In this document: piece by piece, positions 1 through 64,000 of the stretch
Position numbering within the stretch: the first letter of the stretch is position 1
How the letters are laid out: each line of letters starts with the position of its first letter
DNA from: Chloroflexota bacterium
Lineage (GTDB): Bacteria; Chloroflexota; Anaerolineae; SpSt-313
Reading direction: 5' to 3'
Length of the DNA: 64,000 nucleotides
NCBI GenBank assembly: GCA_029553955.1
Contig: JAKPJZ010000201.1
Location: forward strand, 62,001-126,000
Program-made: the position numbers and the translations under genes
The notes under the pieces: generated by a model
The model's input: the letters and a program-made list of their open reading frames with translations, nothing else
What the model was told of the DNA's origin: nothing
Database searches by the model: none

Positions 1-1269
1 GGCCACGACGCCTTCGAGCAGGCTGCGGTCCGAGATTTGCGCCAGGCCGCGTGCCTGGGCGATCTCGGCGGGTGGCTCGCCGGTAGCCCACATCTCGGCG
101 AGCACCTGCTTGCCGCTGGCGGCGGTGAGCCGGCCCGAAGCGATCAGGCGCAGCAGGGCTACGAGGCCGGCCGGCGTGATGCGGCTCTCTTCGATGGGCC
201 GCTCTTCGGCGCGCAGCAGGCGAAAGAGCTCGCCGCTCATCCAGTTGGCGATGGTCTTGGCGTCGACGCCGCCCTCGGCCACGGCAGCCTCAAAGTACTC
301 GGCCACCGGACGCTCGGCGGTCAGCACGCCGGCATCGTAGGCCGAGAGGCCATAGTCGCGCTGGTAGCGGTCGGCCTTGGCGCCGGGCAGCTCCGGCAGT
401 TGGGCGCGCAGCCCCTCAACCCAGGCGCGCTCGAGCACCAGCGGCGGCAGGTCGGGCTCGGGGAAGTAGCGGTAGTCGTGTGCCTCTTCCTTGGTGCGCT
501 GCTCGAAGGTGGCCTCGCGCGTTTCGTCCCACCCCATGGTGACCTGCGCCACTCGCCCGCCCGACTCGAGCACGCGCGTCTGCCGCGCGATCTCGTACTC
601 GAGGCTGCGCAGCACGGCGCGGAAGCTGTTGAGGTTCTTGATCTCTACCTTGGTGCCGCGCTCGCCTTCGCGCGCCACTGAGACGTTGACCTCCAGCCGC
701 AGGGCGCCTTTTTCCATGTCGCCCGAGTTGACGCCCAGGTAGCGCAGGATGGAGCGCAGCCGGGTCACATACTCGTAGGCTTCCTCGGGCGTGTGCATAT
801 CGGGCTCGCTGACGATCTCCATCAGCGGTACGCCGGCGCGGTTGAAATCGACCAGGGTGCAGCCCTCGGCGTGGGTGAGCTTGGCCGTGTCCTCTTCGAG
901 GTGCACGCGGCGGATGGCGATGCGCCGCCGCGCCCCCTTCACTTCGATTTCGAGGCCGCCGTCAGAGCACAGCGGATGGTCGTACTGTGAGATCTGGTAG
1001 CCCTTGGGCAGGTCGGGGTAGGGATAGTTCTTGCGGTCGAACCAGCTCACCTCGGCGATGCGGCAGCCGAGCGCCAGGCCGGTGAGCACCGTGCCGGCCA
1101 CGGCCTGGGCGTTGATGACCGGCAACGCCCCCGGCAGCCCCAGGTCGACAGGGCAGACGAGGGTGTTGGGCGGCGCCGCGGCATAGTCGGCGCGGCAGGC
1201 GCAGAACATCTTGGAGGCGGTCTGCAGTTGGGCGTGCACTTCGATGCCGATTGTGGCGTGGTAGGGCAT
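1..1269 (-). CDS. gatB: Aspartyl/glutamyl-tRNA amidotransferase subunit B (partial, C-terminus beyond the left edge)
   Basis: GatB is the kinase/transferase subunit of the GatCAB complex, which converts misacylated Glu-tRNA(Gln) or Asp-tRNA(Asn) to the correct amide form in the cytoplasm. The translation opens [15 protein letters not shown] and contains the GatB hallmarks [64 protein letters not shown] and [13 protein letters not shown]. About 423 residues are in the window; the usual protein is about 480, so part of the tail (YqeY-like) domain is off the edge. The ATG at 1269 has a GGAG about 8 bases upstream and a strong promoter. It is divergent from glyA. The family call is certain; whether Gln, Asn or both are served cannot be told from here. 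Confidence 0.97.
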
Positions 1270-1304
1270 GGGCGACTCCATACGAGCAGCATTTGGCTGA
1301 TTTC

Positions 1305-1334
1305 ATTATAGCCCGTAGCGAGAAGCGCTGTCAA
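1305..1334 (-). promoter_or_regulatory. gatB promoter
   Basis: On the minus strand TTGACA (1334-1329) and TATAAT (1310-1305) are 18 bases apart. Both boxes match the sigma-70 consensus perfectly. The predicted transcription start, near 1298, gives a leader of about 29 bases before the gatB ATG. Confidence 0.8.
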
Positions 1335-1384
1335 TCGCGCAGGCACAGGGGGTTTGTCTCATCATCGTTGGTGATCGGCTCTTG

Positions 1385-1560
1385 GGCTTCGCACGAGCCC
1401 GGTGCGGGCCTTTCGCGCAGGGGTTTGGCGGGGCGGCTGGCGTTGCTGGCCGCCCCGCCAAACCCCTGCCTCCGGTCAGAGCCGGGCGCACGAGGGCATG
1501 AGCCTGTGCAGGCTTGTCCGCGCCCAAGGGGCGGCAGCGGAGCGGTGAACCCGGCCATTG
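1385..1560. repeat. Dispersed repeat family A, copy 1, with a 21-base-arm hairpin
   Basis: This intergenic stretch shares long blocks with 23575-23715, including CTTGTCCGCGCCCAAGGGGC and the GGGCGCACGAGGGCAT block. Within it, 1417-1437 and 1449-1469 are exact inverted copies of 21 bases around an 11-base loop. No ORF with coding character was seen in the 1270-1719 gap between gatB and glyA apart from the two promoters and this element. Confidence 0.75.
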
Positions 1561-1605
1561 CCTGGGTGCCCCACAGCTCGGGCACACCCAGCGCGGGCGC
1601 GCGGG

Positions 1606-1633
1606 TTGACGGTTCCGCCCACACTGTTATACT
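1606..1633 (+). promoter_or_regulatory. glyA promoter
   Basis: TTGACG (1606-1611) and TATACT (1628-1633) are 16 bases apart. The predicted start near 1640 leaves a leader of about 80 bases that ends in AAGGAG shortly before the glyA ATG. No riboswitch fold was recognised in the leader. Confidence 0.65.
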
Positions 1634-1719
1634 GTCTGCAATGTCATCGGCGATAACGCCCCGGCAGCATTGTAGGATATGCTCAGGGCGTCCTCCACCA
1701 AGGTAGACAAAGGAGTGTC

Positions 1720-3012
<1,293 letters not shown>

Positions 3013-3030
3013 CCTAGCCACGGCGGGGAG

Positions 3031-3246
3031 ACACCTGACACAGCGATTCCCCTGGCGGCGTATCGATTGGCAAAAAGCCGCTGAAGGCTGGCGAGCCGGA
3101 GCTCGAGCTCGTAGTGCGCACGCCTGTGCGCCGTACCCCTCTGACGGCCAGGCAACGCTTTTGCGAGCCCTCTGTGCCTGGACGGACTGGCGCCACGCCG
3201 CGGAAAGCGCACAGGCGTGCGCACTACGAGCTTGCCGGCGGCGAAC
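3031..3246. repeat. Palindromic element family B, copy 1
   Basis: The core 3106-3232 is 127 bases bounded by 25-base perfect terminal inverted repeats that begin AGCTCGTAGTGCGCACGCC. About 75 bases to its left (from ACCTGACACA) and 14 to its right are also shared with copies at 24847-25063 and 54586-54800. There is no transposase; it looks like a non-autonomous MITE-type or REP-like element. Its right end encodes the last residues and the stop codon of the MFS remnant on the minus strand. Confidence 0.85.
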
Positions 3247-4162
3247 CACTAGGATGGCGCACCCGCCGCTCTCGCACGCCAAAGTACATGGCCGGCGCCA
3301 GGCTCACCGCCATGATGCCGGCGCAGGCCAGGTACACCCCACGCAGGTCGAGCCAGGGCAACAGGGCAAAGGCTGCGGCCGGGCCGACGGCGCTGCCGAG
3401 ATCGCCGGCGGTGTGCAGCAGGCCGATGGCGCGGCCGCGCTGCCGGGGCCCGGCCAGGTCTCCGGTGAGGGCTGTCGCCAGCGACTCCATGCCTCCCGTC
3501 GCCGCCGATGCGACGAGCACGCCCGCGACGGCGCCCGACGCGCCCCAGACCATGAGCAAAAAGCCCGCCACTCCGGCGCAGGTGGCCCAGCCGGTCACCC
3601 GCCAACGGCCGGCAAGGCGGTCGGAGAGGGTGCCGGCCACAGGCGCGGCTGCCATGCTGCAGAGCGTCCGCCTCGCCGAGAGCAGGCCGGTCAGCGTGGC
3701 TACACCGCCAACGAGGACTGCGGCCGGCTGCATCTGCGCCTGAACCACCAGGCCCGTCACGGCCGAGAGCACCCCCGAGCCGATGAAACGGCCCACCCCG
3801 TACAGCGCGTGCGCGGCCCACAGCCCGCCACGCGACGCGGGCATGGGCTCGCTGGAGGCCGCCTCGGCCGTGGCTGCGCCACCATGGGCTGGCGGGCGCG
3901 TCTCGGGCAGCAGGAAGAGGGCCACCAGCCCGCCGGCTGTCGTCAGCGCGGCGCCCAACCACAGGGCCATGCCGTAGCCCAGTTGGTCGGTCAGGAAGCC
4001 GCTGAGCAAGGCGGTAGAGGCTGCGCCGAAGAAGAACCAGGTCTGCAGCAGCCCGGTCCAGCGGCCGCGCTCTTGCGGGCCGGCCACATCAAAGATCATG
4101 GTGGCGCCGCCGACCCATGCCCGATTCGGGCGTTCCCCGACGCGGTACTGTGCCGGCCCCCG
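3224..4162 (-). pseudogene. Major facilitator superfamily transporter, N-terminally truncated remnant
   Basis: The open frame from 4099 to 3224 (291 residues) encodes about eight hydrophobic helices, with MFS-type segments GPQERGRWTGLLQTWFFFG, a mid-protein loop after FLLPETRPP, and GTLSDRLAGRWRVTGWATC. An intact family member has about 400 residues and 12 helices; here roughly the first 100 residues are missing. The reading frame stays family-like a little upstream of the ATG (AWVGGATMIFDV) and then runs into a family C repeat and an in-frame stop near 4176. The stop codon at the other end lies in a family B repeat. Both ends of the gene are therefore repeat-derived, and it is probably not a working transporter. 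Substrate unknown. Confidence 0.7.
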
Positions 4163-4292
4163 GTCTGCACGGGGAGGAACGCCTCAACAAGTTGGGGAAT
4201 CCGGGTCAGGCTCTCGGACTCCCGAACCTGTTCGGGCCGTCCCCGTTCGGGCGCTGGAGGAACGCCTCAACAAGTTGAGGAGTCCGGGTCAG
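4116..4292. repeat. Dispersed repeat family C, copy 1
   Basis: It is built from repeated motifs such as CGAACCTGTTCGGGC, CAACAAGTTGGGGAATCCGG and GGAGGAACGCCTCAACAAG in both orientations. Related copies lie at 10375-10470 and 40520-40620. It separates the truncated MFS gene from the glycosyltransferase and encodes the last residues (ending DSSTC) of the latter. Confidence 0.75.
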
Positions 4293-5565
4293 GCGCGCCG
4301 TACACCGCCTCCAGCCTGGGGCCAATCGCGTCCCAGCCGTAACTGCGCTCGACAAAGGCGCGGGCGGCGCGGCCCAACGCCTGGCGCCGGCCGGCGTCGG
4401 CCAGCAGCGCAGCGATCTCACGGGCAAAGGCCTGGGCTTCGCCGGCCAGCACCAACTCCTGCCCGTCGCCGGCCCCCAGCCCCTCCACGCCCAACGGTGT
4501 TGCGACCAGTGCCCGCCCCATGGCCATTGCCTCCAGCACCTTGAGCCGCGTGCCGCCGCCGACGCGCAGCGGCACCACATAGACATCGGCGCCGGCGATG
4601 TAGGGGCGCACATCGTCGACCCAGCCGGTGATGGTGATGCGCGGCTCGGCGCGCAGCGGGTCGAGGCGCGGCGAAGGCGACTGGCCGACGACGTAGAGGT
4701 GCGCCTCGGGCACGGCCTGCCAGAGCCGCGGCAGCACCTCGCCGGCGAACCAGAGCACGGCGTCGATGTTGGGGCGAAAGTCCATCTTGCCGGTAAAGAC
4801 GAGGCTGGGGCGGGCCAGGCCCGCGAGCGGCGGGATTGCGGGGTGGTAGGCCGCCAGGTCCACGCCGTTGGGCACCACCGTGGCGCGCAGGTGCGGGTCC
4901 AGCGCGGCCAGGGCGGCGGCGTCGGCGTCGGAGACGGCCACGAGCCGGTCGGCGCGGCGGCAGACGTCACGCTCGAAGCGGCGCAGCTTGAGCCACTGCA
5001 CGAACGAATAGGCGGCTGCGACCCAGCGCCGCGGCCGACGCAGGTCGGTGGCACAGGCGCGCTGCTGCAGCAGGTATTCGGCGTTGTGGTCGTCAAAGAC
5101 GACGAGAGGGGCTGTTAACGGACTTCCGGAACGGGTTGAACGGATTACTTGTTGCCGCTGCGAGGCCAACCCGTGCAATCCATCCCCAACACCTGTTGAC
5201 GGCATGTACGGCGCCATCTCGATGCCCTCGACCTGCAGCACGTCAAAGCGCTCGCGCGATACGAGGGAGGCCAGCGCCTGCGTGTAGGCGGGCGAGTAGA
5301 GCCGCCAGGCCATGTCGGGCCGGCTTGACGTGACGAGGGTCAGCAGCCTGCGGGCGGTGGAGCGGCTGGGCGCCGGCACTGTCGCCACGGCTCGGCAGAA
5401 GCCCTGCAGGTGGGCGATGTGCTCGGGCGCCGTGCCGGGCAGGGCAAAGGAGAGCAGCGAGACCTCGTGGCGGCCGGCCAGGTAGCGCAGCAGGTTATAG
5501 TTGCGCAGGCTCGTCCCTTGCTGGGGCGGGTAGGGCAGTTGGGGGGTGAGCAGCAGGATGCGCAT
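4267..5565 (-). CDS. Glycosyltransferase, GT4-like (GT-B fold)
   Basis: It is predicted to transfer a sugar from a nucleotide donor in glycan or exopolysaccharide assembly at the cytoplasmic membrane face. The 432-residue product begins MRILLLTPQLPYPPQQG, typical of the GT-B N-terminal Rossmann domain. The C-terminal donor-binding half shows SLVFTGKMDFRPNIDA, ITGWVDDVRPYIAGADVYVVPL and GGGTRLKVLEAMAMGRALVATP. The ATG at 5565 is 5 bases after the stop of the upstream glycosyltransferase, so the two form an operon. Residues about 123-152 (5111-5199) look like an in-frame repeat insertion between MAPYMP and PLVVFDDHN, and the C-terminus is repeat-encoded. The sugar and acceptor are unknown. Confidence 0.88.
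   Translation of the reverse strand: MRILLLTPQLPYPPQQGTSLRNYNLLRYLAGRHEVSLLSFALPGTAPEHIAHLQGFCRAVATVPAPSRSTARRLLTLVTSSRPDMAWRLYSPAYTQALASLVSRERFDVLQVEGIEMAPYMPSTGVGDGLHGLASQRQQVIRSTRSGSPLTAPLVVFDDHNAEYLLQQRACATDLRRPRRWVAAAYSFVQWLKLRRFERDVCRRADRLVAVSDADAAALAALDPHLRATVVPNGVDLAAYHPAIPPLAGLARPSLVFTGKMDFRPNIDAVLWFAGEVLPRLWQAVPEAHLYVVGQSPSPRLDPLRAEPRITITGWVDDVRPYIAGADVYVVPLRVGGGTRLKVLEAMAMGRALVATPLGVEGLGAGDGQELVLAGEAQAFAREIAALLADAGRRQALGRAARAFVERSYGWDAIGPRLEAVYGAPDPDSSTC
5111..5199. repeat. In-frame repeat-like insertion inside the glycosyltransferase
   Basis: The stretch carries motifs of the AACGGATT / AATCCGTT kind, similar to 34172-34190, and is less GC-rich than the flanking coding sequence. 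It adds about 30 residues where related proteins would be expected to run directly from MAPYMP into PLVVFDDHN. The borders are estimated from protein continuity only. Confidence 0.4.
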
Positions 5566-5570
5566 CTCGG

Positions 5571-6677
5571 CTACGAGCCGGCCACGCGGCGGTAGAGCTC
5601 GAGGGTCTCGCGGGCGGCACGCTGCCACGAGAAGCAGGTGACGCGCTTGAGGCCCTTGGCGACTAATTCCTGGCGCAGGGTGCTGTCGCTCAGCACCCGC
5701 CAGATGGCGACAGTCAGCTCGTCGGCGTCGAGCGGGTCGACGAGGAGCCCGGCGTCGCCGACGACCTCGGGCAGCGAGGAGACGTTGGAGACGATGACCG
5801 GGCAGCCGCAGGCCATGGCCTCGAGCGGGGGCAGGCCAAAGCCCTCGTAAAAGCTGGGCAAGACGAGCACCTGGGCGCTGTTGTAGAGCCAGATCAGCTC
5901 GTCGTCTGACACGCGGCCCAAAAAGTGCACGCGCCCGGTCAGCCCCAGGCGGTTCACCAGCCCATAGACCTCGTCGGTCAGCCAGCCCGGCGCGCCGGCC
6001 AGCACCAGGTCCACCTCGGGGTGGTAGTGGTCGAGCACCTGCTGGAAGGCGGAGAGCAGCGTGGGGATGTTCTTGCGCGGCTCGATCGTGCCCACAAAGA
6101 GGACATAATCGCGCTCGAGGCCAAAGCGCTTCTGCAGTTGGGGCCTGGGGGCCTCGGGCAGGCGCTGAAAGTGGCGGCGCGGCGCCTCGTAGACCACCGA
6201 GATCATCTGCTCGGGCACGCCCAGCAGGCGCACGATATCGCGCCGCGTGCTCTCCGAGACGGCGATGATGTGGTCGGTCCGGCGCACGGCCTGGTCGATC
6301 TGCCCATAGTAGCGCGCGCTCGACTTGGTGAGGAACTGCGGGTAGAGCAGGAAGGCCAGGTCGTGGATGGTGATGATCGAGCGGCAGTGGCGTCTGAAGG
6401 GTGGGATAAAGTCGGGGCTGTGCAGCACATCGAGTGGGGTGAAGCGCAGCTCCAGCGAGAGCAGGTACTGCTCGAGCCGGTGGTGGCTGGGCGTCCACAT
6501 GTGGCGGATGTGGAAATTGGGCCGGGTCACCAGTTCTCGCTGGTCACGGCGGCTCTGGAATACGACGAACTGGTCTTCGTCGTCGATTCTTGACAGCGCG
6601 TGCAACAACTGCAAGCAATATCGGGCTGTGCCGGCCTGGTGATAGTACGCCAGGCGCGCATCGATGCCTACCTGCAT
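5571..6677 (-). CDS. Glycosyltransferase, GT4 family (mannosyltransferase-like)
   Basis: The 368-residue protein is a GT-B glycosyltransferase. It starts MQVGIDARLAYYHQAGTARY, the usual GIDARL...GIGRY-type opening of this subgroup. Further motifs are SIITIHDLAFLLYP, DHIIAVSESTRRDI, VLFVGTIEPRKN, and the donor-binding EX7E region VLPSFYEGFGLPPLEAMACG. The ATG at 6677 is preferred because upstream in-frame ATGs lie before the predicted promoter start and add unconserved residues. It is first in a two-gene operon and is divergent from the DUF2723 membrane protein, which suggests a joint role in cell-surface glycan synthesis (inference). Confidence 0.92.
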   Translation of the reverse strand: MQVGIDARLAYYHQAGTARYCLQLLHALSRIDDEDQFVVFQSRRDQRELVTRPNFHIRHMWTPSHHRLEQYLLSLELRFTPLDVLHSPDFIPPFRRHCRSIITIHDLAFLLYPQFLTKSSARYYGQIDQAVRRTDHIIAVSESTRRDIVRLLGVPEQMISVVYEAPRRHFQRLPEAPRPQLQKRFGLERDYVLFVGTIEPRKNIPTLLSAFQQVLDHYHPEVDLVLAGAPGWLTDEVYGLVNRLGLTGRVHFLGRVSDDELIWLYNSAQVLVLPSFYEGFGLPPLEAMACGCPVIVSNVSSLPEVVGDAGLLVDPLDADELTVAIWRVLSDSTLRQELVAKGLKRVTCFSWQRAARETLELYRRVAGS

Positions 6678-6768
6678 GGACAGTGCATCCCCTACGAGTT
6701 GGTCTTGGAGCTGAAAGCTATCGTGACGATGGCGACACTGCCCCGGGTCGCTCGCACGGCCCAAGGCT

Positions 6769-6797
6769 ATCATACCATCAAGAGGAAGAACCGTCAA
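6769..6797 (-). promoter_or_regulatory. Promoter of the glycosyltransferase operon
   Basis: On the minus strand TTGACG (6797-6792) and TATGAT (6774-6769) are 17 bases apart. The -35 box is only 4 bases from the -35 box of the divergent promoter. Confidence 0.65.
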
Positions 6798-6801
6798 AAA
6801 G

Positions 6802-6830
6802 TTGACGCTTCGCTGCACCTCGTCTATACT
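6802..6830 (+). promoter_or_regulatory. Promoter of the DUF2723 gene
   Basis: TTGACG (6802-6807) and TATACT (6825-6830) are 17 bases apart. Together with the divergent promoter it forms the inverted repeat CGTCAA-AAAG-TTGACG, so one bound polymerase or regulator would be expected to affect both directions. Confidence 0.65.
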
Positions 6831-6930
6831 CGCAGCGGCGGCCTGTCTTCGCCCGAGGCCCATGCCGTGGTACAGCGACCTCGGGCTTTTGCCGGCGCAG
6901 CGACGTGCTGCGAGGCCAGGAGTCTACCCC

Positions 6931-8817
6931 GTGTCGATGCCTCAGCGTGTCCGTATCAAGTGGCCGGGCCAGCGACAGGTCTGGCTGTTGCTGACGGCCC
7001 TCGTGGTGGCATTCCTCTACCTCTCCACGGTGCAGTTGCACATCAATGGGGCCACACACCCCTACACCAACGACGTGGGCGAGATCCAAAATGCTCTGCC
7101 GCGCTGGGGGACGTTGCACATGCCCGGCTACCCGCTCTACTCGATGCTGGGCTCGGCACTGGTCACCCTGTTCGGCCTGCTGCGGGTCGAGCCGGCCGCC
7201 GCTGCCTCGCTCTATTCCATGCTCTGGGGCGCGCTCTCGGCGGTGATGATCTACGCCGTGGCCGTCGAACTCGACGCCAGCCCGGCCTGGGCAGCCCTGG
7301 GCGCCATCGCCGCCAGCCTCGCCACCTCGCTGTGGGCCGATGCCTCGCTGGCCGAAGTCTACACGATGACCATGGCTCTGCTTCTGGCGGCACTGTGCTT
7401 CGCGCTGCGCTTCGAGCGCTACGGGCGGCGGCGCGACTGGCTATGGCTGGCCTTCACCTTTGGCCAGGGGGTGGCGCACCATCGCACCGTAGTGCTGCTG
7501 GCGCCGGCGCTGCTGGTGCTTGTCTGGCCGCGCCGGCGCGAGGCGCTGCGCCACTGGCTGCCCGCACTCGGCCTGGCCGCCCTGGCGCCGCTGACCTATC
7601 TCTACCTGCCCATCCGCGCCTGGCAGGGCGAGCGCTGGCTCTATGGGGCCGTGGGCACCTGGCAGGGCTTCCTGCTCATCGCGCTGTGGACGAACGAGGT
7701 CGTGGCCAACGTGCCGCAGGGTCTGGCCGCCTGGCTCGAGCGCATCACGCTGGTGCTGCGGCTGCTCAACGATGATCTGTGGCTGCCCTTCCTGGCGGCG
7801 GGCCTGGCCGGCCTGTGCGCCCTGCCGTGGCGACGCGACGGCTGGCGGCGACCTGTGGCGCTGACCCTGGCCTGGCTGCCGACCGTGCCCATCGCGCTGT
7901 TGGTATGGGAGGGCCGGGTGACCGATGCCCAGCTCGCGGCCAAGCTGCCGCTGCTGGTGCTGGCCGGGGTCGGCCTGGCGCTGGGCGCCCAGAGGCTGGC
8001 GCGAGTCGACCGGCGCGTCGGCTACCTTGCTGCAGTGGTGCTCACGGCGCTGGTCGGGGCCGAGGCGGTGCTGCACCGGCCGCCGATTGTGGCGGTGACC
8101 CACGACCGCACCTCCGAGCAGATGGTCGCCCTGGGCGAGCAGATCGCCGGGGTCAAGGGCGATGAGCCCGTCACTCTGATGGCGCTGTGGGGCCACGACT
8201 ACTGGACCTTGGTCTACGCCCAAGCCTATCGTGCGCAACTGCCCGGCCTGACGCTTGTGGATCACAATGCCGATATGGCCGCGATTGCACGCAGCGAGCG
8301 CCTGATGACCTTCAGCAAGACGTTCTACGCGCGGCCCCTCTCGTGGTGGGAAGAGCGCCTGGGACCAACGTACCTATCGTCGCCGGCGCCGGGGATTGTG
8401 GAGATCAGCACTGCGCCCGGAGCTGCTCCAGCCACGCCGGCAGGGCCGGAGCTCGATCTGCAGAATGGCGTGCGCATCCTCGCGGCCAGCCTGGCGCCCG
8501 AGGCCGGCGGCCAGCGCGTGCTCACGGTCTACTGGCAGGCAGAGCGCCGGGTGGACACGGACTATAGCGTGGCCGTGCACGTGCTGGCGCTGGACCCGCC
8601 GCAGGGCGCGACCGACATCCTGAGCCAGGCCGACCGGCAGCATCCCGTGGATGGTTGGTACCCCACGTCGCGCTGGTCGCCCGGCGAGGTCGTGCGCGAC
8701 AGCTACCTGCTCGCCGCGCCGCCGCTGGGGATGCAGCCCGTGGCCGTGCGTGTGGCCATGTACCGCGCCGCGGATGGTGGCTTTGAGAACAGCCCCTGGC
8801 TCGTCGTGCCCTGGTGA
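6931..8817 (+). CDS. DUF2723-type integral membrane protein (GT-C-like glycosyltransferase)
   Basis: The product of about 628 residues has an N-terminal helix after a basic start, then DVGEIQNALPRWGTLHMPGY, which matches the DUF2723 signature (acidic DxGE, then HxPGYP). About ten hydrophobic helices follow up to roughly residue 400, and the last 200 residues form a soluble, probably extracytoplasmic domain. The family resembles protein O-mannosyltransferases (GT-C fold) and is thought to use lipid-linked sugars. The GTG at 6931 is chosen because AGGAG (6918-6922) is 8 bases upstream; the ATG at 6937 is the alternative. The ortholog's substrate is not known. Confidence 0.8.
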   Translation: MSMPQRVRIKWPGQRQVWLLLTALVVAFLYLSTVQLHINGATHPYTNDVGEIQNALPRWGTLHMPGYPLYSMLGSALVTLFGLLRVEPAAAASLYSMLWGALSAVMIYAVAVELDASPAWAALGAIAASLATSLWADASLAEVYTMTMALLLAALCFALRFERYGRRRDWLWLAFTFGQGVAHHRTVVLLAPALLVLVWPRRREALRHWLPALGLAALAPLTYLYLPIRAWQGERWLYGAVGTWQGFLLIALWTNEVVANVPQGLAAWLERITLVLRLLNDDLWLPFLAAGLAGLCALPWRRDGWRRPVALTLAWLPTVPIALLVWEGRVTDAQLAAKLPLLVLAGVGLALGAQRLARVDRRVGYLAAVVLTALVGAEAVLHRPPIVAVTHDRTSEQMVALGEQIAGVKGDEPVTLMALWGHDYWTLVYAQAYRAQLPGLTLVDHNADMAAIARSERLMTFSKTFYARPLSWWEERLGPTYLSSPAPGIVEISTAPGAAPATPAGPELDLQNGVRILAASLAPEAGGQRVLTVYWQAERRVDTDYSVAVHVLALDPPQGATDILSQADRQHPVDGWYPTSRWSPGEVVRDSYLLAAPPLGMQPVAVRVAMYRAADGGFENSPWLVVPW

Positions 8818-8985
8818 CTGCCGAGCGACGAGGGCGCGTTTGCAGACCCGTAGCATAGCCCCCGTGGCCGCCGCGGCGGCTTGGGCGTCTTGGGCGGCGA
8901 GGCTGGCGCCATGGAGCGGCAAAACGGGCACAAGCCGCCTGTGGCGGCCAAGGGGCCCTAGGCTACGACGGTTTACGAACACGAC

Positions 8986-9513
8986 CTAGTACGCCAGCCT
9001 GCCGCCGCCCGGGTCTATGCCCTCCAGGGCCAGCAGGCGCGCCTTCATCGGCAGGCCGGGGCCAAAGCCGGTGAGCGCACCGTTGGCGCCCAGCACGCGG
9101 TGGCAGGGGACGATGATGGGCACGGGGTTGGCCGCCATGGCGCCGCCGATCGCGCGCGCGGCCCGCGGCGCGCCGAGCTCGCGCGCGACCTGGCCGTAGC
9201 TGCGCACCGTGCCCCAGGGGATGGCCTGCACCGCGGCCCACGCCCGGCACCGGAAGGCCGGCACGCCCCTGCAGTCGATAGGCTCACGGTCAAACGACAC
9301 GCGCTCGCCGGCGAAATAGGCCACGAGCCGCCGGGCCAGGTCGCCCCAGGTGGCGCCGGGCTCGGTCTTGCGCACGGCAGCGTCGAGGCCGAGGCGCACG
9401 ACGGCGGCGGCAGGCGTCTCGGCCGGCCAGCTCACAGCGACCAGGCCCTCGCCCGATGCGGCAACGGCCAGCCAGCCGAAAGCCGTGTCACAGGTGAAAT
9501 AGTGGATGCTCAT
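8986..9513 (-). CDS. ogt: Methylated-DNA--[protein]-cysteine S-methyltransferase
   Basis: It repairs O6-alkylguanine by suicidal transfer of the alkyl group to its own cysteine. The 175-residue product has the active-site motif IVPCHRVLGANG, preceded by the DNA-binding segment TVRSYGQVARELGAPRAARA and followed by GFGPGLPMKARLLALEG, as in the C-terminal Ogt/MGMT domain. The ATG at 9513 lies 5 bases after the stop of the zinc-ribbon protein gene, so it is co-transcribed with it. Confidence 0.95.
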   Translation of the reverse strand: MSIHYFTCDTAFGWLAVAASGEGLVAVSWPAETPAAAVVRLGLDAAVRKTEPGATWGDLARRLVAYFAGERVSFDREPIDCRGVPAFRCRAWAAVQAIPWGTVRSYGQVARELGAPRAARAIGGAMAANPVPIIVPCHRVLGANGALTGFGPGLPMKARLLALEGIDPGGGRLAY

Positions 9514-9518
9514 TCCTC

Positions 9519-10103
9519 TCACCTCAGGCGTGCGCCGCAATGGCGGCACGTTTTGTCCTTGGGGCGCACTTCCTGGCCACACTGCTGGCAGAAGGTGGGC
9601 AGCCGCGCGCCGCAGCGGTCGCAAAAGGTGGCTTCGGGCCGCAGCAGGCGCTTGCAGGAGGGGCACAGACGCGGCGCAGCCTGGGCCGGCGCGCCGCCCG
9701 GCTTGATGCCGAGCAAGCGGTCGAGCCCCTGCTGCAATTGCCCCACCGCCGTCGACACTGCCCCCTGCGCCCCCTTGACGGCCGCGCGAGCTGCGACCTC
9801 GCCCTGGCCCACGCCCTGCCGCACCGCCTCCTTGGCGGCACGCTTGTGCAGCGAGAGGCGCCCCTTGACCAAGAGGCGGGCGAGAGAGCGCCGCAGCAGC
9901 CACAGCACGATGACGACGACGATCAGCCCCAGGCAGGTGCCCAGGTAGGGCAGAAGCGGCCCGGCCATGAGCGGGCCCAGCGTCCAGACCTGGTAGCCGA
10001 TGAGCGCTGCGGCGACGAGCAGGATGACGAGGAGGACGCCAAAGAGGTGCCGCCAGCAGAAGCGCGCGATGCCCCAAGTGAGCCGCAGGAAAAACCGGCC
10101 CAT
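9519..10103 (-). CDS. Membrane protein with a C-terminal double zinc ribbon
   Basis: The 194-residue product starts MGRFFLRLTWGIARF and has two hydrophobic helices in residues 17-85, a basic Ala/Gln-rich linker, then two CxxC-based zinc ribbons at the C-terminus: LCPSCKRLLRPEATFCDRCG and FCQQCGQEVRPKDKTCRHCG. This is the double zinc-ribbon (DZR) pattern. ATG 10103 is preferred over the longer frame because GAGGGGG lies just upstream. It has its own promoter and probably leads an operon with ogt. The function is not known; a protein- or nucleic-acid-binding role of the ribbons is the general expectation. Confidence 0.75.
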   Translation of the reverse strand: MGRFFLRLTWGIARFCWRHLFGVLLVILLVAAALIGYQVWTLGPLMAGPLLPYLGTCLGLIVVVIVLWLLRRSLARLLVKGRLSLHKRAAKEAVRQGVGQGEVAARAAVKGAQGAVSTAVGQLQQGLDRLLGIKPGGAPAQAAPRLCPSCKRLLRPEATFCDRCGARLPTFCQQCGQEVRPKDKTCRHCGARLR

Positions 10104-10162
10104 GGTCGCCCCCTCTGTGTCTTTCAACGCCACACGAGGAGCCCGCTTCACAGTCTATGGAT

Positions 10163-10191
10163 ATTCTACCATGGTGGTGGCTTGCGGTCAA
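10163..10191 (-). promoter_or_regulatory. Promoter of the zinc-ribbon protein / ogt operon
   Basis: On the minus strand TTGACC (10191-10186) and TAGAAT (10168-10163) are 17 bases apart. The predicted start near 10156 gives a 53-base leader. Confidence 0.6.
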
Positions 10192-10221
10192 CATCCCGCC
10201 GCCCGCGAGCTCCCCTGTGAC

Positions 10222-10250
10222 TTGCCTTCGCGTGCTGTCTGTGGTATACT
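10222..10250 (+). promoter_or_regulatory. tRNA-His promoter
   Basis: TTGCCT (10222-10227) and TATACT (10245-10250) are 17 bases apart. The predicted start at about 10257 is 5 bases before the mature tRNA end. Confidence 0.75.
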
Positions 10251-10261
10251 TGTGGCCGTGT

Positions 10262-10338
10262 GGTGAGCGTAGCCGAGCGGTTAAGGCACCTGGTTGTGGC
10301 CCAGGAGACCACGGGTTCAAATCCCGTCGCTCACCCCA
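10262..10338 (+). tRNA. tRNA-His (GTG anticodon), CCA encoded
   Basis: A full cloverleaf can be drawn: G-1 at 10262, acceptor GTGAGCG pairing with CGCTCAC (10328-10334), D stem GCC/GGC, anticodon stem CCTGG/CCAGG with loop TTGTGGC (anticodon GTG), and T stem ACGGG/CCCGT with TTCAAAT. The extra G-1 opposite C73 is the identity element of histidine tRNA. The CCA end is encoded at 10336-10338. Confidence 0.97.
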
Positions 10339-10341
10339 GCG

Positions 10342-10369
10342 AGGGAGCCCTGCAGAGGGCTCCCTTTTT
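10342..10369 (+). terminator. Intrinsic terminator of tRNA-His
   Basis: AGGGAGCCC (10342-10350) pairs with GGGCTCCCT (10357-10365) across the loop TGCAGA, followed by TTTT. This is the clearest rho-independent terminator in the window. Confidence 0.9.
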
Positions 10370-10374
10370 GATTC

Positions 10375-10470
10375 CCGGAGCGCCCACCCGGACTTGTTCG
10401 GGCGTCCCTCGATGCAGTACCGTGCTGGCCGCCGGTCCGCACGGGAAGGAACGCCCCAACAATCGCCCTG
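10375..10470. repeat. Dispersed repeat family C, copy 2
   Basis: It contains GGACTTGTTCGGGCGTCCCT, then GCAGTACCGTGCTGGCCGCC and GTCCGCACGGGAAGGAACGC, which match the block at 4138-4175 of copy 1. It lies between the tRNA-His terminator and the ARPP-1-like gene. Confidence 0.65.
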
Positions 10471-10515
10471 AACTCGGCGGCGTTCAACTCGGCGCGCCTG
10501 GTGGGCCGGCGGTGG

Positions 10516-11478
10516 CTATCCCCGTCGCCTTGAGGCCGGGCTTTGCTCGCCGTCAACGCGGAACAGCTCCACATGCACCGGGCTGCCATCGTAGACCAGC
10601 GCCGCGCCGCGCATCCCGTCGCCCTCCAGGCGCACATCATACCCCAGGCCGGGCGAGCCGTACACCTCGTAGCGCAACAGGCGCGCCCGCTGCAAGAAGC
10701 GCAGCGCCCGCCCCTGGTCCACCGCCATGCCCGGCTCGCCGTCGAGCGCATCGAGCGCATAGCTGCGCACCAACCTGGCCCAAACGGCCGCCGCCGCATG
10801 CGGCTGATCAAAGACGTCAGCCCCCGCCACGTGGCCGTTCAGCGCCACAACCATCCCCTGCGCGCCCTCGACGTAGGGAAAAGCCCGCCCATAGGCGGCG
10901 AGCGCGGCCTCGCGTGCCGCGTACAGGTCATGCATGGCGCCGGTATCCGAGTGCACCTGCGCCCGCGCCTGGCGCTCGGCCAGGTCATGCCAGATGGCGC
11001 CCTGGTCGGCGGACGCGCGCTGCTCCATACGCAGGCTGTAGGCCACCTGCCCCGCCTTGGCTGCCCTCAGCCGCAACGGGCCGGCCTCTCCGGCGGCAAA
11101 GCGCGGCGTACTCCCGTACCAGCGGCCATGCTCCACGCAACTCACCGGCAAGACGATCTGTGCCCCCGCCGCCACCAGCACGCTGGCGTTGGCGATACGG
11201 TTCTGCCGGCCGCCGATGATCTCCTCGCCGTCCAGCACCAGCAGCAGGCACTTGCCATGGTTGATCAGCAACAGCTCGGGCACGCAGGCGGCAGGCTGCT
11301 CCCTCGCCTCGGCCCAACCTTCGCCCAGGGCTTCGGCCAGCGTCCGGTAGCCCAGCGGCGGCGTGGCCGGCGCCCGCAGCGGAAAGACGGCCATGCCCTG
11401 GTGGGCCGTGCCGCGGCCCACCTGCAGCGCGCCCAGCCAGGCGTCAAGCGACGCCACGATGGCCTGCCGGTTCCGCAT
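10516..11478 (-). CDS. ARPP-1 (DUF6569) domain protein
   Basis: The 320-residue product carries the segments ELLLINHGKCLLLVLDGEEI, GGRQNRIANASVLVAAG and VLPVSCVEHGRWYG, which I recognise as the ARPP-1/DUF6569 fold (the domain named for association with ADP-ribosylglycohydrolase and rhodanese-phosphatase genes). No catalytic role is established. The ATG at 11478 is chosen because GGAGG (11491-11487) is 8 bases upstream; the GTG at 11487 overlaps that site. It is third in the merR-like / VWA / ARPP-1 operon, 12 bases after the VWA stop. Domain assignment is from memory of the motif, so moderate confidence. Confidence 0.7.
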   Translation of the reverse strand: MRNRQAIVASLDAWLGALQVGRGTAHQGMAVFPLRAPATPPLGYRTLAEALGEGWAEAREQPAACVPELLLINHGKCLLLVLDGEEIIGGRQNRIANASVLVAAGAQIVLPVSCVEHGRWYGSTPRFAAGEAGPLRLRAAKAGQVAYSLRMEQRASADQGAIWHDLAERQARAQVHSDTGAMHDLYAAREAALAAYGRAFPYVEGAQGMVVALNGHVAGADVFDQPHAAAAVWARLVRSYALDALDGEPGMAVDQGRALRFLQRARLLRYEVYGSPGLGYDVRLEGDGMRGAALVYDGSPVHVELFRVDGEQSPASRRRG

Positions 11479-11490
11479 CGTCAGCACCTC

Positions 11491-12816
11491 CTATTCCTCA
11501 GGATCGTCCGCACGGTGATCGCGCTGGCCGCGCGAGGAGCGTTGCGTCCGGTAGCGCATCTCCTTGGCGTACATGGCGCTCACCGGCGCGTCGGTCACCT
11601 CGCGCTGCACCTCCTCCAGTTCGTCCAACGCCGCGTGCAGGGCACTGTCGTCTTTGGCGTACCCAACGACACACCGCGCCACCCCATGCAGCACATCGCG
11701 CGCGCCGCTGAGGTCGCCGCGCCGGCTGCGTTCCGTCGCCTCGCGCTTGGCGCGCTCCACATGGTGCAGCCCCACCCAGTGCATGGCCGCGGCATCCCTC
11801 CGCTCGGCGTCGCACTCTTGCTTACCGGCATAGCGAAAGCGCGTCTCTAGCCAGTCACCCGCCTGCTCAGCGCCCCCGGCCGACCACACCAGGCGCGCGC
11901 GCACCGGCCAGCCGTCCCGCTCGTCACGCCGCGGAAACCCCAGGCGGACCACGATGTGGCGCTCCTCGCCGCTGCAGAGATCGCCCACGGCCACGGCGAG
12001 TTGCCCGCGCTCGGCGCCGGCGCTGACCCAATAGTCGCTGACCAGGTCCACATTCAGCGCCGGCTCTACCTGCAGCTCCAGCCGCACCTGCCCCGCCGCC
12101 ACCGCCAGCAGTTCGCTGAGCTCACCTGCGAACGTGACGGCCATGTCGCGGACCGAGCGCAGGTGGTGGAACTGGCCGCCGTCGGCCACGGCCATCGGCC
12201 CCAGCAGATGCTCGTCATAATTGGCACCGATGCCGAAGGTGCTCGTAGAGATGCCGGCGTTCTCGCGGATGCCGGCGGCCTGGGCGGCGATTTGCTCGGG
12301 GTCGGTGGGGCCCATATTGGCCAGGCCGTCGGTCAGCAGCAGGCAACGGGCCGACCGCGACTGCTCGCCGGCAGCCCGGTCCTCGGCGATGGCCCGGCAG
12401 CCGGTCAGCCAGCCATCATAGAGCGCCGTCGAGGCCCGCGCATGCACCCCTTTCAGTGCCGCACGAACGGCCGCCTTGACCTGGCCGGTGGCCGGCGCTG
12501 TGGGCTGGATGGTGTCGATGTGGCTGTCGTAGACCACCACCGCCACCTGGTCGCGCTCCTCCAGCCGCTCCAACAGCGCCAAGGCGGCCTGCTTGGCCGT
12601 GGCCAGCTTGTCGCCCGACATCGACCCACTGCGATCGAGCACCAACGCCAACGCCAGCGCCGGCCGCCTCCGTTTCTGCTCGCGAGGCGCCGCGCTGACG
12701 CGGACAACATAATCCACATGCCTGTGGCCGCCCCCTTGCCGGATCAGCACCCGCTCCGGCCGCGCCTCCAGCTTTACCTCCACCGCACCCGCACCAGCAT
12801 CTTGACGTTCGTCCAT
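11491..12816 (-). CDS. VWA-domain protein with intact MIDAS motif
   Basis: The 441-residue soluble product has an N-terminal beta region (residues 1-50), then a von Willebrand A domain with the metal-ion-dependent adhesion site DRSGSMSG, the second MIDAS threonine region ARASTALYDGWLTGC and the third, LLLTDGLANMGPTD. A beta-sandwich and an alpha-helical C-terminal part follow, as in TerY/YfbK-like VWA proteins. There is no signal peptide, so it is likely a cytoplasmic protein-assembly factor rather than a surface adhesin (inference). It is the middle gene of the three-gene operon; the ATG lies 21 bases after the upstream stop, and the end is charged (RGQRDHRADDPEE). Confidence 0.85.
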   Translation of the reverse strand: MDERQDAGAGAVEVKLEARPERVLIRQGGGHRHVDYVVRVSAAPREQKRRRPALALALVLDRSGSMSGDKLATAKQAALALLERLEERDQVAVVVYDSHIDTIQPTAPATGQVKAAVRAALKGVHARASTALYDGWLTGCRAIAEDRAAGEQSRSARCLLLTDGLANMGPTDPEQIAAQAAGIRENAGISTSTFGIGANYDEHLLGPMAVADGGQFHHLRSVRDMAVTFAGELSELLAVAAGQVRLELQVEPALNVDLVSDYWVSAGAERGQLAVAVGDLCSGEERHIVVRLGFPRRDERDGWPVRARLVWSAGGAEQAGDWLETRFRYAGKQECDAERRDAAAMHWVGLHHVERAKREATERSRRGDLSGARDVLHGVARCVVGYAKDDSALHAALDELEEVQREVTDAPVSAMYAKEMRYRTQRSSRGQRDHRADDPEE

Positions 12817-12837
12817 CGTGGCGCTCCTTTGTGAGGA

Positions 12838-13419
12838 TTAATCGTCTGAGGGACTGCCGCGCCCCGCCGCCCGCAGCAGGCGCTCCACCAACTCGCGCTC
12901 GCGCGTCGCCGCGTCGGTCCGCACATGCAATTCCACGCCGGGCGCCAGCGCCCAGCGCTGCCACGGCTCGGCGCTGGGCGCGTCCAGGCAATAGCACGCT
13001 GTGCCGCTCGGCGGGCGCCTCTCCGCAACCTCCGCAGCCCTCGCCGGCATAGCGTCACCGTAGCGCGCCCCCCGCGCCTGCTGCAACAGCGCCTCGACAT
13101 ACGCCCTGGGCGAAGGCTGCCCTGCTGCCCGTTTTCGCTCTTCGGCCAGGCGGCCCTCCCCGGCCAAGAGCGCCCGCACCTCGCCGAGGGACAGCGGCAC
13201 CAGCCGCGCGCGGATTTCCGCCAACGGCACCCGCTGCTCGGCCAACAGCCGCACTAGCCGCAGCCGCAGCAGATGCTCCTCGCCATAGCTCGCCGCCTTG
13301 CCCCGGCCCCCCGGCCCCGGCAGCAGGCCCTCGCTGATGTAGTAGCGCACGGTGCGCACCGGCACGGCGACCTGCTCGGCCAGCTCCTCGATGGTCAGCT
13401 CAATCTCGTGTTCTTCCAT
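12838..13419 (-). CDS. MerR-family transcriptional regulator
   Basis: The 193-residue protein starts MEEHEIELTIEELAEQVAV and continues PVRTVRYYISEGLLPGPG, the MerR winged helix-turn-helix, with an HLLRLRLVRLLAEQRVPLAEIR segment of the second helical region. Residues 85-193 contain a short coiled segment and an unfamiliar effector region with no obvious metal-binding cysteine cluster. It heads the operon with the VWA and ARPP-1 genes and probably regulates it. The predicted transcription start falls on the A of its ATG, so the mRNA should be leaderless. Confidence 0.88.
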   Translation of the reverse strand: MEEHEIELTIEELAEQVAVPVRTVRYYISEGLLPGPGGRGKAASYGEEHLLRLRLVRLLAEQRVPLAEIRARLVPLSLGEVRALLAGEGRLAEERKRAAGQPSPRAYVEALLQQARGARYGDAMPARAAEVAERRPPSGTACYCLDAPSAEPWQRWALAPGVELHVRTDAATRERELVERLLRAAGRGSPSDD

Positions 13420-13425
13420 GATGCT

Positions 13426-13454
13426 ATTATACACAGTGACAGTGGCACTGGCAA
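13426..13454 (-). promoter_or_regulatory. Leaderless promoter of the MerR/VWA/ARPP-1 operon
   Basis: On the minus strand TTGCCA (13454-13449) and TATAAT (13431-13426) are 17 bases apart. Counting 7 bases from the -10 box puts +1 at 13419, exactly the first base of the merR-like ATG. The same sequence and geometry occur before polX. Confidence 0.75.
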
Positions 13455-13763
13455 TAGGCGGGCCATGGCTGGGCTGGTTGGCGGCGCCGGGTGGGCGGGG
13501 TGCGAAAGGGGAACGGGAACCGCGAAGGCGCAAAGACGACGCGGAAGTCACGCCGTTCGGGCTCAACCAGGGGCGGCGATGGTGGCCACGGGGGTCGGGG
13601 TGGGGCGCATGGCGGGGCGGGTGGCCCAGACCTGACAGGTTTCGGAAACCTGTCAGGTCTGAGGGCGCGCACGGGGCTGAAGCGACTGTGCTACGAAAAG
13701 CCCTCTGAAGGGGGCTGACGAAAGGGCGGGTTGGGAAACTCGGCCTACGGCTGTTGGACGCTG
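13455..13763. other. Intergenic region with a family D hairpin
   Basis: No gene was seen. It holds a perfect 17-base-arm palindrome at 13627-13661 (CAGACCTGACAGGTTTC and its complement around one base), related to hairpins at 41877-41913 and 54852-54869, plus GCGAAGGCGCAAAGACG-type low-complexity sequence. Confidence 0.6.
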
Positions 13764-14168
13764 TTAGCTGCGCAGGAGGCGGAGTAGCCAGAGGATGAGC
13801 AGCCCGGCGACGAGCAGCCAGATGGCGACGATGACGGCGGCGGCGAGCCAATTTGTGGGCCGGCCTTGGGCGAGGCGGGCTTGGGCCTGGGCGCGGCAGG
13901 CGGCGATGACGGGCGCTGGGGTGAGGCGCAGCACGAGCGCGATGCCGAGCGGCACGAGCACGAGGTCGTCGAGGTAGCCGAGGACGGGGATAAGGTCGGG
14001 GATGAGGTCGATGGGGCTGAAGGCATAGGCCACCACGACAGCCGCCAGGGCCTTGGCGTACCGGGGCAGGCGGGGGTCGCAGCAGGCGAGGTAGACGGCG
14101 TAGGTGTCGGATTTGAGGCGGGGGGCGCGGGCCTGCCAGGCGGCGAGAACGCTCACCGTGTCCTCCAC
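13764..14168 (-). CDS. DUF1232 (YkvA-type) membrane protein
   Basis: The 134-residue product contains YAFSPIDLIPDLIPVLGYLD, the defining DUF1232 motif, followed by the hydrophobic segment LVLVPLGIALVL and a C-terminal membrane helix rich in Leu/Ile/Trp. The first codon of the frame is GTG at 14168, without a strong ribosome site. Function is unknown for the family. It is monocistronic here. Confidence 0.85.
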   Translation of the reverse strand: MEDTVSVLAAWQARAPRLKSDTYAVYLACCDPRLPRYAKALAAVVVAYAFSPIDLIPDLIPVLGYLDDLVLVPLGIALVLRLTPAPVIAACRAQAQARLAQGRPTNWLAAAVIVAIWLLVAGLLILWLLRLLRS

Positions 14169-14690
14169 GAGAGGGGCTGGGGTGCGTAGATGCAGAAAGG
14201 TCAGACGAGCAGGAGGACGCTACCATGGGAACGCGGCGGGGTCAAGGGCGGCTGACAGGGTTGGGTCAAGGGATATGCCGGCGTCGGGCGGGCCGGGGGC
14301 GGGGCTATCGACGGACGGCGAGAGGGGCGAACCACGAAGGGTTCTGGAGCACGAAGGGCACCAAGGGCGCGAAAGACGCGAAAGGGGCACGAAAGGGTTT
14401 GGAGCACGAAGGGCACGAAAGACGCGAAGAGGGGGTGAAGGCCGGCGGCGGGTTGAGGGTGCGGGAGACGGGACGTAGCTGGTGGAGAAGGCCGACGGGA
14501 GCGGACGGGCGGGCTGCGTAGTGGCGCGGGGAGAGGTGCGGCCTGGGGAGGGGATCGGGCCTGCAATGAGAGGACTGCGCAGCTCGGAGGACCTTAAGCG
14601 CAGGGGTGAGGCCTGCAGCATGGGCATCGGGGTTGGCCTATGTGAGTGTTGGTTGTTGCCAAGATGGGCACCATAGAAATATGGTACAAC
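14169..14690. other. Intergenic region with low-complexity repeats
   Basis: No gene was seen. Between 14325 and 14435 motifs of the type CACGAAGGGCACCAAGGGCG and GACGCGAAAGG recur several times; shorter versions occur at 15710-15735 and 34015-34030. The rest shows no recognisable structure. Confidence 0.5.
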
Positions 14691-14694
14691 ACCA

Positions 14695-14723
14695 TTGACT
14701 TACCCGGCAAGATGCCTTATAAT
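14695..14723 (+). promoter_or_regulatory. Promoter of a candidate small RNA
   Basis: TTGACT (14695-14700) and TATAAT (14718-14723) are exactly 17 bases apart on the plus strand. No plus-strand protein gene follows: the next gene is convergent. The predicted start is 14730. Confidence 0.7.
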
Positions 14724-14729
14724 CTATGT

Positions 14730-14822
14730 ATAGCAGGCATGCGCGGGGAGCCCTTGGTCGTCCGAAAGACGGCAGCCGGCTTGGCCGGTGGGATCCTGGG
14801 GTCCGGGGCCTGCTTTTGTTTT
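14730..14822 (+). ncRNA. Candidate structured small RNA
   Basis: From the predicted start, AGCAGGC (14732-14738) can pair with GCCTGCT (14808-14814). It encloses the hairpin CGTC-CGAAA-GACG (14759-14771) and the hairpin CCGGC-TTG-GCCGG (14776-14788), and it is followed by TTTTGTTTTA. The arrangement of promoter, closing stem, two internal hairpins and T-tract fits an RNA of about 90 bases ended by its own terminator. It does not match SRP RNA, 6S RNA or a hammerhead as far as I can see. The 3' end touches the stop of the convergent DUF3800 gene. Existence is an inference. Confidence 0.4.
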
Positions 14823-15573
14823 ACCTCAGCGTGGCGAGGAAGGGATACTCCTGGAGCAGTTGGGCTTCGGGGAAGAGCTTCAGGCCATAGTTGAGCAAAC
14901 GCCCTCCACCACGGTACAGTCTCCCCTTGATGCCCTCCAAGTAGCATTGGTGCGTATTGCCATAGAAATCGGGGTTGAATGCCGCGCCCACAGCGCTGGC
15001 GCAGGCGTCGGCGATCTGGAGCATCTTGACGTCGGCCGGAAAGGCGACGCTGATCTTGTCGGGATCGAAGACGGGCTTCATGCTGGCCCTGCGATCGGTG
15101 AGAACCTGGCGCAGGTAGGCGCAGAGGAGTTCCTGACGAAAGCGTGCCCTGTTGCTGAAGGTCAGAGCGGCCCACCCGCCGTGCGCCGCGACGTGCCATG
15201 TCACCCGCTCCAAGAGCAAGCGTGTGGCGTATTGATAGAGATAGTGCGCATCGGCAATTGCTGTACTCCTCCAGATGTGGCGCTTGTTCATGCCGACTGC
15301 GATAAGGCAGAAGGGCTTGTCCTTGACCAACTGGCAGACCACCATCTTTTGCTCGTAGCGCAACGTCTTCCAATGCAGGACCCTGGGTGGCTTCTGCGCA
15401 TGGCTCGTCCACAGGCGATGGACGATCTCATCGACCGTGTGGCGTACGGCCGGCTCGTCCTCGACCTTGACGATGATGCCCGCCAAGAAGAACCAGGGCG
15501 AACTGCCCGAGTTGAACTGGAAGCCCTCGTCGCCACTCTCGTCGATGTAGCAATGGAAGGTGGGTGTGCTCAA
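14821..15573 (-). CDS. DUF3800 protein
   Basis: The 250-residue product opens LSTPTFHCYIDESGDEGF; YIDESGDEG is the DUF3800 signature (acidic residues of a putative RNase H-like or nuclease fold). Further conserved-looking parts are HWKTLRYEQK and the C-terminal ADVKMLQIADACASAVGAAF. A TTG start at 15573 is chosen because GAGGGGG lies 4 bases upstream and because the longer frame begins before the predicted promoter. DUF3800 proteins are common in mobile and defence regions. The biochemical function is not established. It lies beside the broken HEPN-like gene. Confidence 0.75.
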   Translation of the reverse strand: MSTPTFHCYIDESGDEGFQFNSGSSPWFFLAGIIVKVEDEPAVRHTVDEIVHRLWTSHAQKPPRVLHWKTLRYEQKMVVCQLVKDKPFCLIAVGMNKRHIWRSTAIADAHYLYQYATRLLLERVTWHVAAHGGWAALTFSNRARFRQELLCAYLRQVLTDRRASMKPVFDPDKISVAFPADVKMLQIADACASAVGAAFNPDFYGNTHQCYLEGIKGRLYRGGGRLLNYGLKLFPEAQLLQEYPFLATLR

Positions 15574-15665
15574 TTGGCCCCCTCGATCTGCCGGCGCAGG
15601 GCCCGGGTGAAGCCGGTGGCGAAAGGCCGGCTGGCGCCGTGCCTGGGAGCAGTTGTTCGCGAAGA

Positions 15666-15694
15666 AGTATAGCAGTATTGCGGGCGCTGTGCAA
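15666..15694 (-). promoter_or_regulatory. DUF3800 promoter
   Basis: On the minus strand TTGCAC (15694-15689) and TATACT (15671-15666) are 17 bases apart. The predicted start near 15659 supports the downstream TTG start codon of the gene. Nothing else was seen in the 15574-15950 gap except a short GGGCACGAAAGG-type repeat. Confidence 0.5.
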
Positions 15695-15950
15695 GGGATG
15701 GTGGGGCACGAAAGGTGCCAAAGGCACAAAGAGGATTTGAAGGGCTTCGACGGTCAGGATGCCGTGGCGGCGCAGGGCTTTGTAGGGCCTGGTGGGCAGG
15801 CTGAGTTGGGCCAGCGGGTGGTGGGGAAGGTCGTCTTCCATGGTGGTTCACCGCCGCGTCGAGCCGACGTACACTGATGGGAGAGGGGTCACCGGGTGCT
15901 ATTCCAGTATAGCGCGGGGCGTAGGGCGTCCTCTGTCTGCTGATGTGCCT

Positions 15951-16655
15951 CTACAGCGAGAAGACGTCCGTTGAGTCGGAACCTGAACCCACGTCAAAGA
16001 GCATACGACCGGACAGAAGAGCCAAGTATTCGCGCAGATAAGGGAGATACTGGCGGTCATCGACACCTAGAGTGCCCGACTCACATTCTGTGTGATCGTC
16101 GAGAAAGTAGGTCGTAATAGTGAACTGGGCCCGATTTCGATCAAAGGAGGCGTGCCAGTATACTAAATAGCCTTCCGGGTCAGCGTAGTACGTCACCTCA
16201 TCGGCAAACCTGTGGATGTACCACCACGTGCTGTCTAGGAAAAGTGACACCGCATCTACAAAGTCCGCCACTGCGTCGGCGTTTGGCGGGGTGAGGTCGT
16301 GCTCCGCGACATTCCTGAATGTGTTCAGTCTTCTGAGTATCCTTGGCGCGGGGAGATGCAGGTACTCGAGCAAGTCCAGCTTCTTGGGAACAGGCTAGCC
16401 CCGTGCCTTTCCTTCGAGCCCGAACACGAAGAGCAACTCCTGGATCCGACAATCGAGCGCCCTCTTCGCGTTGGAAATGGCATCAATAAGGCGCACTCCA
16501 TCGTTCCCTTGCCGCAGGTACTCGTATGCAGCGCGCAGGAAGTCAGTGGCCTTCACTCCGGGGGGCAGTTCCACCCCTGGCGGATCTGCCTCGTACCGCA
16601 GCGCGTCGCGGATGTTGGCCACCTGATGATCGCCCCACTCCCACTCTGCATCCAT
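15951..16655 (-). pseudogene. HEPN-like gene interrupted by an in-frame TAG
   Basis: Two consecutive open stretches are in the same frame and are separated only by a TAG codon at 16397-16395. The first (16655-16398) begins MDAEWEWGDHQVANIRDALR after a strong AGGAGAGG ribosome site and ends in DAISNAKRALDCRIQELLFV. The second continues KKLDLLEYLHLPAPRILRRL and NTFRNVAEHDLTPP, whose R-x4-H fits the catalytic motif of HEPN RNases, and closes with a Tyr/Trp-rich region. Joined, the protein would be about 235 residues. Possible readings are a nonsense-inactivated gene, stop-codon readthrough, or a sequencing error. The HEPN call rests on helical pattern and the RNxxxH motif only. Confidence 0.6.
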
Positions 16656-16834
16656 TGTACCTCTCCTGCGCAGACAAGACCACGTGACCGCGTGGCACAG
16701 TATCCTCTGCGCCTCCTTCATCAAGCTGTACTGCGAGGAGCCACGCTGGCGGATTGCTCGCGGGCTGGGCACCCCGTTCCCCACTCGTCACCGGCAACCG
16801 GCATGAGTCCCTCACTGACAGCTTACAAACATCG

Positions 16835-16863
16835 AGCATAACACACAACTTTATCGCAGTCAA
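16835..16863 (-). promoter_or_regulatory. Candidate promoter of the HEPN-like gene
   Basis: On the minus strand TTGACT (16863-16858) and TATGCT (16840-16835) are 17 bases apart. It leaves a long leader of about 170 bases before the ATG at 16655, in which I see nothing recognisable. Confidence 0.45.
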
Positions 16864-16970
16864 GCGCTGCGCTCTGCCTGCTCTCGCGCACTGCATCACG
16901 TGCGGCGCCAAATGAGAGTGTTACCGATCGGGCTATCCCGCAAGCGTGACGCGGCTATCCGTGAATCTCT

Positions 16971-17081
16971 GTTCATCAGACCGTTGTTGTGCCACAGGGA
17001 GAAGGGGACGATGTGACTGACGGCGAACTCGCCGCGGATGTGGCGGCCGATGTGGGCGCGTAGCCGCTCCCCTTTTGACAA
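16971..17081 (-). pseudogene. HNH endonuclease fragment
   Basis: A frame of about 37 residues reads KGERLRAHIGRHIRGEFAV then SHIVPFSLWHNNGLMN. HIVPFSLWHNN..N strongly resembles the core of HNH nucleases, in which the motif DHxIPxSLWxNNDLWN precedes the LLP segment. Stops precede it (TAG just upstream) and the similarity ends after LMN, so only a remnant is left. It overlaps the promoter of the ABC transporter on the other strand. Confidence 0.55.
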
Positions 17082-17103
17082 CCTCCCGTCTTCAGTCTAT
17101 CCT
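17075..17103 (+). promoter_or_regulatory. ABC exporter promoter
   Basis: TTGACA (17075-17080) and TATCCT (17098-17103) are 17 bases apart. The predicted start near 17110 gives a leader of about 100 bases before the ATG at 17212. Confidence 0.65.
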
Positions 17104-17211
17104 ACCCTGCGCGAGAGAACGCCGCCCTTCGCCCACATTGCCGCCGCTCAGTACCGGCTGTGGTTGCCTCTGCCCGCCCGGCCAGAGGCGCCACTCTCAC
17201 GAAGGATTGTC

Positions 17212-18993
17212 ATGCGCCCACTGCGAATCGTGCTGACCTATGCCCGCCGTTATCTCTGGCCCCTGTCGCTGGCCGTCATCAGCATGCTGCTCCTCGTCGG
17301 CGTGCAGCTCGTCACCCCCTGGGTCATCAAGACCCTCATCGCCGCTGTCACCCGGCAGGCCGCCGGCACGCAGCCGCTCGATACCATCACCGGCCTGGCC
17401 CTGTTGCTGCTGGCGCTCTACCTGGTCCGTGGCGGCCTGTCGTTCGTGCGCAGCTACATGGCGCACGTGGGCGGTTGGGGCGTGGTGGCTGACACGCGCC
17501 GGCACATCTATGAGCACCTGCAGCGGCTGTCACTGCGCTTTTATGCCGACAAGCAGACCGGCCAGCTCATGTCGCGCGTGATCAACGACACCGAGCTTTT
17601 CGAGCAACTCATCGCCCACGCCATCCCCGACATCCTCGTGAACGTGCTCACCTTTGCCGGCGTGGCGGCCGTGCTCTGGCAGATGAACTGGCGGCTGATG
17701 CTGCTCAGCATGACACCGATGCCCCTGGTGGTGGTGGCCATGCGCAGCTATGCCAGGTACGTGCGACCCGCCTTCCGCGAGCGGCAGCGCGTGCTGGGCG
17801 ACCTCAACGCCACCCTCAGCGATAACCTGCTGGGCATCCGCGAGATCAAGGCCTTTACCCAGGAGGAGCGCGAGGCGGCGCATGTGAACGAGGGCATCCA
17901 GCGCTACCGCGTCTCGATGCTGCGCGCCCTCAAGCTGATGGCCACCTTCCAGCCGTTCATCGAGTTCACCTCTTCGCTGGGCACGGTGATCGTCATCTAC
18001 TTCGGCGGCCGCCTGGCGTTGCGCCAGGTGCTGCCGGTCGAGGACCTGGTGGCCTTCTTCCTCTACCTGGACCTCTTCTACCAACCGGTGCGCGTGCTCT
18101 CGACCGCCTGGGAGAGCATCCAGCAGGCGCTGGCCGGGGCCGACCGCGTGACCGACCTCTTGGCCGAGCAGCCCGAGGTGTACGAGAGCCCCAAGGCGGT
18201 CGCCCTGGCCGGCCGCGCGCAGGGCGCCATCGCCTTCCACGACGTGAGCTTTCACTACGCCGAGGGCGAGATGGTGCTGGAGCACATCGACCTCAGCATC
18301 CCGGCCAACTCGGTCGTCGCCCTGGTGGGGCCGACCGGCGTGGGCAAGACGACGCTCGCCGGCCTCATCCCGCGCTTCTACGACGTCATACACGGCGCCA
18401 TCACCCTCGACGGCCACGACCTGCGCGACCTGACCCTCAGGAGCCTGCGCGAACAGGTCTCGATCGTGCTGCAGGACGTCTTTCTCTTCCACGGCACGGT
18501 GCGCGAGAACATCCTCTTCGGCAGGCCGGGCGCCACGGAGGAGGAGATGCGGCGCGCCGCCGAGGTGGCCAACGCCATGGAGTTCATCGAGCGCCTGCCC
18601 GAAGGCTTTGATACCCTCATCGGCGAGCGCGGCGTCAAGCTCTCGGGTGGGCAGAAGCAGCGCTTGGCCATCGCCCGCGCCGTGCTCAAGGATGCGCCGG
18701 TGCTGATCCTCGACGAGGCCACCTCCTCGGTCGATACCGAGACCGAGTACCTCATCCAGCAGGCGCTGGAGCGGCTGATGGTGGGGCGCACGACGCTGAT
18801 TATCGCTCACCGCCTCTCGACCATCCGCAACGCCGACAAGATTGTCGTGCTCGAAGGGCGACAGGTGGTGCAGGCGGGCACGCACGCCGAGCTGATGGCC
18901 CAGGAAGGCCTCTACCGGCATCTCAATGAGGTGCAACTGCGCGTGGAGCAGCAGCTCGATGGCCTGGATACGAAAGGCAATGTCGCAGAATGA
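17212..18993 (+). CDS. ABC-type multidrug/lipid exporter half-transporter (MsbA/MdlB-like)
   Basis: The 593-residue fused permease-ATPase works as a dimer in the cytoplasmic membrane. Residues 1-310 hold six hydrophobic helices of the type I exporter fold. The ATPase half shows Walker A GPTGVGKTTL, Q-loop region VSIVLQDVFLFHGTVREN, signature LSGGQKQRLAIARA, Walker B VLILDEATSSVD and the switch histidine in TLIIAHRLSTI. ATG 17212 follows GAAGGA; the longer frame adds unconserved residues and starts before the promoter. Substrate cannot be inferred. Confidence 0.95.
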   Translation: MRPLRIVLTYARRYLWPLSLAVISMLLLVGVQLVTPWVIKTLIAAVTRQAAGTQPLDTITGLALLLLALYLVRGGLSFVRSYMAHVGGWGVVADTRRHIYEHLQRLSLRFYADKQTGQLMSRVINDTELFEQLIAHAIPDILVNVLTFAGVAAVLWQMNWRLMLLSMTPMPLVVVAMRSYARYVRPAFRERQRVLGDLNATLSDNLLGIREIKAFTQEEREAAHVNEGIQRYRVSMLRALKLMATFQPFIEFTSSLGTVIVIYFGGRLALRQVLPVEDLVAFFLYLDLFYQPVRVLSTAWESIQQALAGADRVTDLLAEQPEVYESPKAVALAGRAQGAIAFHDVSFHYAEGEMVLEHIDLSIPANSVVALVGPTGVGKTTLAGLIPRFYDVIHGAITLDGHDLRDLTLRSLREQVSIVLQDVFLFHGTVRENILFGRPGATEEEMRRAAEVANAMEFIERLPEGFDTLIGERGVKLSGGQKQRLAIARAVLKDAPVLILDEATSSVDTETEYLIQQALERLMVGRTTLIIAHRLSTIRNADKIVVLEGRQVVQAGTHAELMAQEGLYRHLNEVQLRVEQQLDGLDTKGNVAE

Positions 18994-19380
18994 ACGCTGC
19001 TAGGAAGATGGCCTCTGGTACTCGCCGCAGACCCACATGCTCTCAGGCGAGCACCATAACGCATGAGAACGGAGATACACCGCAGAGGCGCAGAGAACGC
19101 AGAGAAGGATGTTGTTTCCTCCGCGTCTCTGCGGTGAATCGGAGCCCCGTTTTCGGATCAGACAGCATGCCCCCTGGGGCACCACGAACGATGAAAACGC
19201 CCACATGCCGCCTGCGCGCAGGGAGGAACGACGCCCACAAGGGGCTAGGCTACGGGCGCGTAGGCGCTATTGTCGGATCAGAGGCGCCATCCTCGCTCGC
19301 AGACCGTAGCTGTAGGGGCGAGGTGACCTCGCCCCTACAGCCTCTGCAGTGCCATCTTTGCGCTGCAAGAAGGTAGGCTT
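18994..19380. repeat. Intergenic block of three palindromic repeats
   Basis: 19074-19137 is family H: ACACCGCAGAGGCGCAGAG and its near-inverse, with a second copy at 60084-60157. 19190-19255 contains a family I pair, GATGAAAACGCCCAC and CCACAAGGGGCTAGGCTACG, related to 27882-28043 and 34082-34110. 19310-19340 is a perfect 31-base palindrome of the GTAGGGGCGAGGT type. No gene was seen. Confidence 0.7.
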
Positions 19381-20139
19381 ATGAAGACATGGCAGGCCCC
19401 GCTCCTGTCGGTGCAAGGCCTGAGCTATGCCTATGCCGGCCAGCCGCCTGCCGTGGCCGGGGTGTCGTTCGAGGTGGCCGCAGGCGAGCTGGTGGCGCTG
19501 GTGGGGCGCAACGGCGCCGGCAAGTCGACGCTGCTGCGCTGCCTGGCCGGCTGGTCTGCGCCTGCCGCGGGCCACGTGCGCATCCTGGGCCTCGGCAGCC
19601 GCGAGCACGAACGCGAGCTGCGCCGCTACGTGACCCTGGTGCCCGATACGCCCAGTTTCTACGACGAGCTGACCGCCTGGGAGCACGTGCAGCTCGTGGC
19701 CCAGGCGCACCGGCTGCAGGGCTGGCAGGAGAAGGCGCGCGCGCTGCTGGAGCGGCTCGACCTCTGGCCGGGCCGTGGCGCCTATCCCTTTACCTTTTCG
19801 CGCGGCATGCGCTACAAGCTGGCGCTGTGCCTGGCGCTCACCGTCCAGCCGCGGCTGCTCCTGCTCGATGAGCCCCTGGGTCCGCTGGACCCGCTCTCGG
19901 CCGAGATGCTGTGGCGCCTGCTCATGGAACAGCGCGCCGCGGGCGCGGGCATTGTCCTCAGCAGCCACCAGTTGCCGCCGCAGGCCGAGCCCGACCGTTA
20001 CCTCATCCTAGAGCGGGGCGCGCTCATCGCGCAGGGCGCGGCGGCCGAGTTGGCACAGGGCGCGCCCGGCCGGCCGTCGCTCGAGGTGTTGCTGCGCGCG
20101 GCGCTCGAGGCGCACGAGGCCGAGGCCGGCGATGGATGA
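19381..20139 (+). CDS. ABC transporter ATP-binding protein
   Basis: The 252-residue ATPase has Walker A GRNGAGKSTLLRC, Walker B LLLLDEPLGPLDP and the switch histidine in LSSHQL. The signature region is FSRGMRYKLALCLAL, a degenerate form with the glycine kept, typical of CcmA/NatA-type ATPases of ABC-2 systems. It overlaps the downstream permease gene by 8 bases, so the pair is translationally coupled. The exported substrate is unknown. Confidence 0.93.
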   Translation: MKTWQAPLLSVQGLSYAYAGQPPAVAGVSFEVAAGELVALVGRNGAGKSTLLRCLAGWSAPAAGHVRILGLGSREHERELRRYVTLVPDTPSFYDELTAWEHVQLVAQAHRLQGWQEKARALLERLDLWPGRGAYPFTFSRGMRYKLALCLALTVQPRLLLLDEPLGPLDPLSAEMLWRLLMEQRAAGAGIVLSSHQLPPQAEPDRYLILERGALIAQGAAAELAQGAPGRPSLEVLLRAALEAHEAEAGDG

Positions 20140-21652
20140 CCTGCTGCTCGTTGCCGGCCTGCGCCGCCGCCAGTTTGCCGACAGCGCCCGCTACTGGCTG
20201 CGTGTGCTGGGTTACGAGCCGGGCAGCCGCACCCGCACCGATCGGGCATACGGCGTCTACCTGACGGTGCTGAGCGCGGGCTGGGCGGTGGCCATGGCGC
20301 TGATCGCGCTGCAGGGCGCCGCGGCGCTCGGCCAGGCGTTGCCGGTGCCGCTGCCGGCTATGGCAGGTGCGGCTCTGCCCTGGGCGGTGCTCGCCGGGCA
20401 GGTCCTTACCGCTGCCGGCGCGCTGCGCTCCAGCCCGCTCAAGCTGACCTACCCCGATATGACCTATCTGGTGGGGTCGCCCGTGAGCCGCGGGGCCTTG
20501 GCCGTGATGGCCTGGGCGCTGGCGACGGTGCGCGCGCTGCTGCCGGCGCTGCCCGTGGTGGCCCTCGCGGCGGTGGCGCTGGCCCAGGGGTTGGCGCCGG
20601 GCGCGCCCGAGCGCAGCGCCGCGGCCGCGTTGGCCCTGGCGCTGCCGGTGATCGCACTGACCATCGGCCTGGCCTGGTGCCTGGGCCTGGCGCGCGCCGC
20701 CCTGCCCGCGGCCGCGGCTCGCCGGCCGCTGTGGCTGGTGCCTTTCGTTCTGCTGCCGCTCGCTGCCTGCCGGCCGGGGCTGGTGTGGCCGGGCCGGGCG
20801 CTGGCCCTGGCCGTGTCGGGGCAGGCACAGGCGGGCTGGGCGACGGCGCTGTGGCCGGCGCTGCTGCCGTTGGCCGGACTGGTGGCCTGGCTGGGCGGCC
20901 GTGTGCGTATGGCCGAGGTGACGCGCGAGAGCGAGACTCATGCCCGCATTCAGGCGCTGGGCATGGGGGTCTGGCTGGCGCCCGACGTGGTGCGCAGCAT
21001 CCGGCGGCGGGCGGCGCTGGCGGCGCGCCCGCCATTCCTGCGGCTGCCGGGGGCGAGCGGCGCCTGGGCGCTCGTGGCGCGCTCGGGTCTGGCGCTGGCG
21101 CGCGATCCCGCGAGCCTGCTCTCGCTCGTGACCTGGGGCGGGCTCATCGCCGGGGCTGCCTCGTGGCTGGTGGCGGCCAACGCCTACCCGCCGCAGTGGG
21201 CCGCCTGGCTGGCGCTGGCGATGTTCGCCCCGCCGGCGGCCCTGGCCGAAACGCTGCGCGCCGACGCCGGCGAGCCTTTCCTGCGCCAACTGCTGCCGCA
21301 GAGCAACCTGCAGCTCCTCGCGGCCGACATGGCGCTGCCGTTCTGCGGGCTGACGCTCGCCGCGCTGGGCTTGTGGCTGGCCACAGCGCCCGCGCCTGGC
21401 GCGGCCCTCACCGGCGCCCTCGCCGTCGTCGTGCTGGCGGCGCTCCTCGCCCTGTGCCAGGGCGCGGCGCTGCTGCGCGCCTCGCTGGCCGGCCTGCGCA
21501 TCTCGCACCCCGCCGCCGTCGCCATCGGCATGGGCGCCGCCATCATCGCCGGCATGGAGGGGGGCGGGCCGCTCGCCGCCATCGCTGTAGCCGCTACCGC
21601 AGCTCTCGCGCTGGCCGCTCTCATCGCCGGCAGCCGCGAAGCGGCCGGGTAA
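20132..21652 (+). CDS. ABC-2-type permease, large hydrophobic subunit
   Basis: The 506-residue product starts MDDLLLVAGLRRRQFADSAR and is almost entirely hydrophobic, with about 10 to 12 predicted helices rich in Ala and Leu. Its start codon lies inside the end of the ATPase gene, which identifies it as that ATPase's membrane partner. A central cytoplasmic stretch (about residues 255-320, VTRESETHARIQALGMGVWL) separates two membrane blocks. I recognise no specific family signature; the role rests on hydropathy and gene context. Confidence 0.75.
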   Translation: MDDLLLVAGLRRRQFADSARYWLRVLGYEPGSRTRTDRAYGVYLTVLSAGWAVAMALIALQGAAALGQALPVPLPAMAGAALPWAVLAGQVLTAAGALRSSPLKLTYPDMTYLVGSPVSRGALAVMAWALATVRALLPALPVVALAAVALAQGLAPGAPERSAAAALALALPVIALTIGLAWCLGLARAALPAAAARRPLWLVPFVLLPLAACRPGLVWPGRALALAVSGQAQAGWATALWPALLPLAGLVAWLGGRVRMAEVTRESETHARIQALGMGVWLAPDVVRSIRRRAALAARPPFLRLPGASGAWALVARSGLALARDPASLLSLVTWGGLIAGAASWLVAANAYPPQWAAWLALAMFAPPAALAETLRADAGEPFLRQLLPQSNLQLLAADMALPFCGLTLAALGLWLATAPAPGAALTGALAVVVLAALLALCQGAALLRASLAGLRISHPAAVAIGMGAAIIAGMEGGGPLAAIAVAATAALALAALIAGSREAAG

Positions 21653-21704
21653 GCGCACCAGGGAAGAGGGGCGACATAGCTCTGAGCCCTCCGCCGCTTG
21701 AGTG

Positions 21705-22031
21705 CCCTCACCCTAACCCTCTCCCCTGCGGGGGAGAGGGGAGGGCTGCCTGCGCATGCGCCGCGAGTTGCATCCCCTCTCCCCCCAAGCCGCCGCAGCG
21801 GCGCCGGGGGAGAGGGCTAGGGTGAGGGGGGATGCCAGTGCGTAGCAAGCGCCTGAGTTGGCCGGACGCGGTTAGCCGCCGTGCCGGCTTAGCCCGCGCG
21901 ACGTTCCACCCTCACTCCGGCCCTCTCCCTCCGAGGGAGAGGGGAGGGCTGCCTGCGCATGCGCCGCGAGTTGCATCCCCTCTCCCCCCAAGCCGCCGCA
22001 GCGGCGCCGGGGGAGAGGGCTAGGGTGAGGG
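21705..22031. repeat. Family G palindromic repeat, duplicated
   Basis: Two copies (21705-21829 and 21909-22031) share the central block GGGCTGCCTGCGCATGCGCC followed by GCGAGTTGCATCCCCTCTCC. Each begins CCCTCAC and ends GGGTGAGGG in inverted orientation. Related elements with the same borders lie at 34836-35162 and 57281-57428. No gene was seen in the 21653-22110 gap. Confidence 0.8.
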
Positions 22032-22110
22032 CCTCCAACCCTGACAAGACACACGCTTCTTTGTCTGAGTATCATAGCTACGTTCATCATCCGCCACCAA
22101 GGAGTTTGCC

Positions 22111-22935
22111 ATGACCACACCCCCTGTCGTCCTCATCACCGGCACCTCATCGGGCTTTGGCCGGGCGTGCGCCGAGCACCTGGCCAAACGGGGCTGGCGC
22201 GTCTTCGGCACCAGCCGCCGCGCGCCCGAGGCTCCTGCGCCGGCCGCCGGCGGCTACGAACTGCTGCGCATGGACGTGGACGACGACGCGTGCGTGCAGC
22301 GGGGGGTGGCGGCGGTGCTCGAACGCGCCGGGCGCATCGACGCCGTGGTCAACAACGCCGGCATCGGCTACGCCGGCTCGGTTGAGGATACCTCCATCGA
22401 AGAGGCCAAGGCGCACCTGGAGACCAACTTTTTCGGGGCGGTGCGCGTGTGCCGGGCGGTGCTGCCGGCGATGCGCGCCCAGGGTGGGGGCACGATTATC
22501 AACATCAGCTCAGTGGCTGGGGCCATCGGCATACCCTACCAGGCGTTCTACAGCGCCAGCAAGTTTGCCCTCGAAGGGTTCAGTGAGGCGCTGCGGCTGG
22601 AAGTGCGGCCGTTCGGCATCCGCGTGGCGCTGGTCGAGCCGGGCGACGCGCGCACCGGCTTTACCGCCAACCGCCGCCGCACCGCCGCCTCGCTCGAGAA
22701 CCCGGCCTACCGCGAGGCGTGTGAGCGGGCGCTGGCGGTCATGGAGGCCGACGAGCGCCACGGCTTCGCACCCGAGCGCCTGGCGCGGACGGTGGAGCGC
22801 ATCCTTACCGCGCGCGCGCCGCGGCTGCGCTACGTCGTGGCCCCCGCGCCCGAGGCGGCGGCGCTGGCGCTGAGAAAGCTGGTGCCGGCGTGGCTGTTCG
22901 AGTGGGTGCTCGAAAAGTACTACCGGCTGACGTAG
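22111..22935 (+). CDS. Short-chain dehydrogenase/reductase (SDR)
   Basis: The 274-residue classical SDR has the cofactor motif TGTSSGFG, the NNAG motif in VVNNAGIGYAGS, the catalytic serine in IINISSVAG and the Tyr-x3-Lys pair in YSASKFALEGFSEALRLE. An acidic residue after the second beta strand is not evident (TSRRAPE, with basic residues), which favours NADPH. The segment VALVEPGDARTGF is the usual post-catalytic loop. AAGGAG lies just before the ATG. The substrate is not predictable. Confidence 0.92.
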   Translation: MTTPPVVLITGTSSGFGRACAEHLAKRGWRVFGTSRRAPEAPAPAAGGYELLRMDVDDDACVQRGVAAVLERAGRIDAVVNNAGIGYAGSVEDTSIEEAKAHLETNFFGAVRVCRAVLPAMRAQGGGTIINISSVAGAIGIPYQAFYSASKFALEGFSEALRLEVRPFGIRVALVEPGDARTGFTANRRRTAASLENPAYREACERALAVMEADERHGFAPERLARTVERILTARAPRLRYVVAPAPEAAALALRKLVPAWLFEWVLEKYYRLT

Positions 22936-23011
22936 GAAGGCAGGCCGGGGTTCTGTGCGAAGCGCTGCGCCCGGACATTGCCTCGGCTGGGGAAGCAGTC
23001 ACGGTTGATTA

Positions 23012-23482
23012 CTATATGCGCAGGGTGGCGCGCAGGCGGTCGGGTGTGAGCAGCAGGTCGAGCGCGGCGGCGATGCCGGGCGCGACGACATCGGCGGCGA
23101 GGAGCGCAGCGCCTGCCAGGCCCTCGTCGCCGAGGACGGCGATGCCCAGCACGGCCGCGGCGAGCATGGCGGCGTCGTTGGCACCGTTGCCGATGGCAGC
23201 CATGCCCTGGGCGCCGGTGCGGCGCACGAACGCCGCCTTTTGCGCCGTCTCGTCGCTGGGGGCGATGCGGTGCAGCGCAATCCCCAGCGCCTCGGCCGTG
23301 GCGACCGCGCGACCGTGGGTATCGGCAGTGAGCAGTGTGATGGCCAGTTGGTCGCGCAGTGCGGCGATGCGCTCGGCCACGCCGGGCAGCAGCACACCGT
23401 CGCGGACGATGGTCCCGTTCAGGTCGAGGGCGAGGTGGGCGAGCACCAGTCGCCCGCGGCCCGGTATCTCCACATGGATCAC
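23012..23482 (-). CDS. HAD-superfamily protein of the soluble P-type-ATPase-like family (COG4087)
   Basis: The product of about 156 residues opens VIHVEIPGRGRLVLAHLAL and DLNGTIVRDG. The catalytic aspartate lies in LDLNGTI, as in COG4087 proteins, where the second acidic residue of the HAD DxD motif is Asn or Phe/Asn. LLTADTHGRA supplies the conserved Thr, KAAFVRRTGAQGMAAIGNG the Lys, and GNGANDAAML the acidic metal site. Residue pattern and length fit a free-standing P-domain of P-type ATPases; the physiological substrate is unknown. A GTG start at 23482 is chosen for the GAGGGGG 5 bases upstream. Confidence 0.78.
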   Translation of the reverse strand: MIHVEIPGRGRLVLAHLALDLNGTIVRDGVLLPGVAERIAALRDQLAITLLTADTHGRAVATAEALGIALHRIAPSDETAQKAAFVRRTGAQGMAAIGNGANDAAMLAAAVLGIAVLGDEGLAGAALLAADVVAPGIAAALDLLLTPDRLRATLRI

Positions 23483-23574
23483 GCGCACCCCCTCTGCAGT
23501 CGATTGCCCAGCAGTATAGCCCAAAAGCACCTGCAGTGCCATGCGGGCCGAGGATGTGCCAGTGGCGCCGGCCG

Positions 23575-23715
23575 GCTGATATGCTTCGCACCAGCCCGGT
23601 CCGGACCCTTTTGAGGGGGTTCTGGCGGGATGGCCGCGCCGGGCGCACGAGGGCATGTGCCTGCAGAGGCTTGTCCGCGCCCAAGGGGCGGCAGCAGCGC
23701 GAAAGACCCGGCTCT
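23575..23715. repeat. Dispersed repeat family A, copy 2
   Basis: It shares GGGCGCACGAGGGCAT and CTTGTCCGCGCCCAAGGGGC with 1385-1560, in the same orientation and with the same spacing. It lacks the perfect hairpin of copy 1. It lies between the COG4087 gene and the arrestin-like gene; no gene was seen between 23483 and 23771. Confidence 0.7.
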
Positions 23716-23771
23716 CACCGGGATGCCGGAGGCGACGAACCCCTCTCCGACGGGCTGCTGAGCCCGGGGTT

Positions 23772-23800
23772 TTGACGCCGCGATGTGCAGGGAGTATGAT
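23772..23800 (+). promoter_or_regulatory. Promoter of the arrestin-like gene
   Basis: TTGACG (23772-23777) and TATGAT (23795-23800) are 17 bases apart, with a predicted start near 23807 and a leader of about 86 bases. Confidence 0.65.
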
Positions 23801-23892
23801 AATAGTGCGATGTGCAGCAATTCTCGCGCCGGCTGCCATCGGGCGGCCGTTGGGGGCAGAATCGCAGCGCCTTTTGGGCGAGGGAGGTCACG

Positions 23893-24834
23893 ATGTTTGG
23901 TCTATTCGGCGGCGGCAAGGCGAGCGTCAAGGTCGCGCTCGAGCGCACCAGGTACCAGCCTGGCGAGACGATCCCGGTGTTGGTAACGGTGACGGGCGAG
24001 AAGGACCTGAACATCCGCGAGGGCCGGGTGGCCCTGATCTGCCACGAAGAGTATCAGTACCGCTACGAGGAACGGCGCCGTGACGCCAACGGCCGCTGGA
24101 GTACGCACGACAAGTTGGAATGGCAACGGGCGCAGGGCGAGGCCGGCAAGCACGTGTTCCTGGGCGAGGGCACAGTGCGCGCCGGCTCGAGCGAGCGATA
24201 CGAGTGCAACTTTACCCTGCCGCCCGATGCCTTGCCCAGTTGCCCCAACGGCAAGATCCTGCGGCTCAGATGGGCCGTCAGGGCCACGCTCGACCGCAAG
24301 ATGGCCGGCGACATCGAAGACGAAGCCGAAGTGCTGGTGTACCATGCTCCGCGGGGCCTGTCGGGCACGGGGCCTTTCGGCCGCTCGAACCAGCCCGAGG
24401 AGGCGGCGCTCTCGCTGGCGGTGCCGACGCTGGAGTGGGCGCTGGGCGAGACCATCGAGGGACAGCTCCTCGTGCGCCCCGTCAAGTCGTTCGGAGTCTC
24501 GGAGGTGCGCGTGGAGCTGCTGCGCGTGGAGCAGGTGCACGGCGCGCCCGATCCTGCGGTGAGCGTGGGCGTGCACCTCGACCTGGGCCTGGCCGGCAAG
24601 CGGGTCAAGGGCAACGAGGCCACACAGGTGGAGAAGGTCAAGGTGCAGGGCGGGGTCAAGCTCGAGGCCAGCCAGGAGATGGCCTTCCCCTTCCGCATTA
24701 CCATCCCCACCGCGCCGGTGACGGCACGGCTGCACGATGGCACCGTGCGCTGGATGCTGAAGGGCATTCTGGCACGCACGCTGCGCTCCGATACGCAGGT
24801 GGAGCAGGAGATCGTGGTCTACGGCGCGCGGTAG
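23893..24834 (+). CDS. Arrestin-fold protein (SpoOM/arrestin-like)
   Basis: The 313-residue product begins MFGLFGGGKASVKVALERTR and YQPGETIPVLVTVTGEKDL, the pattern of an arrestin-type N-domain (x-Y-x-P-G-E-x-I). A second sandwich begins near residue 175 with LEWALGETIEGQLLVRPVKS, a repeat of the same motif. It ends with FRITIPTAPVTARLHDGTVRW and LRSDTQVEQEIVVYGAR. No signal peptide is present. Such proteins act as adaptors in eukaryotes and are linked to sporulation control in Bacillus (Spo0M); the role here is unknown. A family B element follows the stop. Confidence 0.75.
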   Translation: MFGLFGGGKASVKVALERTRYQPGETIPVLVTVTGEKDLNIREGRVALICHEEYQYRYEERRRDANGRWSTHDKLEWQRAQGEAGKHVFLGEGTVRAGSSERYECNFTLPPDALPSCPNGKILRLRWAVRATLDRKMAGDIEDEAEVLVYHAPRGLSGTGPFGRSNQPEEAALSLAVPTLEWALGETIEGQLLVRPVKSFGVSEVRVELLRVEQVHGAPDPAVSVGVHLDLGLAGKRVKGNEATQVEKVKVQGGVKLEASQEMAFPFRITIPTAPVTARLHDGTVRWMLKGILARTLRSDTQVEQEIVVYGAR

Positions 24835-24846
24835 GGCGCGCGTGCA

Positions 24847-25063
24847 GACCTGACACACCGGTTTCCCTGGCAGGAAGACGATTGGCAAAAACCCGCTGAA
24901 GGCTGGCGAGCCTGAGCTCGAGCTCGTAGTGCGCACGCCTGTGCGCCGCACCCCTCTGACGGCCAGGCAACGCCTGTGCGAGCCCTCTGCGCCTGGGCGG
25001 ACTGGCGCCACGCCGCAGAAAGCGCACAGGCGTGCGCACTACGAGCTTGCCGGCGGCGAACTG
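24847..25063. repeat. Palindromic element family B, copy 2
   Basis: The core 24921-25047 is 127 bases with the same 25-base terminal inverted repeats as 3106-3232. The shared left flank starts at ACCTGACACACC and includes CGATTGGCAAAAA. It begins 13 bases after the arrestin-like gene. Confidence 0.85.
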
Positions 25064-25714
25064 GTTTCTTGTCACACCAATTTCCAAGAGGGCAAAACGA
25101 TTGGCAAAAAGCCCGGCAAAGCCCTGCCCGTGCCGCGGCCAGGGCCCCCCCTGCGGGCCAAGCCCTTGGGGCGCAGGCCTTGGGGCGCAGGCCTACCGTT
25201 CCCCCGTCGCGGGGGAATTGGGCTGTCTTCCGCGGCACTAGATCGCTCGCTTGCCGTTTCTTGGCCAAACAGGATGCGGTCGAGCGCCCCCATTCCCCCG
25301 CGACGGGGGAACGGTAGGGGGCCCCCACCCTGCAGGAGGTGGAATCGGCCATCGGCTGTGGCGCGAGCTGGACGGAGTTTTTGCCAGAAAGCTGGCGCTG
25401 GCCACCCGCCGGGAAATCGGCGTGATAGGTCTCCAAGGACCTGTCACACCGATTTCCCTCGTCTCAATACGGTTGGCAAGAACTCTGAGTCCGATCAGGG
25501 TCGCGGACTTGACGCCGGTTGGCATCGGGCGCCAGAACGGGGCTCCGTGCGGAGCCACGCGCGATGCGCGGGGGCCGGTGTTTCTCAACTCGGCAACCCG
25601 TATTCGGCCCGATTTGACGCTCAGGCGAGCCTCAGCACGGGGTTTGAACCCGGTGGGACGGGCGCCGGCCTACCGCGCCAGGTTTATCGGACAGTATAGG
25701 TTGAGAAACCCGAC
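25064..25714. repeat. Repeat-filled intergenic region with a family E element
   Basis: 25193-25317 is a palindromic element bounded by CTACCGTTCCCCCG and CGGGGGAACGGTAG; a related one is inside ligA (55469-55582). Further inverted motifs are GGAAATCGGCGTGATAGGTC against CACACCGATTTCC and TTTCTCAAC against GTTGAGAAA. Nothing with coding character was found. Confidence 0.65.
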
Positions 25715-26980
25715 CTACCCGTTCTCGCTCCAGCACGGCCTGAACTGCTGCCGCACGTCCTCGATCCTCGCCCCGATGACCGCAATCTCTTGCAGCCGGT
25801 TCGTGCCCAGCCCCATGCTGTGCGCCAGCTCGAGGTGATTGTCGGCGTTGACAAAGGGCGGGTTGGGGTAGGCCGCGGCCGGGTCAAAGCCCATGACGGC
25901 GGTGGCGACGGCGTCGGCGGCCACTGGATCCCGACCGGCGACGAGGACGCCGGGGGCGAGGGGGGCAAAGCTGCCGCGGGGCACCTCGCCGCCCTGGCCG
26001 GTGCGGATGCCGTCGCTGAGGGCGAGGTGGATGGGCCGGGCGCGGCAGAGGTCGACGACGGCGCGGGGCAGGCGACTGCGCGTGACGTCATCCGTGGGGC
26101 CGTGCAGGGCCGAGCGGTGCCAATCCTGCTCGCTGAGGCGATAGTGCGTGGCGGGGACGATGCCGACGAGGTTCTTGAGCGCCAGGGTGACGCCGCAGCG
26201 GCAGTGGGCTTTCATCTTGGCGACGGAGACAAAGGCGTCGACCTCCTGCAGCAGGCGGTGGGCGCTGATCTGCTCGTAGATGAATGCCCCCTGGCCCACG
26301 GGGAGCGAGGCGAAATCGCCGTAGGGGTCGGGGCGGTTGAGGTCCACCGGGCTTGCGCCGAGGCTGCGGGCGACCTCCTCGTAGCCGTAGCGGCGGAAGG
26401 AGTCGTCGTCAAAGAGGGCCTCGACGATGAAGAGCTCGCGGGCGCCGGCGTCCCGCAGGAGCTCGCCGAGCGCGCGCACGACCTCGGGATGGGTCATGTA
26501 GCTCTCGGTAGCGCTGAGGCCGGCGGGCGGGCTGAAGAAGCTGCCGCCGGTGAGGTTGACCTTGATGGCCACGCGGCTGCCGGAATGGACCACACCGGCG
26601 AGGCCGCCGAGGCCGTCGAGCAGGTCGCGCACGGCCCGGCGCACGATGGCGGGGTCATAGCTCGCGGCCCGGGCGATAGCGACGTGGGCACGGGCATCGG
26701 GCGTGGCCGGCGGCGCGATGGTGGCCGTGGTCGTGGGCGCCGCCGTGGCCCCTTCGCTGCACTCAGGGCAAGCTGTGGCGCTCGGCGCGAGGGTGGGCGC
26801 GGCGGTGGCCGTGGCCGATGCGGTGGCGCTCGGGGCCGGCGAGGGCGTCGCTGCGGGCGCGGCGGCGGGCGTGGGCGTGGCCGGCTCGGCGGCACGGCAG
26901 GCGCCCAGCAGGGCCGTGGCCGCCGCGATGTGGATGAAGCGGCGCCGGGTGATGCGCCCTGTGGCATGATGCTCGCTCAT
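25715..26980 (-). CDS. Tat-exported lipoprotein with a DUF362 domain
   Basis: The 421-residue product has the twin-arginine signal TRRRFIHIAAATALLGAC, in which LLGAC is also a lipobox, so it is probably exported folded and lipid-anchored. A Pro/Ala/Thr-rich linker (residues 33-95) includes the odd segment ACPECSEGATA, which looks repeat-derived. The DUF362 domain follows: VAIKVNLTGG, TESYMTHPEVVRALGELL, FVSVAKMKAHCRCGVTLALKNLVGI and VAGRDPVAADAVATAVMGFDP. The family often carries Fe-S clusters or acts in redox or cofactor chemistry; the function here is not known. Monocistronic. Confidence 0.85.
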   Translation of the reverse strand: MSEHHATGRITRRRFIHIAAATALLGACRAAEPATPTPAAAPAATPSPAPSATASATATAAPTLAPSATACPECSEGATAAPTTTATIAPPATPDARAHVAIARAASYDPAIVRRAVRDLLDGLGGLAGVVHSGSRVAIKVNLTGGSFFSPPAGLSATESYMTHPEVVRALGELLRDAGARELFIVEALFDDDSFRRYGYEEVARSLGASPVDLNRPDPYGDFASLPVGQGAFIYEQISAHRLLQEVDAFVSVAKMKAHCRCGVTLALKNLVGIVPATHYRLSEQDWHRSALHGPTDDVTRSRLPRAVVDLCRARPIHLALSDGIRTGQGGEVPRGSFAPLAPGVLVAGRDPVAADAVATAVMGFDPAAAYPNPPFVNADNHLELAHSMGLGTNRLQEIAVIGARIEDVRQQFRPCWSENG

Positions 26981-27095
26981 CTTGGCCTCCTCGCGGCAAT
27001 CCTCCCCTGCAGTCTAGGCGCTTTTCCAGGTTTGCCAAAAACTCGCTGCCGGTCGGCCCTGGGTGCCCCAGGACCAAGTTTCTGAGCGACTCCCT

Positions 27096-27124
27096 TTGAC
27101 AGAACATCGGCCGCGTGGTACAGT
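27096..27124 (+). promoter_or_regulatory. rex promoter
   Basis: TTGACA (27096-27101) and TACAGT (27119-27124) are 17 bases apart. Just downstream, 27127-27133 reads TTGTGAA, one half of the Rex operator consensus; the second half (TTCACAA) is not visible at normal spacing, so autoregulation is only a possibility. Confidence 0.65.
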
Positions 27125-27169
27125 GCTTGTGAAAAGCAGCACGATGTGAACGCAAAGGAATAAGCGGGT

Positions 27170-27808
27170 ATGGATAAGCCGGGCATTCCCAGGCCAACGT
27201 TGAGCCGGCTGCCGCTCTACCACCGCTTCCTGGCGCAGGTGAGCGAGGCGGGCCGGGCCGTGGTCTCGTCGGAGGAGATGGGGCGCGCGCTGAACCTGCC
27301 GGCGGCACAGATTCGCAAGGACCTCTCGTGCCTGGCCGAGTTTGGCCGGCCGGGCGTGGGCTACGAGGTGGCCGAGTTGTTGGCCAACCTGGAAGAGTTC
27401 CTGGGGCTGGCCAACGACAAGGAGGCCGTGGTGGTGGGTGCGGGGCGGCTGGGGCAGGCGCTGGCGAGCTACCCCGGCTTTGCCGCCTATGGCCTGCGCA
27501 TCGTCGCGCTCTTTGATGTGGACCCTGCCAAGATCGGCCTCGAGGTGGCGGAGCGGCCGGTCTTTGCGCTGGAAAAGCTGGCCGACCTGGTGGGGCGGCT
27601 GCACATCCAGATGGGCATCATTACCGTGCCGGCCGCGGCGGCGCAGGCCGTGGCCGACGCCATGGTGGCCGCCGGCATCACGGTGATCTGGAATTTCGCG
27701 CCCGCCCGTGTGGGCGTGCCTGCGGGCATCTGGCTGGAGAGCGAAGACCTGGCGTCACACCTGGCGACGCTGTCGTATCACATCAAGCGCAGGGGCAGGA
27801 AGGCGTAG
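27170..27808 (+). CDS. rex: Redox-sensing transcriptional repressor Rex
   Basis: Rex senses the NADH/NAD+ ratio and represses fermentation and hydrogen genes when NADH is low. The 212-residue length is typical. The N-terminal winged helix shows TLSRLPLYHRFLAQ, SSEEMGRALNLPAAQIRKDL and SCLAEFGRPGVGYEV. The Rossmann domain has AVVVGAGRLGQALASYPGF and IVALFDVDPAKIG, and near the end is the Rex segment IWNFAPARVGVPAGI. AAGGAA precedes the ATG by about 10 bases. The hydrogenase-like sensor gene downstream is a plausible target by function. Confidence 0.96.
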   Translation: MDKPGIPRPTLSRLPLYHRFLAQVSEAGRAVVSSEEMGRALNLPAAQIRKDLSCLAEFGRPGVGYEVAELLANLEEFLGLANDKEAVVVGAGRLGQALASYPGFAAYGLRIVALFDVDPAKIGLEVAERPVFALEKLADLVGRLHIQMGIITVPAAAAQAVADAMVAAGITVIWNFAPARVGVPAGIWLESEDLASHLATLSYHIKRRGRKA

Positions 27809-28328
27809 ACAGGGAATCTGAACTACAGTGCGACGTCATTCGCCTGCCGCAGGGTTGCGGCAACCTTGAGGTACTCATCTGAAAACGCTCCCAGGCGCCG
27901 TAGCCTAGCCCCTTGTGGGCGTTTTCATCGCTTGTGGTGCCCTTGGGGGCATGTCGTCTGCTCTGAAAATGCTCCCAGGCGCCGTAGCCTAGCCCCTTGT
28001 GGGCGTTTTCATCGCTTGCGGTGCCCTTGGGGGCATGATGTCTGTTCAGAAACTTGGTCCTGTCATTGCGAGCGTAGCGAAGCAATCCCTTGGTTGCGAG
28101 CGCAGCGATGCAACTCCACGTCGGGCATCGGAGTTGCCTCGCTTCGCTCGCAACCTGGGGATTGCTTCGTCGGCGGCTGCGGTCGCCTCCTCGCAATGAC
28201 AGGCCAAGGTTCTGTGCTGGTCACAGGGTTCGGAGACCCTGGGATACTCGCAATGACGGGCTGAGCAGTTGCCTGCGAAAAACGGACTCCGCGTCCTCTG
28301 CGGTTAGCCCATGAGAGGGTGGTAGCTG
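27809..28328. repeat. Intergenic region with a tandem family I repeat and a GCGAAGCAATC-type repeat
   Basis: 27882-28043 holds two copies of an approximately 80-base unit containing CCGTAGCCTAGCCCCTTGTG and CTTGGGGGCATG. 28060-28260 holds inverted and direct motifs of the type CATTGCGAGCGTAGCGAAGC, CTCGCTTCGCTCGCAA and CTCGCAATGAC. No gene was seen, and the predicted leader of the hydrogenase-like gene begins in or after this block. Confidence 0.7.
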
Positions 28329-30122
28329 ATGAAGGGCGGCGTGATTCAGACGAACGTGGCCCGGTGTCGCGACTGCTACTCGTGTGTGCGCGCCTGCTCG
28401 GTGAAGGCGGTGCGCGTGCAGGATGCGCAGGCGCAGGTGGTGCAGGAGCTGTGCATCGTCTGCGGCACCTGCGTGCGGGCCTGCCCACAGGGGGCCAAGC
28501 AGGTGCGCAACGACCGGTCGATCGTGGAGCAAGCGCTGGCCGAGGGACGGCCGGTGGTCGCGAGCGTGGCGCCGTCGGCGCCGGCCTTCTTTGATCTGAC
28601 CTCGTTCGTGGCTATGGAGGAGGCGCTGCAGGCGCTGGGCTTTGCCGCCGCCGGCGAGACGGCGTTCGGCGCCGAGATGGTGGGCCGCGCCCATGGCCGC
28701 CTGCTGGCCGAGGGCGGCGGCGTGCGCCCGGTCATCGCCGCCGCCTGCCCGGTGGTGGTGAACCTGGTCGAGATGTACTATCCCGACCTGATCGTGCACC
28801 TGGCGCCCATCGTCTCGCCGATGATCGCCCATGGCCGCTGGCTCAGGCGGCACTACGGCCCCACGGCCTGCATTGTGTTCATCGGCCCATGCCTGGGCAA
28901 GAAGGGCGAGGTGCGCGCCGAGGGGCTGCAAGGCGCCGTCGACGCGGCGCTGACCTTTAGCGAGCTGGCCAAGTGGCTCAAGGAGCGCGGCATCGCCATC
29001 GCCCGCCCGGCTGAGCCGCCCGAGCCGGAGCCGGTGCGCCCGGCGGCCAGGCTCTTCCCGGTCGAAGGGGGCCTGGTGGGCACGGCGCGGCTGAGCACCG
29101 ATATGCTGGCCGAGCACGTGATCACCGCCTCGGGGCTCGAGGCCTGCCGCGATGTGTTGGAGGGCATCCGCTCGGGTGCGCTCGAGGCTGGCCTGGCCGA
29201 GCTGATGGCCTGCGAGGGCGGCTGCATCAACGGCCCGGTGATGGCGGGGCTGCACCCCGTCTCGCTCTACCGGCAACGCCTGCTGGCCTATGCTGGCCGG
29301 CAGCAGCCGCAACCCTTGCCCACAGGCGCAGCCCGTAGGGGCGGTTCGGGAACCGCCCCCGGTTCGCGAACCGCCCTCCCCTCCGGCGACGAGGATTGGC
29401 CCGACCTCAGCCGCAGCTTCCACGACCGCAGCCAGCCGGTGCCCGAGTTCAGCGAGGAAGAGATCAGGGCAGCGCTGGCCATGGTGGAAAAATACTCGCC
29501 GCAGGACGAGCTGAACTGCGGCGCCTGCGGCTATCCGAGCTGCCGCGCCAAAGCCATCGCCGCGCTGCGCGGCATGGCCGAGTTGACGATGTGCATCCCC
29601 TACATGCGCAGCCGCGCCGAATCGCTCACCAACGTGGTCATGGACGCGGTGCCCAACGCCGTGCTCGTGGTCGACGAGCAACTGCACGTGCACGAAGCCT
29701 CGGCCTCGGCGCAGCGCATGTTCGGGCGCCACCGCGGCGAGATGCTGGGGCGACACCTGCGCGAGTTTGTGCCCGTGCTCACCCTCTTCCTGCAGGCGCA
29801 GGGGTCGGGCGAGATGGCCTGGAGCGAGAAGGTGCGCCTACGCGAGGGCCTGATTGTCGATATGGCCGTGGTGCCGGTGCCGGGCAAGGGCCTGCTGGTC
29901 TCGGTGCTGCGCGACATTACCGAGCACGAAGCGGCGCGGGCGGCGCTGGCCCACCTGCGCGCCGAGACGCTCGACCGCACCCAGGCGGTCATCAAAAAGC
30001 AGATGCGCGTGGCCCACGAGATTGCAGGGCTCTTGGGCGAGACGACTGCCGAGACCAAGGTGCTGCTGACCGAGCTGCGGCGCCTGCTGGAGAAGGATGA
30101 GGACGGTGAAGCAGCTCGTTGA
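28329..30122 (+). CDS. HydS-like sensory [FeFe]-hydrogenase with a PAS domain
   Basis: The 597-residue protein has two N-terminal 4Fe-4S motifs (CRDCYSCVRAC and CIVCGTCVRAC), then an [FeFe]-hydrogenase H-cluster region. The cluster motifs are L1 AAACPVVVNL, L2 GPCLGKKGE and L3 ELMACEGGCINGP. All four cubane cysteines are present, but the proton-relay cysteine before L1's CP is Ala, as known for HydS-type sensory hydrogenases. A CGACGYPSC iron-sulfur motif follows near residue 396, a PAS domain spans about 430-540, and there is a helical tail. The palindromic stretch 29334-29385 is an apparent in-frame insertion. GAGAGGGTGG lies before the ATG. The gene overlaps the phosphatase gene by 26 bases. 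It probably signals redox or H2 state rather than producing bulk hydrogen. Confidence 0.85.
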   Translation: MKGGVIQTNVARCRDCYSCVRACSVKAVRVQDAQAQVVQELCIVCGTCVRACPQGAKQVRNDRSIVEQALAEGRPVVASVAPSAPAFFDLTSFVAMEEALQALGFAAAGETAFGAEMVGRAHGRLLAEGGGVRPVIAAACPVVVNLVEMYYPDLIVHLAPIVSPMIAHGRWLRRHYGPTACIVFIGPCLGKKGEVRAEGLQGAVDAALTFSELAKWLKERGIAIARPAEPPEPEPVRPAARLFPVEGGLVGTARLSTDMLAEHVITASGLEACRDVLEGIRSGALEAGLAELMACEGGCINGPVMAGLHPVSLYRQRLLAYAGRQQPQPLPTGAARRGGSGTAPGSRTALPSGDEDWPDLSRSFHDRSQPVPEFSEEEIRAALAMVEKYSPQDELNCGACGYPSCRAKAIAALRGMAELTMCIPYMRSRAESLTNVVMDAVPNAVLVVDEQLHVHEASASAQRMFGRHRGEMLGRHLREFVPVLTLFLQAQGSGEMAWSEKVRLREGLIVDMAVVPVPGKGLLVSVLRDITEHEAARAALAHLRAETLDRTQAVIKKQMRVAHEIAGLLGETTAETKVLLTELRRLLEKDEDGEAAR

Positions 30123-31275
30123 GGTGGCCTACCGTTGCCTGGCCAAGCACGGCGAGGAACTGTGCGGCGACGCCGTGCGCCTCAAAGCCACACCGTCGTC
30201 GCTGATCGTGGGTCTCTCCGATGGGCTCGGCAGCGGCGTCAAGGCGCACATCCTGGCCACGCTGACGGTGACCATCGGCGTAGACATGCTCGAAAAGGGC
30301 GAGACGATCGACGAGGTCATCGAGACCCTCACCGACACCTTGCCCGAGTGCCAGGTGCGCCGGCTGGCGTACGCGACCTTTTCGGTGCTGATGGTGGAGC
30401 AGGGCCGGCGCGCCTACCTGGTGGAATACGACAACCCACCGCTCGTGCTGATCCGTGACAGGCAGCTCGTCAGCCTGCCGATGGTCGAGCGTGAGGTGGG
30501 CGGGCGCAGCATCCGCGAATGCAAGTTCGAGCTGCAAGAGGGCGACTATATGACCCTGGTGTCGGATGGCTACGTCCACGCCGGGGTGGGCGGGCTGTAC
30601 AAGCTGGGCTGGGGCTGGAAGAACCTGGCCGTCTCGCTCACGCGCTGGGCGGCCACCGGCGGCGATGCCTACCAGTTGACCGGCGCCCTGGCGCGCACTT
30701 GCCTCAAGCTGTACGATGGCCGGCCGGGCGACGATGCTACCGCCGTGGGCATGAAGGTGCGCCGCCCCGTGCTGGCCACCATCCTTACCGGCCCACCCTC
30801 GCGGCCCGAGCTCGACCGCCAGACTGTGGAGCGCTTTATGGCTGCCGAGGGGCTCAAGGTCATCTGTGGCGGCACGACCGCGCAGGTGGCGGCGCGTGAG
30901 ACGGGGCATACCCTGCGCGTGTTGCTCGAGCGCCGCCTGCCCGGAGTTGCCGCCCGCAAGGAAAAGATCCCTCCGATGGCGCGTCTGGAGGGGGTGGACC
31001 TGGTCACCGAAGGCATCATCACCCTGAGCAAGGCCTCCGAACGCCTGCAGGTCGCCGAGACCATCCACGACCTGCCCCCCGCGCACGACGGCGCGACCGA
31101 GCTGGCGCGGGTACTGCTGCGGGCCGACGTCCTGCACTTTATGGTCGGTGAGGCCATCAATCCCTACCAGCTCGCCGATGTGGTGCGCGGCAAGCCCATG
31201 CGCCAGGTGTACGTGGAGGAGCTCATCGCGCAGCTCGAAACGCGGGGCAAGGTGGTCACGGTCGAGCGCCTGTAG
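30097..31275 (+). CDS. SpoIIE-type PP2C serine phosphatase with a C-terminal extension
   Basis: The 392-residue product carries a PP2C/SpoIIE domain in residues 1-225. Metal-site segments are GLSDGLGSGVKAH, the Asp/Gly pair in YMTLVSDGYVHAG and PGDDATAVGMKV. Residues 230-392 form a second region (FMAAEGLKVICGGTTAQVAA) not assigned to a known domain. The ATG lies within the end of the hydrogenase-like gene after GAGAAGG, so the two are coupled. By context it should dephosphorylate a serine/threonine protein (anti-sigma-antagonist type) in response to the hydrogenase/PAS sensor; this is inference. Confidence 0.85.
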   Translation: MRTVKQLVEVAYRCLAKHGEELCGDAVRLKATPSSLIVGLSDGLGSGVKAHILATLTVTIGVDMLEKGETIDEVIETLTDTLPECQVRRLAYATFSVLMVEQGRRAYLVEYDNPPLVLIRDRQLVSLPMVEREVGGRSIRECKFELQEGDYMTLVSDGYVHAGVGGLYKLGWGWKNLAVSLTRWAATGGDAYQLTGALARTCLKLYDGRPGDDATAVGMKVRRPVLATILTGPPSRPELDRQTVERFMAAEGLKVICGGTTAQVAARETGHTLRVLLERRLPGVAARKEKIPPMARLEGVDLVTEGIITLSKASERLQVAETIHDLPPAHDGATELARVLLRADVLHFMVGEAINPYQLADVVRGKPMRQVYVEELIAQLETRGKVVTVERL

Positions 31276-31578
31276 GACGGGCTTTCCAGCCCGTCAACGT
31301 GTCGCAACGGCGAGGGCTGGACAGGCTGGAAAGCCTGTCCCACAGGCCCGCAGGGCGGGCTTTCCAGCCCGTCAACGTGTCGCAACGGCGAGGGCTGGAC
31401 AGGCTGGAAAGCCTATCCCACAGGCCCGTAGGGCGGGCCTTCCAGCCCGTCAACGTGTCGCAACGGCGAGGGCCGGACAGGCTGGAAAGCCTATCCCACA
31501 GGCCCGTAGGGCGGGCTTTCCAGCCCGTCAACGTGTCGCAACGGCGAGGGCTGGACAGGCTGGAAAGCCTGTCCCACT
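31275..31578. repeat. Tandem repeat, four copies of 78 bases
   Basis: The marker AACGTGTCGCAACGGCGAGG recurs at 31296, 31374, 31452 and 31530, an exact 78-base period. Each unit holds the hairpins GGGCTTTCCAGCCC and GGACAGGCTGGAAAGCCTGTCC-like arms. It starts at the stop codon of the phosphatase gene. Units differ by one to three bases and have no variable spacer. Confidence 0.9.
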
Positions 31579-31638
31579 TGCGAACGAGGGCTGGCGTTTC
31601 GTAGTACAGACTTGGCAGTAGAGCTGCGAAAGGAGCGT

Positions 31639-32019
31639 ATGGCCCACGGCACATTCGGCACGGCGATCAACTGTATGGACGGGCGGGTGCAGGAGCCGGT
31701 GACGCGCTGGCTGAAAGAGACCTACGGGCTCGACTATGTGGACATGATCACCGAGCCCGGGCCCGAGAAGGTGCTGGCCGAGGGCGGGCCGCAGACGGCG
31801 GCGTTCCTGGCCAAGGCGCGCATCTCGGTGCAGGCCCACGGCTCGCGGGTGCTCGCCATCGTTGCTCACGATGACTGCGCCGGCAACCCCGTGAGCCCCG
31901 ACGTGCACCAGGCCCAGGTGCGCCAGGCGATGGAGGTGCTGCGCGGCTGGGGGCTGCACGTACAGGTCATCGGCCTGTGGGTCGACGCGCAGTGGCAGGT
32001 GCAGCCGGTCGGCGACTGA
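31639..32019 (+). CDS. Beta-carbonic-anhydrase-like protein (small)
   Basis: The 126-residue product has the zinc motifs of beta-carbonic anhydrases: Cys-x-Asp-x-Arg as INCMDGRVQ at the start and His-x2-Cys as VAHDDCAGNP near residue 80. Between them are WLKETYGLDYVDMITEPGPE and a conserved-looking GGPQTAAF. It is far shorter than the usual 190-220 residues, but short homologs of this form are seen in Chloroflexota and Firmicutes. It may be a real enzyme or only share the zinc fold. AAGGAGCGT precedes the ATG. Confidence 0.75.
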   Translation: MAHGTFGTAINCMDGRVQEPVTRWLKETYGLDYVDMITEPGPEKVLAEGGPQTAAFLAKARISVQAHGSRVLAIVAHDDCAGNPVSPDVHQAQVRQAMEVLRGWGLHVQVIGLWVDAQWQVQPVGD

Positions 32020-32042
32020 CCGGCGCCGCTGCTCTACTGAAG

Positions 32043-32108
32043 GGATTGATGGACAGGCGCGGCCAGGCCGCCCCGCAGGGCGGCCTGGCCGCGCCTGTCC
32101 ATCAATCC
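32043..32108. repeat. Perfect palindrome, 31-base arms
   Basis: 32043-32073 and 32078-32108 are exact inverted copies around the loop CGCA; the outer part reads GGATTGATGGACAGGCGC. It begins 23 bases after the carbonic-anhydrase-like gene. It has no T-tract in the plus direction, so it is not a standard terminator. Confidence 0.9.
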
Positions 32109-32180
32109 CCCCCCTGCTGGCGCAAACCGTCCGCTCGTGGTATAGTGGCGCCAGGCGAGCCATGCGTTCGCCCAGGAGGT

Positions 32181-32954
32181 GTGGCGCTGGACGCAGAGAC
32201 GAGCGGCGCGGCCGAGGAGGCCGTGCTGGAGGGGCACATCGCGGTGACCGCGGCGCTCGAAGCGCGCAGCCGCGAGATCAGGCGCATCCTCATCGCGCGC
32301 GACAAGCGCGAGGACCCGGCCGTGGCGCGCCTGCTGCAGCGCGCGCGGGCCGCGGGCGTGGCGGTGCAGCGTGTCGACGCGGCGGCCATCGCCGAGCGCG
32401 CCAGCGGTCAGACGCACGGCGGCGTCATCGCCCTGGTGGGGCCGCGGCGCTTTGTGGGCCTGGGCGACCTCATCGCCGGCAAGGAACGTCCCTGCATCGT
32501 CATGCTCGACGGCGTGGAGGACCCCTTCAACTTTGGCGACGCCACGCGCTCGCTTTACGCTGCCGGCATCGACGGCCTGGTGTTGCGACCCCGCAACTGG
32601 ACCAGCGCCGCGGCGGTGGTGGGCCGCGCCTCGGCGGGAGCCTCGGAGCGCCTGCCCATGGCCGTGGCCGAGACGGCGCTCGACGCCGCGGCGTTCTTCA
32701 AGGCGCGCGGACTGGCGCTGGCCTGCGCCGTCAAACACAACGCCGTGCCGCTCTTCGAGGCCGACCTGGCGCAGCCGCTTTTCCTGGTCATCGGCGGCGA
32801 AAAGCGCGGCATCAGCCGGTCACTCGTCGAGCAGGCCGACCTGCTCGTGCAGATCCCCTACGGGCGGCCGTTCGCGGCCTCGCTGGGCACCGCTTCGGCC
32901 ACGGCGGTGATGGCGTTCGAGATCGAGAGGCAGCGGCGCCAGCGGCAGGGCTGA
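32181..32954 (+). CDS. SpoU/TrmH-family RNA 2'-O-methyltransferase
   Basis: The product of about 257 residues has a substrate-binding N-domain (LEGHIAVTAALEARSREIRR, THGGVIALVGPRRF) and the SPOUT knot with LDGVEDPFNFGDATRSLYAA, LFLVIGGEKRGISRSLVEQA and a C-terminal ASLGTASATAVMAFE. Such enzymes methylate ribose in rRNA or tRNA; the closest type is RlmB-like. The start is uncertain: AGGAGG (32174-32179) lies only one base before GTG 32181 but seven before a CTG at 32187; a GTG at 32223 is a third option. TATAGT at 32141 could be its -10 box. Confidence 0.88.
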   Translation: MALDAETSGAAEEAVLEGHIAVTAALEARSREIRRILIARDKREDPAVARLLQRARAAGVAVQRVDAAAIAERASGQTHGGVIALVGPRRFVGLGDLIAGKERPCIVMLDGVEDPFNFGDATRSLYAAGIDGLVLRPRNWTSAAAVVGRASAGASERLPMAVAETALDAAAFFKARGLALACAVKHNAVPLFEADLAQPLFLVIGGEKRGISRSLVEQADLLVQIPYGRPFAASLGTASATAVMAFEIERQRRQRQG

Positions 32955-33140
32955 CGCCGGGTTTGCACCCAGAAAGCATCCTCACGGTGCTGGTGACCGG
33001 CTTTCACGCTACGCGCTATCCCGGTGCAGGATCCTTAAGGTTCCTGGCCCAGAGCCGGGTGGGAGCAGCGCCAGGTGCCCGGCTATCACCAGGATGTTGA
33101 GGGCGACGAGCCACCGCTGCCTCAAGAAAGGGCAGATACC

Positions 33141-33995
33141 ATGCCACGACTTGGCGCCCACATGTCAATTGCCGGCGGGGTCGACCAGGCGCTGCTGCGT
33201 GGCCGGTCGGTGGGCTGCGAGACGGTGCAGATCTTTGTCAAGTCGCCCAACCGCTGGGCGCCGCGGCCGCTGCCCGAGGAGGAGATCGCCCGCTTCAGGC
33301 AGGCGCAGGCCGAGACGGGCATCGACCCGGTGTTCGCCCACGATTCGTATCTGAACAACGTGGCGACGCCCGACCCCGAGCTGTGGACCAAATCGCTGGC
33401 CGGGCTGCTGGAGGAAGTGGAGCACTCGGAGGCCCTGGGGCTGCCCTACCTGGTGATGCACCCGGGGGCGCATATGACATCGGGCGCCGGCGAGGGCCTG
33501 GCGCGCATCGCGCAGGCGCTCGACGAGATCCACGCGCGCACGCCGGGCTACCGGGTGCGCATCCTGCTCGAGAACACGGCGGGCCAGGGCACGGTGCTGG
33601 GCGGGCGCCTGGCGGAGCTGGGCGAGATCATGCGCCGCGTGCGCGCGCCCGAGCGACTGGGCGTGTGCTTCGATACCTGCCACGCCTTCGCCGCCGGCTA
33701 TGACTTGCGCTCGCCCGAAGGCTACGAGGCGACGATGGCCGAGCTCAAGGCGGCGGTGGGCCTGGCGCGGGTGCTGGCCTTCCACCTGAACGACGCGGCG
33801 GGCCGGCTCGGCGGCCACCGCGACCGCCATGCGCACATCGGCCAGGGCGAGCTCGGGCTGGGCGCCTTCCGCCGCCTGCTCAACGACCGGCGCTGGCAGG
33901 ACCGGCCGATGGTGCTCGAGACCGACAAATCGCCCGATATGCATGAGGACGTGGAGAACCTGGCGCGGCTGCGAAGCCTGCTGGAGAAGGGCTAG
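33141..33995 (+). CDS. nfo: Deoxyribonuclease IV (endonuclease IV)
   Basis: It nicks DNA 5' to abasic sites in base excision repair and uses three zinc ions. The 284-residue length is normal. It begins MPRLGAHMSIAGGVDQAL; further motifs are CETVQIFVKSPNRWAPRP, FAHDSYLNNVATPD, YLVMHPGAHM, ILLENTAGQGTVLG, LGVCFDTCHAFAAGYDL, AFHLNDAAGRLGGHRDRHAH and IGQGELG. These contain the metal-binding His, Glu and Asp residues. A weak AAAGGG lies before the ATG. It stands alone between the SpoU gene and the YczE-type gene. Confidence 0.97.
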   Translation: MPRLGAHMSIAGGVDQALLRGRSVGCETVQIFVKSPNRWAPRPLPEEEIARFRQAQAETGIDPVFAHDSYLNNVATPDPELWTKSLAGLLEEVEHSEALGLPYLVMHPGAHMTSGAGEGLARIAQALDEIHARTPGYRVRILLENTAGQGTVLGGRLAELGEIMRRVRAPERLGVCFDTCHAFAAGYDLRSPEGYEATMAELKAAVGLARVLAFHLNDAAGRLGGHRDRHAHIGQGELGLGAFRRLLNDRRWQDRPMVLETDKSPDMHEDVENLARLRSLLEKG

Positions 33996-34227
33996 CCCGA
34001 GAGAAGGAAGAGCGAACCACGAAGGGCACAAAGGTTTCGTGATTCTTTGTGTCCTGACTTGAAAATGAGGCGCAACCCCACGTAGCCTAGCCCCTTGTGG
34101 GCGTTTTCCCGCGTGGTGGTGAGCGTCGCGCTCATGAGCACTTCGTGGTTCAGCTGCTCCCTCGATGGGCTGAAAGGGGTCGAACGGATTGCGATTGCAT
34201 GTGCGGGCGTGGGGCGCCGGAGTGTGG

Positions 34228-34890
34228 ATGTCCAGGCTCAGGCGGCAGGCGTGGGCCTGGGTCGTGATTATGGCGGGGCTGTTTCTCTATGCGCTGGCTA
34301 TCGTGCTGATGGTGCGCGCCGACCTGGGCCTGGGGCCGTGGGACATCTTTCATGTGGGCGTGGCGGGCCGCCTGGGCTGGCCGCTGGGCCGGGTCTCTAT
34401 TGTGACCGGCCTGGCCATCATCGTGCTGTCATACGTGGCGGCGCGCATCAAGCCCGGCGCGGGGACGGTGGCCAACATGATCTGCATCGGCACCTTTATC
34501 GACTGGCTCATGCCGCACATGCCGGTATTCCGCGGCTGGGCGGTGCAGGTGGCGGTGTTCGGGTTGGGCGTGCTGCTGGAGGGGCTGGCCACGCGCGTCT
34601 ACATCGGCGCGGGGCTGGGGGCGGGGCCGCGCGATGGGCTGATGCTGGGCCTGAGCCGCATCACCGGGCGCAGCATCCGCCTGGTGCGCACCCGCATCGA
34701 GGTCACGGTGCTGGCGGCGGGCGCGTTGCTCGGCGGCAAGCTGGGCCTGGGCACGGTGATCTTTGCCCTGGGGATCGGGCCGGCGGTGCAGTTCTTCTTT
34801 AGGCTGTTCGGTGAGCCGGGGAAGACGCCGTATGGTCCCTCACCCCCGGCCCCTCTCCCACGTGCGCGGGGAGAGGGGAGGCATTTTTGA
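34228..34890 (+). CDS. YczE/YyaS/YitT-type membrane protein
   Basis: The product of about 220 residues has five hydrophobic helices and the motifs ALAIVLMVRADLGLGPWDIF, GTFIDWLMPHMP and GAGLGAGPRDGLMLGLSRITG, which match COG2364. The family's function is unknown. The start is uncertain: ATG 34228 is chosen because the first helix follows directly. The last 20 residues (from YGPSPPAPLPRARGEG) are encoded by a family G repeat, so the original stop has probably been lost. Confidence 0.78.
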   Translation: MSRLRRQAWAWVVIMAGLFLYALAIVLMVRADLGLGPWDIFHVGVAGRLGWPLGRVSIVTGLAIIVLSYVAARIKPGAGTVANMICIGTFIDWLMPHMPVFRGWAVQVAVFGLGVLLEGLATRVYIGAGLGAGPRDGLMLGLSRITGRSIRLVRTRIEVTVLAAGALLGGKLGLGTVIFALGIGPAVQFFFRLFGEPGKTPYGPSPPAPLPRARGEGRHF

Positions 34891-35162
34891 GGCGAGTCGG
34901 CGACAGTCGTTGTGGTTTGCCAGCCCCATGGTAGGCACATCCCCCCTCTCCCCGCGCACGTGGGAGAAGGGAAGCGGTCACGGTCGGCCTGCCGGCGCTC
35001 CCCCCTCTCCCTGCGCACGTGGGAGAGGGGAAGCGGTCACGGTCGGCCTGCCGGCGCTTCCCCCTCTCCCCGCGCACGTGGGAGAGGGGAAGCGGTCACG
35101 GTCGGCCTGCCGGCGCTTCCCCCTCTCCCCGCGCACGTGGGAGAGGGGCCGGGGGTGAGGGA
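34836..35162. repeat. Family G repeat expanded into a tandem array (about four copies of 59 bases)
   Basis: The outer borders are inverted: TCCCTCACCCCCGGCCCCTC at 34836 and its complement ending at 35162. Inside, CGCGCACGTGGGAGA recurs at 34953, 35012, 35071 and 35130, a 59-base period, with the linker AAGCGGTCACGGTCGGCCTG between copies. Linkers are nearly identical, so it is not a CRISPR array. Confidence 0.88.
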
Positions 35163-35226
35163 TCCTGCACCGGCGGCGAGGAGGACGAGCGGCTCAAGCC
35201 GCTACTACGAAGGGGGGCTGCTGGGC

Positions 35227-35255
35227 TTGCCGGGGGGTCGGGCGGCGGCTATACT
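35227..35255 (+). promoter_or_regulatory. pyk promoter
   Basis: TTGCCG (35227-35232) and TATACT (35250-35255) are 17 bases apart. The predicted start near 35262 gives a 36-base leader before the pyk ATG. Confidence 0.7.
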
Positions 35256-35297
35256 TGTGTGGCATTTGTGTCGTGCCGTGTAGAGTGGGGGGCGAGC

Positions 35298-36728
35298 ATG
35301 CGGCGGACCAAGATTGTCTGTACGATTGGGCCGGCGAGCGAGTCGGAGGAGACGCTCGGCCGATTGATGCAGGCCGGCATGGATGTGGCGCGTCTGAACC
35401 TGTCGCATGCCGACCAGGCCTGGCATGGTGCGACGGTGGCGCGCATCCGCGCGATGTCGGCGGCGCTGGGCCGGCCGGTGGGTATTCTGTGGGACCTGAG
35501 CGGCCCCAAGCTGCGCGTGGGCAAGATGAAGGAGGGCGGCGTCGAGCTGGTCGAGGGCGAGCAGGTCGTGCTGACCACCCGACCCATCATCGGCCACGGG
35601 CACGAGATCCCCGTACAGTACGCCCACCTGCCCAAGCACGTGCAGCCGGGCGAGCGCATCCTGATGGACGACGGGATGTTGGAGCTGCAGGTGCTGGCGG
35701 CCGAGGGCAGCGAGATCGGCTGCCGCGTCGTCACCGGCGGGGTGCTCAAGTCGAACAAGGGGCTCAACCTGCCCAACGCCTCGCTGGCCATCCCGGCGAT
35801 CACGGCCAAGGACCGCGATGACCTGCGCTTTGGGCTGGAGCTGGGGGTCGATTGGGTGGCGCTCTCCTTCGTGCGCACGGCCGACGAGGTGCGCGAGCTC
35901 AAGGCGTTGCTGTGTGAGTATGCGCCCAAGCGCCCGCCGCTGCCCGTGATTAGCAAGATCGAAAAGCCCGAGGCGCTGCAGAACATCGACGGCCTCATCG
36001 AAGAGTCCGACGGCATCATGGTGGCCCGCGGCGACCTGGGCATCGAGACCTCGCCGGAGGAGGTGCCCGTCCAGCAGAAGCGCATCATCCGCAAGTGCAA
36101 CCTGGCCGGCAAGCCGGTGATCACGGCGACGCAGATGCTGGAGTCGATGGTCCAGAACCCGCGGCCCACCCGCGCCGAGGCCTCGGATGTGGCCAACGCC
36201 ATCCTCGACGGCACCGACGCGGTGATGCTCTCGGGCGAGACGGCGGCGGGGGAGTACCCGGAGGAGGCGGTGCGCGTGATGGGGCGCATCGCGCAGTTTG
36301 CCGAGCGCGAGGCCGTGGGCGCCTGGCGGGCGCGGCGCCAGATGCCGGTACAGTGCTGCAGCATCGCCGAAGCGGTGAGCCACGCCAGCACCGAGACGGC
36401 GGCCGACCTGGACGCGGCGGCGATCATCACGCCGACCGTTTCGGGCTATACGGCCTATATGGTGGCCAAGTACCGGCCCGAGGCGCCCATCGTCGCCGTG
36501 ACGCCCAACGAAGCCCCGCAGCGGCAATTGACGCTCGTGTGGGGGGTGTGCCCGCTCTTGGCCAAGCGCACCGAGAACACCGACGAGATGACCGCCGATG
36601 CGGTGCGGGCGGCGGTGCGCTACGGCTGGGCCAAGCCGGGCGATGTGGTCGTTATTACCGGCGGCACGGCCGGCAGCCTGCCGGGGACGACGAATATGAT
36701 GACCGTGCGTGTGGTGCCGAAGGACTGA
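35298..36728 (+). CDS. pyk: Pyruvate kinase
   Basis: It makes pyruvate and ATP from phosphoenolpyruvate and ADP. The 476-residue enzyme begins MRRTKIVCTIGPASES. Hallmarks are MDVARLNLSHADQ, LWDLSGPKLRVGKM, VLKSNKGLNLPNASLAIPAI, the active-site segment VISKIEKPEALQNIDGLIEE followed by GIMVARGDLGIE, TATQMLESMVQNPRPTRAEA and TDAVMLSGETAAGEYPEEAV. The C-terminal regulatory domain (from about residue 350) ends VITGGTAGSLPGTTNMMTV. It has no extra PEP-utilising domain. It leads the glycolytic cluster with pgk, pfk and apgM. Confidence 0.97.
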   Translation: MRRTKIVCTIGPASESEETLGRLMQAGMDVARLNLSHADQAWHGATVARIRAMSAALGRPVGILWDLSGPKLRVGKMKEGGVELVEGEQVVLTTRPIIGHGHEIPVQYAHLPKHVQPGERILMDDGMLELQVLAAEGSEIGCRVVTGGVLKSNKGLNLPNASLAIPAITAKDRDDLRFGLELGVDWVALSFVRTADEVRELKALLCEYAPKRPPLPVISKIEKPEALQNIDGLIEESDGIMVARGDLGIETSPEEVPVQQKRIIRKCNLAGKPVITATQMLESMVQNPRPTRAEASDVANAILDGTDAVMLSGETAAGEYPEEAVRVMGRIAQFAEREAVGAWRARRQMPVQCCSIAEAVSHASTETAADLDAAAIITPTVSGYTAYMVAKYRPEAPIVAVTPNEAPQRQLTLVWGVCPLLAKRTENTDEMTADAVRAAVRYGWAKPGDVVVITGGTAGSLPGTTNMMTVRVVPKD

Positions 36729-36730
36729 AG

Positions 36731-36797
36731 GGTTTCGCAGGCAGCCGCGTTTCCTGCCGCCCGTCGGGCGGCAGGAAACGCGGCTGCCTGCGAAACC
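36731..36797. repeat. Near-perfect palindrome, 33-base arms
   Basis: 36731-36763 and 36765-36797 are exact inverted copies around one T; the outer part reads GGTTTCGCAGGCAGCCGCG. It begins 2 bases after the pyk stop codon. No T-tract follows. Confidence 0.92.
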
Positions 36798-36828
36798 CCG
36801 GAGAGTATCACTGGATTGGTGGTGTTTT

Positions 36829-37974
36829 GTGTCCCGGGAATCCTTTGACCTTGACATCCGCATCGACCCCGAGCGGCAGCGGGTGGCCAAGCAGCGCGCC
36901 CGCGAAGGCCGCCGCCTGATGCTGCTGGAGTTGGGCGTGGCGGCGGCGCTGGTGCTGGGCTTCCTGGCCAGCGGCGCCTCGCGTCGGCTCAAGGCGGCGT
37001 TGCTGGGCGCGGGGCTGGCTTCGCCATGGCTCTTGGTCGGCGCCTACCTGGGCCTGGTGCTGGTCGGCTACGCGCTGGCCATGGCGCCGCTGGGCTGGTG
37101 GAGCGGCTACGTGCGGGCGCACCACTATGGCCTGAGCACGCAGACGCTGCGCTTGTGGCTGGCCGACGAGGCGAAATCGCTGGCGCTGTCGCTGGTGTTC
37201 GGCATCGCCGCCGGCGAGGTGATCTACTGGCTGCTGCGCACCTACCCCGACACCTGGTGGATCTGGGGCAGCACCTTCCTGGCGGCGGCGAGTGTGCTGC
37301 TGGGCTTTGTGGCGCCGGTGCTCATCCTGCCGCTCTTCAACACGCTCACCCCGCTCGATGACGAGGAGCTCGTAGCACGCATCCGCCGCCTGGCCGAGCG
37401 TACGGGCCGGCGCGTGGCGGGCGTCTACACCATCGACCTCAGCGCGCGCACCACGGCGGCCAATGCCATGTTCATGGGCCTGGGGCGCACGCAGCGCATC
37501 GCGCTGGGCGATACGCTCTACAGCCAGTACACGCCCGACGAGATCGAGACCATCGTGGCCCACGAACTGGGGCACCAGGTGCACCACGACCTGTACCAGG
37601 GCCTGGCGCTACAGACGGCGCTGCTGGTGGGGGCGCTCTACCTGGCGCACCTGTTCCTGCGCTGGGGCGTGGCGCGCTTTGGCTTTGCCGGGCCGGGCGA
37701 CGTGGCGGCGCTGCCCCTCGTGGCGCTGGCGGTGGGCCTCTTTTCGCTGGTCACCATGCCACTGGCCAACGCGCACTCGCGCTGGCGCGAGCGCCTGGCC
37801 GACCGCTTCTCGCTGCAGGCCACGGGCAACGGTGCTGCCCTGGCGCGGGCGATGACCCGCCTGGCCAACCAGAACCTCAGCGAAATCGACCCGCCGCGCT
37901 GGGCGGTGTGGCTCCTCTACTCGCACCCGCCCCTCGCCGAGCGCATCGCCCTCGGCAGCGAGGCCCCGGCCTGA
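36829..37974 (+). CDS. M48-family membrane metallopeptidase (Ste24/CAAX protease-like)
   Basis: The 381-residue integral membrane protein has the zinc motif HELGH in ETIVAHELGHQVHHDLYQ, and the third-ligand region in ANAHSRWRERLADRFSLQAT. FVAPVLILPLFNTLTPLDDE and ARTTAANAMFMGLGRTQRIALGD are typical of the Ste24 branch. About six hydrophobic helices are present. A GTG start at 36829 is used, with GGTGG about 5 bases upstream; the longer frame begins in the palindrome after pyk. It may process prenylated or short membrane peptides; the substrate is unknown. Confidence 0.88.
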   Translation: MSRESFDLDIRIDPERQRVAKQRAREGRRLMLLELGVAAALVLGFLASGASRRLKAALLGAGLASPWLLVGAYLGLVLVGYALAMAPLGWWSGYVRAHHYGLSTQTLRLWLADEAKSLALSLVFGIAAGEVIYWLLRTYPDTWWIWGSTFLAAASVLLGFVAPVLILPLFNTLTPLDDEELVARIRRLAERTGRRVAGVYTIDLSARTTAANAMFMGLGRTQRIALGDTLYSQYTPDEIETIVAHELGHQVHHDLYQGLALQTALLVGALYLAHLFLRWGVARFGFAGPGDVAALPLVALAVGLFSLVTMPLANAHSRWRERLADRFSLQATGNGAALARAMTRLANQNLSEIDPPRWAVWLLYSHPPLAERIALGSEAPA

Positions 37975-37977
37975 ACT

Positions 37978-38063
37978 AAGGAAGGGGTTTTGGGTGGTTG
38001 TGGTCTGGGCCTCGCCCCCGCGGGGGCGAGGCCCAGACCACAACCACCCAAAACCCCTTCCTT
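37978..38063. repeat. Perfect 86-base palindrome, 43-base arms without loop
   Basis: 37978-38020 and 38021-38063 are exact reverse complements. The outer part reads AAGGAAGGGGTTTTGGGTGG. It starts 3 bases after the M48 stop and ends 15 bases before the pgk -35 box. A hairpin of this size in RNA could end transcription, but there is no T-tract. Confidence 0.95.
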
Positions 38064-38078
38064 CACATGGCCTTCTGG

Positions 38079-38107
38079 TTTACAGCGCCCGGCGAACGTG
38101 CTAGAAT
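38079..38107 (+). promoter_or_regulatory. pgk promoter
   Basis: TTTACA (38079-38084) and TAGAAT (38102-38107) are 17 bases apart. The predicted start near 38114 gives a 48-base leader. Confidence 0.65.
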
Positions 38108-38161
38108 GCGCACGGCCTCATCCGGCATCATACCAGGCCACATAAGGAGCGGGAGGACGCC

Positions 38162-39358
<1,197 letters not shown>

Positions 39359-39505
39359 GCGCGGCGAACGGCGTACTGCGTAATACGTACTGCGTAATGC
39401 GTGACTGTGTTGCGTATTGCGTCTTCCGTTCACTGAAGCCAAGCCAACGGAACACGCAACACGCAACAGGGCCGCATCACGCATTAGCGCGGACAGGGGT
39501 CAACC
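39359..39505. repeat. Short intergenic repeat stretch
   Basis: Motifs of the type CGTAATACGTACTGCGTAAT and AACACGCAACACGCAAC recur with their near-complements (GTTGCGTATTGCGT). This is a low-complexity palindromic filler between pgk and pfk; no gene was seen. Confidence 0.5.
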
Positions 39506-40477
39506 ATGAGACGGATCGGTGTGCTCACGAGTGGCGGGGATGGGCCGGGGTTCAACCCCTGCGTGCGCGCGGTGGTGCGCATGGCGGCGAGCCTCGGCGT
39601 GGAGGTGGTGGGCATCCGGCGCGGCTATGCCGGCCTGCTGGACCACGAGTTTGTTGACCTGCCGGCGCGCGCGGTGGGCGGCATTATCGGCAGGGGCGGC
39701 ACTTTCCTGGGCACGGCGCGCTCCGCCGAGTTCGCCACGCGCGGCGGCCAGCTCGACGGCCTGCGCAACCTCAACGAGGCCGAGATCGAGGGCCTGGTGG
39801 TGATCGGCGGCGATGGCACCATGCGCGGCGGCCAGAAGCTGCAAGATCTGGGCTTCCCCGTCATTGGCGTGCCCGGCTCGATCGACAACGACTTGGCGGG
39901 CACCGATATGTGCATCGGCGTCGATACGGCGCTCAACACCGCCCTCGACGCCATCGACCGCATCAAAGACACCGCCAGCTCGCACCAACGGGCCTTCCTG
40001 GTGGAGGTCATGGGGCGCAACAGCGGCTACCTGGCACTGATGACCGGCATTGCCGGCGGCGCCGAACTGGTCTGCATCCCCGAGGTGGCCTTTGAGTTGG
40101 CCGACGTCGAGCGCACGGTGACCGACGCCTACATCAAGGGGAAATCGCACTGCATCATCGTCGTAGCCGAGGGCGCGCGCTACAACGCCGTCAGAATCGC
40201 CGAGTACCTCAATGCGCGGCGCGAGGAGGCGGGGTTCAGCGTGCGCGTGACCATCCTGGGCCACATCCAGCGCGGCGGCTCCCCATCGGCGTTCGACCGC
40301 GTCTTGGCCACGCGGCTTGGCTCGGCGGCTACCAGGGCGCTCGTGGAAGGGCGCCGCGGCGAGATGGTCGGGCTGGTGGGCAACGATATCGCCCTCACGC
40401 CGTTTGGCAAGATCATCGGCGAGCCCAAGCCCATCGACGTCAAGATGTTCCAGCTCGCAGGCGTGCTGGCGAGATAG
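39506..40477 (+). CDS. pfk: 6-phosphofructokinase (ATP-dependent type)
   Basis: It phosphorylates fructose 6-phosphate. The 323-residue product has the N-terminal motif RIGVLTSGGDGPGFNPCVRA, VIGGDGTMRGG, GVPGSIDNDLAGTDMCIGVD, and DTASSHQRAFLVEVMGRNSGY. Residues GGDG and PGSIDND carry Gly at the two positions that are Asp and Lys in pyrophosphate-using enzymes, so ATP is the likely donor. The C-terminal half has VTILGHIQRGGSPSAFDRVL. It follows pgk. Confidence 0.95.
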   Translation: MRRIGVLTSGGDGPGFNPCVRAVVRMAASLGVEVVGIRRGYAGLLDHEFVDLPARAVGGIIGRGGTFLGTARSAEFATRGGQLDGLRNLNEAEIEGLVVIGGDGTMRGGQKLQDLGFPVIGVPGSIDNDLAGTDMCIGVDTALNTALDAIDRIKDTASSHQRAFLVEVMGRNSGYLALMTGIAGGAELVCIPEVAFELADVERTVTDAYIKGKSHCIIVVAEGARYNAVRIAEYLNARREEAGFSVRVTILGHIQRGGSPSAFDRVLATRLGSAATRALVEGRRGEMVGLVGNDIALTPFGKIIGEPKPIDVKMFQLAGVLAR

Positions 40478-40519
40478 CGAGGGAACTGAAGAAACTGGGG
40501 GAACTAACGGAACTGAAGG

Positions 40520-40620
40520 CCGACCCGGACTCCCGAACTTGTTCGGGCCGCCCCCCAGCAAGTCGGGGACTCCGGGTCGGACTCCCGAACTTGTTCGGGC
40601 GTTGCCCCAAGAGCCGCCCG
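40520..40620. repeat. Dispersed repeat family C, copy 3
   Basis: It contains two GACTCCCGAACTTGTTCGGGC blocks flanking CAAGTCGGGGACTCCGGGTC. An outer inverted pair, AGGGAACTGAAGAAACTGGGG at 40480 and CCAGTTCCCTCAGTTCCTT at 40629, encloses it. Confidence 0.75.
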
Positions 40621-40661
40621 AGTTCCTCCAGTTCCCTCAGTTCCTTGTCTAGGAGGAGAGT

Positions 40662-41870
40662 GTGACAGATTTCGCTTTGCTCAAGGACCTCGTCGTCAAG
40701 AACACCACCAAGATCGTGCTCCTGGTGCTCGATGGCATCGGCGGCCTGCCGGTGATGCCGGGCGGGCCGACGGCGCTGGAGGCGGCGCACACGTCCAATA
40801 TGGACCGGCTGGCGGCCGAGGGCATCTGCGGGCTGCACGAGCCGATCGGGCCGGGCATCACGCCGGGCAGCGGACCCTCGCACCTGGCCGTCTTTGGCTA
40901 TGACCCCATCAAGTACGAGATCGGCCGCGGCGTGCTGGAGGCGGTGGGCATCGACTTTGCGCTCACGCCGCAGGACCTGGCGGCGCGTGGCAACTTTTGC
41001 ACCGTCGACGCCGCCGGCAATATCACCGATCGCCGCGCCGGGCGCATCGCCACCGAGATCAGCGCCAAGCTGGCGGCGCGGCTGCAGGCCGAGGTCAAGC
41101 TGCCGGGGGTGCAGGTGTTCGTCTCGCCGGTGAGGGAGCACCGCTTTGTGCTCGTGCTGCGCGGCGAGGGGCTGGTGCCGGCGCTGAGCGAGACGGACCC
41201 CCAGGTATTGGGCAAGCCGCCGCTGCCGGTACAGCCACTGGCGCCCAAGGCGGCGCACACCGCCGACCTGGTGAACCGGTTCGTCGATCAGGCGCGGCGC
41301 ATCCTGGCCGACGCGCACCCGGCGAACATGGTGCTGCTGCGCGGCTTTGCCAAACACCCCACGCTGCCGCAGATGGCCGACGTCTATGGCCTGCGCGCCG
41401 CGGCGATTGCGGCCTACCCCATGTACCGCGGGCTGGCCAAGCTGGTGGGCATGACGGCGCTGCCTACGGGCATGGCGCTCGACGACGAATTCGCCGCCCT
41501 CGAGCAGGGCTGGGCCGACTATGACTATTTCTACCTGCACGTGAAAAAGACCGACTCCAGCGGCGAGGACGGCAACTATGAGGCCAAGGTGCACGTCATC
41601 GAAGAGGTAGACCGGCTCGTGCCGCGGCTGATGGCCTTGAAGCCCGACGTGGTGGTCATCACCGGCGACCACTCGACACCGGCGGCGCTCAAGGGGCATA
41701 GCTGGCACCCGGTGCCCACGCTGCTCTGGGCGCCCACCTGCCGGCCCGACCTGACGACGAGCTTTGGCGAGCGCGCCTGCACGCAGGGCAGCCTGGGGCG
41801 CTTCCCGGCGGTCGATATCATGCCGCTGGCCCTGGCCCACGCCCTGCGCCTGACCAAGTTCGGCGCGTAA
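40662..41870 (+). CDS. apgM: 2,3-bisphosphoglycerate-independent phosphoglycerate mutase, ApgM family
   Basis: It interconverts 3- and 2-phosphoglycerate with a metal-dependent serine mechanism of the alkaline phosphatase superfamily. The 402-residue product has KIVLLVLDGIGGLPV (first metal Asp), PGSGPSHLAVFGYDP with the catalytic serine, YDYFYLHVKKTDSSGEDGNY (His/Lys/Asp), and VVITGDHSTPAALKGHSWHP with the last metal ligands. This is the archaeal-type form also found in some bacteria. The GTG at 40662 has AGGAGGAGAG directly upstream. Last gene of the glycolytic cluster. Confidence 0.95.
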   Translation: MTDFALLKDLVVKNTTKIVLLVLDGIGGLPVMPGGPTALEAAHTSNMDRLAAEGICGLHEPIGPGITPGSGPSHLAVFGYDPIKYEIGRGVLEAVGIDFALTPQDLAARGNFCTVDAAGNITDRRAGRIATEISAKLAARLQAEVKLPGVQVFVSPVREHRFVLVLRGEGLVPALSETDPQVLGKPPLPVQPLAPKAAHTADLVNRFVDQARRILADAHPANMVLLRGFAKHPTLPQMADVYGLRAAAIAAYPMYRGLAKLVGMTALPTGMALDDEFAALEQGWADYDYFYLHVKKTDSSGEDGNYEAKVHVIEEVDRLVPRLMALKPDVVVITGDHSTPAALKGHSWHPVPTLLWAPTCRPDLTTSFGERACTQGSLGRFPAVDIMPLALAHALRLTKFGA

Positions 41871-41876
41871 ACGCCA

Positions 41877-41913
41877 GACACCTGACAGGTCTCCCGAAGA
41901 CCTGTCAGGTGTC
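41877..41913. repeat. Family D hairpin after apgM
   Basis: GACACCTGACAGGTCT (41877-41892) and its exact complement (41898-41913) enclose CCCGA. It lies 6 bases after the apgM stop. The motif ACCTGACAGGT is shared with 13627-13661 and 54852-54869 and with the left flank of family B. Confidence 0.75.
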
Positions 41914-42031
41914 GTCATTGTGAGCCTCATCGCTTTGCCCTCCGTTTTCACACAAGAGCGGTGGTGGGCGGCGCCAACTGCGCGAGGGCCAAGGCGTGAT
42001 AGGCAGGCCAGCAGCCCGCACCGACGCGTTC

Positions 42032-45000
42032 TCACATCTCCTTGCTGTCCCTCACAATAATGTTCCTGAGCAGCGTGTTGCTCTTGCCGTCCTGCAGAGC
42101 GGCCGTCAACCCTCCTCCGGGGTCTTGCTCATATTCGGCGGTCACATCGACAACGATGCGAAGAACTCTGGGCGCCTGCGACTGCAGTGGCTTGAGGATA
42201 CTGCTGAACAGGGCGGTCAACTCCCGTAGTGAGCTTAGGGTACCCCGAACTGTGACGACGCGTCCCCGGTCTGACTCTACGCCGCCGGCCCCTCCCTTCA
42301 GGACCACTGAAACCCATCCCGACTTGAGCGCCTCCATATCTGTAGGTATGTTTGCCTCAGGGCCGCTGGGCCCCACATGATAGGCCAACTCTTGACTAGT
42401 CACAAGCTCTCTGAGAGCGAGATGGAACGACTTGTCGTCTATCGGAACGTTCCGGCCTTTGGCAACATATGCGTAGATGGCCGACACACGGGCCGGCTGG
42501 CCACCACCGTTGACGGCCACCACAGCATCCCTTACCTCTTCGACGGTGACCTGTGTCGGTTGGGTGGTGATGGCCTCATACAACGTAGGCCGCAGGAGCA
42601 CCCACCTCTGGCCAATCTGTGGCTGCTCCTGGGGAGGCAGGGCCATCTGCTTGAAGTAGAGGGCTGTATAGCTGTCGCGTTGGTCGCGCGGGCTGTCGTC
42701 GTTGGTCAGGTGGCCCAGGGCAAACAGCCCTTTCTGCTGGCCAACACGAAGTGTGTCCAACAGGGTGTTCTGGTCTCGCAGCACGGGCAGTGCAACCTGC
42801 CGGCAAAAGCGCTCCCATAGCTCGCGAGTCGTCACCGATAGTTGAGCCCGCGGCCAGGTGTGCTCCTGGTAGCGGTCCAGCAGCACCTCGGGGGTCAGCT
42901 CGGTCATGATGGATTGTCCTGCTCCCGAGGAGCTCGTCAAGCGCTCCCAGGCCAAAGGGGCAATGAGCTTGCCCGGGCCATAGTGGCCAGAGCGTACGGT
43001 CGAGAGCTTGACGACGCTGGCGTTGCCCTCGCGTGCCACCGTCGGCAGCAGAGCCCAGCAATAGGCGCTGATAAGGCCGCGGATAACGGCTGCGGATGCA
43101 CTCTCCATACGGGCTGTGACAATGCTCTGCTGGGCGCCACCGATACGGTCCCATTCGCCCGAGTTGCGCTGTATCTTGCTCCAGCTCAAATAGTCTGCTG
43201 CCGCCTGTTTGGCCAGTTTGATGCCGCCTTCGTCGGCCGCACAGAAAACGAGGGTGTTGCGGTTCTGCCGCAACAGGTCGCCCCGTCTGTCCAGCATGGC
43301 CAGACAGGCCCGCTCGGTGTCACCGCTTGCCACTCCCTCGGTCACGGTGTACTGGGAGTCGAGCACGATGAGCTTGAGAGCCTCGTCATCAGGCACCGCC
43401 TGGCTATCCTCCGGGCGGTAGTGGACCTGGAATCCATGCCCTGGCATTTTGTCGCCCAGGGCATTCCTGGTGGTAGTATTCTGCATGTGGGCGTCAACCT
43501 CGCCCGGCGTCAGGTTAGTGTAGTGGGTGTATTGCAGGCTAAGGACGTTGGGCTGTTTGCGGAACTGGTAGCGCGACTCCTCCCAGAAGTAGTAGAACAG
43601 ACTGCGCTCAAAGCGGGCCAGGATGTCGTCCCACACGGACTCCGGAACGCCCGGCCTGCTGCAAGCCAACCTCAGCCCCTCCCGTGTGGCAGAAGGAACC
43701 TCGCCGCCGCCCACGCTGTAGAGCAATATGGTGGTCGCCAGCCCCTGAGCCAGGCTTCCAGTCTGGTGTTGTCGGTCCAGCAACTGGGCCTTGGCCAACT
43801 CGCTCCCCGGCTGGGCTGCGATATCGGTGCCGATGACCGTCTCCCACTGCTCGTCGCCGGCGACGCGGCGCGCCATGCCGCGCAGGTCGCCAACCCCCAG
43901 GTCGACGTCACAACATTGGATGAGGGCGTTCTCACATCCCTCGCGGCGGGTCCACAGCTGCTGCAGCGCCAGGGCCAGAAAGCGCAGAGTATCGCGGGTC
44001 TCCTGAAAGCCTGCGCACGCCCCCCAGCGCTCATAGAGCACGGAGATGAGCTCGGGATGGAAAGGATAGCTGTGGGCTATCAGGCGCTCATAGTCGGCGC
44101 CCATCTTCTCCGCCGGCAGGCTGCCCAGACTGGCATAGAGCTGGCGGTAGCCCTTGGCCGTTGCCGCGGCGCTCTCTCCGTCCACCTGTTCAAAGAGGCG
44201 CCGGCGGACGACCTCGTGTATCTCGCTACGCTGCACAGGGCGAATGGCCGTGGCCTCGCGCAGCACATGCTCGTTGAGTCGCTCCAGCCAGGCCATAGCG
44301 CCATCGCTCAGCATGTCCTCGCGGCTGGCGGTGAGGGAGACGATCATCACGGCGCCACGTGCGGCATTGACGGCGTCGGTCAGCTCGCGCAGAAAAGCCA
44401 CGGTCTGCTCGGCCAGGCTCCTTTCCGCCGTCTTGATGCCGGTTACCTTGTCCACATAGTGCAAAGTCTCGTCAAAGAGGATTGCACAGGGCCCTGCATG
44501 CCGCAGCAACTCTACGAGCGCCTGGTCGCCGGGCGAGACGAGCGTCTCGTCGTTTTGGGCGACCAGGGCATAGGCGGCCGGGCCGCCGAGCTGATAGGCC
44601 ACCTCGCCCCACAGGGTACGAATCTGTAGCCCCTCAGGGGTAGCGCGCCCCAGAGGGTTGAGGCTGGTGCCTGGAATGACTGCCACCTGGGCCCTGGGTG
44701 GCCGCCCCAGGCCGGCTGCCTGCACGATAGCGGCAACATCGGCCACCTGCATGGCCTCTTCAGGATGCTTGAGCAGATGGAAAGCTGCCAGCTCGGAATG
44801 GCTTTTGCCGCCGCCAAAACCGGTCTGCAGCCACAGCACACCGTTCAGATCGCGGTTGCCGGCGACCCGCTGCAGAACGCGCGCAAGCAGGTCTCGCAGG
44901 CCATCGGTGAAGTAGGTCTTTTGGAAGAACAGGCGCGCATCGAGGTACTCGTCCGCACCCTCCCCTCGGGCAACGTGGCCCAGCTTGGCATCGAAGAGCC

Positions 45001-45064
45001 CTTCGTTGACGCGCCCTTTCGCAATATCCTCGTGCGGGGTGACCGCCTGCCACCATGCTTTCAT
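42032..45064 (-). CDS. DUF499-type AAA+ ATPase of a defence operon
   Basis: The 1,010-residue product starts MKAWWQAVTPHEDIAKGRVN. Its Walker A motif is in LWLQTGFGGGKSHSE near residue 85, and the Walker B region is CAILFDETLHYVDKV near 190; together these are characteristic of DUF499. An AAA+ lid region follows (SLTASREDMLSDGAMAWLE), then long alpha-helical and mixed regions without known motifs. It is third in the operon, 40 bases after the methyltransferase stop. DUF499 genes recur beside DUF1156 methyltransferases and SNF2 helicases in defence islands; the precise activity has not, as far as I know, been shown. Confidence 0.88.
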   Translation of the reverse strand: MKAWWQAVTPHEDIAKGRVNEGLFDAKLGHVARGEGADEYLDARLFFQKTYFTDGLRDLLARVLQRVAGNRDLNGVLWLQTGFGGGKSHSELAAFHLLKHPEEAMQVADVAAIVQAAGLGRPPRAQVAVIPGTSLNPLGRATPEGLQIRTLWGEVAYQLGGPAAYALVAQNDETLVSPGDQALVELLRHAGPCAILFDETLHYVDKVTGIKTAERSLAEQTVAFLRELTDAVNAARGAVMIVSLTASREDMLSDGAMAWLERLNEHVLREATAIRPVQRSEIHEVVRRRLFEQVDGESAAATAKGYRQLYASLGSLPAEKMGADYERLIAHSYPFHPELISVLYERWGACAGFQETRDTLRFLALALQQLWTRREGCENALIQCCDVDLGVGDLRGMARRVAGDEQWETVIGTDIAAQPGSELAKAQLLDRQHQTGSLAQGLATTILLYSVGGGEVPSATREGLRLACSRPGVPESVWDDILARFERSLFYYFWEESRYQFRKQPNVLSLQYTHYTNLTPGEVDAHMQNTTTRNALGDKMPGHGFQVHYRPEDSQAVPDDEALKLIVLDSQYTVTEGVASGDTERACLAMLDRRGDLLRQNRNTLVFCAADEGGIKLAKQAAADYLSWSKIQRNSGEWDRIGGAQQSIVTARMESASAAVIRGLISAYCWALLPTVAREGNASVVKLSTVRSGHYGPGKLIAPLAWERLTSSSGAGQSIMTELTPEVLLDRYQEHTWPRAQLSVTTRELWERFCRQVALPVLRDQNTLLDTLRVGQQKGLFALGHLTNDDSPRDQRDSYTALYFKQMALPPQEQPQIGQRWVLLRPTLYEAITTQPTQVTVEEVRDAVVAVNGGGQPARVSAIYAYVAKGRNVPIDDKSFHLALRELVTSQELAYHVGPSGPEANIPTDMEALKSGWVSVVLKGGAGGVESDRGRVVTVRGTLSSLRELTALFSSILKPLQSQAPRVLRIVVDVTAEYEQDPGGGLTAALQDGKSNTLLRNIIVRDSKEM

Positions 45065-45104
45065 CGTCCCCTGCCTCCCGGAAGCCGCCTTTGCCGGCGC
45101 CCCC

Positions 45105-47828
45105 TTACAGCGGAAAATCCAGAGTAAGCTGTGTCGCCTCGCCTGGTTTGCCCTTGCGATTGTGACTGCCCCAAATGCCCAGCATGCCCAACAGCAGGCG
45201 CCGCTCGGCGGATTCCTGGGGCTGCAGCTCGGCCAGGGCCAAAGCTACGCGGCGGGCCGGCTCCCCCTGGCCCTCCAGAAGCTCGGCCAGCTCCTCGCGC
45301 CGGTTATCGCGCCACAGCAGCGCGGCGGCATAGACGATATCGACCAGCGGGGCCTGGCCGGCGATGATGCGCGGCAGGGCAGTGCCCAGCAGCTCGGGGC
45401 GCTGCTCTGGGCCCCGCAGTAGCATCTTCTTGGAGCCGTTGTGGCGGCCAATCATCCCGCGACGCTCCAGCTCGCCCAGCTCGACGCCGGTGGCCTTGTC
45501 GAGGAGGAGTGCGGCGCCGGTCTCGACAGCGTTGTTGCCATAGGTCCAGCGCCACAGCAGGGCGAACTGCGTCTCGGGGTCCACCTCGCCGGGGTCCAGC
45601 CCCCGCAGGGCGCGCTCCAGCGAAAACTCGACGACCGTCTGGCGCACCAAGGTGAGGAAGCTGGCCACGGAGACGGGCTGGCCGTTGGCGTAGCGCACCT
45701 CGGCGAAACGGGAGTAAGCCGAGAGGGCTGGCCCGATGGCGCTGACGAAAAAGTCGGCGCCGCCGATGCCCGCGGCCCAAAAGCGGTCCAGGGCCTGGCG
45801 CACGGCAATGCGCATCTCGGGCAGCACCTGGTCCAGATAGCCGGTGCGCTCGCCCTGCCGTTTGCGGCAGACCAGCAGAATGGTCGCCGCCAGCATGGCG
45901 CCGCCCAGCCAGTCACGCCGGGCCGCCGTTTCGGTTTCGATGGGCCAGGAGGCCGTCACCTGCAGGCCGGCGCGGATGAGTGCGGCGACCAAAGCCTCCC
46001 AGGCGCTGGTCGCCTGATGGGCGTACATTACCATGGCGATGCCGTCGGGCTTCAGCACCCGGCGTAGCTCGCTCAGCGCACGAGAGAGGCCATCCTCAAA
46101 AGCCTTCTGTGCTTTCGCTTTGCTCCCATGCCGACCTGGGTCAGCCACAATCTCAGCTGCCTTGGGCGTCATAGCCGAGGGAAAGTGCTCGGGCAGGATA
46201 TCGCTCAGAGCACGGTGCAGCCAGACGTACTGCATGTCGGCCAGGTAGCTGTACCCAACGCTATCATAATAGGGCGGGTCGGTGAGCACAGCGTCGAAAT
46301 GGTCATCGGGGAAGGGCGGCTGGGCTGCATCGCCCCAGCCCACCTTCGCAGGTGCCTCGGCTGCACCAATCAGGCGTCGAATCGCAGGCAACGCCCAGCG
46401 CAGAGTGCTGGCCCAACTGCCGGAGCCATCGGCCAACGGGTTGGCCTCGACATAGTCCCACAGCATCGGCAGGCGATGGCCTCCGGTTGCCGCCTGGACG
46501 TTGTCTCGGGTGTTGTCCCATCTGGACCCTTCAGACATCCTCAACACCAGCCGGCTCACCGTCAGCGCCAGGTAGAGGGCCACGGTGCGGGCCTCCGCGG
46601 CGCCACTGCCGGCGGCCAGCAACGCATCATGCGCCGCGCTCACACCCTGGCAGAAGGTAGCGAGCGCCAACTGCTGGCGGGCGTTGTGCATCTCGCCCCA
46701 GGTCTCTACGCCATAGGGAGTCACGTTGAGCCAGCGTCCGCCGGTTGTAGCTATGGGTTCGTCCGGCACCAGTGCCAGGAAGGGGTCGTCGTGATTGGCG
46801 ATGGCCTCCGCAAGGGCGCTTTGTGCGGCTGCATAGGCGGCGCGGTCGTCATCAGTGGCGGGGCGAAAGCGCATACCCGACTTCCCTTCCCCTCCGACGG
46901 CCACCGCCAGAAGCAAACGGCCATCCTGCTTGGCCATGCACTGGGCCTTGACTTCGTAGGGGGAAAGGGTCTGGAGGCAGAAAGGGCACTGGACCGAACC
47001 GCGGGCCATGGTGCCCCGGTCAGGGCCATCGGCGACTGCGGCGGCGCCAATGAACACCTCGACCTCGAAGGTGCGGTTCGGCTGAGGGATCAGGCGATAC
47101 GCTACGGGCGGCTTGTCGTTGCGGCGGCTGAGCCAGCGGTGGGCAATGAGCGGAATCTCGGCGCCACAGGCTGGGTTGGTGCAGCGCACCGTCTTGGCCC
47201 AGAAGAAAGCCTCGGGCGCGCCACCATCCGCAGCGTGGTAGTACGGCGCCAACTGGGGGCGCACCCAGTCCAGCAACCAGGCGCCCCAGGCTTCCACAGC
47301 CTGCACCAGGTTGCCGGTGCGAGGGGCATCCGGCTCGTCCAGCAGGGTTGGCTCGCGAACGGGCAGGCGGAAAGCCGTATGGGCAAAGCGCATGGGGTAA
47401 TCCACCGTAGCCAGCAGGGTCAGCACGGCCACAGGATTGAGGTCCAGGGCGTGGGCCTCACAGCCCAGCCGGATGGCCTCCAGGGGTAGGGACCCACCCC
47501 CGGCGAAAGGATCCAGAACGCGGGGCTGTTCGCCGGCAAAGGTGGCTCTGATGTAGCGGCGCATCTCTGCCAGACGCTCTTTCTTGGTCTGCGGCGCTGT
47601 CTCGCTCAGGGTGTCGGTGATGAGGCTCAGAAGCTCCAGCCGCCCCTGCTCGGTGTTGGGTGCATCCACCAGGGCAGCAAAGGTGGCAGCGCGACAGGCC
47701 GCCAGCGGCCGCCGCGCGAACCAGGTGTGGATGGTGTGGATAGCGCCGTAGGAGATGGATTTGCTGCTCTCCCGGCTTATCTCGGCCAGGGGCAGCAGCT
47801 CTTCGATCAGACGCCGTTGCTGGCTCAT
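45105..47828 (-). CDS. DUF1156-type DNA methyltransferase
   Basis: The 907-residue protein opens with LIEELLPLAEISRESSKSIS and IHTWFARRPLAACRAATFAA, the DUF1156 N-terminus. The methyltransferase core has the AdoMet loop DPFAGGGSLPLEAIRLG and the catalytic DPPY motif in VLTDPPYYDSVGYSYLADMQ, which modifies an exocyclic amino group (N6-adenine or N4-cytosine). Two CxxC pairs, CTNPACGA and CPFCLQ, suggest a zinc ribbon in the middle. KPDGIAMVMYAHQAT is the following strand. Its ATG overlaps the helicase stop in an ATGA junction, so translation is coupled. It probably marks self DNA for the operon. Confidence 0.93.
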   Translation of the reverse strand: MSQQRRLIEELLPLAEISRESSKSISYGAIHTIHTWFARRPLAACRAATFAALVDAPNTEQGRLELLSLITDTLSETAPQTKKERLAEMRRYIRATFAGEQPRVLDPFAGGGSLPLEAIRLGCEAHALDLNPVAVLTLLATVDYPMRFAHTAFRLPVREPTLLDEPDAPRTGNLVQAVEAWGAWLLDWVRPQLAPYYHAADGGAPEAFFWAKTVRCTNPACGAEIPLIAHRWLSRRNDKPPVAYRLIPQPNRTFEVEVFIGAAAVADGPDRGTMARGSVQCPFCLQTLSPYEVKAQCMAKQDGRLLLAVAVGGEGKSGMRFRPATDDDRAAYAAAQSALAEAIANHDDPFLALVPDEPIATTGGRWLNVTPYGVETWGEMHNARQQLALATFCQGVSAAHDALLAAGSGAAEARTVALYLALTVSRLVLRMSEGSRWDNTRDNVQAATGGHRLPMLWDYVEANPLADGSGSWASTLRWALPAIRRLIGAAEAPAKVGWGDAAQPPFPDDHFDAVLTDPPYYDSVGYSYLADMQYVWLHRALSDILPEHFPSAMTPKAAEIVADPGRHGSKAKAQKAFEDGLSRALSELRRVLKPDGIAMVMYAHQATSAWEALVAALIRAGLQVTASWPIETETAARRDWLGGAMLAATILLVCRKRQGERTGYLDQVLPEMRIAVRQALDRFWAAGIGGADFFVSAIGPALSAYSRFAEVRYANGQPVSVASFLTLVRQTVVEFSLERALRGLDPGEVDPETQFALLWRWTYGNNAVETGAALLLDKATGVELGELERRGMIGRHNGSKKMLLRGPEQRPELLGTALPRIIAGQAPLVDIVYAAALLWRDNRREELAELLEGQGEPARRVALALAELQPQESAERRLLLGMLGIWGSHNRKGKPGEATQLTLDFPL

Positions 47829-50800
47829 GGGGTTCCTTCGTCCGCTGCCGCCCGCCAGGTAGCTGCGTCAAAGCCATAGTGCGCGCCAGTATGCAGCACC
47901 ACATCGGGCGCCATGCGGGTCAGCGGGTCGCGCACCACAGTGACGGGCGCCTGGCCCAAGGGGTCAGTGACGATGTAGAGGTAGAACGAGCCCCGCAAGC
48001 GTTGGGCGGCGCGGCGCTCGTTTTCAGACATGAAGATGCGGCCGGTGGTGGTGCCCTTGACCTCGATACAACGCGGGCCGCCGGGGCCAGTGCTATGGAG
48101 GTCATAGGGGTGCAGGTAATGGTCGCCGGTGAGGTCGGTCACCTCTCGACCGTGGGCCTGCTCGTACCGCACCACGGCAGCCATGGCCGCTTCCGCTACT
48201 TCTGGCCTCAGGTCACGCAGCTCGACCACAGGCGGCTCCGCCAGGGGCAGCACCGCCGACACCCCAAGGATCTCCGCAAACGTCAGCGAGCAGGCCTCCT
48301 CGCGCGCCAGTTGCTCCTGAAGGGCGCTCAGGCGACACTGAGCCTCGTGCAACCCCCTCTCGGCCACATCTGCGTCTAGCTGCATCTCCCACACGGCCTC
48401 TTGGTAGGCCTGGTCCGCCAGTGCGACGGCCCGTGTTGCTTCGGAGACTAGAGAGGCTCGCCTTAAGGTCACCATTCCGCGCCGACGCGCGCTCTCGTGG
48501 CGCAGCCACGGCATCTGCTGGTGTTCAAGGCTCCAAGCCCATGCTGCTGCTGGGTCATGGGAGAAAGCCGTCATCCACGCTGGGAGTTGGGCTCTGGAGG
48601 TCGCAGGGGCCAGGTCGATGAGTGCCGATGTCGGTACGTTCTCCAGGCTATCCTGGTTCTGGCGAACGGCGAACAGCCGCTCCGAGACTATCTGCCCCTG
48701 CCCATCAAGCACTCGCCCCTTTATGTGCCAGATGAGATAGCCCTTCCCTGCCGGCAGGCTGGCATCCCAAAACAAGGCGCCCTGCGGAAGCGCACTGCCC
48801 CACAGCTCCTTGGCGAGGGCGAGGAAGCGATCAAGGGTCGGACTCCCCAGCGCTAGGAGGCGGGCGCCTGTCGTCTTGCCGGCCATCTCCTGGTCGAAGG
48901 TGAGCACGACCTGCTCGCCCTGCCGGACGCCGAGGCACTCGGCAGTGACTTTGCGCTGAGCTGTGACCGCAAAGCCTTGAGCATCGCCAGGGTCGCTGCC
49001 TTGGCTCGGCCATGCCTCGGGAGCCTCGCCGAGGGTTTGCAGCACATCCACCACAAAGTGTTGTGCATACTCGGGGGTCAGGCGGAAATGGCGCGACGCC
49101 TGGCGGATGTCATCGTAAGCCCTGGGGTCCAGAGGACGGCTTCTCCCTTCACCCTGCCGATAGCGCTCAACGCCCCGCTCGGTGGCCCGGAGCAGTTCCT
49201 GCAGGACCTCATATTGGGACCCCTGCTCGGCAGGCGATGCGGCAACCTTGGCCAGCAAAGCCTCTACGTCGGCGTCGGCCACCAGCAGGCTGATGACGTC
49301 GAACACCCGGTCTCCCAGGTGGTCTCGCATTACCTCCAGCCGTTCCATGAGGCCGCGCAGCACAAAGCCCTCGCGGGTATCGCCGGCGCCCAAGTTGTAG
49401 ATGCGAGCCACGCGCTCCTGCCCATAACGGTGGATGCGCCCCATGCGCTGCTCCAGGCGCGCGGGAACCCAGGGCAGGTCAAAGTTTACCATGCGGGCGC
49501 AGAACTGCAGGTTGATGCCTTCGCCGGCCGCCTCGGTGGCGACCATCACCTGGCAACGCTCGTGGAACTCCTTCTCTGCCTGAAGACGGTCCTGTTGGGA
49601 CATGGAGCCGTCAATTTGCGTGACGGTGTAACCCCACTCCTCGAAAAGCCTGCGGAGGAAGACCAGGGTGTCCAGGAACTCGGTGAAAACGAGCAGCCTC
49701 TCGCCGTTGCCAGGGACTACGCCCGCCTCCACCATCACCTCCTGCAGCTTGACGACCTTGGTTTCGGGGCCCTGCTGGTGCACGCCTTCGATCCCGACCA
49801 GGAGCTGGTCGATCTCGTCCACCTCACGGTGGCGTTCTCTGGCGCTTCGCGCCGGAGAAACCGTTTCAGCACGAGCCTCCGCCGCCCAGCGTTCGGCTTC
49901 GGGTGCATCTTCGCCATAGCTCAACGGTGCCTGCGGCGCACTACCAGATGGAGACAGCAGGGCGTGGCGCCTCCGGAGCAGGGGATGCTCAAGGGCAGCC
50001 AAGCTGGATGCCACCCGGCGCTGCAGAATGGTCATGGCAAATTGGGTATTGACCCGAACCTGCCCTCCCAGCTTCTCAGCCGCGCGGTAGGTCTTGGTCA
50101 CATAATCAGTGAGAGCCCGGTACAGTCCCCACTCAGACGAGTTGTCGCTCAGGAGGTACCAGCGAGTCTCCACCTCGCGTGGGCGGAATAGCGGCTGCCC
50201 ATCAAAGCCGACCATCTCCTCTTTCAGCCGGCGCAGCATCATCGGAGTGCCGGGCATAGAGCCATCGGCAGGGCAGGCTACAGAGGGGTCGGTGACACCT
50301 GCATCCAGGAGCTGCAACAGCTTTAGAAAGTTCACGGCATCGCCCTTGTGGGGGGTCGCTGTGGCCAACACAAGGTGCTTGGTGCGCCGGGCCAGAATCC
50401 TGCCCAGTTCGTAGGCCTGGGTGTGGCGTGTCTCATAGCCCGCCATGTGGTGGGCTTCGTCTATGACAACGAGATCCCAGGGCACAGCAGCCAGGGTTGC
50501 TCGAATCTCATACTGGCTGGCAAAGGACACGCTGGTGATTGCCTGTTGGGTCTTGGTCCAGATCTCAGGGTCCTTGCGCAAGGAGTCGCGGTCGACGACC
50601 CCAAAGCTCTCGAAAAACTTGTCCCGCATTTCGCGCTGCCATTGGAGGACCAGAGCGGCAGGGGCTACAATCAGAGTGCGCAGCGCGGGCTGGCGCATGC
50701 GCAGCTCTTTGTGCAGCAGCCCGCACATCACTGTCTTGCCGGCTCCAGCATCGTGAGCCATCAAGTGGCGGATGACTGGCTGCGGCAGCATAAAGGTGTA

Positions 50801-51121
50801 GACGGCTTCCAACTGATGAGGTAAAAGGTGGATCGCTGCATTGTTGGTGGCCAGAAGGGGGTCGCACGAATACCCGAGGCGCAGCCGCTCGCCCTCCAAG
50901 GCCAGGCGATAGTGGCTCGCGTCAGCATCCAGGCTGGGCCGCCACTGGACAACGTTGGCCTGTTGCCAGGCCTCCGCTGGCAGAATCGACCCATAATGGT
51001 AGCCGGTCGCCTCCCCTGCGCCGCTAAAGGCGATAGTCCCCGCTCGCATCTCTTCTTGCGCAGCGATGCGGATGGATTCGGGCCAATAGGGCCCCGTGAC
51101 ACGGCTTCCCAGAATGTACAT
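47825..51121 (-). CDS. SNF2-family helicase with a DUF3883-like C-terminus
   Basis: The 1,098-residue protein is a superfamily 2 DNA translocase. Motif I is HDAGAGKTVMCGLLHKEL, motif II VVIDEAHHMAGYE, motif III LATATPHKGDAVNFLKLLQL and motif VI ARLEQRMGRIHRYGQER. The helicase core covers about residues 85-640. Residues about 970-1060 contain YDLHSTGPGGPRCIEVKGTT then ENERRAAQRLRGSFYLYIVT, a pattern of the DUF3883 nuclease-like fold (E-V-K). It is the promoter-proximal gene of the operon. The putative EVK site suggests it may both move on DNA and cut it, but that is inference. Confidence 0.92.
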   Translation of the reverse strand: MYILGSRVTGPYWPESIRIAAQEEMRAGTIAFSGAGEATGYHYGSILPAEAWQQANVVQWRPSLDADASHYRLALEGERLRLGYSCDPLLATNNAAIHLLPHQLEAVYTFMLPQPVIRHLMAHDAGAGKTVMCGLLHKELRMRQPALRTLIVAPAALVLQWQREMRDKFFESFGVVDRDSLRKDPEIWTKTQQAITSVSFASQYEIRATLAAVPWDLVVIDEAHHMAGYETRHTQAYELGRILARRTKHLVLATATPHKGDAVNFLKLLQLLDAGVTDPSVACPADGSMPGTPMMLRRLKEEMVGFDGQPLFRPREVETRWYLLSDNSSEWGLYRALTDYVTKTYRAAEKLGGQVRVNTQFAMTILQRRVASSLAALEHPLLRRRHALLSPSGSAPQAPLSYGEDAPEAERWAAEARAETVSPARSARERHREVDEIDQLLVGIEGVHQQGPETKVVKLQEVMVEAGVVPGNGERLLVFTEFLDTLVFLRRLFEEWGYTVTQIDGSMSQQDRLQAEKEFHERCQVMVATEAAGEGINLQFCARMVNFDLPWVPARLEQRMGRIHRYGQERVARIYNLGAGDTREGFVLRGLMERLEVMRDHLGDRVFDVISLLVADADVEALLAKVAASPAEQGSQYEVLQELLRATERGVERYRQGEGRSRPLDPRAYDDIRQASRHFRLTPEYAQHFVVDVLQTLGEAPEAWPSQGSDPGDAQGFAVTAQRKVTAECLGVRQGEQVVLTFDQEMAGKTTGARLLALGSPTLDRFLALAKELWGSALPQGALFWDASLPAGKGYLIWHIKGRVLDGQGQIVSERLFAVRQNQDSLENVPTSALIDLAPATSRAQLPAWMTAFSHDPAAAWAWSLEHQQMPWLRHESARRRGMVTLRRASLVSEATRAVALADQAYQEAVWEMQLDADVAERGLHEAQCRLSALQEQLAREEACSLTFAEILGVSAVLPLAEPPVVELRDLRPEVAEAAMAAVVRYEQAHGREVTDLTGDHYLHPYDLHSTGPGGPRCIEVKGTTTGRIFMSENERRAAQRLRGSFYLYIVTDPLGQAPVTVVRDPLTRMAPDVVLHTGAHYGFDAATWRAAADEGTP

Positions 51122-51180
51122 TTCGTCGCCTTGAATGAGTGACAGAAGCTACGATGACCGAACAAGGCCACCACATACGT

Positions 51181-51209
51181 ACTATACACCTGGCCCCTCT
51201 GAGGGCCAA
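51181..51209 (-). promoter_or_regulatory. Promoter and possible operator of the defence operon
   Basis: On the minus strand TTGGCC (51209-51204) and TATAGT (51186-51181) are 17 bases apart. TGGCCC (51191-51196) and GGGCCA (51203-51208) form an inverted repeat across the spacer and -35 box. Such an arrangement would let a dimeric repressor block polymerase. The predicted start is near 51174, with a 53-base leader. Confidence 0.5.
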
Positions 51210-51366
51210 ATGCCCGCGCCAAATAGACTCCTCGCATCGGCCTATTGACAACTGCCGGATTCTGCTGTATTCTGTGTCAGAACATGTGTGCTATCCGGTC
51301 CTTCGTTCCCCTTACGCAGTATTCATCACCCAGTACTCGACGCATCGCGCATCGCGGAGGCCCGCT

Positions 51367-51800
51367 ATGCCACCACGTCGCCACGTCACACCGCGTATGC
51401 TCGCCGCCAACCGCGCCAATGCCCGGCTGTCCACCGGGCCGCGTACGCCTGCCGGCAAAGCGCGCAGTCGCGCCAATGCCCTCGTGCATGGCCTCCGTGC
51501 GGGCGTCCTCGCCGCGCCCCTGCTCGAGACCGACGACGACCGGGCCGCCTTCGCTGACCTGTTCGCCGCCCTGCACGCCTGCTATGCGCCCGCCGGCCCG
51601 CGTGAAGAACGCCTCGTCATCACTCTGGCCGAGTCCTACTTCGCGCTGCACCGCGTTGTGCAGACCGAGACCGCCGCCGATCAGCCCTACCTGTCCACCG
51701 CCACCATCAAGGCCGTCACACGCTACGAGGCGCCATGGGTGCGTCGCTTCTGGCAGAGCCTTGGCCTGCTCGACGAGATCCAGACTAGACGCCGAGGCAT
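51367..51800 (+). pseudogene. Small conserved protein of the STGPRTPAGKARSRxNALxHGL type, stop codon lost
   Basis: From ATG 51367 the frame reads RMLAANRANARLSTGPRTPA followed by GKARSRANALVHGL, a motif I know from many small uncharacterised proteins that are present in multiple copies in Planctomycetes, Acidobacteria and related genomes. A central acidic part and a terminal VTRYEAPWVRRFWQSL also fit the family. Homologs end soon after this, but here the frame stays open through about 380 bases of repeat-like sequence straight into polX. The 3' border given is an estimate. Function unknown. Confidence 0.5.
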
Positions 51801-52144
51801 TCCGCGTCTTCCCCGTGCTTCCGCGTTTCCGTGGTCGCTGCCGCGCCCACATTCCGAGCGCCCGCGGCCTGCTGCGGTTCCGTCCCAGCCCTTCGCGCTG
51901 CCGTCCCCTTCCGAGCTTGCCGCGCTCATGTCGCTTCCGCACCGCCGACACCTATCTCCCCGCGACGGGGAGACGTTGGGGGGGCCTCGCCAGGGGGGGC
52001 GGTGGGGGGGCGTGCACACACAAAAACGCCCGAGCGAAGCCAATCTTCACCTTTCTTTACGCCTCGCACCCATGACCCACCTCCAGGCCCCTCCGGCCCC
52101 GAAGGGCGTCCTGACTGCATGTGCTTGCTGTACACTCGTTGGCG
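51801..52144. other. Repeat-like readthrough region upstream of polX
   Basis: It has an open frame but no coding character. The piece TATCTCCCCGCGACGGGGAGA (51953) is a palindrome similar to family E ends, followed by G-rich sequence. No conserved gene was recognised. Confidence 0.4.
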
Positions 52145-52173
52145 TTGCCAGCGGGTTGAAAAGTGAGTATAAT
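52145..52173 (+). promoter_or_regulatory. Leaderless promoter of polX
   Basis: TTGCCA (52145-52150) and TATAAT (52168-52173) are 17 bases apart, so +1 falls on 52180, the A of the polX ATG. Identical in sequence and geometry to the promoter of the MerR-like gene. Confidence 0.75.
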
Positions 52174-52179
52174 CCGGCC

Positions 52180-53964
52180 ATGCGCAAGCCTGCAAAAGCG
52201 AGCAAAGAGACCCGGGCCGCGGTGAAGGGTGCGACGCTGGAGCACCGCTTCACCAACCGCGACGTGGCCGCACTCCTCCTGCAGATTGCCGATATGCTGG
52301 AGATCAAGGGGGAGGTGGTCTACAAGAGCCTGGCCTACCGGCGGGCGGCGCAGAGCATCCTCGACCTGGGCCGCGATATCTATGAGGTCTGGGCCGAGGG
52401 GGGGCTGCGCGGCATTCCGGGGGTGGGCGAGGCGCTGGCCAAAAAGCTCGACGAGCTCCTGGGCACGGGCCGCCTGCAGTACTATGAAGAGCTGCAGGAG
52501 CAGGTGCCCGCGGGCGTTGTCAGCCTGCTCGGCATCCCCGAGGTGGGCCCCAAGACGGCGCGGCTCCTGTGGGAGCGCCTGGGCGCGATGAGCGTGGCCG
52601 ATGTGCAGCGGGCGGCCGAGGCCGGTGAGCTGCGCACGCTGCCGGGGCTGGGCGCGCGCTCGGAGCAGCGCATCCTCGAGGGTATCCGCGCGCTGAACCG
52701 GCGCGGCGGCCGCATCTCGCTCGGCATGGCCTGGCCGGCGGCCGCCGAGCTGCTGGAGCAGCTTCAGCACCTGCCGGGGGTGCAGGCGGTGTCGGCGGCG
52801 GGCAGCCTGCGGCGCATGAAAGATACCGTGGGCGACCTGGACCTGCTGGCGGCCGCCGAGGACGGCGAGGCGGTGACCACGGCGTTTACCCGCTTCCCAC
52901 AGGTGGCCGAGGTGGTGCTACAGGGGCCGACCAAGGCGACGGTGATCCTGCGCGATGGCCTGCAGGCCGACCTACGCGTGTTGCCCCGCGAGCGCTGGGG
53001 CTCGCTCTTGCAGCACTTTACGGGCAGCAAGGAGCACAACGTGGCCCTGCGCGGGCTGGCGCAATCGCAGGGGCTGAGCCTGAGCGAGTACGGCTTTCGG
53101 CGGGGCGATGAAGAGATCCTCTGCCCCGAGGAAGCGGACGTCTACAAGGTGCTCGGGCTCCCCTGGATCCCACCCGAGCTGCGCGAGGACCGCGGCGAGA
53201 TCGAGGCGGCGCAAGAGAAGCGCCTGCCCCGGCTGCTCGAGCTCGGCGATATCCGCGGTGACCTGCACACCCACTCCGATTGGTCGGACGGCGTGGCCTC
53301 GATCGAGCAGATGGCCGCCCGTGCGCGTGAGCTGGGCTACGAGTACCTGGTCGTCTCCGATCACACCCGCTCGCTGGCCGTGGCCAATGGCCTCGATGAG
53401 GGGCGCGTGGCGGAACAACGCGCGCTCATCGAGCGTCTCAATGCCAGGCACTCTCGCTTTCGCATCCTGCAGGGCTGCGAGCTGGAGATTTGCGGCGACG
53501 GCAGCCTGGACTTTCCCGACGAGGTGCTGGCGCGCTTTGACGTGGTGGTGGCTTCGGTGCACACCGGCCTGCGGCAGGACCGCGACCGGGTGACGCAGCG
53601 GGTGCTCGGCGCGGTGCGCAACCCCCATGTGGACGTCATTGGCCACCTCACCGGGCGGCTCCTCGGCCAGCGCGAGCCAAGTGAGGTGGACGTGGAGGCG
53701 GTGCTGCGCGAGGCGGCGCGCACGGGGACGGCGATCGAGGTCAACGGCATCACCAACCGCCTGGACCTGGACGACGTCCACGTCAAGCGCGCGATCGAGC
53801 TCGGCGTGACGCTCAGCGTCGACAGCGACGCGCACTCGACAGGGGCGCTGGAGTCGATGTTCTTTGGTGTGGCGACGGCGCGGCGCGGCTGGGCATCGGC
53901 AGCCGACGTGGTAAACACCCGGCCCCTGAGGGAATTCCAGGCGTGGCTCAAGGGCAGACACTAG
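52180..53964 (+). CDS. polX: DNA polymerase X with C-terminal PHP domain
   Basis: It fills short gaps in base excision repair. The 594-residue product has an N-terminal helical lyase-like domain (FTNRDVAALLLQIADMLEIK), helix-hairpin-helix segments (GIPGVGEALAKKLDELLG), the polymerase active site GSLRRMKDTVGDLDLLAA with the Asp pair, and a PHP exonuclease domain. The PHP metal ligands lie in GDLHTHSDWSDGVAS, VVSDHTRSLAVANGL, LQGCELEI, VASVHTG and VDSDAHSTGAL. ATG 52180 is preferred because the promoter places +1 there; the upstream frame is the previous, stop-less gene. Confidence 0.95.
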   Translation: MRKPAKASKETRAAVKGATLEHRFTNRDVAALLLQIADMLEIKGEVVYKSLAYRRAAQSILDLGRDIYEVWAEGGLRGIPGVGEALAKKLDELLGTGRLQYYEELQEQVPAGVVSLLGIPEVGPKTARLLWERLGAMSVADVQRAAEAGELRTLPGLGARSEQRILEGIRALNRRGGRISLGMAWPAAAELLEQLQHLPGVQAVSAAGSLRRMKDTVGDLDLLAAAEDGEAVTTAFTRFPQVAEVVLQGPTKATVILRDGLQADLRVLPRERWGSLLQHFTGSKEHNVALRGLAQSQGLSLSEYGFRRGDEEILCPEEADVYKVLGLPWIPPELREDRGEIEAAQEKRLPRLLELGDIRGDLHTHSDWSDGVASIEQMAARARELGYEYLVVSDHTRSLAVANGLDEGRVAEQRALIERLNARHSRFRILQGCELEICGDGSLDFPDEVLARFDVVVASVHTGLRQDRDRVTQRVLGAVRNPHVDVIGHLTGRLLGQREPSEVDVEAVLREAARTGTAIEVNGITNRLDLDDVHVKRAIELGVTLSVDSDAHSTGALESMFFGVATARRGWASAADVVNTRPLREFQAWLKGRH

Positions 53965-54037
53965 GCCTCTGGGTGTGGTTCGTCGTCTGTGGCCGGAAGT
54001 GAGTGGCCACAGGGCAGTGTTCATGGAGGTGAGCATT

Positions 54038-54562
54038 GTGGCGATCGGTTCTGGAGGAAGCGGGCGATCTCGGGATGAGGGCGGCATTCTGGAGGGCAGT
54101 TGGCTGTGGGTCGCGTTGCCGGTTGGCGTCCTGGGCCTGATTGCGGCGCTCTGGTTCCTCGTCATTGCGCCCGCGGGCGGGGCGCCGCCAAAGGCGACCG
54201 TCACCCCGGCCAAGACGGCCACCTCGCAGGCCGCGCCGAGCGTCACCCTGGCGTCGATTGAAAAGCCGACCAACACCGCTCAGCCGACGGATGTGCCGCT
54301 GCCCACCGCCGCGCCGACGGCCATGCCGACGGCCATCGGCCTGGGCGTGCGCGTGGAGGTGACGGGCACCGGGGCCCAGCAGTTGAGCGTGCGCAGCGCG
54401 GCCGGCACCAGCGCGACCCGGCTCAAGTTCGTGCCCGATGGGACCAAGTTCGTCGTCGTCGGCGGGCCCGAGGACGCCAACGGCTACACCTGGTGGAAGG
54501 TCGACGACCAGGCCGGCACCGTGGGCTGGGTGGCGGGCAAGTTCCTCAAGCTGACGCCATAG
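54038..54562 (+). CDS. Membrane-anchored bacterial SH3-domain protein
   Basis: The product of about 174 residues has a short basic N-terminus, one membrane helix (SWLWVALPVGVLGLIAALWF), a Pro/Thr/Ala-rich spacer (residues 50-100) and a C-terminal SH3-like domain with QQLSVRSAAGTSATRLKFVP, GTKFVVVGGPEDANGYTWWK and GWVAGKFLKL. Bacterial SH3 domains usually bind peptidoglycan or other wall components outside the membrane. GTG 54038 is chosen because GGAGG is 8 bases upstream; ATG 54023 is possible. A family B element follows. Confidence 0.8.
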   Translation: MAIGSGGSGRSRDEGGILEGSWLWVALPVGVLGLIAALWFLVIAPAGGAPPKATVTPAKTATSQAAPSVTLASIEKPTNTAQPTDVPLPTAAPTAMPTAIGLGVRVEVTGTGAQQLSVRSAAGTSATRLKFVPDGTKFVVVGGPEDANGYTWWKVDDQAGTVGWVAGKFLKLTP

Positions 54563-54585
54563 GCCTGGGCTAGCAACCGGCAAAA

Positions 54586-57106
<2,521 letters not shown>

Positions 57107-57461
57107 CCTTGGGCAGCGACTCGGTCTGCGGGATCACGTGGGTCGCCATGGCGAGCCCCCTTCGTAGTGGACGCTTCAGCGCCTTGGCCGCTGGGCGTGG
57201 CGCCATCGGCGCCTGGAGCGAGGCGTGCGTCAACGTAGCTCAGGCAAGGCGCGCGACTCAGCCCCTGCGCCGGCCTGGGTTCCCTCACCCCCGGCCCCTC
57301 TCCCCCTCGGGGGGAGAGGGGAGTTGCACACCCGGCGTGGCGCCAAGCAGTGCCACGGCTTCGCACAGCCACCCGGAGGGCGCACCTCCCTTCTCCCCCT
57401 CGGGGGGAGAGGGGCCGGGGGTGAGGGAACCCAGCGCCCGGCATGAGAAGGGACGCCCAAC
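57107..57461. repeat. Intergenic region with a family G element
   Basis: 57281-57305 and 57404-57428 are exact 25-base inverted borders (TCCCTCACCCCCGGCCCC...). Each also contains its own inner palindrome CTCCCCCTCGGGGGGAGAG. The rest of the gap shows nothing recognisable. Confidence 0.8.
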
Positions 57462-60029
57462 GTGCCCGCTATGACCCCCCCTGCCCGCCGCGCCGTGGAG
57501 CCGGTCGTCGAGCGCCTGCGCCGCGAGCCGGCGCTCCTCAACGGCCTCACCGCCTGGCGCCGCGTGCCCGCGCGGCCGGCCGTCTGCGCCCCGTGGCCGG
57601 CCGGGGTCGACCCGCGGCTGCTCGCGGCACTGGCGGGCCGCGGCATCCGCGAGCCCTACGGGCACCAAGCCCAGGCCATCGCGGCGGCGCTCGAAGGCCG
57701 GCACGTCGTCGTCGTCACCGGCACCGCCTCGGGCAAGACGCTGTGCTACAACGTGCCGGTGCTCACGGCGCTGCTCGCCGACCCGCAGGCGCGCGCGCTC
57801 TACCTCTTCCCCACCAAGGCGCTGACCCAGGACCAGGCTGCGGCGCTCGACGCATTGCTCGAGGCAGCGGAGGCCGAGCTGCCGGTGCACACCTACGACG
57901 GCGACACCGAGGCCGAGGCGCGGCCGCGGGTGCGCAGCCGGGCGCGGGTGCTGCTCACCAACCCCGACATGCTGCATACCGGCATCCTGCCGCACCACAC
58001 CAAGTGGGCGGCGTTCTTCCGCGGCCTGCGCTACGTGGTGCTCGACGAACTGCACACCTACCGCGGCGTGTTCGGCAGCCACATGGCCAACGTGCTGCGG
58101 CGGCTGCAGCGCGTCTGCCGCTTCTACGGCGCCGCGCCCTGCTTCATCTGCTGCTCGGCCACCGTGGCCAACCCGGCGCAACTCGCCGAGGGGCTCATCG
58201 GCCAGCCGGTGACGGTGGTCGATGACGATGGCGCGCCGCACGGCGAGCGCCATATCCTCTTCTACAACCCACCCATCGTCGACCACGAGCTGGGCATACG
58301 CCGCAGCCCACTGCTCGAAGGGCGCGGCCTGGCGGCACGGCTCATCGGCGCCGGGTTGCAGACCATCGTCTTTACGCGCGCCCGCGTGGCCACCGAGGTG
58401 CTGCTGACCTATCTGCAGTCCGATGCCGAGCGCAACGGCTGGGGCCCGCGCACGGTGCGCGGCTACCGCGGCGGCTACCTGGCCGAGGAGCGGCGCGCAG
58501 TGGAGCGGGGCCTGCGCCAGGGAGCGGTGCGCGGCGTGGTGGCGACCAACGCGCTGGAGCTGGGCGTGGATATCGGCGAGCTGGCGGCGGTGGTGATGGT
58601 CGGCTACCCCGGCACCGTGGCCAGCACCTGGCAGCAGATGGGCCGGGCCGGCCGGCGGCGCGGCAGCTCGCTCGCCGTGCTGGTGGCCGGCGGGTCGCCG
58701 CTCGACCAGTACATCGTGGGCCACCCCGAATACTTCTTCGGGCGCTCGCCCGAGCATGCGCTGCTCGATGCCGATAACCCACTCATCCTGCTGGGCCACC
58801 TGGCCTGCGCCGCCTTCGAACTGCCGTTCGCCGAGGGCGAGACGTACGGCGGCCGCGACGTGGCGGCGCACCTGGCGCTGCTCGAACAGGAGGGCCTGCT
58901 GCACCGCGCAGCGGGGGTGACCTACTGGCTGGGCCAGCAGTACCCGGCCGAGAGCGTCTCGCTGCGCGCAGCGGGCATGGACGTGTTCGTCATTGCCGAG
59001 GAGGGCAGTGGCCGCACCGTGGGCAAGGTGGAGCGCTACGCCGCGCCCAGCCTGATCCACGAGGGTGCGATCTATCTGCATGAAGGCCAGTCGTACCAGG
59101 TGAGCCGGCTCGACTGGGAGGGCCGCCGCGCCACGGTGGCGCCGGTGCAGGTCGACTATTACACCGAGGCCTCGACTTCGTCGAGCGTGGAGGTGATGGA
59201 GGAGCGGGCGCAGGCGCGCGCAGGCCCGCCAGAGGCCGGCAGGGGCGGCGCCGGCATTGGCTGGGGCGCGGTGCGGGTGACGAGCGTGACCTCGGCCTAC
59301 CGCAAGGTGCGTCTCTTCACCCACGAGAACCTGGGCTGGGGCATGATCGACCTGCCGGAGCAGCAGATGGAGACCGTGGGCACCTGGCTATGGTTCCCGC
59401 CCGAGACGGCGGCGCCACTGGTGGCCGAGGGCGTGCTGAGCCCCGAGGTGCGCTTTGACCGTGGGCCCAACTGGGCCGAGATGCGTCGCCGTGCCCGCGA
59501 GCGCGACGGCTGCCGCTGCCGGCACTGCGGCGCGCCCGAGCGCCCCGACCGTGAGCACGACGTGCACCACGTGCGCCCCTTCCGCGAGTTCGGCTACGTG
59601 CCGGGCGTGAACGACCACTACCTGGCGGCCAACCAGCTCGGCAACCTGGTGACCCTCTGCCGCGGCTGCCACTGGCGGGCCGATGGGGCGCAGATGCCGG
59701 GAGGCGCGCTGGCGGGGCTGGCCCACGCCCTGGGCAACGTGGCGCCGCTCTTCCTGATGTGCGACCCGCGCGACATCGGCGTGGTGGCCGAGGTGCGCTC
59801 CAGTCACACCGGCGGTCCCACAGTGACCGTCTACGACCGCGTGGCGGGGGGCATCGGCCTCAGCCAGCAGCTCTACGCCATCCAGCGCCAGGTGCTCGAG
59901 GCCGCGGGCACGCTGGTGGCCGCCTGCACCTGCCAGGCCGGCTGCCCGGCGTGCATCGGGCCGGCGCTCGAACAGGGCAAGAACACCAAAGAGCACGTCC
60001 TGCGCCTGGTGCAGGCGGCCCTGGAGTAG
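57462..60029 (+). CDS. MrfA/YprA-type DEAD/H helicase with an embedded HNH domain and DUF1998
   Basis: The 855-residue product is an SF2 helicase: motif I VTGTASGKTLCYNVPV (near residue 84), motif II VVLDELHTYRG (near 193), CCSATVANPAQLAEG, and motif VI QQMGRAGRRRGSSLAV. The DUF1998 part ends with the four-cysteine motif CTCQAGCPACIG of MrfA, a mitomycin-repair helicase. Unusually, residues about 676-745 form a full HNH nuclease motif: CRCRHCG, HDVHHVRPFREFGY and NLVTLCRGCHW. GTG 57462 has GAAGGGA 8 bases upstream. Likely role: DNA repair or defence; the HNH function is untested. Confidence 0.9.
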   Translation: MPAMTPPARRAVEPVVERLRREPALLNGLTAWRRVPARPAVCAPWPAGVDPRLLAALAGRGIREPYGHQAQAIAAALEGRHVVVVTGTASGKTLCYNVPVLTALLADPQARALYLFPTKALTQDQAAALDALLEAAEAELPVHTYDGDTEAEARPRVRSRARVLLTNPDMLHTGILPHHTKWAAFFRGLRYVVLDELHTYRGVFGSHMANVLRRLQRVCRFYGAAPCFICCSATVANPAQLAEGLIGQPVTVVDDDGAPHGERHILFYNPPIVDHELGIRRSPLLEGRGLAARLIGAGLQTIVFTRARVATEVLLTYLQSDAERNGWGPRTVRGYRGGYLAEERRAVERGLRQGAVRGVVATNALELGVDIGELAAVVMVGYPGTVASTWQQMGRAGRRRGSSLAVLVAGGSPLDQYIVGHPEYFFGRSPEHALLDADNPLILLGHLACAAFELPFAEGETYGGRDVAAHLALLEQEGLLHRAAGVTYWLGQQYPAESVSLRAAGMDVFVIAEEGSGRTVGKVERYAAPSLIHEGAIYLHEGQSYQVSRLDWEGRRATVAPVQVDYYTEASTSSSVEVMEERAQARAGPPEAGRGGAGIGWGAVRVTSVTSAYRKVRLFTHENLGWGMIDLPEQQMETVGTWLWFPPETAAPLVAEGVLSPEVRFDRGPNWAEMRRRARERDGCRCRHCGAPERPDREHDVHHVRPFREFGYVPGVNDHYLAANQLGNLVTLCRGCHWRADGAQMPGGALAGLAHALGNVAPLFLMCDPRDIGVVAEVRSSHTGGPTVTVYDRVAGGIGLSQQLYAIQRQVLEAAGTLVAACTCQAGCPACIGPALEQGKNTKEHVLRLVQAALE

Positions 60030-60083
60030 CGGCTCGATGCAGACCGAATGCTGCTGTAGGTGCGCTATCAACGACAAGAGCGG

Positions 60084-60157
60084 GATACACCGCAGAGGCG
60101 CAGAGGACGCGGAGGAACTCCAGGATTCCTCTGCGCCCTCTGCGCCTCTGCGGTGTA
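60084..60157. repeat. Family H palindromic repeat, copy 2
   Basis: ACACCGCAGAGGCGCAGAGG and its near-inverse CTCTGCGCCTCTGCGGTGT flank a short centre. Copy 1 is at 19074-19137; both are followed by CGGAGCCCCGT. Confidence 0.8.
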
Positions 60158-60214
60158 CCGGAGCCCCGTGCTGAGACCACGGGACAGGGAAGGCAGAAGC
60201 GGTCCGCGAACCGC

Positions 60215-60262
60215 CCTACGGCACCTGCGGCAGCACCGAAGCGGCCTGCGGCAGGATGGTGA
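60215..60262. repeat. 48-base duplication of the 3' end of the larA-like gene
   Basis: These 48 bases, starting CCTACGGCACCTGCGGCAGC, are identical to 61003-61050, the stop codon and last 15 codons of the LarA-family gene. The copy ends just before the MNT gene promoter; no gene reads through it. The rest of the 60030-60348 gap holds family H and the promoter. Confidence 0.85.
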
Positions 60263-60267
60263 GCTGC

Positions 60268-60295
60268 TTGACACGACATGTACTTCCCATATGAT
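60268..60295 (+). promoter_or_regulatory. Promoter of the MNT/HEPN pair
   Basis: TTGACA (60268-60273) and TATGAT (60290-60295) are 16 bases apart; +1 is near 60302. GGAGGT lies 8 bases before the ATG at 60349. Confidence 0.7.
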
Positions 60296-60348
60296 ACGGG
60301 CATCGGACAAGCTGCTACGGATCGCAGCAAGGCCATGGAGGTGTCGCA

Positions 60349-60651
60349 ATGAGCGCGCAGATACCCATCGAGCGGGAGCGCATTGCCGAGTTCTGCCGGC
60401 AGCACCATATCCGGCGCCTGGCCCTCTTCGGTTCCGTGCTGCGGCCAGATTTCCATCCCGAGAGCGATATCGATGTGCTGGTCGAGTTCGAGCCGGGCCA
60501 CGTGCCGGGGCTCTTGGGCATGGCCCGTTTGGAACGAGCACTCACGGCGCTGTTTGGCCGCCGGGTGGACTTGCGCACGCCCGAGGACCTCAGCCGCTAT
60601 TTTCGCCAGAGAGTGGTGGAAGAGGCCGAGGTGCAATATGCGCGAGCATGA
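60349..60651 (+). CDS. mntA: MNT-type nucleotidyltransferase (antitoxin of a HEPN/MNT pair)
   Basis: The 100-residue product has the minimal nucleotidyltransferase signature [20 protein letters not shown], i.e. GS-x10-DxD, with [20 protein letters not shown] at the end. In characterised HEPN/MNT systems MntA adds AMP groups to a tyrosine of the HEPN toxin and so neutralises it. Length and the gene order antitoxin-first fit. It overlaps the HEPN gene by 14 bases. Confidence 0.9.
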
Positions 60652-60976
60652 CCGCATCCGCCTCCGGCACATGCTGGATGAGGCGCACGAGGCCATCAGT
60701 TTTGCCCATGGCCGTACGCGCGCCGACCTCGACAGCGACCGCATGCTTGCCCTCTCGCTCGTCAAGGCCATCGAGATTGTCGGTGAGGCGGCCAGCCAGG
60801 TCTCAGAGGCGACGAGAGCCCGATTGCCCGACGTTCCCTGGGCCGATATCGCCGGCATGCGCAATCGACTGGTCCATGCCTATTTCGACATAAACCTAGA
60901 GATTGCCTGGCAGACCGTAGGGCAAGACCTGCCCCCGCTCGTTGCTGCGCTGGAGAGGGCCCTGGCAGACGAGTAG
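60638..60976 (+). CDS. hepT: HEPN RNase toxin (DUF86 / HepT family)
   Basis: The 112-residue helical product has the HEPN active motif R-x4-H in [14 protein letters not shown], the standard DUF86 form. It begins [21 protein letters not shown] conserved tyrosine three residues after the His (HAYF) is the usual AMPylation region. HEPN toxins of this class cut tRNA or other RNA when released. ATG 60638 lies in the end of the MNT gene, after GAGGTGC. Confidence 0.92.
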
Positions 60977-61002
60977 TATCCGAGACGGGTACGCGAACTT
61001 GC

Positions 61003-62271
61003 CTACGGCACCTGCGGCAGCACCGAAGCGGCCTGCGGCAGGATGGTGATGCGCGCCTCCGGCCCCAGCGCCTGCAGGGCGGCGTCGAGGGCGACCTGCG
61101 CCGTCGGCCAGTGCTCGATGCCCACCAGCGACAGCTCGGCCACCCCCGGGGCGACGAGCATGATGCGCGCGTGCTGTGCCACGCGGGCGATGGCCGCCGC
61201 CTTGTGCCCCCCCAACACAAAGCGCTCCTGAATGCGCGCCAACACCTCCTCTGGCGAGCGCGCCTCGGTCATCCACGATTCAAAGGTACGGTTGCCGCAG
61301 CCCTCGAGGCATTCGGCCGCGAGGATGATGATGCCGCCCTCGCGCAACGCATAGGGCGCATTGTCGAGCGCCTTCTGCGCCTGGTAGAGGTTGACGTCCT
61401 TGGGGTGGCCGCCGGCGCTGGCGATGACGATGCCGGCCGCCTCGGGGATGCGCACCAGGCCGCGCTGCGCCACCAGCTCGCAGCCGGCACGGTGCGCGGC
61501 GATGACGTCGCCGGCTACTGCGGCGGTGATGCGGTGCTCGCCATCGACGATGACGTTGAGGACAAAGTCGACCCCCACCATGGCCGCGGCCTCTTCGAGG
61601 TCGGCGCGCACCGGGTTGCCCTCCAGGCGCCCGGTGGCGGCCTCGGGCTGCACCATCATGGCATGGTTGGCGGTGACGGTGGCCGCCGAGGCGCAGCCGG
61701 GGACGATAGCCTTGGCGCCGCCCGAGTAACCGACAAAGTAGTGGAACTCGAGGTTGCCCAGGCAGACGCGCAGGTCGGCCTCGACCACCGGACGAAAGAC
61801 GTCTACCGGTGTGCCGCGCGAGGTCGCGCCGAGGTGCACCGTCGCTGCCGGGTCGTGGTTGATGACGCGCACGCGGCGGTAGACGCTGGGGCCGACGGCC
61901 TCCTCCAGCTCGGCCGGGGTCATGGGTCGGTGCAGGCCGAGGGCGATGACGATGGTGATGTCGCTGCTGGCGATGCCGGCCGCGGCGAGCTCGTCGAGCA
62001 CTGGGGGCAGCAGTGTGTGCGACGGGCAGGGACGGGTCAGGTCACTGGTGACGATGGCCACCTGCTGCCCTGGCCACGCCAGGTCGCGCAGGCGCGCGGT
62101 GCCGATGGGGCGCCTCAGGGCGCGGCGGACCAGGGCGGCCTCCGCGGGCTGCGGCCCTCCGGCTGTGACTGCAGGCTGGGGCGAGAAGATGCCGACGAGA
62201 TTACTGCTCGGCACGTCGATGGGCATTTCGCCGTGGCCGAAGGGAAGGCGAATGCGCGTCAGTGCAGCCAT
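61003..62271 (-). CDS. LarA-family protein (nickel-pincer lactate racemase-like)
   Basis: LarA enzymes epimerise or racemise alpha-hydroxy acids with a nickel-pincer nucleotide bound to lysine. The 422-residue product has VTSDLTRPCPSHTLLPPVLD, the histidine in IALGLHRPMTPAELEEAVG, VINHDPAATVHLG and the cofactor-lysine region EFHYFVGYSGGAKAIVPG. The C-terminal domain has GIVIASAGGHPKDVNLYQAQ. The ATG follows GGAGGAA and lies 11 bases after the stop of the molybdopterin oxidoreductase, so the two may be one transcript. No larB/larC/larE cofactor genes are in the window. Exact substrate unknown. Confidence 0.9.
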   Translation of the reverse strand: MAALTRIRLPFGHGEMPIDVPSSNLVGIFSPQPAVTAGGPQPAEAALVRRALRRPIGTARLRDLAWPGQQVAIVTSDLTRPCPSHTLLPPVLDELAAAGIASSDITIVIALGLHRPMTPAELEEAVGPSVYRRVRVINHDPAATVHLGATSRGTPVDVFRPVVEADLRVCLGNLEFHYFVGYSGGAKAIVPGCASAATVTANHAMMVQPEAATGRLEGNPVRADLEEAAAMVGVDFVLNVIVDGEHRITAAVAGDVIAAHRAGCELVAQRGLVRIPEAAGIVIASAGGHPKDVNLYQAQKALDNAPYALREGGIIILAAECLEGCGNRTFESWMTEARSPEEVLARIQERFVLGGHKAAAIARVAQHARIMLVAPGVAELSLVGIEHWPTAQVALDAALQALGPEARITILPQAASVLPQVP

Positions 62272-62282
62272 TGTTCCTCCAA

Positions 62283-64000
62283 TCACAGTGGCGACACTTC
62301 GACCAGCACCGAGTGTGTGCGTGAGGCCTGGCTCGGCAGGGTCGGCTCGATAGACGTGGCGACATTGGCGCAGCCGGCGACGTCGCTCCCGTCGGCCTGC
62401 AGCGCCGGCCAGACCCCTTCCAGCAGGCAGACGACGCCGGGCATCATCTCTGCAGTCACCCGAACCGGGATCTGTATCGTCCCTTGCGGGCTCTGCACGC
62501 AGACGAGTTGCCCCTGCGTGATGTGGCGCGGTGCCGCATCTTCCGGGTGCATCCACAGCACCGGCTCGTCGCGCGCCATGATCTCTGGAATGTTGTTGCC
62601 CTGCGAGTGGACGCGATACTTGGGCTTGGGCGTGATCAGACGCAGAGGATACCGGCGATCCGCGGGCATGACCCGGCACTCGGGCAGGGCCGAAAAGCCC
62701 GTCTGATCGGCATAGGTCCGCGAAGCCAGCTCGACCCGGCCCGACGGCGTGGCCAGGGGATGCGCCCCCGGGTCGGCGACATAGTCGGAAAAGGCGACGC
62801 GCAGTTGGTCGGCCCCCATGTAGATCCCCGTGCGCCGGAACTCGTCATAATCGGGGATTTCTGAGTCTGCCACGAAGCTGCGCAGCCAGGCCTCCTCGTC
62901 TTTGCCTTCGGTGAACTCGCCCAAAGCCGAGGCGGGCGGCCAACTCGGCCAGGATAGCATAGTCGGTGCGCGTGCCCGGCAGCGGCTTGGTGGCGCGGTT
63001 GGAGAAGAGGAGATAGTTGCCGGAGGTGAAGATGATATCCTGGCGCTCGAGGGAGGTGCTGACCGGCAGGACCACGTCGCAATAGCGGGCGGTGGGGGTG
63101 AGGAAGAGGTCGTGACAGACCGAGAACTCGACCTGCTCAAAGGCGCGCATGTTCTTGTGCACGTCGCTGCCCTGAGAGACATAGTTGCCCCCCACGTTGT
63201 AGATGGCCTTGATATCGCTGGGGTAACCGCCGGCTTGTCCTCCCAGGATGGCATCGGCCCAACGATAGGTGGGCACCGCCGGCTGAGCCGCGAGCACCGG
63301 CACGCCGATGCTGCCCACCCGCGGCGGGGGCAGTGTGCCCTGGGCAAATGCGCCCGAGGAGCCGCCTGGTTGACCGAGGTTGCCGGTGGCCACCTGGAGG
63401 GCGATCGCCATGCGGATGGCGTCCTCGCCGCCGATGGTCCGCTGGATCGACAGGCCCGGCAGCAGCGCGGCCGGCTTGGCGCGCCCATACTGCCGGGCCA
63501 GGGCCACGATGGTCTCGGCCGGCGTGCCGCAGATGCGCTCGGCCCAGGCCGGGGTGCGCGCCACACCATCAGGGCCATCGCCACCCAGGATGCGCTGCAC
63601 CAAGCCATCAAAGCCGGCACTGTAGCGCGCGGCAAAGGCCGCATCGACCAGGTCCTCGGTGATCAGCACGTACAGCACGGCCATCATCAGCGCGCTATCG
63701 GTGCCAGGGCGGACGGGTATCCATTGCGTCCCGAGATGGCTCGCGGTCGCCGTGCGTCGCGGGTCGATGGCGATGATCGGCGTGCCCCGCCTCTTGGCCT
63801 CCAAAAGCCGCGCTTCCATTTCGCTGCCGAGGCGGCAATCGCTGATATTCGCGCCCCAGAGGATGATGAGGTTCGAGAACTGCAATGTGCCGGCGTCGAT
63901 GCCGGCGTTGAAGGTGCCGAGGACGAAGGGCGTGACAAAGAGTGCGGCCCCGTTGCTGTAGCCCGACGTGAGCTCGGTGCAGCCGCCAAACATGGCCAGG
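62283..64000 (-). pseudogene. Molybdopterin-dependent oxidoreductase (DMSO reductase family), frameshifted and partial
   Basis: Reading leftward from the right edge the first part begins LAMFGGCTELTSGYSN, with SNLIILWGANISDCRLGSEM, GTPIIAIDPRRTATASHLGT and VGGNYVSQGSDVHKN, typical of the bis-MGD catalytic subunits. Near 62922-62920 one extra G breaks the frame: it reads LAARLGFG..., and the continuation GEFTEGKDEEAWLRSFVA is in the next frame. It then runs to 62283 with LRLITPKPKYRVHSQGNNIP and GQLVCVQSPQGTIQIPVRVT, the C-terminal cofactor-binding domain. The N-terminal domain lies beyond the edge. It is either a real frameshift mutation or a sequencing error. Confidence 0.85.

Follow-up and report, generated by a model that had tools for sequence, protein, structure and literature searches.

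The window (the whole 64,000-nt stretch of DNA analysed) came from a Chloroflexota MAG (GCA_029553955.1; 5.37 Mb, 91.8% complete, 8.15% contaminated). The features considered here were as follows (papers are cited below by PMC number):

27127–27144, + strand: weak Rex-like operator with 2 mismatches, upstream of rex (consensus-pattern match)
27170–27808, + strand: rex, encoding the NAD(H)-responsive redox repressor Rex; hydS begins 520 nt further downstream (NCBIfam)
27878–28261, no strand assigned: 84-nt tandem pair plus palindromic element, repeats that fill the space between rex and hydS
28329–30122, + strand: hydS (hfsB-like), group C phosphatase-linked [FeFe]-hydrogenase homologue (ORF, Pfam, alignments, AlphaFold2 model)
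30097–31275, + strand: hfsC-like SpoIIE/PP2C phosphatase with an alpha/beta C-terminal domain at residues ~226–392 (ORF, Pfam, AlphaFold2 model, alignment)

The hydS product (597 aa) contained Fer4 (residues 36–56), Fe_hyd_lg_C (E 1.9e-48), FeS (PF04060, 395–424) and PAS (437–506) domains in Pfam, the last two being the C-terminal Fe-S and PAS domains that an earlier note on this DNA had described. Two N-terminal [4Fe-4S] motifs (Cys 13, 16, 19, 23 and Cys 42, 45, 48, 52) were invariant or almost so in the Chloroflexota alignment. The H-domain cubane ligands C140, C188, C295 and C299, together with K191 and E194, were unvaried in 39/39 aligned sequences, and the relay position was A139 (20 Ala, 11 Cys and 8 Ser among the 39), confirming the four cubane cysteines and relay alanine read earlier. 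Such an alanine is typical, since published sensory enzymes have Ala in ~43%, Cys in 17% and Ser in ~10% at this position (PMC10055695), and it agrees with group C, in which the relay Cys is not conserved. The equivalent of M353 of the hydrogenase CpI was Gly. Ahead of the PAS domain, the invariant cysteines C397-x2-C400-x4-C405-x16-C422 formed the Cx2Cx4Cx16C motif of the C-terminal cluster of groups C and D; having a PAS domain, the protein belongs to group C and not D (PMC8163306). Judged by its sequence, 28329–30122 is thus a group C (M2f) “sensory” [FeFe]-hydrogenase homologue (HydS/HfsB).

In structure comparison, the AlphaFold2 model of HydS (pLDDT 87.1) gave a best E of 2.5e-21, its matches being [FeFe]-hydrogenases of Desulfovibrio, T. 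kivui HydABC and CpI. The model ended in a 66-residue helix (531–596) whose sequence was strongly conserved in alignments. Relay Ala, Gly for M353, a C-terminal cluster and a PAS domain were shared with the group C (M2f) protein TmHydS of Thermotoga maritima, whereas the M497 position was Met in the window HydS and Ser in TmHydS. In a phylogenetic tree, the Chloroflexota HydS formed a single clade with support 1.0 (16/16 rows, 3 of them duplicates), and the phosphatase-linked group as a whole was supported at 0.10. The clustering outside sensory groups that the earlier note had named as a counter-sign was therefore not seen, but the wider grouping had little support. Twelve other class genomes had homologues 56–66% identical, with a phosphatase gene directly after hydS in all 11 of them whose contig did not end inside it, so that hydS was no chance ORF.

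The phosphatase ORF (392 aa) began 26 nt ahead of the hydS end, the overlap noticed earlier between the hydS stop and the PP2C start, and the two genes are probably translationally coupled. A SpoIIE domain was detected by Pfam (E 1.9e-14). In the AlphaFold2 model (pLDDT 92.6), residues 3–225 aligned with PP2C structures (Z 24.2 for 3pu9 and 23.5 for B. subtilis SpoIIE, 5ucg), and D25, D42, D157, D212 and D213 were unvaried in 69/69 sequences. By fold and conserved Asp this is a SpoIIE-type PP2C. The five invariant residues, which we take to be metal ligands, indicated that the enzyme is probably active. SpoIIE and RsbX share the PP2C fold and invariant Asp residues; unlike them, the window protein carried a further alpha/beta domain (~226–392), modelled confidently, in which G232, G258 and G351 were unvaried in 69/69 sequences and P233 and P234 in 68/69. 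No Pfam family above cut-off matched this domain and a PDB profile search found no significant solved relative; in a fold search with the whole model, the matches listed were taken up by the PP2C domain.

A genome scan with the Chloroflexota HydS alignment gave at least 580 relatives. In the loci of the best 80 of these at least 580, hydS was followed by a phosphatase gene in 71 (in most cases with an overlap or a gap of no more than 40 nt), a thioredoxin-like [2Fe-2S] ORF (hfsA-like; family taken from locus L054, slightly below the Pfam cut-off) lay upstream of hydS in 47, HydA was within the locus in 28, and Rex was present in 15, in seven of them ≤0.7 kb upstream. The gene order on one Chloroflexi contig (L088) was rex-hfsA-hydS-phosphatase-hydC-hydB. 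Near the window hydS no hfsA-like ORF was matched, so that the hfs operon arrangement with hfsA upstream and hfsD downstream was not found, and no other hydrogenase adjoined the pair.

This HydS type occurred in 13 genomes, the window genome included, of a class sample of 298. The phosphatase gene adjoined hydS in 12 of the 13, the exception lying at a contig end, and was directly 3′ of hydS in all 11 other class genomes whose contig extended past hydS. In 9/13 no other [FeFe] homologue was present, so that regulating a second [FeFe] hydrogenase cannot be what this HydS generally does in the class sample. In genome G111 the phosphatase was present and no HydS was found.

Pairs of this kind have been described. 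HydDB lists a group C3, “phosphatase-linked (putative)”, with role undetermined (PMC5037454), and a sensory-type protein beside a Ser/Thr phosphatase is what the window has, with its overlapping genes; absence of maturases, none being detectable in the window host, does not enter the C3 definition. In hfsABCD of Thermoanaerobacterium, the PAS-bearing HydS-type protein HfsB is followed by HfsC, which shows homology with serine phosphatases (PMC11837493), and deletion of hfsA or hfsB raised ethanol yield ~1.8-fold and adhE expression (PMC5707799). The window pair differs from that operon in lacking adjacent hfsA and hfsD, in having Rex upstream and in a host without detectable HydEFG. The pairing is of a known kind, from fermenting bacteria; what is unusual is the genomic setting.

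From the domain content and models, the invariant residues, the 71 loci and the HydDB C3 and hfs precedents, it is quite likely that the overlapping hydS and phosphatase genes make up a single signalling unit, of the HfsB-HfsC kind. Against it stand the missing hfsA and adjoining hydrogenase, the class genomes without another [FeFe] homologue and the phosphatase without HydS in G111. The earlier reading, in which a SpoIIE phosphatase is coupled to a HydS-like protein close to Rex, agreed with the domain content, the gene order of relatives and published precedent, and its sensor-to-phosphatase idea is sound and close to proposals for relatives. The pair it proposed stands; the H2 sensor bearing an H-cluster is a candidate reading. 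Finding the interaction partner of sensory [FeFe]-hydrogenases has been called critical (PMC13104023), and for group C3 sensors the conserved overlapping phosphatase is the obvious candidate.

HydS might instead be a low-activity catalytic hydrogenase that merely neighbours a phosphatase gene, for its H-domain ligands were intact and both TamHydS and TmHydS have low yet real activity (PMC8163306; PMC10055695). Given the phosphatase coupling conserved in 71 of the best 80 of at least 580 loci, the PAS domain, the Gly at M353, the relay Ala and the undetected maturases, this was considered very improbable.

In the signalling unit, H2 or reduced ferredoxin/NADH partners would supply electrons that alter the state of the H-domain or Fe-S chain, and the phosphatase would receive this change by way of the PAS domain and the helix. 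By analogy with SpoIIE/RsbX, the phosphatase might dephosphorylate a serine of a partner protein of STAS/anti-sigma type, which would then adjust redox metabolism. H2 does not reduce the C-terminal cluster of TamHydS, a group D protein, which counts against a simple redox relay (PMC13104023).

Rex scored 249.5 bits in NCBIfam against a cut-off of 130. With a consensus pattern for the Rex operator, 11 Rex-like matches with ≤3 mismatches were observed in the window against 6.5 expected; none was in the rex-hydS gap (27809–28328). The earlier suggestion to look for Rex motifs therefore yielded the one weak site upstream of rex itself but none in the gap ahead of hydS, and control of the pair by Rex is putative.

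Fe_hyd_lg_C had two matches only in the host genome, hydS and a gene on contig C250. The latter encoded a group A HydA, scoring 473 bits where the cut-off was 406, in the order hydC-hydB-hydA, the kind of catalytic hydrogenase that the earlier note had proposed to seek elsewhere in the genome. A profile search gave no match for HydG and none above cut-off for HydF (best 93 bits against 325.6) or HydE (best 26.9 against 254.6). The lack of hydE, hydF and hydG read earlier from the window thus held for the whole genome, an outcome that the earlier note had said would count against its own reading. HydEFG in the genome, the mark of a functional [FeFe]-hydrogenase, was likewise missing from near-complete relatives. 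T. maritima, run as a control, had HydG and HydF above cut-off, whereas the window host did not.

Twenty-one class genomes were examined for maturases, 19 of which carry Fe_hyd_lg_C. HydG was found in 0 of the 21, including all 19 with Fe_hyd_lg_C, and HydE was above cut-off in 0/21, with weak matches in 10/21 (best 41.4 bits). In a phylum sample of 400 Chloroflexota genomes, HydG was above cut-off in none and gave weaker matches in 27; two of these (G369 and G323) scored like a related radical-SAM enzyme, presumably ThiH. Fe_hyd_lg_C was found in 17/400 of the phylum sample, the genomes screened for it lying within the 400 screened for HydG. HydF was found in 0/33 Chloroflexota genomes with Fe_hyd_lg_C, and 5/5 control genomes were positive.

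HydG was above cut-off in 33 of 48 HydS genomes, comprising 0/6 from Chloroflexi or Anaerolineae and 33/42 others. Among the remaining 9 of the 42, G683 and G702 had partial HydG pieces, and G672, G686, G689, G690, G692, G699 and G705 had no HydG above cut-off. Fisher's exact test of 0/33 against 33/42 gave p 2.5e-13, uncorrected for shared ancestry.

Loss of the maturases to MAG incompleteness was ruled out by the class (HydG 0/19) and phylum (HydG 0/400, HydF 0/33) results, and the negative set included the single-contig, 99–100% complete genomes G252, G303, G315 and G340. Too insensitive a search was ruled out by detection of HydG in T. maritima and in 33/42 non-Chloroflexota genomes and of HydF in 5/5 controls. 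Contaminating contigs were disfavoured by similar GC (0.685 in the window, 0.694 in the HydA stretch), by the one HydS clade and by complete genomes that were alike, although contamination was not fully excluded for hydCBA, given the 8.15% in the assembly.

The lack of detectable HydEFG is the most interesting result and the unusual part of the setting. A search of open-access literature found nothing directly relevant to maturase-free Chloroflexota. [FeFe]-hydrogenase homologues in R. rubrum and Entamoeba have been described with maturases absent or lost (PMC4967309), so that a homologue is kept there without maturases as in the window host. The Chloroflexota pattern differs in that it extends over a whole phylum sample, with hydCBA and a sensory type among the homologues concerned.

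Residues contacting the 2Fe site are given in CpI numbering, which in part follows PMC8163306. In group A HydA of Chloroflexota the equivalents of C299, M353, K358 and M497 were kept in 18/18, and that of C300 was Ser in 2/18, as in 8/23 other HydA. In the Chloroflexota HydS the K358 and M497 equivalents were kept in 16/16 rows (3 duplicates), whereas that of M497 was kept in 6/66 other HydS. Such conservation in alignments suggests that the 2Fe pocket is selected for even without maturases, although intact 2Fe contacts could be left over from recent gene transfer.

If transfer were followed by decay, the locus would be a remnant, a reading with which the undetected maturases, the repeats in the rex-hydS gap and the missing hfsA agree. 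Both genes were open, their cubane ligands and PP2C residues were invariant and this HydS was present in 13 class-sample genomes, which made decay the least probable of the explanations considered.

HydS in this host may be a redox sensor whose H-domain holds a [4Fe-4S] cluster without the 2Fe site and reports the redox state of ferredoxin/NADH. This was given not quite an even chance. The undetected maturases in host, class and phylum samples, the 9/13 class-sample HydS genomes without another [FeFe] homologue and the redox regulator Rex in 15 of the best 80 of at least 580 loci are consistent with it. The main evidence against it is the preserved 2Fe-contact residues, which it leaves unexplained. 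These residues would be expected of a true H2 sensor, with a complete H-cluster placed on HydS by too-divergent maturases or by an unrelated route in Chloroflexota; TmHydS also takes up the 2Fe site although its relay position is Ala (PMC10055695). Such a sensor is a real possibility, though the weaker of the two, as HydG, HydF and HydE were above cut-off in 0/400, 0/33 and 0/21 genomes, respectively. To our knowledge, HydEFG are the sole route to the H-cluster. Because HydEFG were undetectable, we lean slightly to a cubane-only over a 2Fe-bearing HydS in this host.

A bolder form of the H2-sensing proposal is that across the Chloroflexota, with Anaerolineae at one end and small-genome lineages of other classes at the other, both HydA and HydS receive a working H-cluster by a novel route that needs no HydE, HydF or HydG, with HydS-phosphatase as the sensor arm of a maturase-free hydrogen metabolism; we regard this as rather unlikely. 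An H-domain can be seen as a metal site that binds H2 or simply as an Fe-S redox module; these two ideas are usually confounded, and the Chloroflexota setting separates them. If the cubane-only reading is true, HydS proteins would be able to function without H2 chemistry; if HydS is holo, a second way of making the H-cluster would exist.

As for signalling partners, the earlier note had seen no anti-sigma factor gene in the window, in agreement with the lack of any match to HATPase_c_2 (anti-sigma type) on the window's contig (C37); a HATPase_c_2 gene linked to the SpoIIE/RsbU-type phosphatase, as in partner switching, was thus not found on this contig. No anti-sigma partner recurred among the genes that follow the phosphatase in relatives. 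Two Firmicutes loci carried a separate 185-aa HATPase_c gene flanked by hydC and hydB, which was missing from the Chloroflexi contig L088. In the host genome a STAS-HATPase_c_2-STAS cassette was located on contig C38, unlinked to the hydS-phosphatase pair, and is a candidate target of the phosphatase.

Immediately 3′ of the phosphatase gene, at 31256–31654 of the window, ORFs in both directions looked like repeated units, suggesting that this segment was a tandem DNA repeat. A further run of repeat-like ORFs was seen at 34763–35283 of the window. In three Chloroflexota loci, the phosphatase gene was followed by a conserved ORF of 186–201 aa (L057, 11722–12282; L059, 10872–11477; L060, 5436–5996), which had no Pfam match at an E value of 0.01.

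A phosphatase homologue with 63% identity (L192, 4892–6064; contig C272 of genome G111) was solitary: no HydS gene adjoined it, and no HydS-type match was found anywhere in that genome. The product of another gene (L193, 701–1807; contig C125 of genome G007) resembled the C-terminal part of the phosphatase and had no match to SpoIIE in Pfam; this gene was flanked by a PHP-domain gene on one side and hydC/hydB-like genes on the other.

In hyd operons of Firmicutes, a stand-alone HATPase_c gene encoding 185 aa (L101, 994–1548; L103, 1439–1993) was located with hydC on one side and hydB on the other; its product is a possible partner of the phosphatase.

The HydA of L062 (16659–18662) carried a thioredoxin-like [2Fe-2S] domain fused at its C-terminal end; this domain belongs to the family that also includes the hfsA-like ORF found upstream of hydS in many relatives. 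At cubane ligand position C300 (CpI numbering), Cys was replaced by Ser in the group A HydA of L011 and L179 and in 8 of 23 other HydA proteins.

Follow-up and report, generated by a model that had tools for sequence, protein, structure and literature searches.

What role is played by three large, closely spaced genes for a helicase, a methyltransferase, and an ATPase that lie among glycolytic and repair genes, and is the system that they form a new one? We studied this locus within a 64-kb stretch of DNA (here called the window) and conclude that it is a complete-looking copy of the already described Hma / Type-1 BREX-related (BR) antiphage system. The operon is real, complete in appearance, and probably functional in defence. 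The system is not an undescribed one. An operon type with DUF499 and an SNF2 helicase fused to a DUF3883 REase was predicted in 2013 (PMC3710099), and a COG1743-DUF499-SWI2/SNF2-nuclease operon was predicted in 2020 (PMC7641849). Payne et al. named the system Hma (helicase, methylase, ATPase) in 2021, with 1,638 instances in 26 phyla (PMC8565338), and in 2026 Rakesh and Krishnan re-analysed and reclassified it as Type-1 BR, which is DUF499 centred (PMC12839542). Antiphage activity of Snf2-nuclease is reported by Liu et al. 2024, as cited in the latter paper (PMC12839542).

The operon lies entirely on the minus strand and has the transcription order helicase, methyltransferase, ATPase (hmaA, hmaB, hmaC). 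The first gene (hmaA, 47825-51121) encodes an SNF2-family translocase of 1,098 aa, as judged from Pfam, PADLOC, NCBIfam, alignment, AF2, and Foldseek. The second (hmaB, 45105-47828; 907 aa) encodes a DUF1156 protein with an amino-methyltransferase domain, and the third (hmaC, 42032-45064; 1,010 aa) encodes a DUF499 AAA+ ATPase that carries no HEPN fusion (both from Pfam, PADLOC, and alignment). All three are full-length ORFs without internal stops. The 4-base ATGA overlap of hmaA and hmaB (47825-47828) and the 40-base spacer between hmaB and hmaC (45065-45104) are as originally described, and the protein families named at that stage are also those found by Pfam: SNF2/Helicase_C plus NOV_C (PF13020, DUF3883 REase) in HmaA, DUF1156 (E=1.2e-14) plus DNA methylase in HmaB, and DUF499 in HmaC. 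When searched with defence-system HMMs, the three proteins matched the PADLOC Hma models (PDLC00659-00662) for HmaA (E = 1.8e-127), HmaB (E = 1.3e-113), and HmaC (E = 9.5e-133). The idea of a shared promoter stands less firmly. There is a promoter-like site 5' of hmaA (51181-51209, minus strand; TTGGCC-17-TATAGT), but it amounts to one 9/12 consensus match, and the region holds five promoter-like sites, compared to 1.0 ± 1.0 in shuffled sequences. A single promoter for all three genes is thus plausible but weak.

From the N terminus, the domain order of HmaA is a putative small beta-barrel, the helicase core, a RapA/BrxHII-like alpha+beta domain, and a NOV_C/DUF3883 PD-(D/E)xK domain (approximately residues 977-1082, encoded at 47876-48191 on the minus strand; PF13020 E=1.7e-11). 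Residue conservation was judged in alignments of 9 to 11 sequences per protein. In the alignment of HmaA with 10 homologs, the helicase residues are invariant (Walker K129, DEAH D221/E222, and motif VI R562/R565), as is the nuclease triad D1007, E1020, and K1022. The AF2 model has a mean pLDDT of 62 overall, with values mostly of ~70 to 90 over residues 970-1095. There, a helix (973-989) is followed by strands at 993-996, 1008-1011, 1017-1024, and 1029-1032, a helix (1033-1045), and a last strand (1046-1052), giving an alpha-beta-beta-beta-alpha-beta topology in which D1007 opens one strand and E1020 and K1022 lie on the next. The model thus confidently predicts a PD-(D/E)xK fold for the C terminus, with the expected placement of catalytic residues. 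The initial annotation had singled out the DUF3883-like end as the possible cutter and proposed modelling it for an intact site; both the EVK motif and the upstream Asp are invariant within that modelled fold. Residues 782-959 are predicted to form a sheet of five strands that is interrupted by a long insertion of two helices (strands in 782-829, helices in 856-942, and a strand at 945-959), which is a feature of BrxHII and RapA (PMC12839542). RapA structures are the top Foldseek matches to the model, and RapA is the nearest solved relative by sequence as well as by fold. The strands modelled at residues 17-48 fit a small barrel, at a pLDDT of only 54 to 69.

The NOV_C domain was found in HmaA and in all six of the other NOV_C-type homologs scanned, and the copy studied here is the more divergent (44 bits versus 52 to 88 bits in the homologs); it reads PYDLHS instead of GYDIRS and EVKGT instead of EVKAR. 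Because of this divergence and the altered surroundings of the motifs, its activity or specificity may differ from that of the homologs.

HmaB carries methyltransferase motif I as DPFAGGG (residues 106-112) and motif IV as DPPY (residues 517-520); the motif I glycines and D517-P-P-Y520 are invariant in nine aligned sequences. Whereas the HmaB of Payne et al. (2021) was predicted to be an m5C enzyme, the protein studied here has the DPPY of amino (N6A/N4C) methyltransferases, in agreement with the PADLOC label "DNA-adenine methylase" and with the 2026 paper (PMC12839542). Between motif I and DPPY lies a Cys4 insert (C216, C221, C281, and C284). Six of the nine aligned sequences retain all four of its cysteines. 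Three more remote relatives (from L041, L047, and L048) lack three of them, and L041, at least, is a PLD-type locus. A search of solved structures with the HmaB sequence returned no significant relative, and the same search with HmaC found none.

In HmaC, the Walker A motif is GGGKS (residues 84-88) and the Walker B motif is LFDE (D198/E199), with K87, D198, and E199 invariant among the 9 to 11 aligned sequences. The structure model of this protein has very low confidence (mean pLDDT of 36) and is unusable. A beta-alpha-beta-alpha-beta arrangement is predicted at residues 937-1006 with pLDDT below 50, and the model is too weak there to verify an RRM-type domain.

How closely does this gene set correspond to known systems? 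As in the Hma of PADLOC, the same three proteins are encoded by adjacent ORFs. Type-1 BR is described as having a DUF499 protein with a C-terminal RRM/ferredoxin-like domain, an N6-methyltransferase with a C-terminal HTH triad, and a helicase with an N-terminal TUDOR domain (PMC12839542). The locus studied here shares with that type a DUF499 AAA+ ATPase whose Walker motifs are intact, a DUF1156 amino-methyltransferase with a TRD insert in the form of a Cys4 zinc finger, an Snf2 core with a predicted RapA-type alpha+beta domain, and a putative C-terminal PD-(D/E)xK nuclease on the helicase, its D-E-K triad intact. Like the type, it has no extra core genes. HEPN is fused to DUF499 in 1370/2446 taxa (PMC12839542), whereas the locus is a HEPN-less form, which still falls within the type. 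Most of the defining Type-1 BR features that were tested hold. Payne et al. noted an association of Hma with Septu in many genomes (PMC8565338); none of the adjacent genes scanned here matches Septu.

Related systems agree less well. Type-2 BR (PLD/HKD helicase plus DUF3780) has the ATPase/methyltransferase/helicase trio in common with this operon, but its nuclease is an N-terminal PLD domain rather than a C-terminal NOV_C. We rejected this assignment, as the operon has no PLD or DUF3780 match and its flanks are housekeeping genes. A Type-2-like BREX-related system does occur in a genome of the same family (locus L041; G001:C225, 1460-12430), where DUF499, DUF1156, and PLD-helicase genes are arranged C-B-A, opposite to the order here; its methyltransferase is the one noted above as lacking three of the four zinc cysteines. 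Type-3 BR / BREX was rejected since PglZ is absent at the locus. PglZ-domain genes are present on two other contigs of the genome (G000:C186:11046 and G000:C108:71904), and on C186 an HmaB-like match ~3 kb from the PglZ gene suggests a separate BREX-like locus. The SNF2 core of HmaA is also homologous to those of the DISARM DrmD, BrxHI-BrxHII, and RapA helicases. DISARM itself was rejected, with a DrmD score of 324 bits against the NCBIfam cut-off of 610 and no DrmA, DrmB, or DrmC in the operon.

The operon probably reached its present site as an island acquired between apgM and polX. Genes for pyruvate kinase, PGK, PFK, and apgM precede it in the window, and genes for PolX, NAD-ligase, and a DEAD-box helicase follow it. 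The initial annotation described the three genes as less GC rich than these glycolytic and repair genes, and the values agree: GC is 0.64 (hmaA), 0.67 (hmaB), and 0.63 (hmaC) and GC3 is 0.75, 0.80, and 0.76, respectively, compared to a GC of 0.707 and a GC3 of 0.883 ± 0.037 (SD) for 24 further genes in the window. Two genomes from the same family (G001 and G002) have apgM and polX next to each other, ~70 bp apart, and the surrounding gene order is unchanged. The segment that they lack is ~10.3 kb long (41871-52180) and comprises the operon and ~1 kb with a multicopy small gene; as had been noted of the operon, it contains no separate restriction gene. The empty site could instead reflect loss in the two relatives, but gain is favoured because the composition of the segment, with its lower GC and GC3, differs.

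The edges of the segment have features of their own. Just past apgM, at 41877-41913, is a perfect palindrome with 16-base arms (GACACCTGACAGGTCT...AGACCTGTCAGGTGTC); its half-site has 76 copies genome-wide, mostly as paired arms, and none in a reversed-pattern control. We assign this palindrome to a REP-like repeat family. At the other edge, a reading of 51139-53964 as a single 941-aa PolX was rejected, as the PolX of relatives starts ~1 kb further in. An ATG at 52181 follows a TATAAT box at 52168-52173, and relatives start near the same position. The in-frame stretch before it (51139-52180) is outside PolX and encodes "AANRANARLSTGPRTPAGKARSRANALVHGL", a small protein without family assignment that has ~8 more copies in the genome. 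Elsewhere in the window, a second GC-poor stretch (14001-17000) includes a DUF3800 gene (14821-15729, minus strand) and is possibly another acquired segment.

The three genes also recur together in other genomes. Homologs of all three are clustered in genomes of the same class (G047:C8, G015:C17, G040:C14, and G008:C179) and in contigs from Armatimonadetes (L052), Elusimicrobiota (L056), and Acetothermia (L058); single homologs in housekeeping contexts are not the pattern of the three-gene set. The closest homologs are ~37 to 43% identical. A relative of HmaB is present in 80 of the 298 genomes of the class, and such patchy occurrence is typical of defence genes. A scan of IMG/VR for viral carriage, with two narrow patterns derived from the HmaB alignment, found no relative.

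We consider it likely that this is an Hma / Type-1 BR antiphage operon on a probably acquired island, in which HmaA, HmaB, and HmaC act in a manner resembling restriction-modification. The initial proposal of a modification-based antiviral plan, with a methyltransferase, a translocase-nuclease, and an AAA+ ATPase, was essentially right and matches the HmaA, HmaB, and HmaC defence families. Probably, one protein labels host DNA as self, and the other two find and destroy invader DNA that lacks the label. In the host chromosome, HmaB would most likely methylate adenines within a specific motif. HmaC, as an ORC/Cdc6-like AAA+ ATPase, would assemble on unmarked DNA or on phage replication intermediates and license HmaA, a RapA-like SNF2 double-stranded DNA translocase that would move along the foreign DNA and cut it with its C-terminal PD-(D/E)xK domain. 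We infer defence, methylation-based discrimination of self from nonself, and cleavage by NOV_C from the literature and from the protein families, while the locus itself contributes the gene set and its order, the intact catalytic residues, the modelled nuclease fold, and the empty site in relatives.

The chief rival to this restriction-modification-like scheme is a BREX-like action, in which HmaA and HmaC would keep phage DNA from being replicated or transcribed, the HmaA nuclease would not be the main effector, and NOV_C would be accessory or weak. The Type-1 BR core is homologous to BrxC, BrxXI, and BrxHII of Type-3 BREX (PMC12839542), one report describes inhibition of phage DNA replication by BREX (PMC13326643), and both the RapA-like character of HmaA and the divergence of its NOV_C domain are in keeping with such a block. 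However, the nuclease D, E, and K are invariant in a confidently modelled fold, and 79% of Type-1 BR taxa have the helicase-nuclease fusion, with other nucleases nearby in the remainder (PMC12839542). We therefore regard this alternative as unlikely. Somewhat less probable still is that the divergent NOV_C (PYDLHS/EVKGT) and the HEPN-less ATPase act otherwise than by restricting unmethylated DNA, for example, through an ORC-like DUF499 protein that halts phage replication. The divergent motif surroundings and the low identity to the closest homologs might also be expected of a decaying or partly inactive island, kept as cargo with a dead methyltransferase or nuclease, but three uninterrupted ORFs that keep every catalytic residue checked make this improbable. 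A housekeeping modification or repair module, as the glycolytic and repair neighbours might suggest, is hardly credible, given that those neighbours are syntenic without the operon in relatives, that no vertical conservation at the site was seen in the family, and that distribution is patchy, composition foreign, and the matches those of defence families.

The Hma operon studied here is an ordinary case of an already known system. New in this analysis are the invariant, intact catalytic residues, the modelled PD-(D/E)xK and RapA/BrxHII-like domains of HmaA, the empty site, and the HEPN-less HmaC. It adds to a widespread antiphage family an apparently intact minimal member, with three genes, no HEPN, and an empty site that can be seen in relatives. 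It leaves the picture of that family as it was, and the locus could serve as a simple one for testing.
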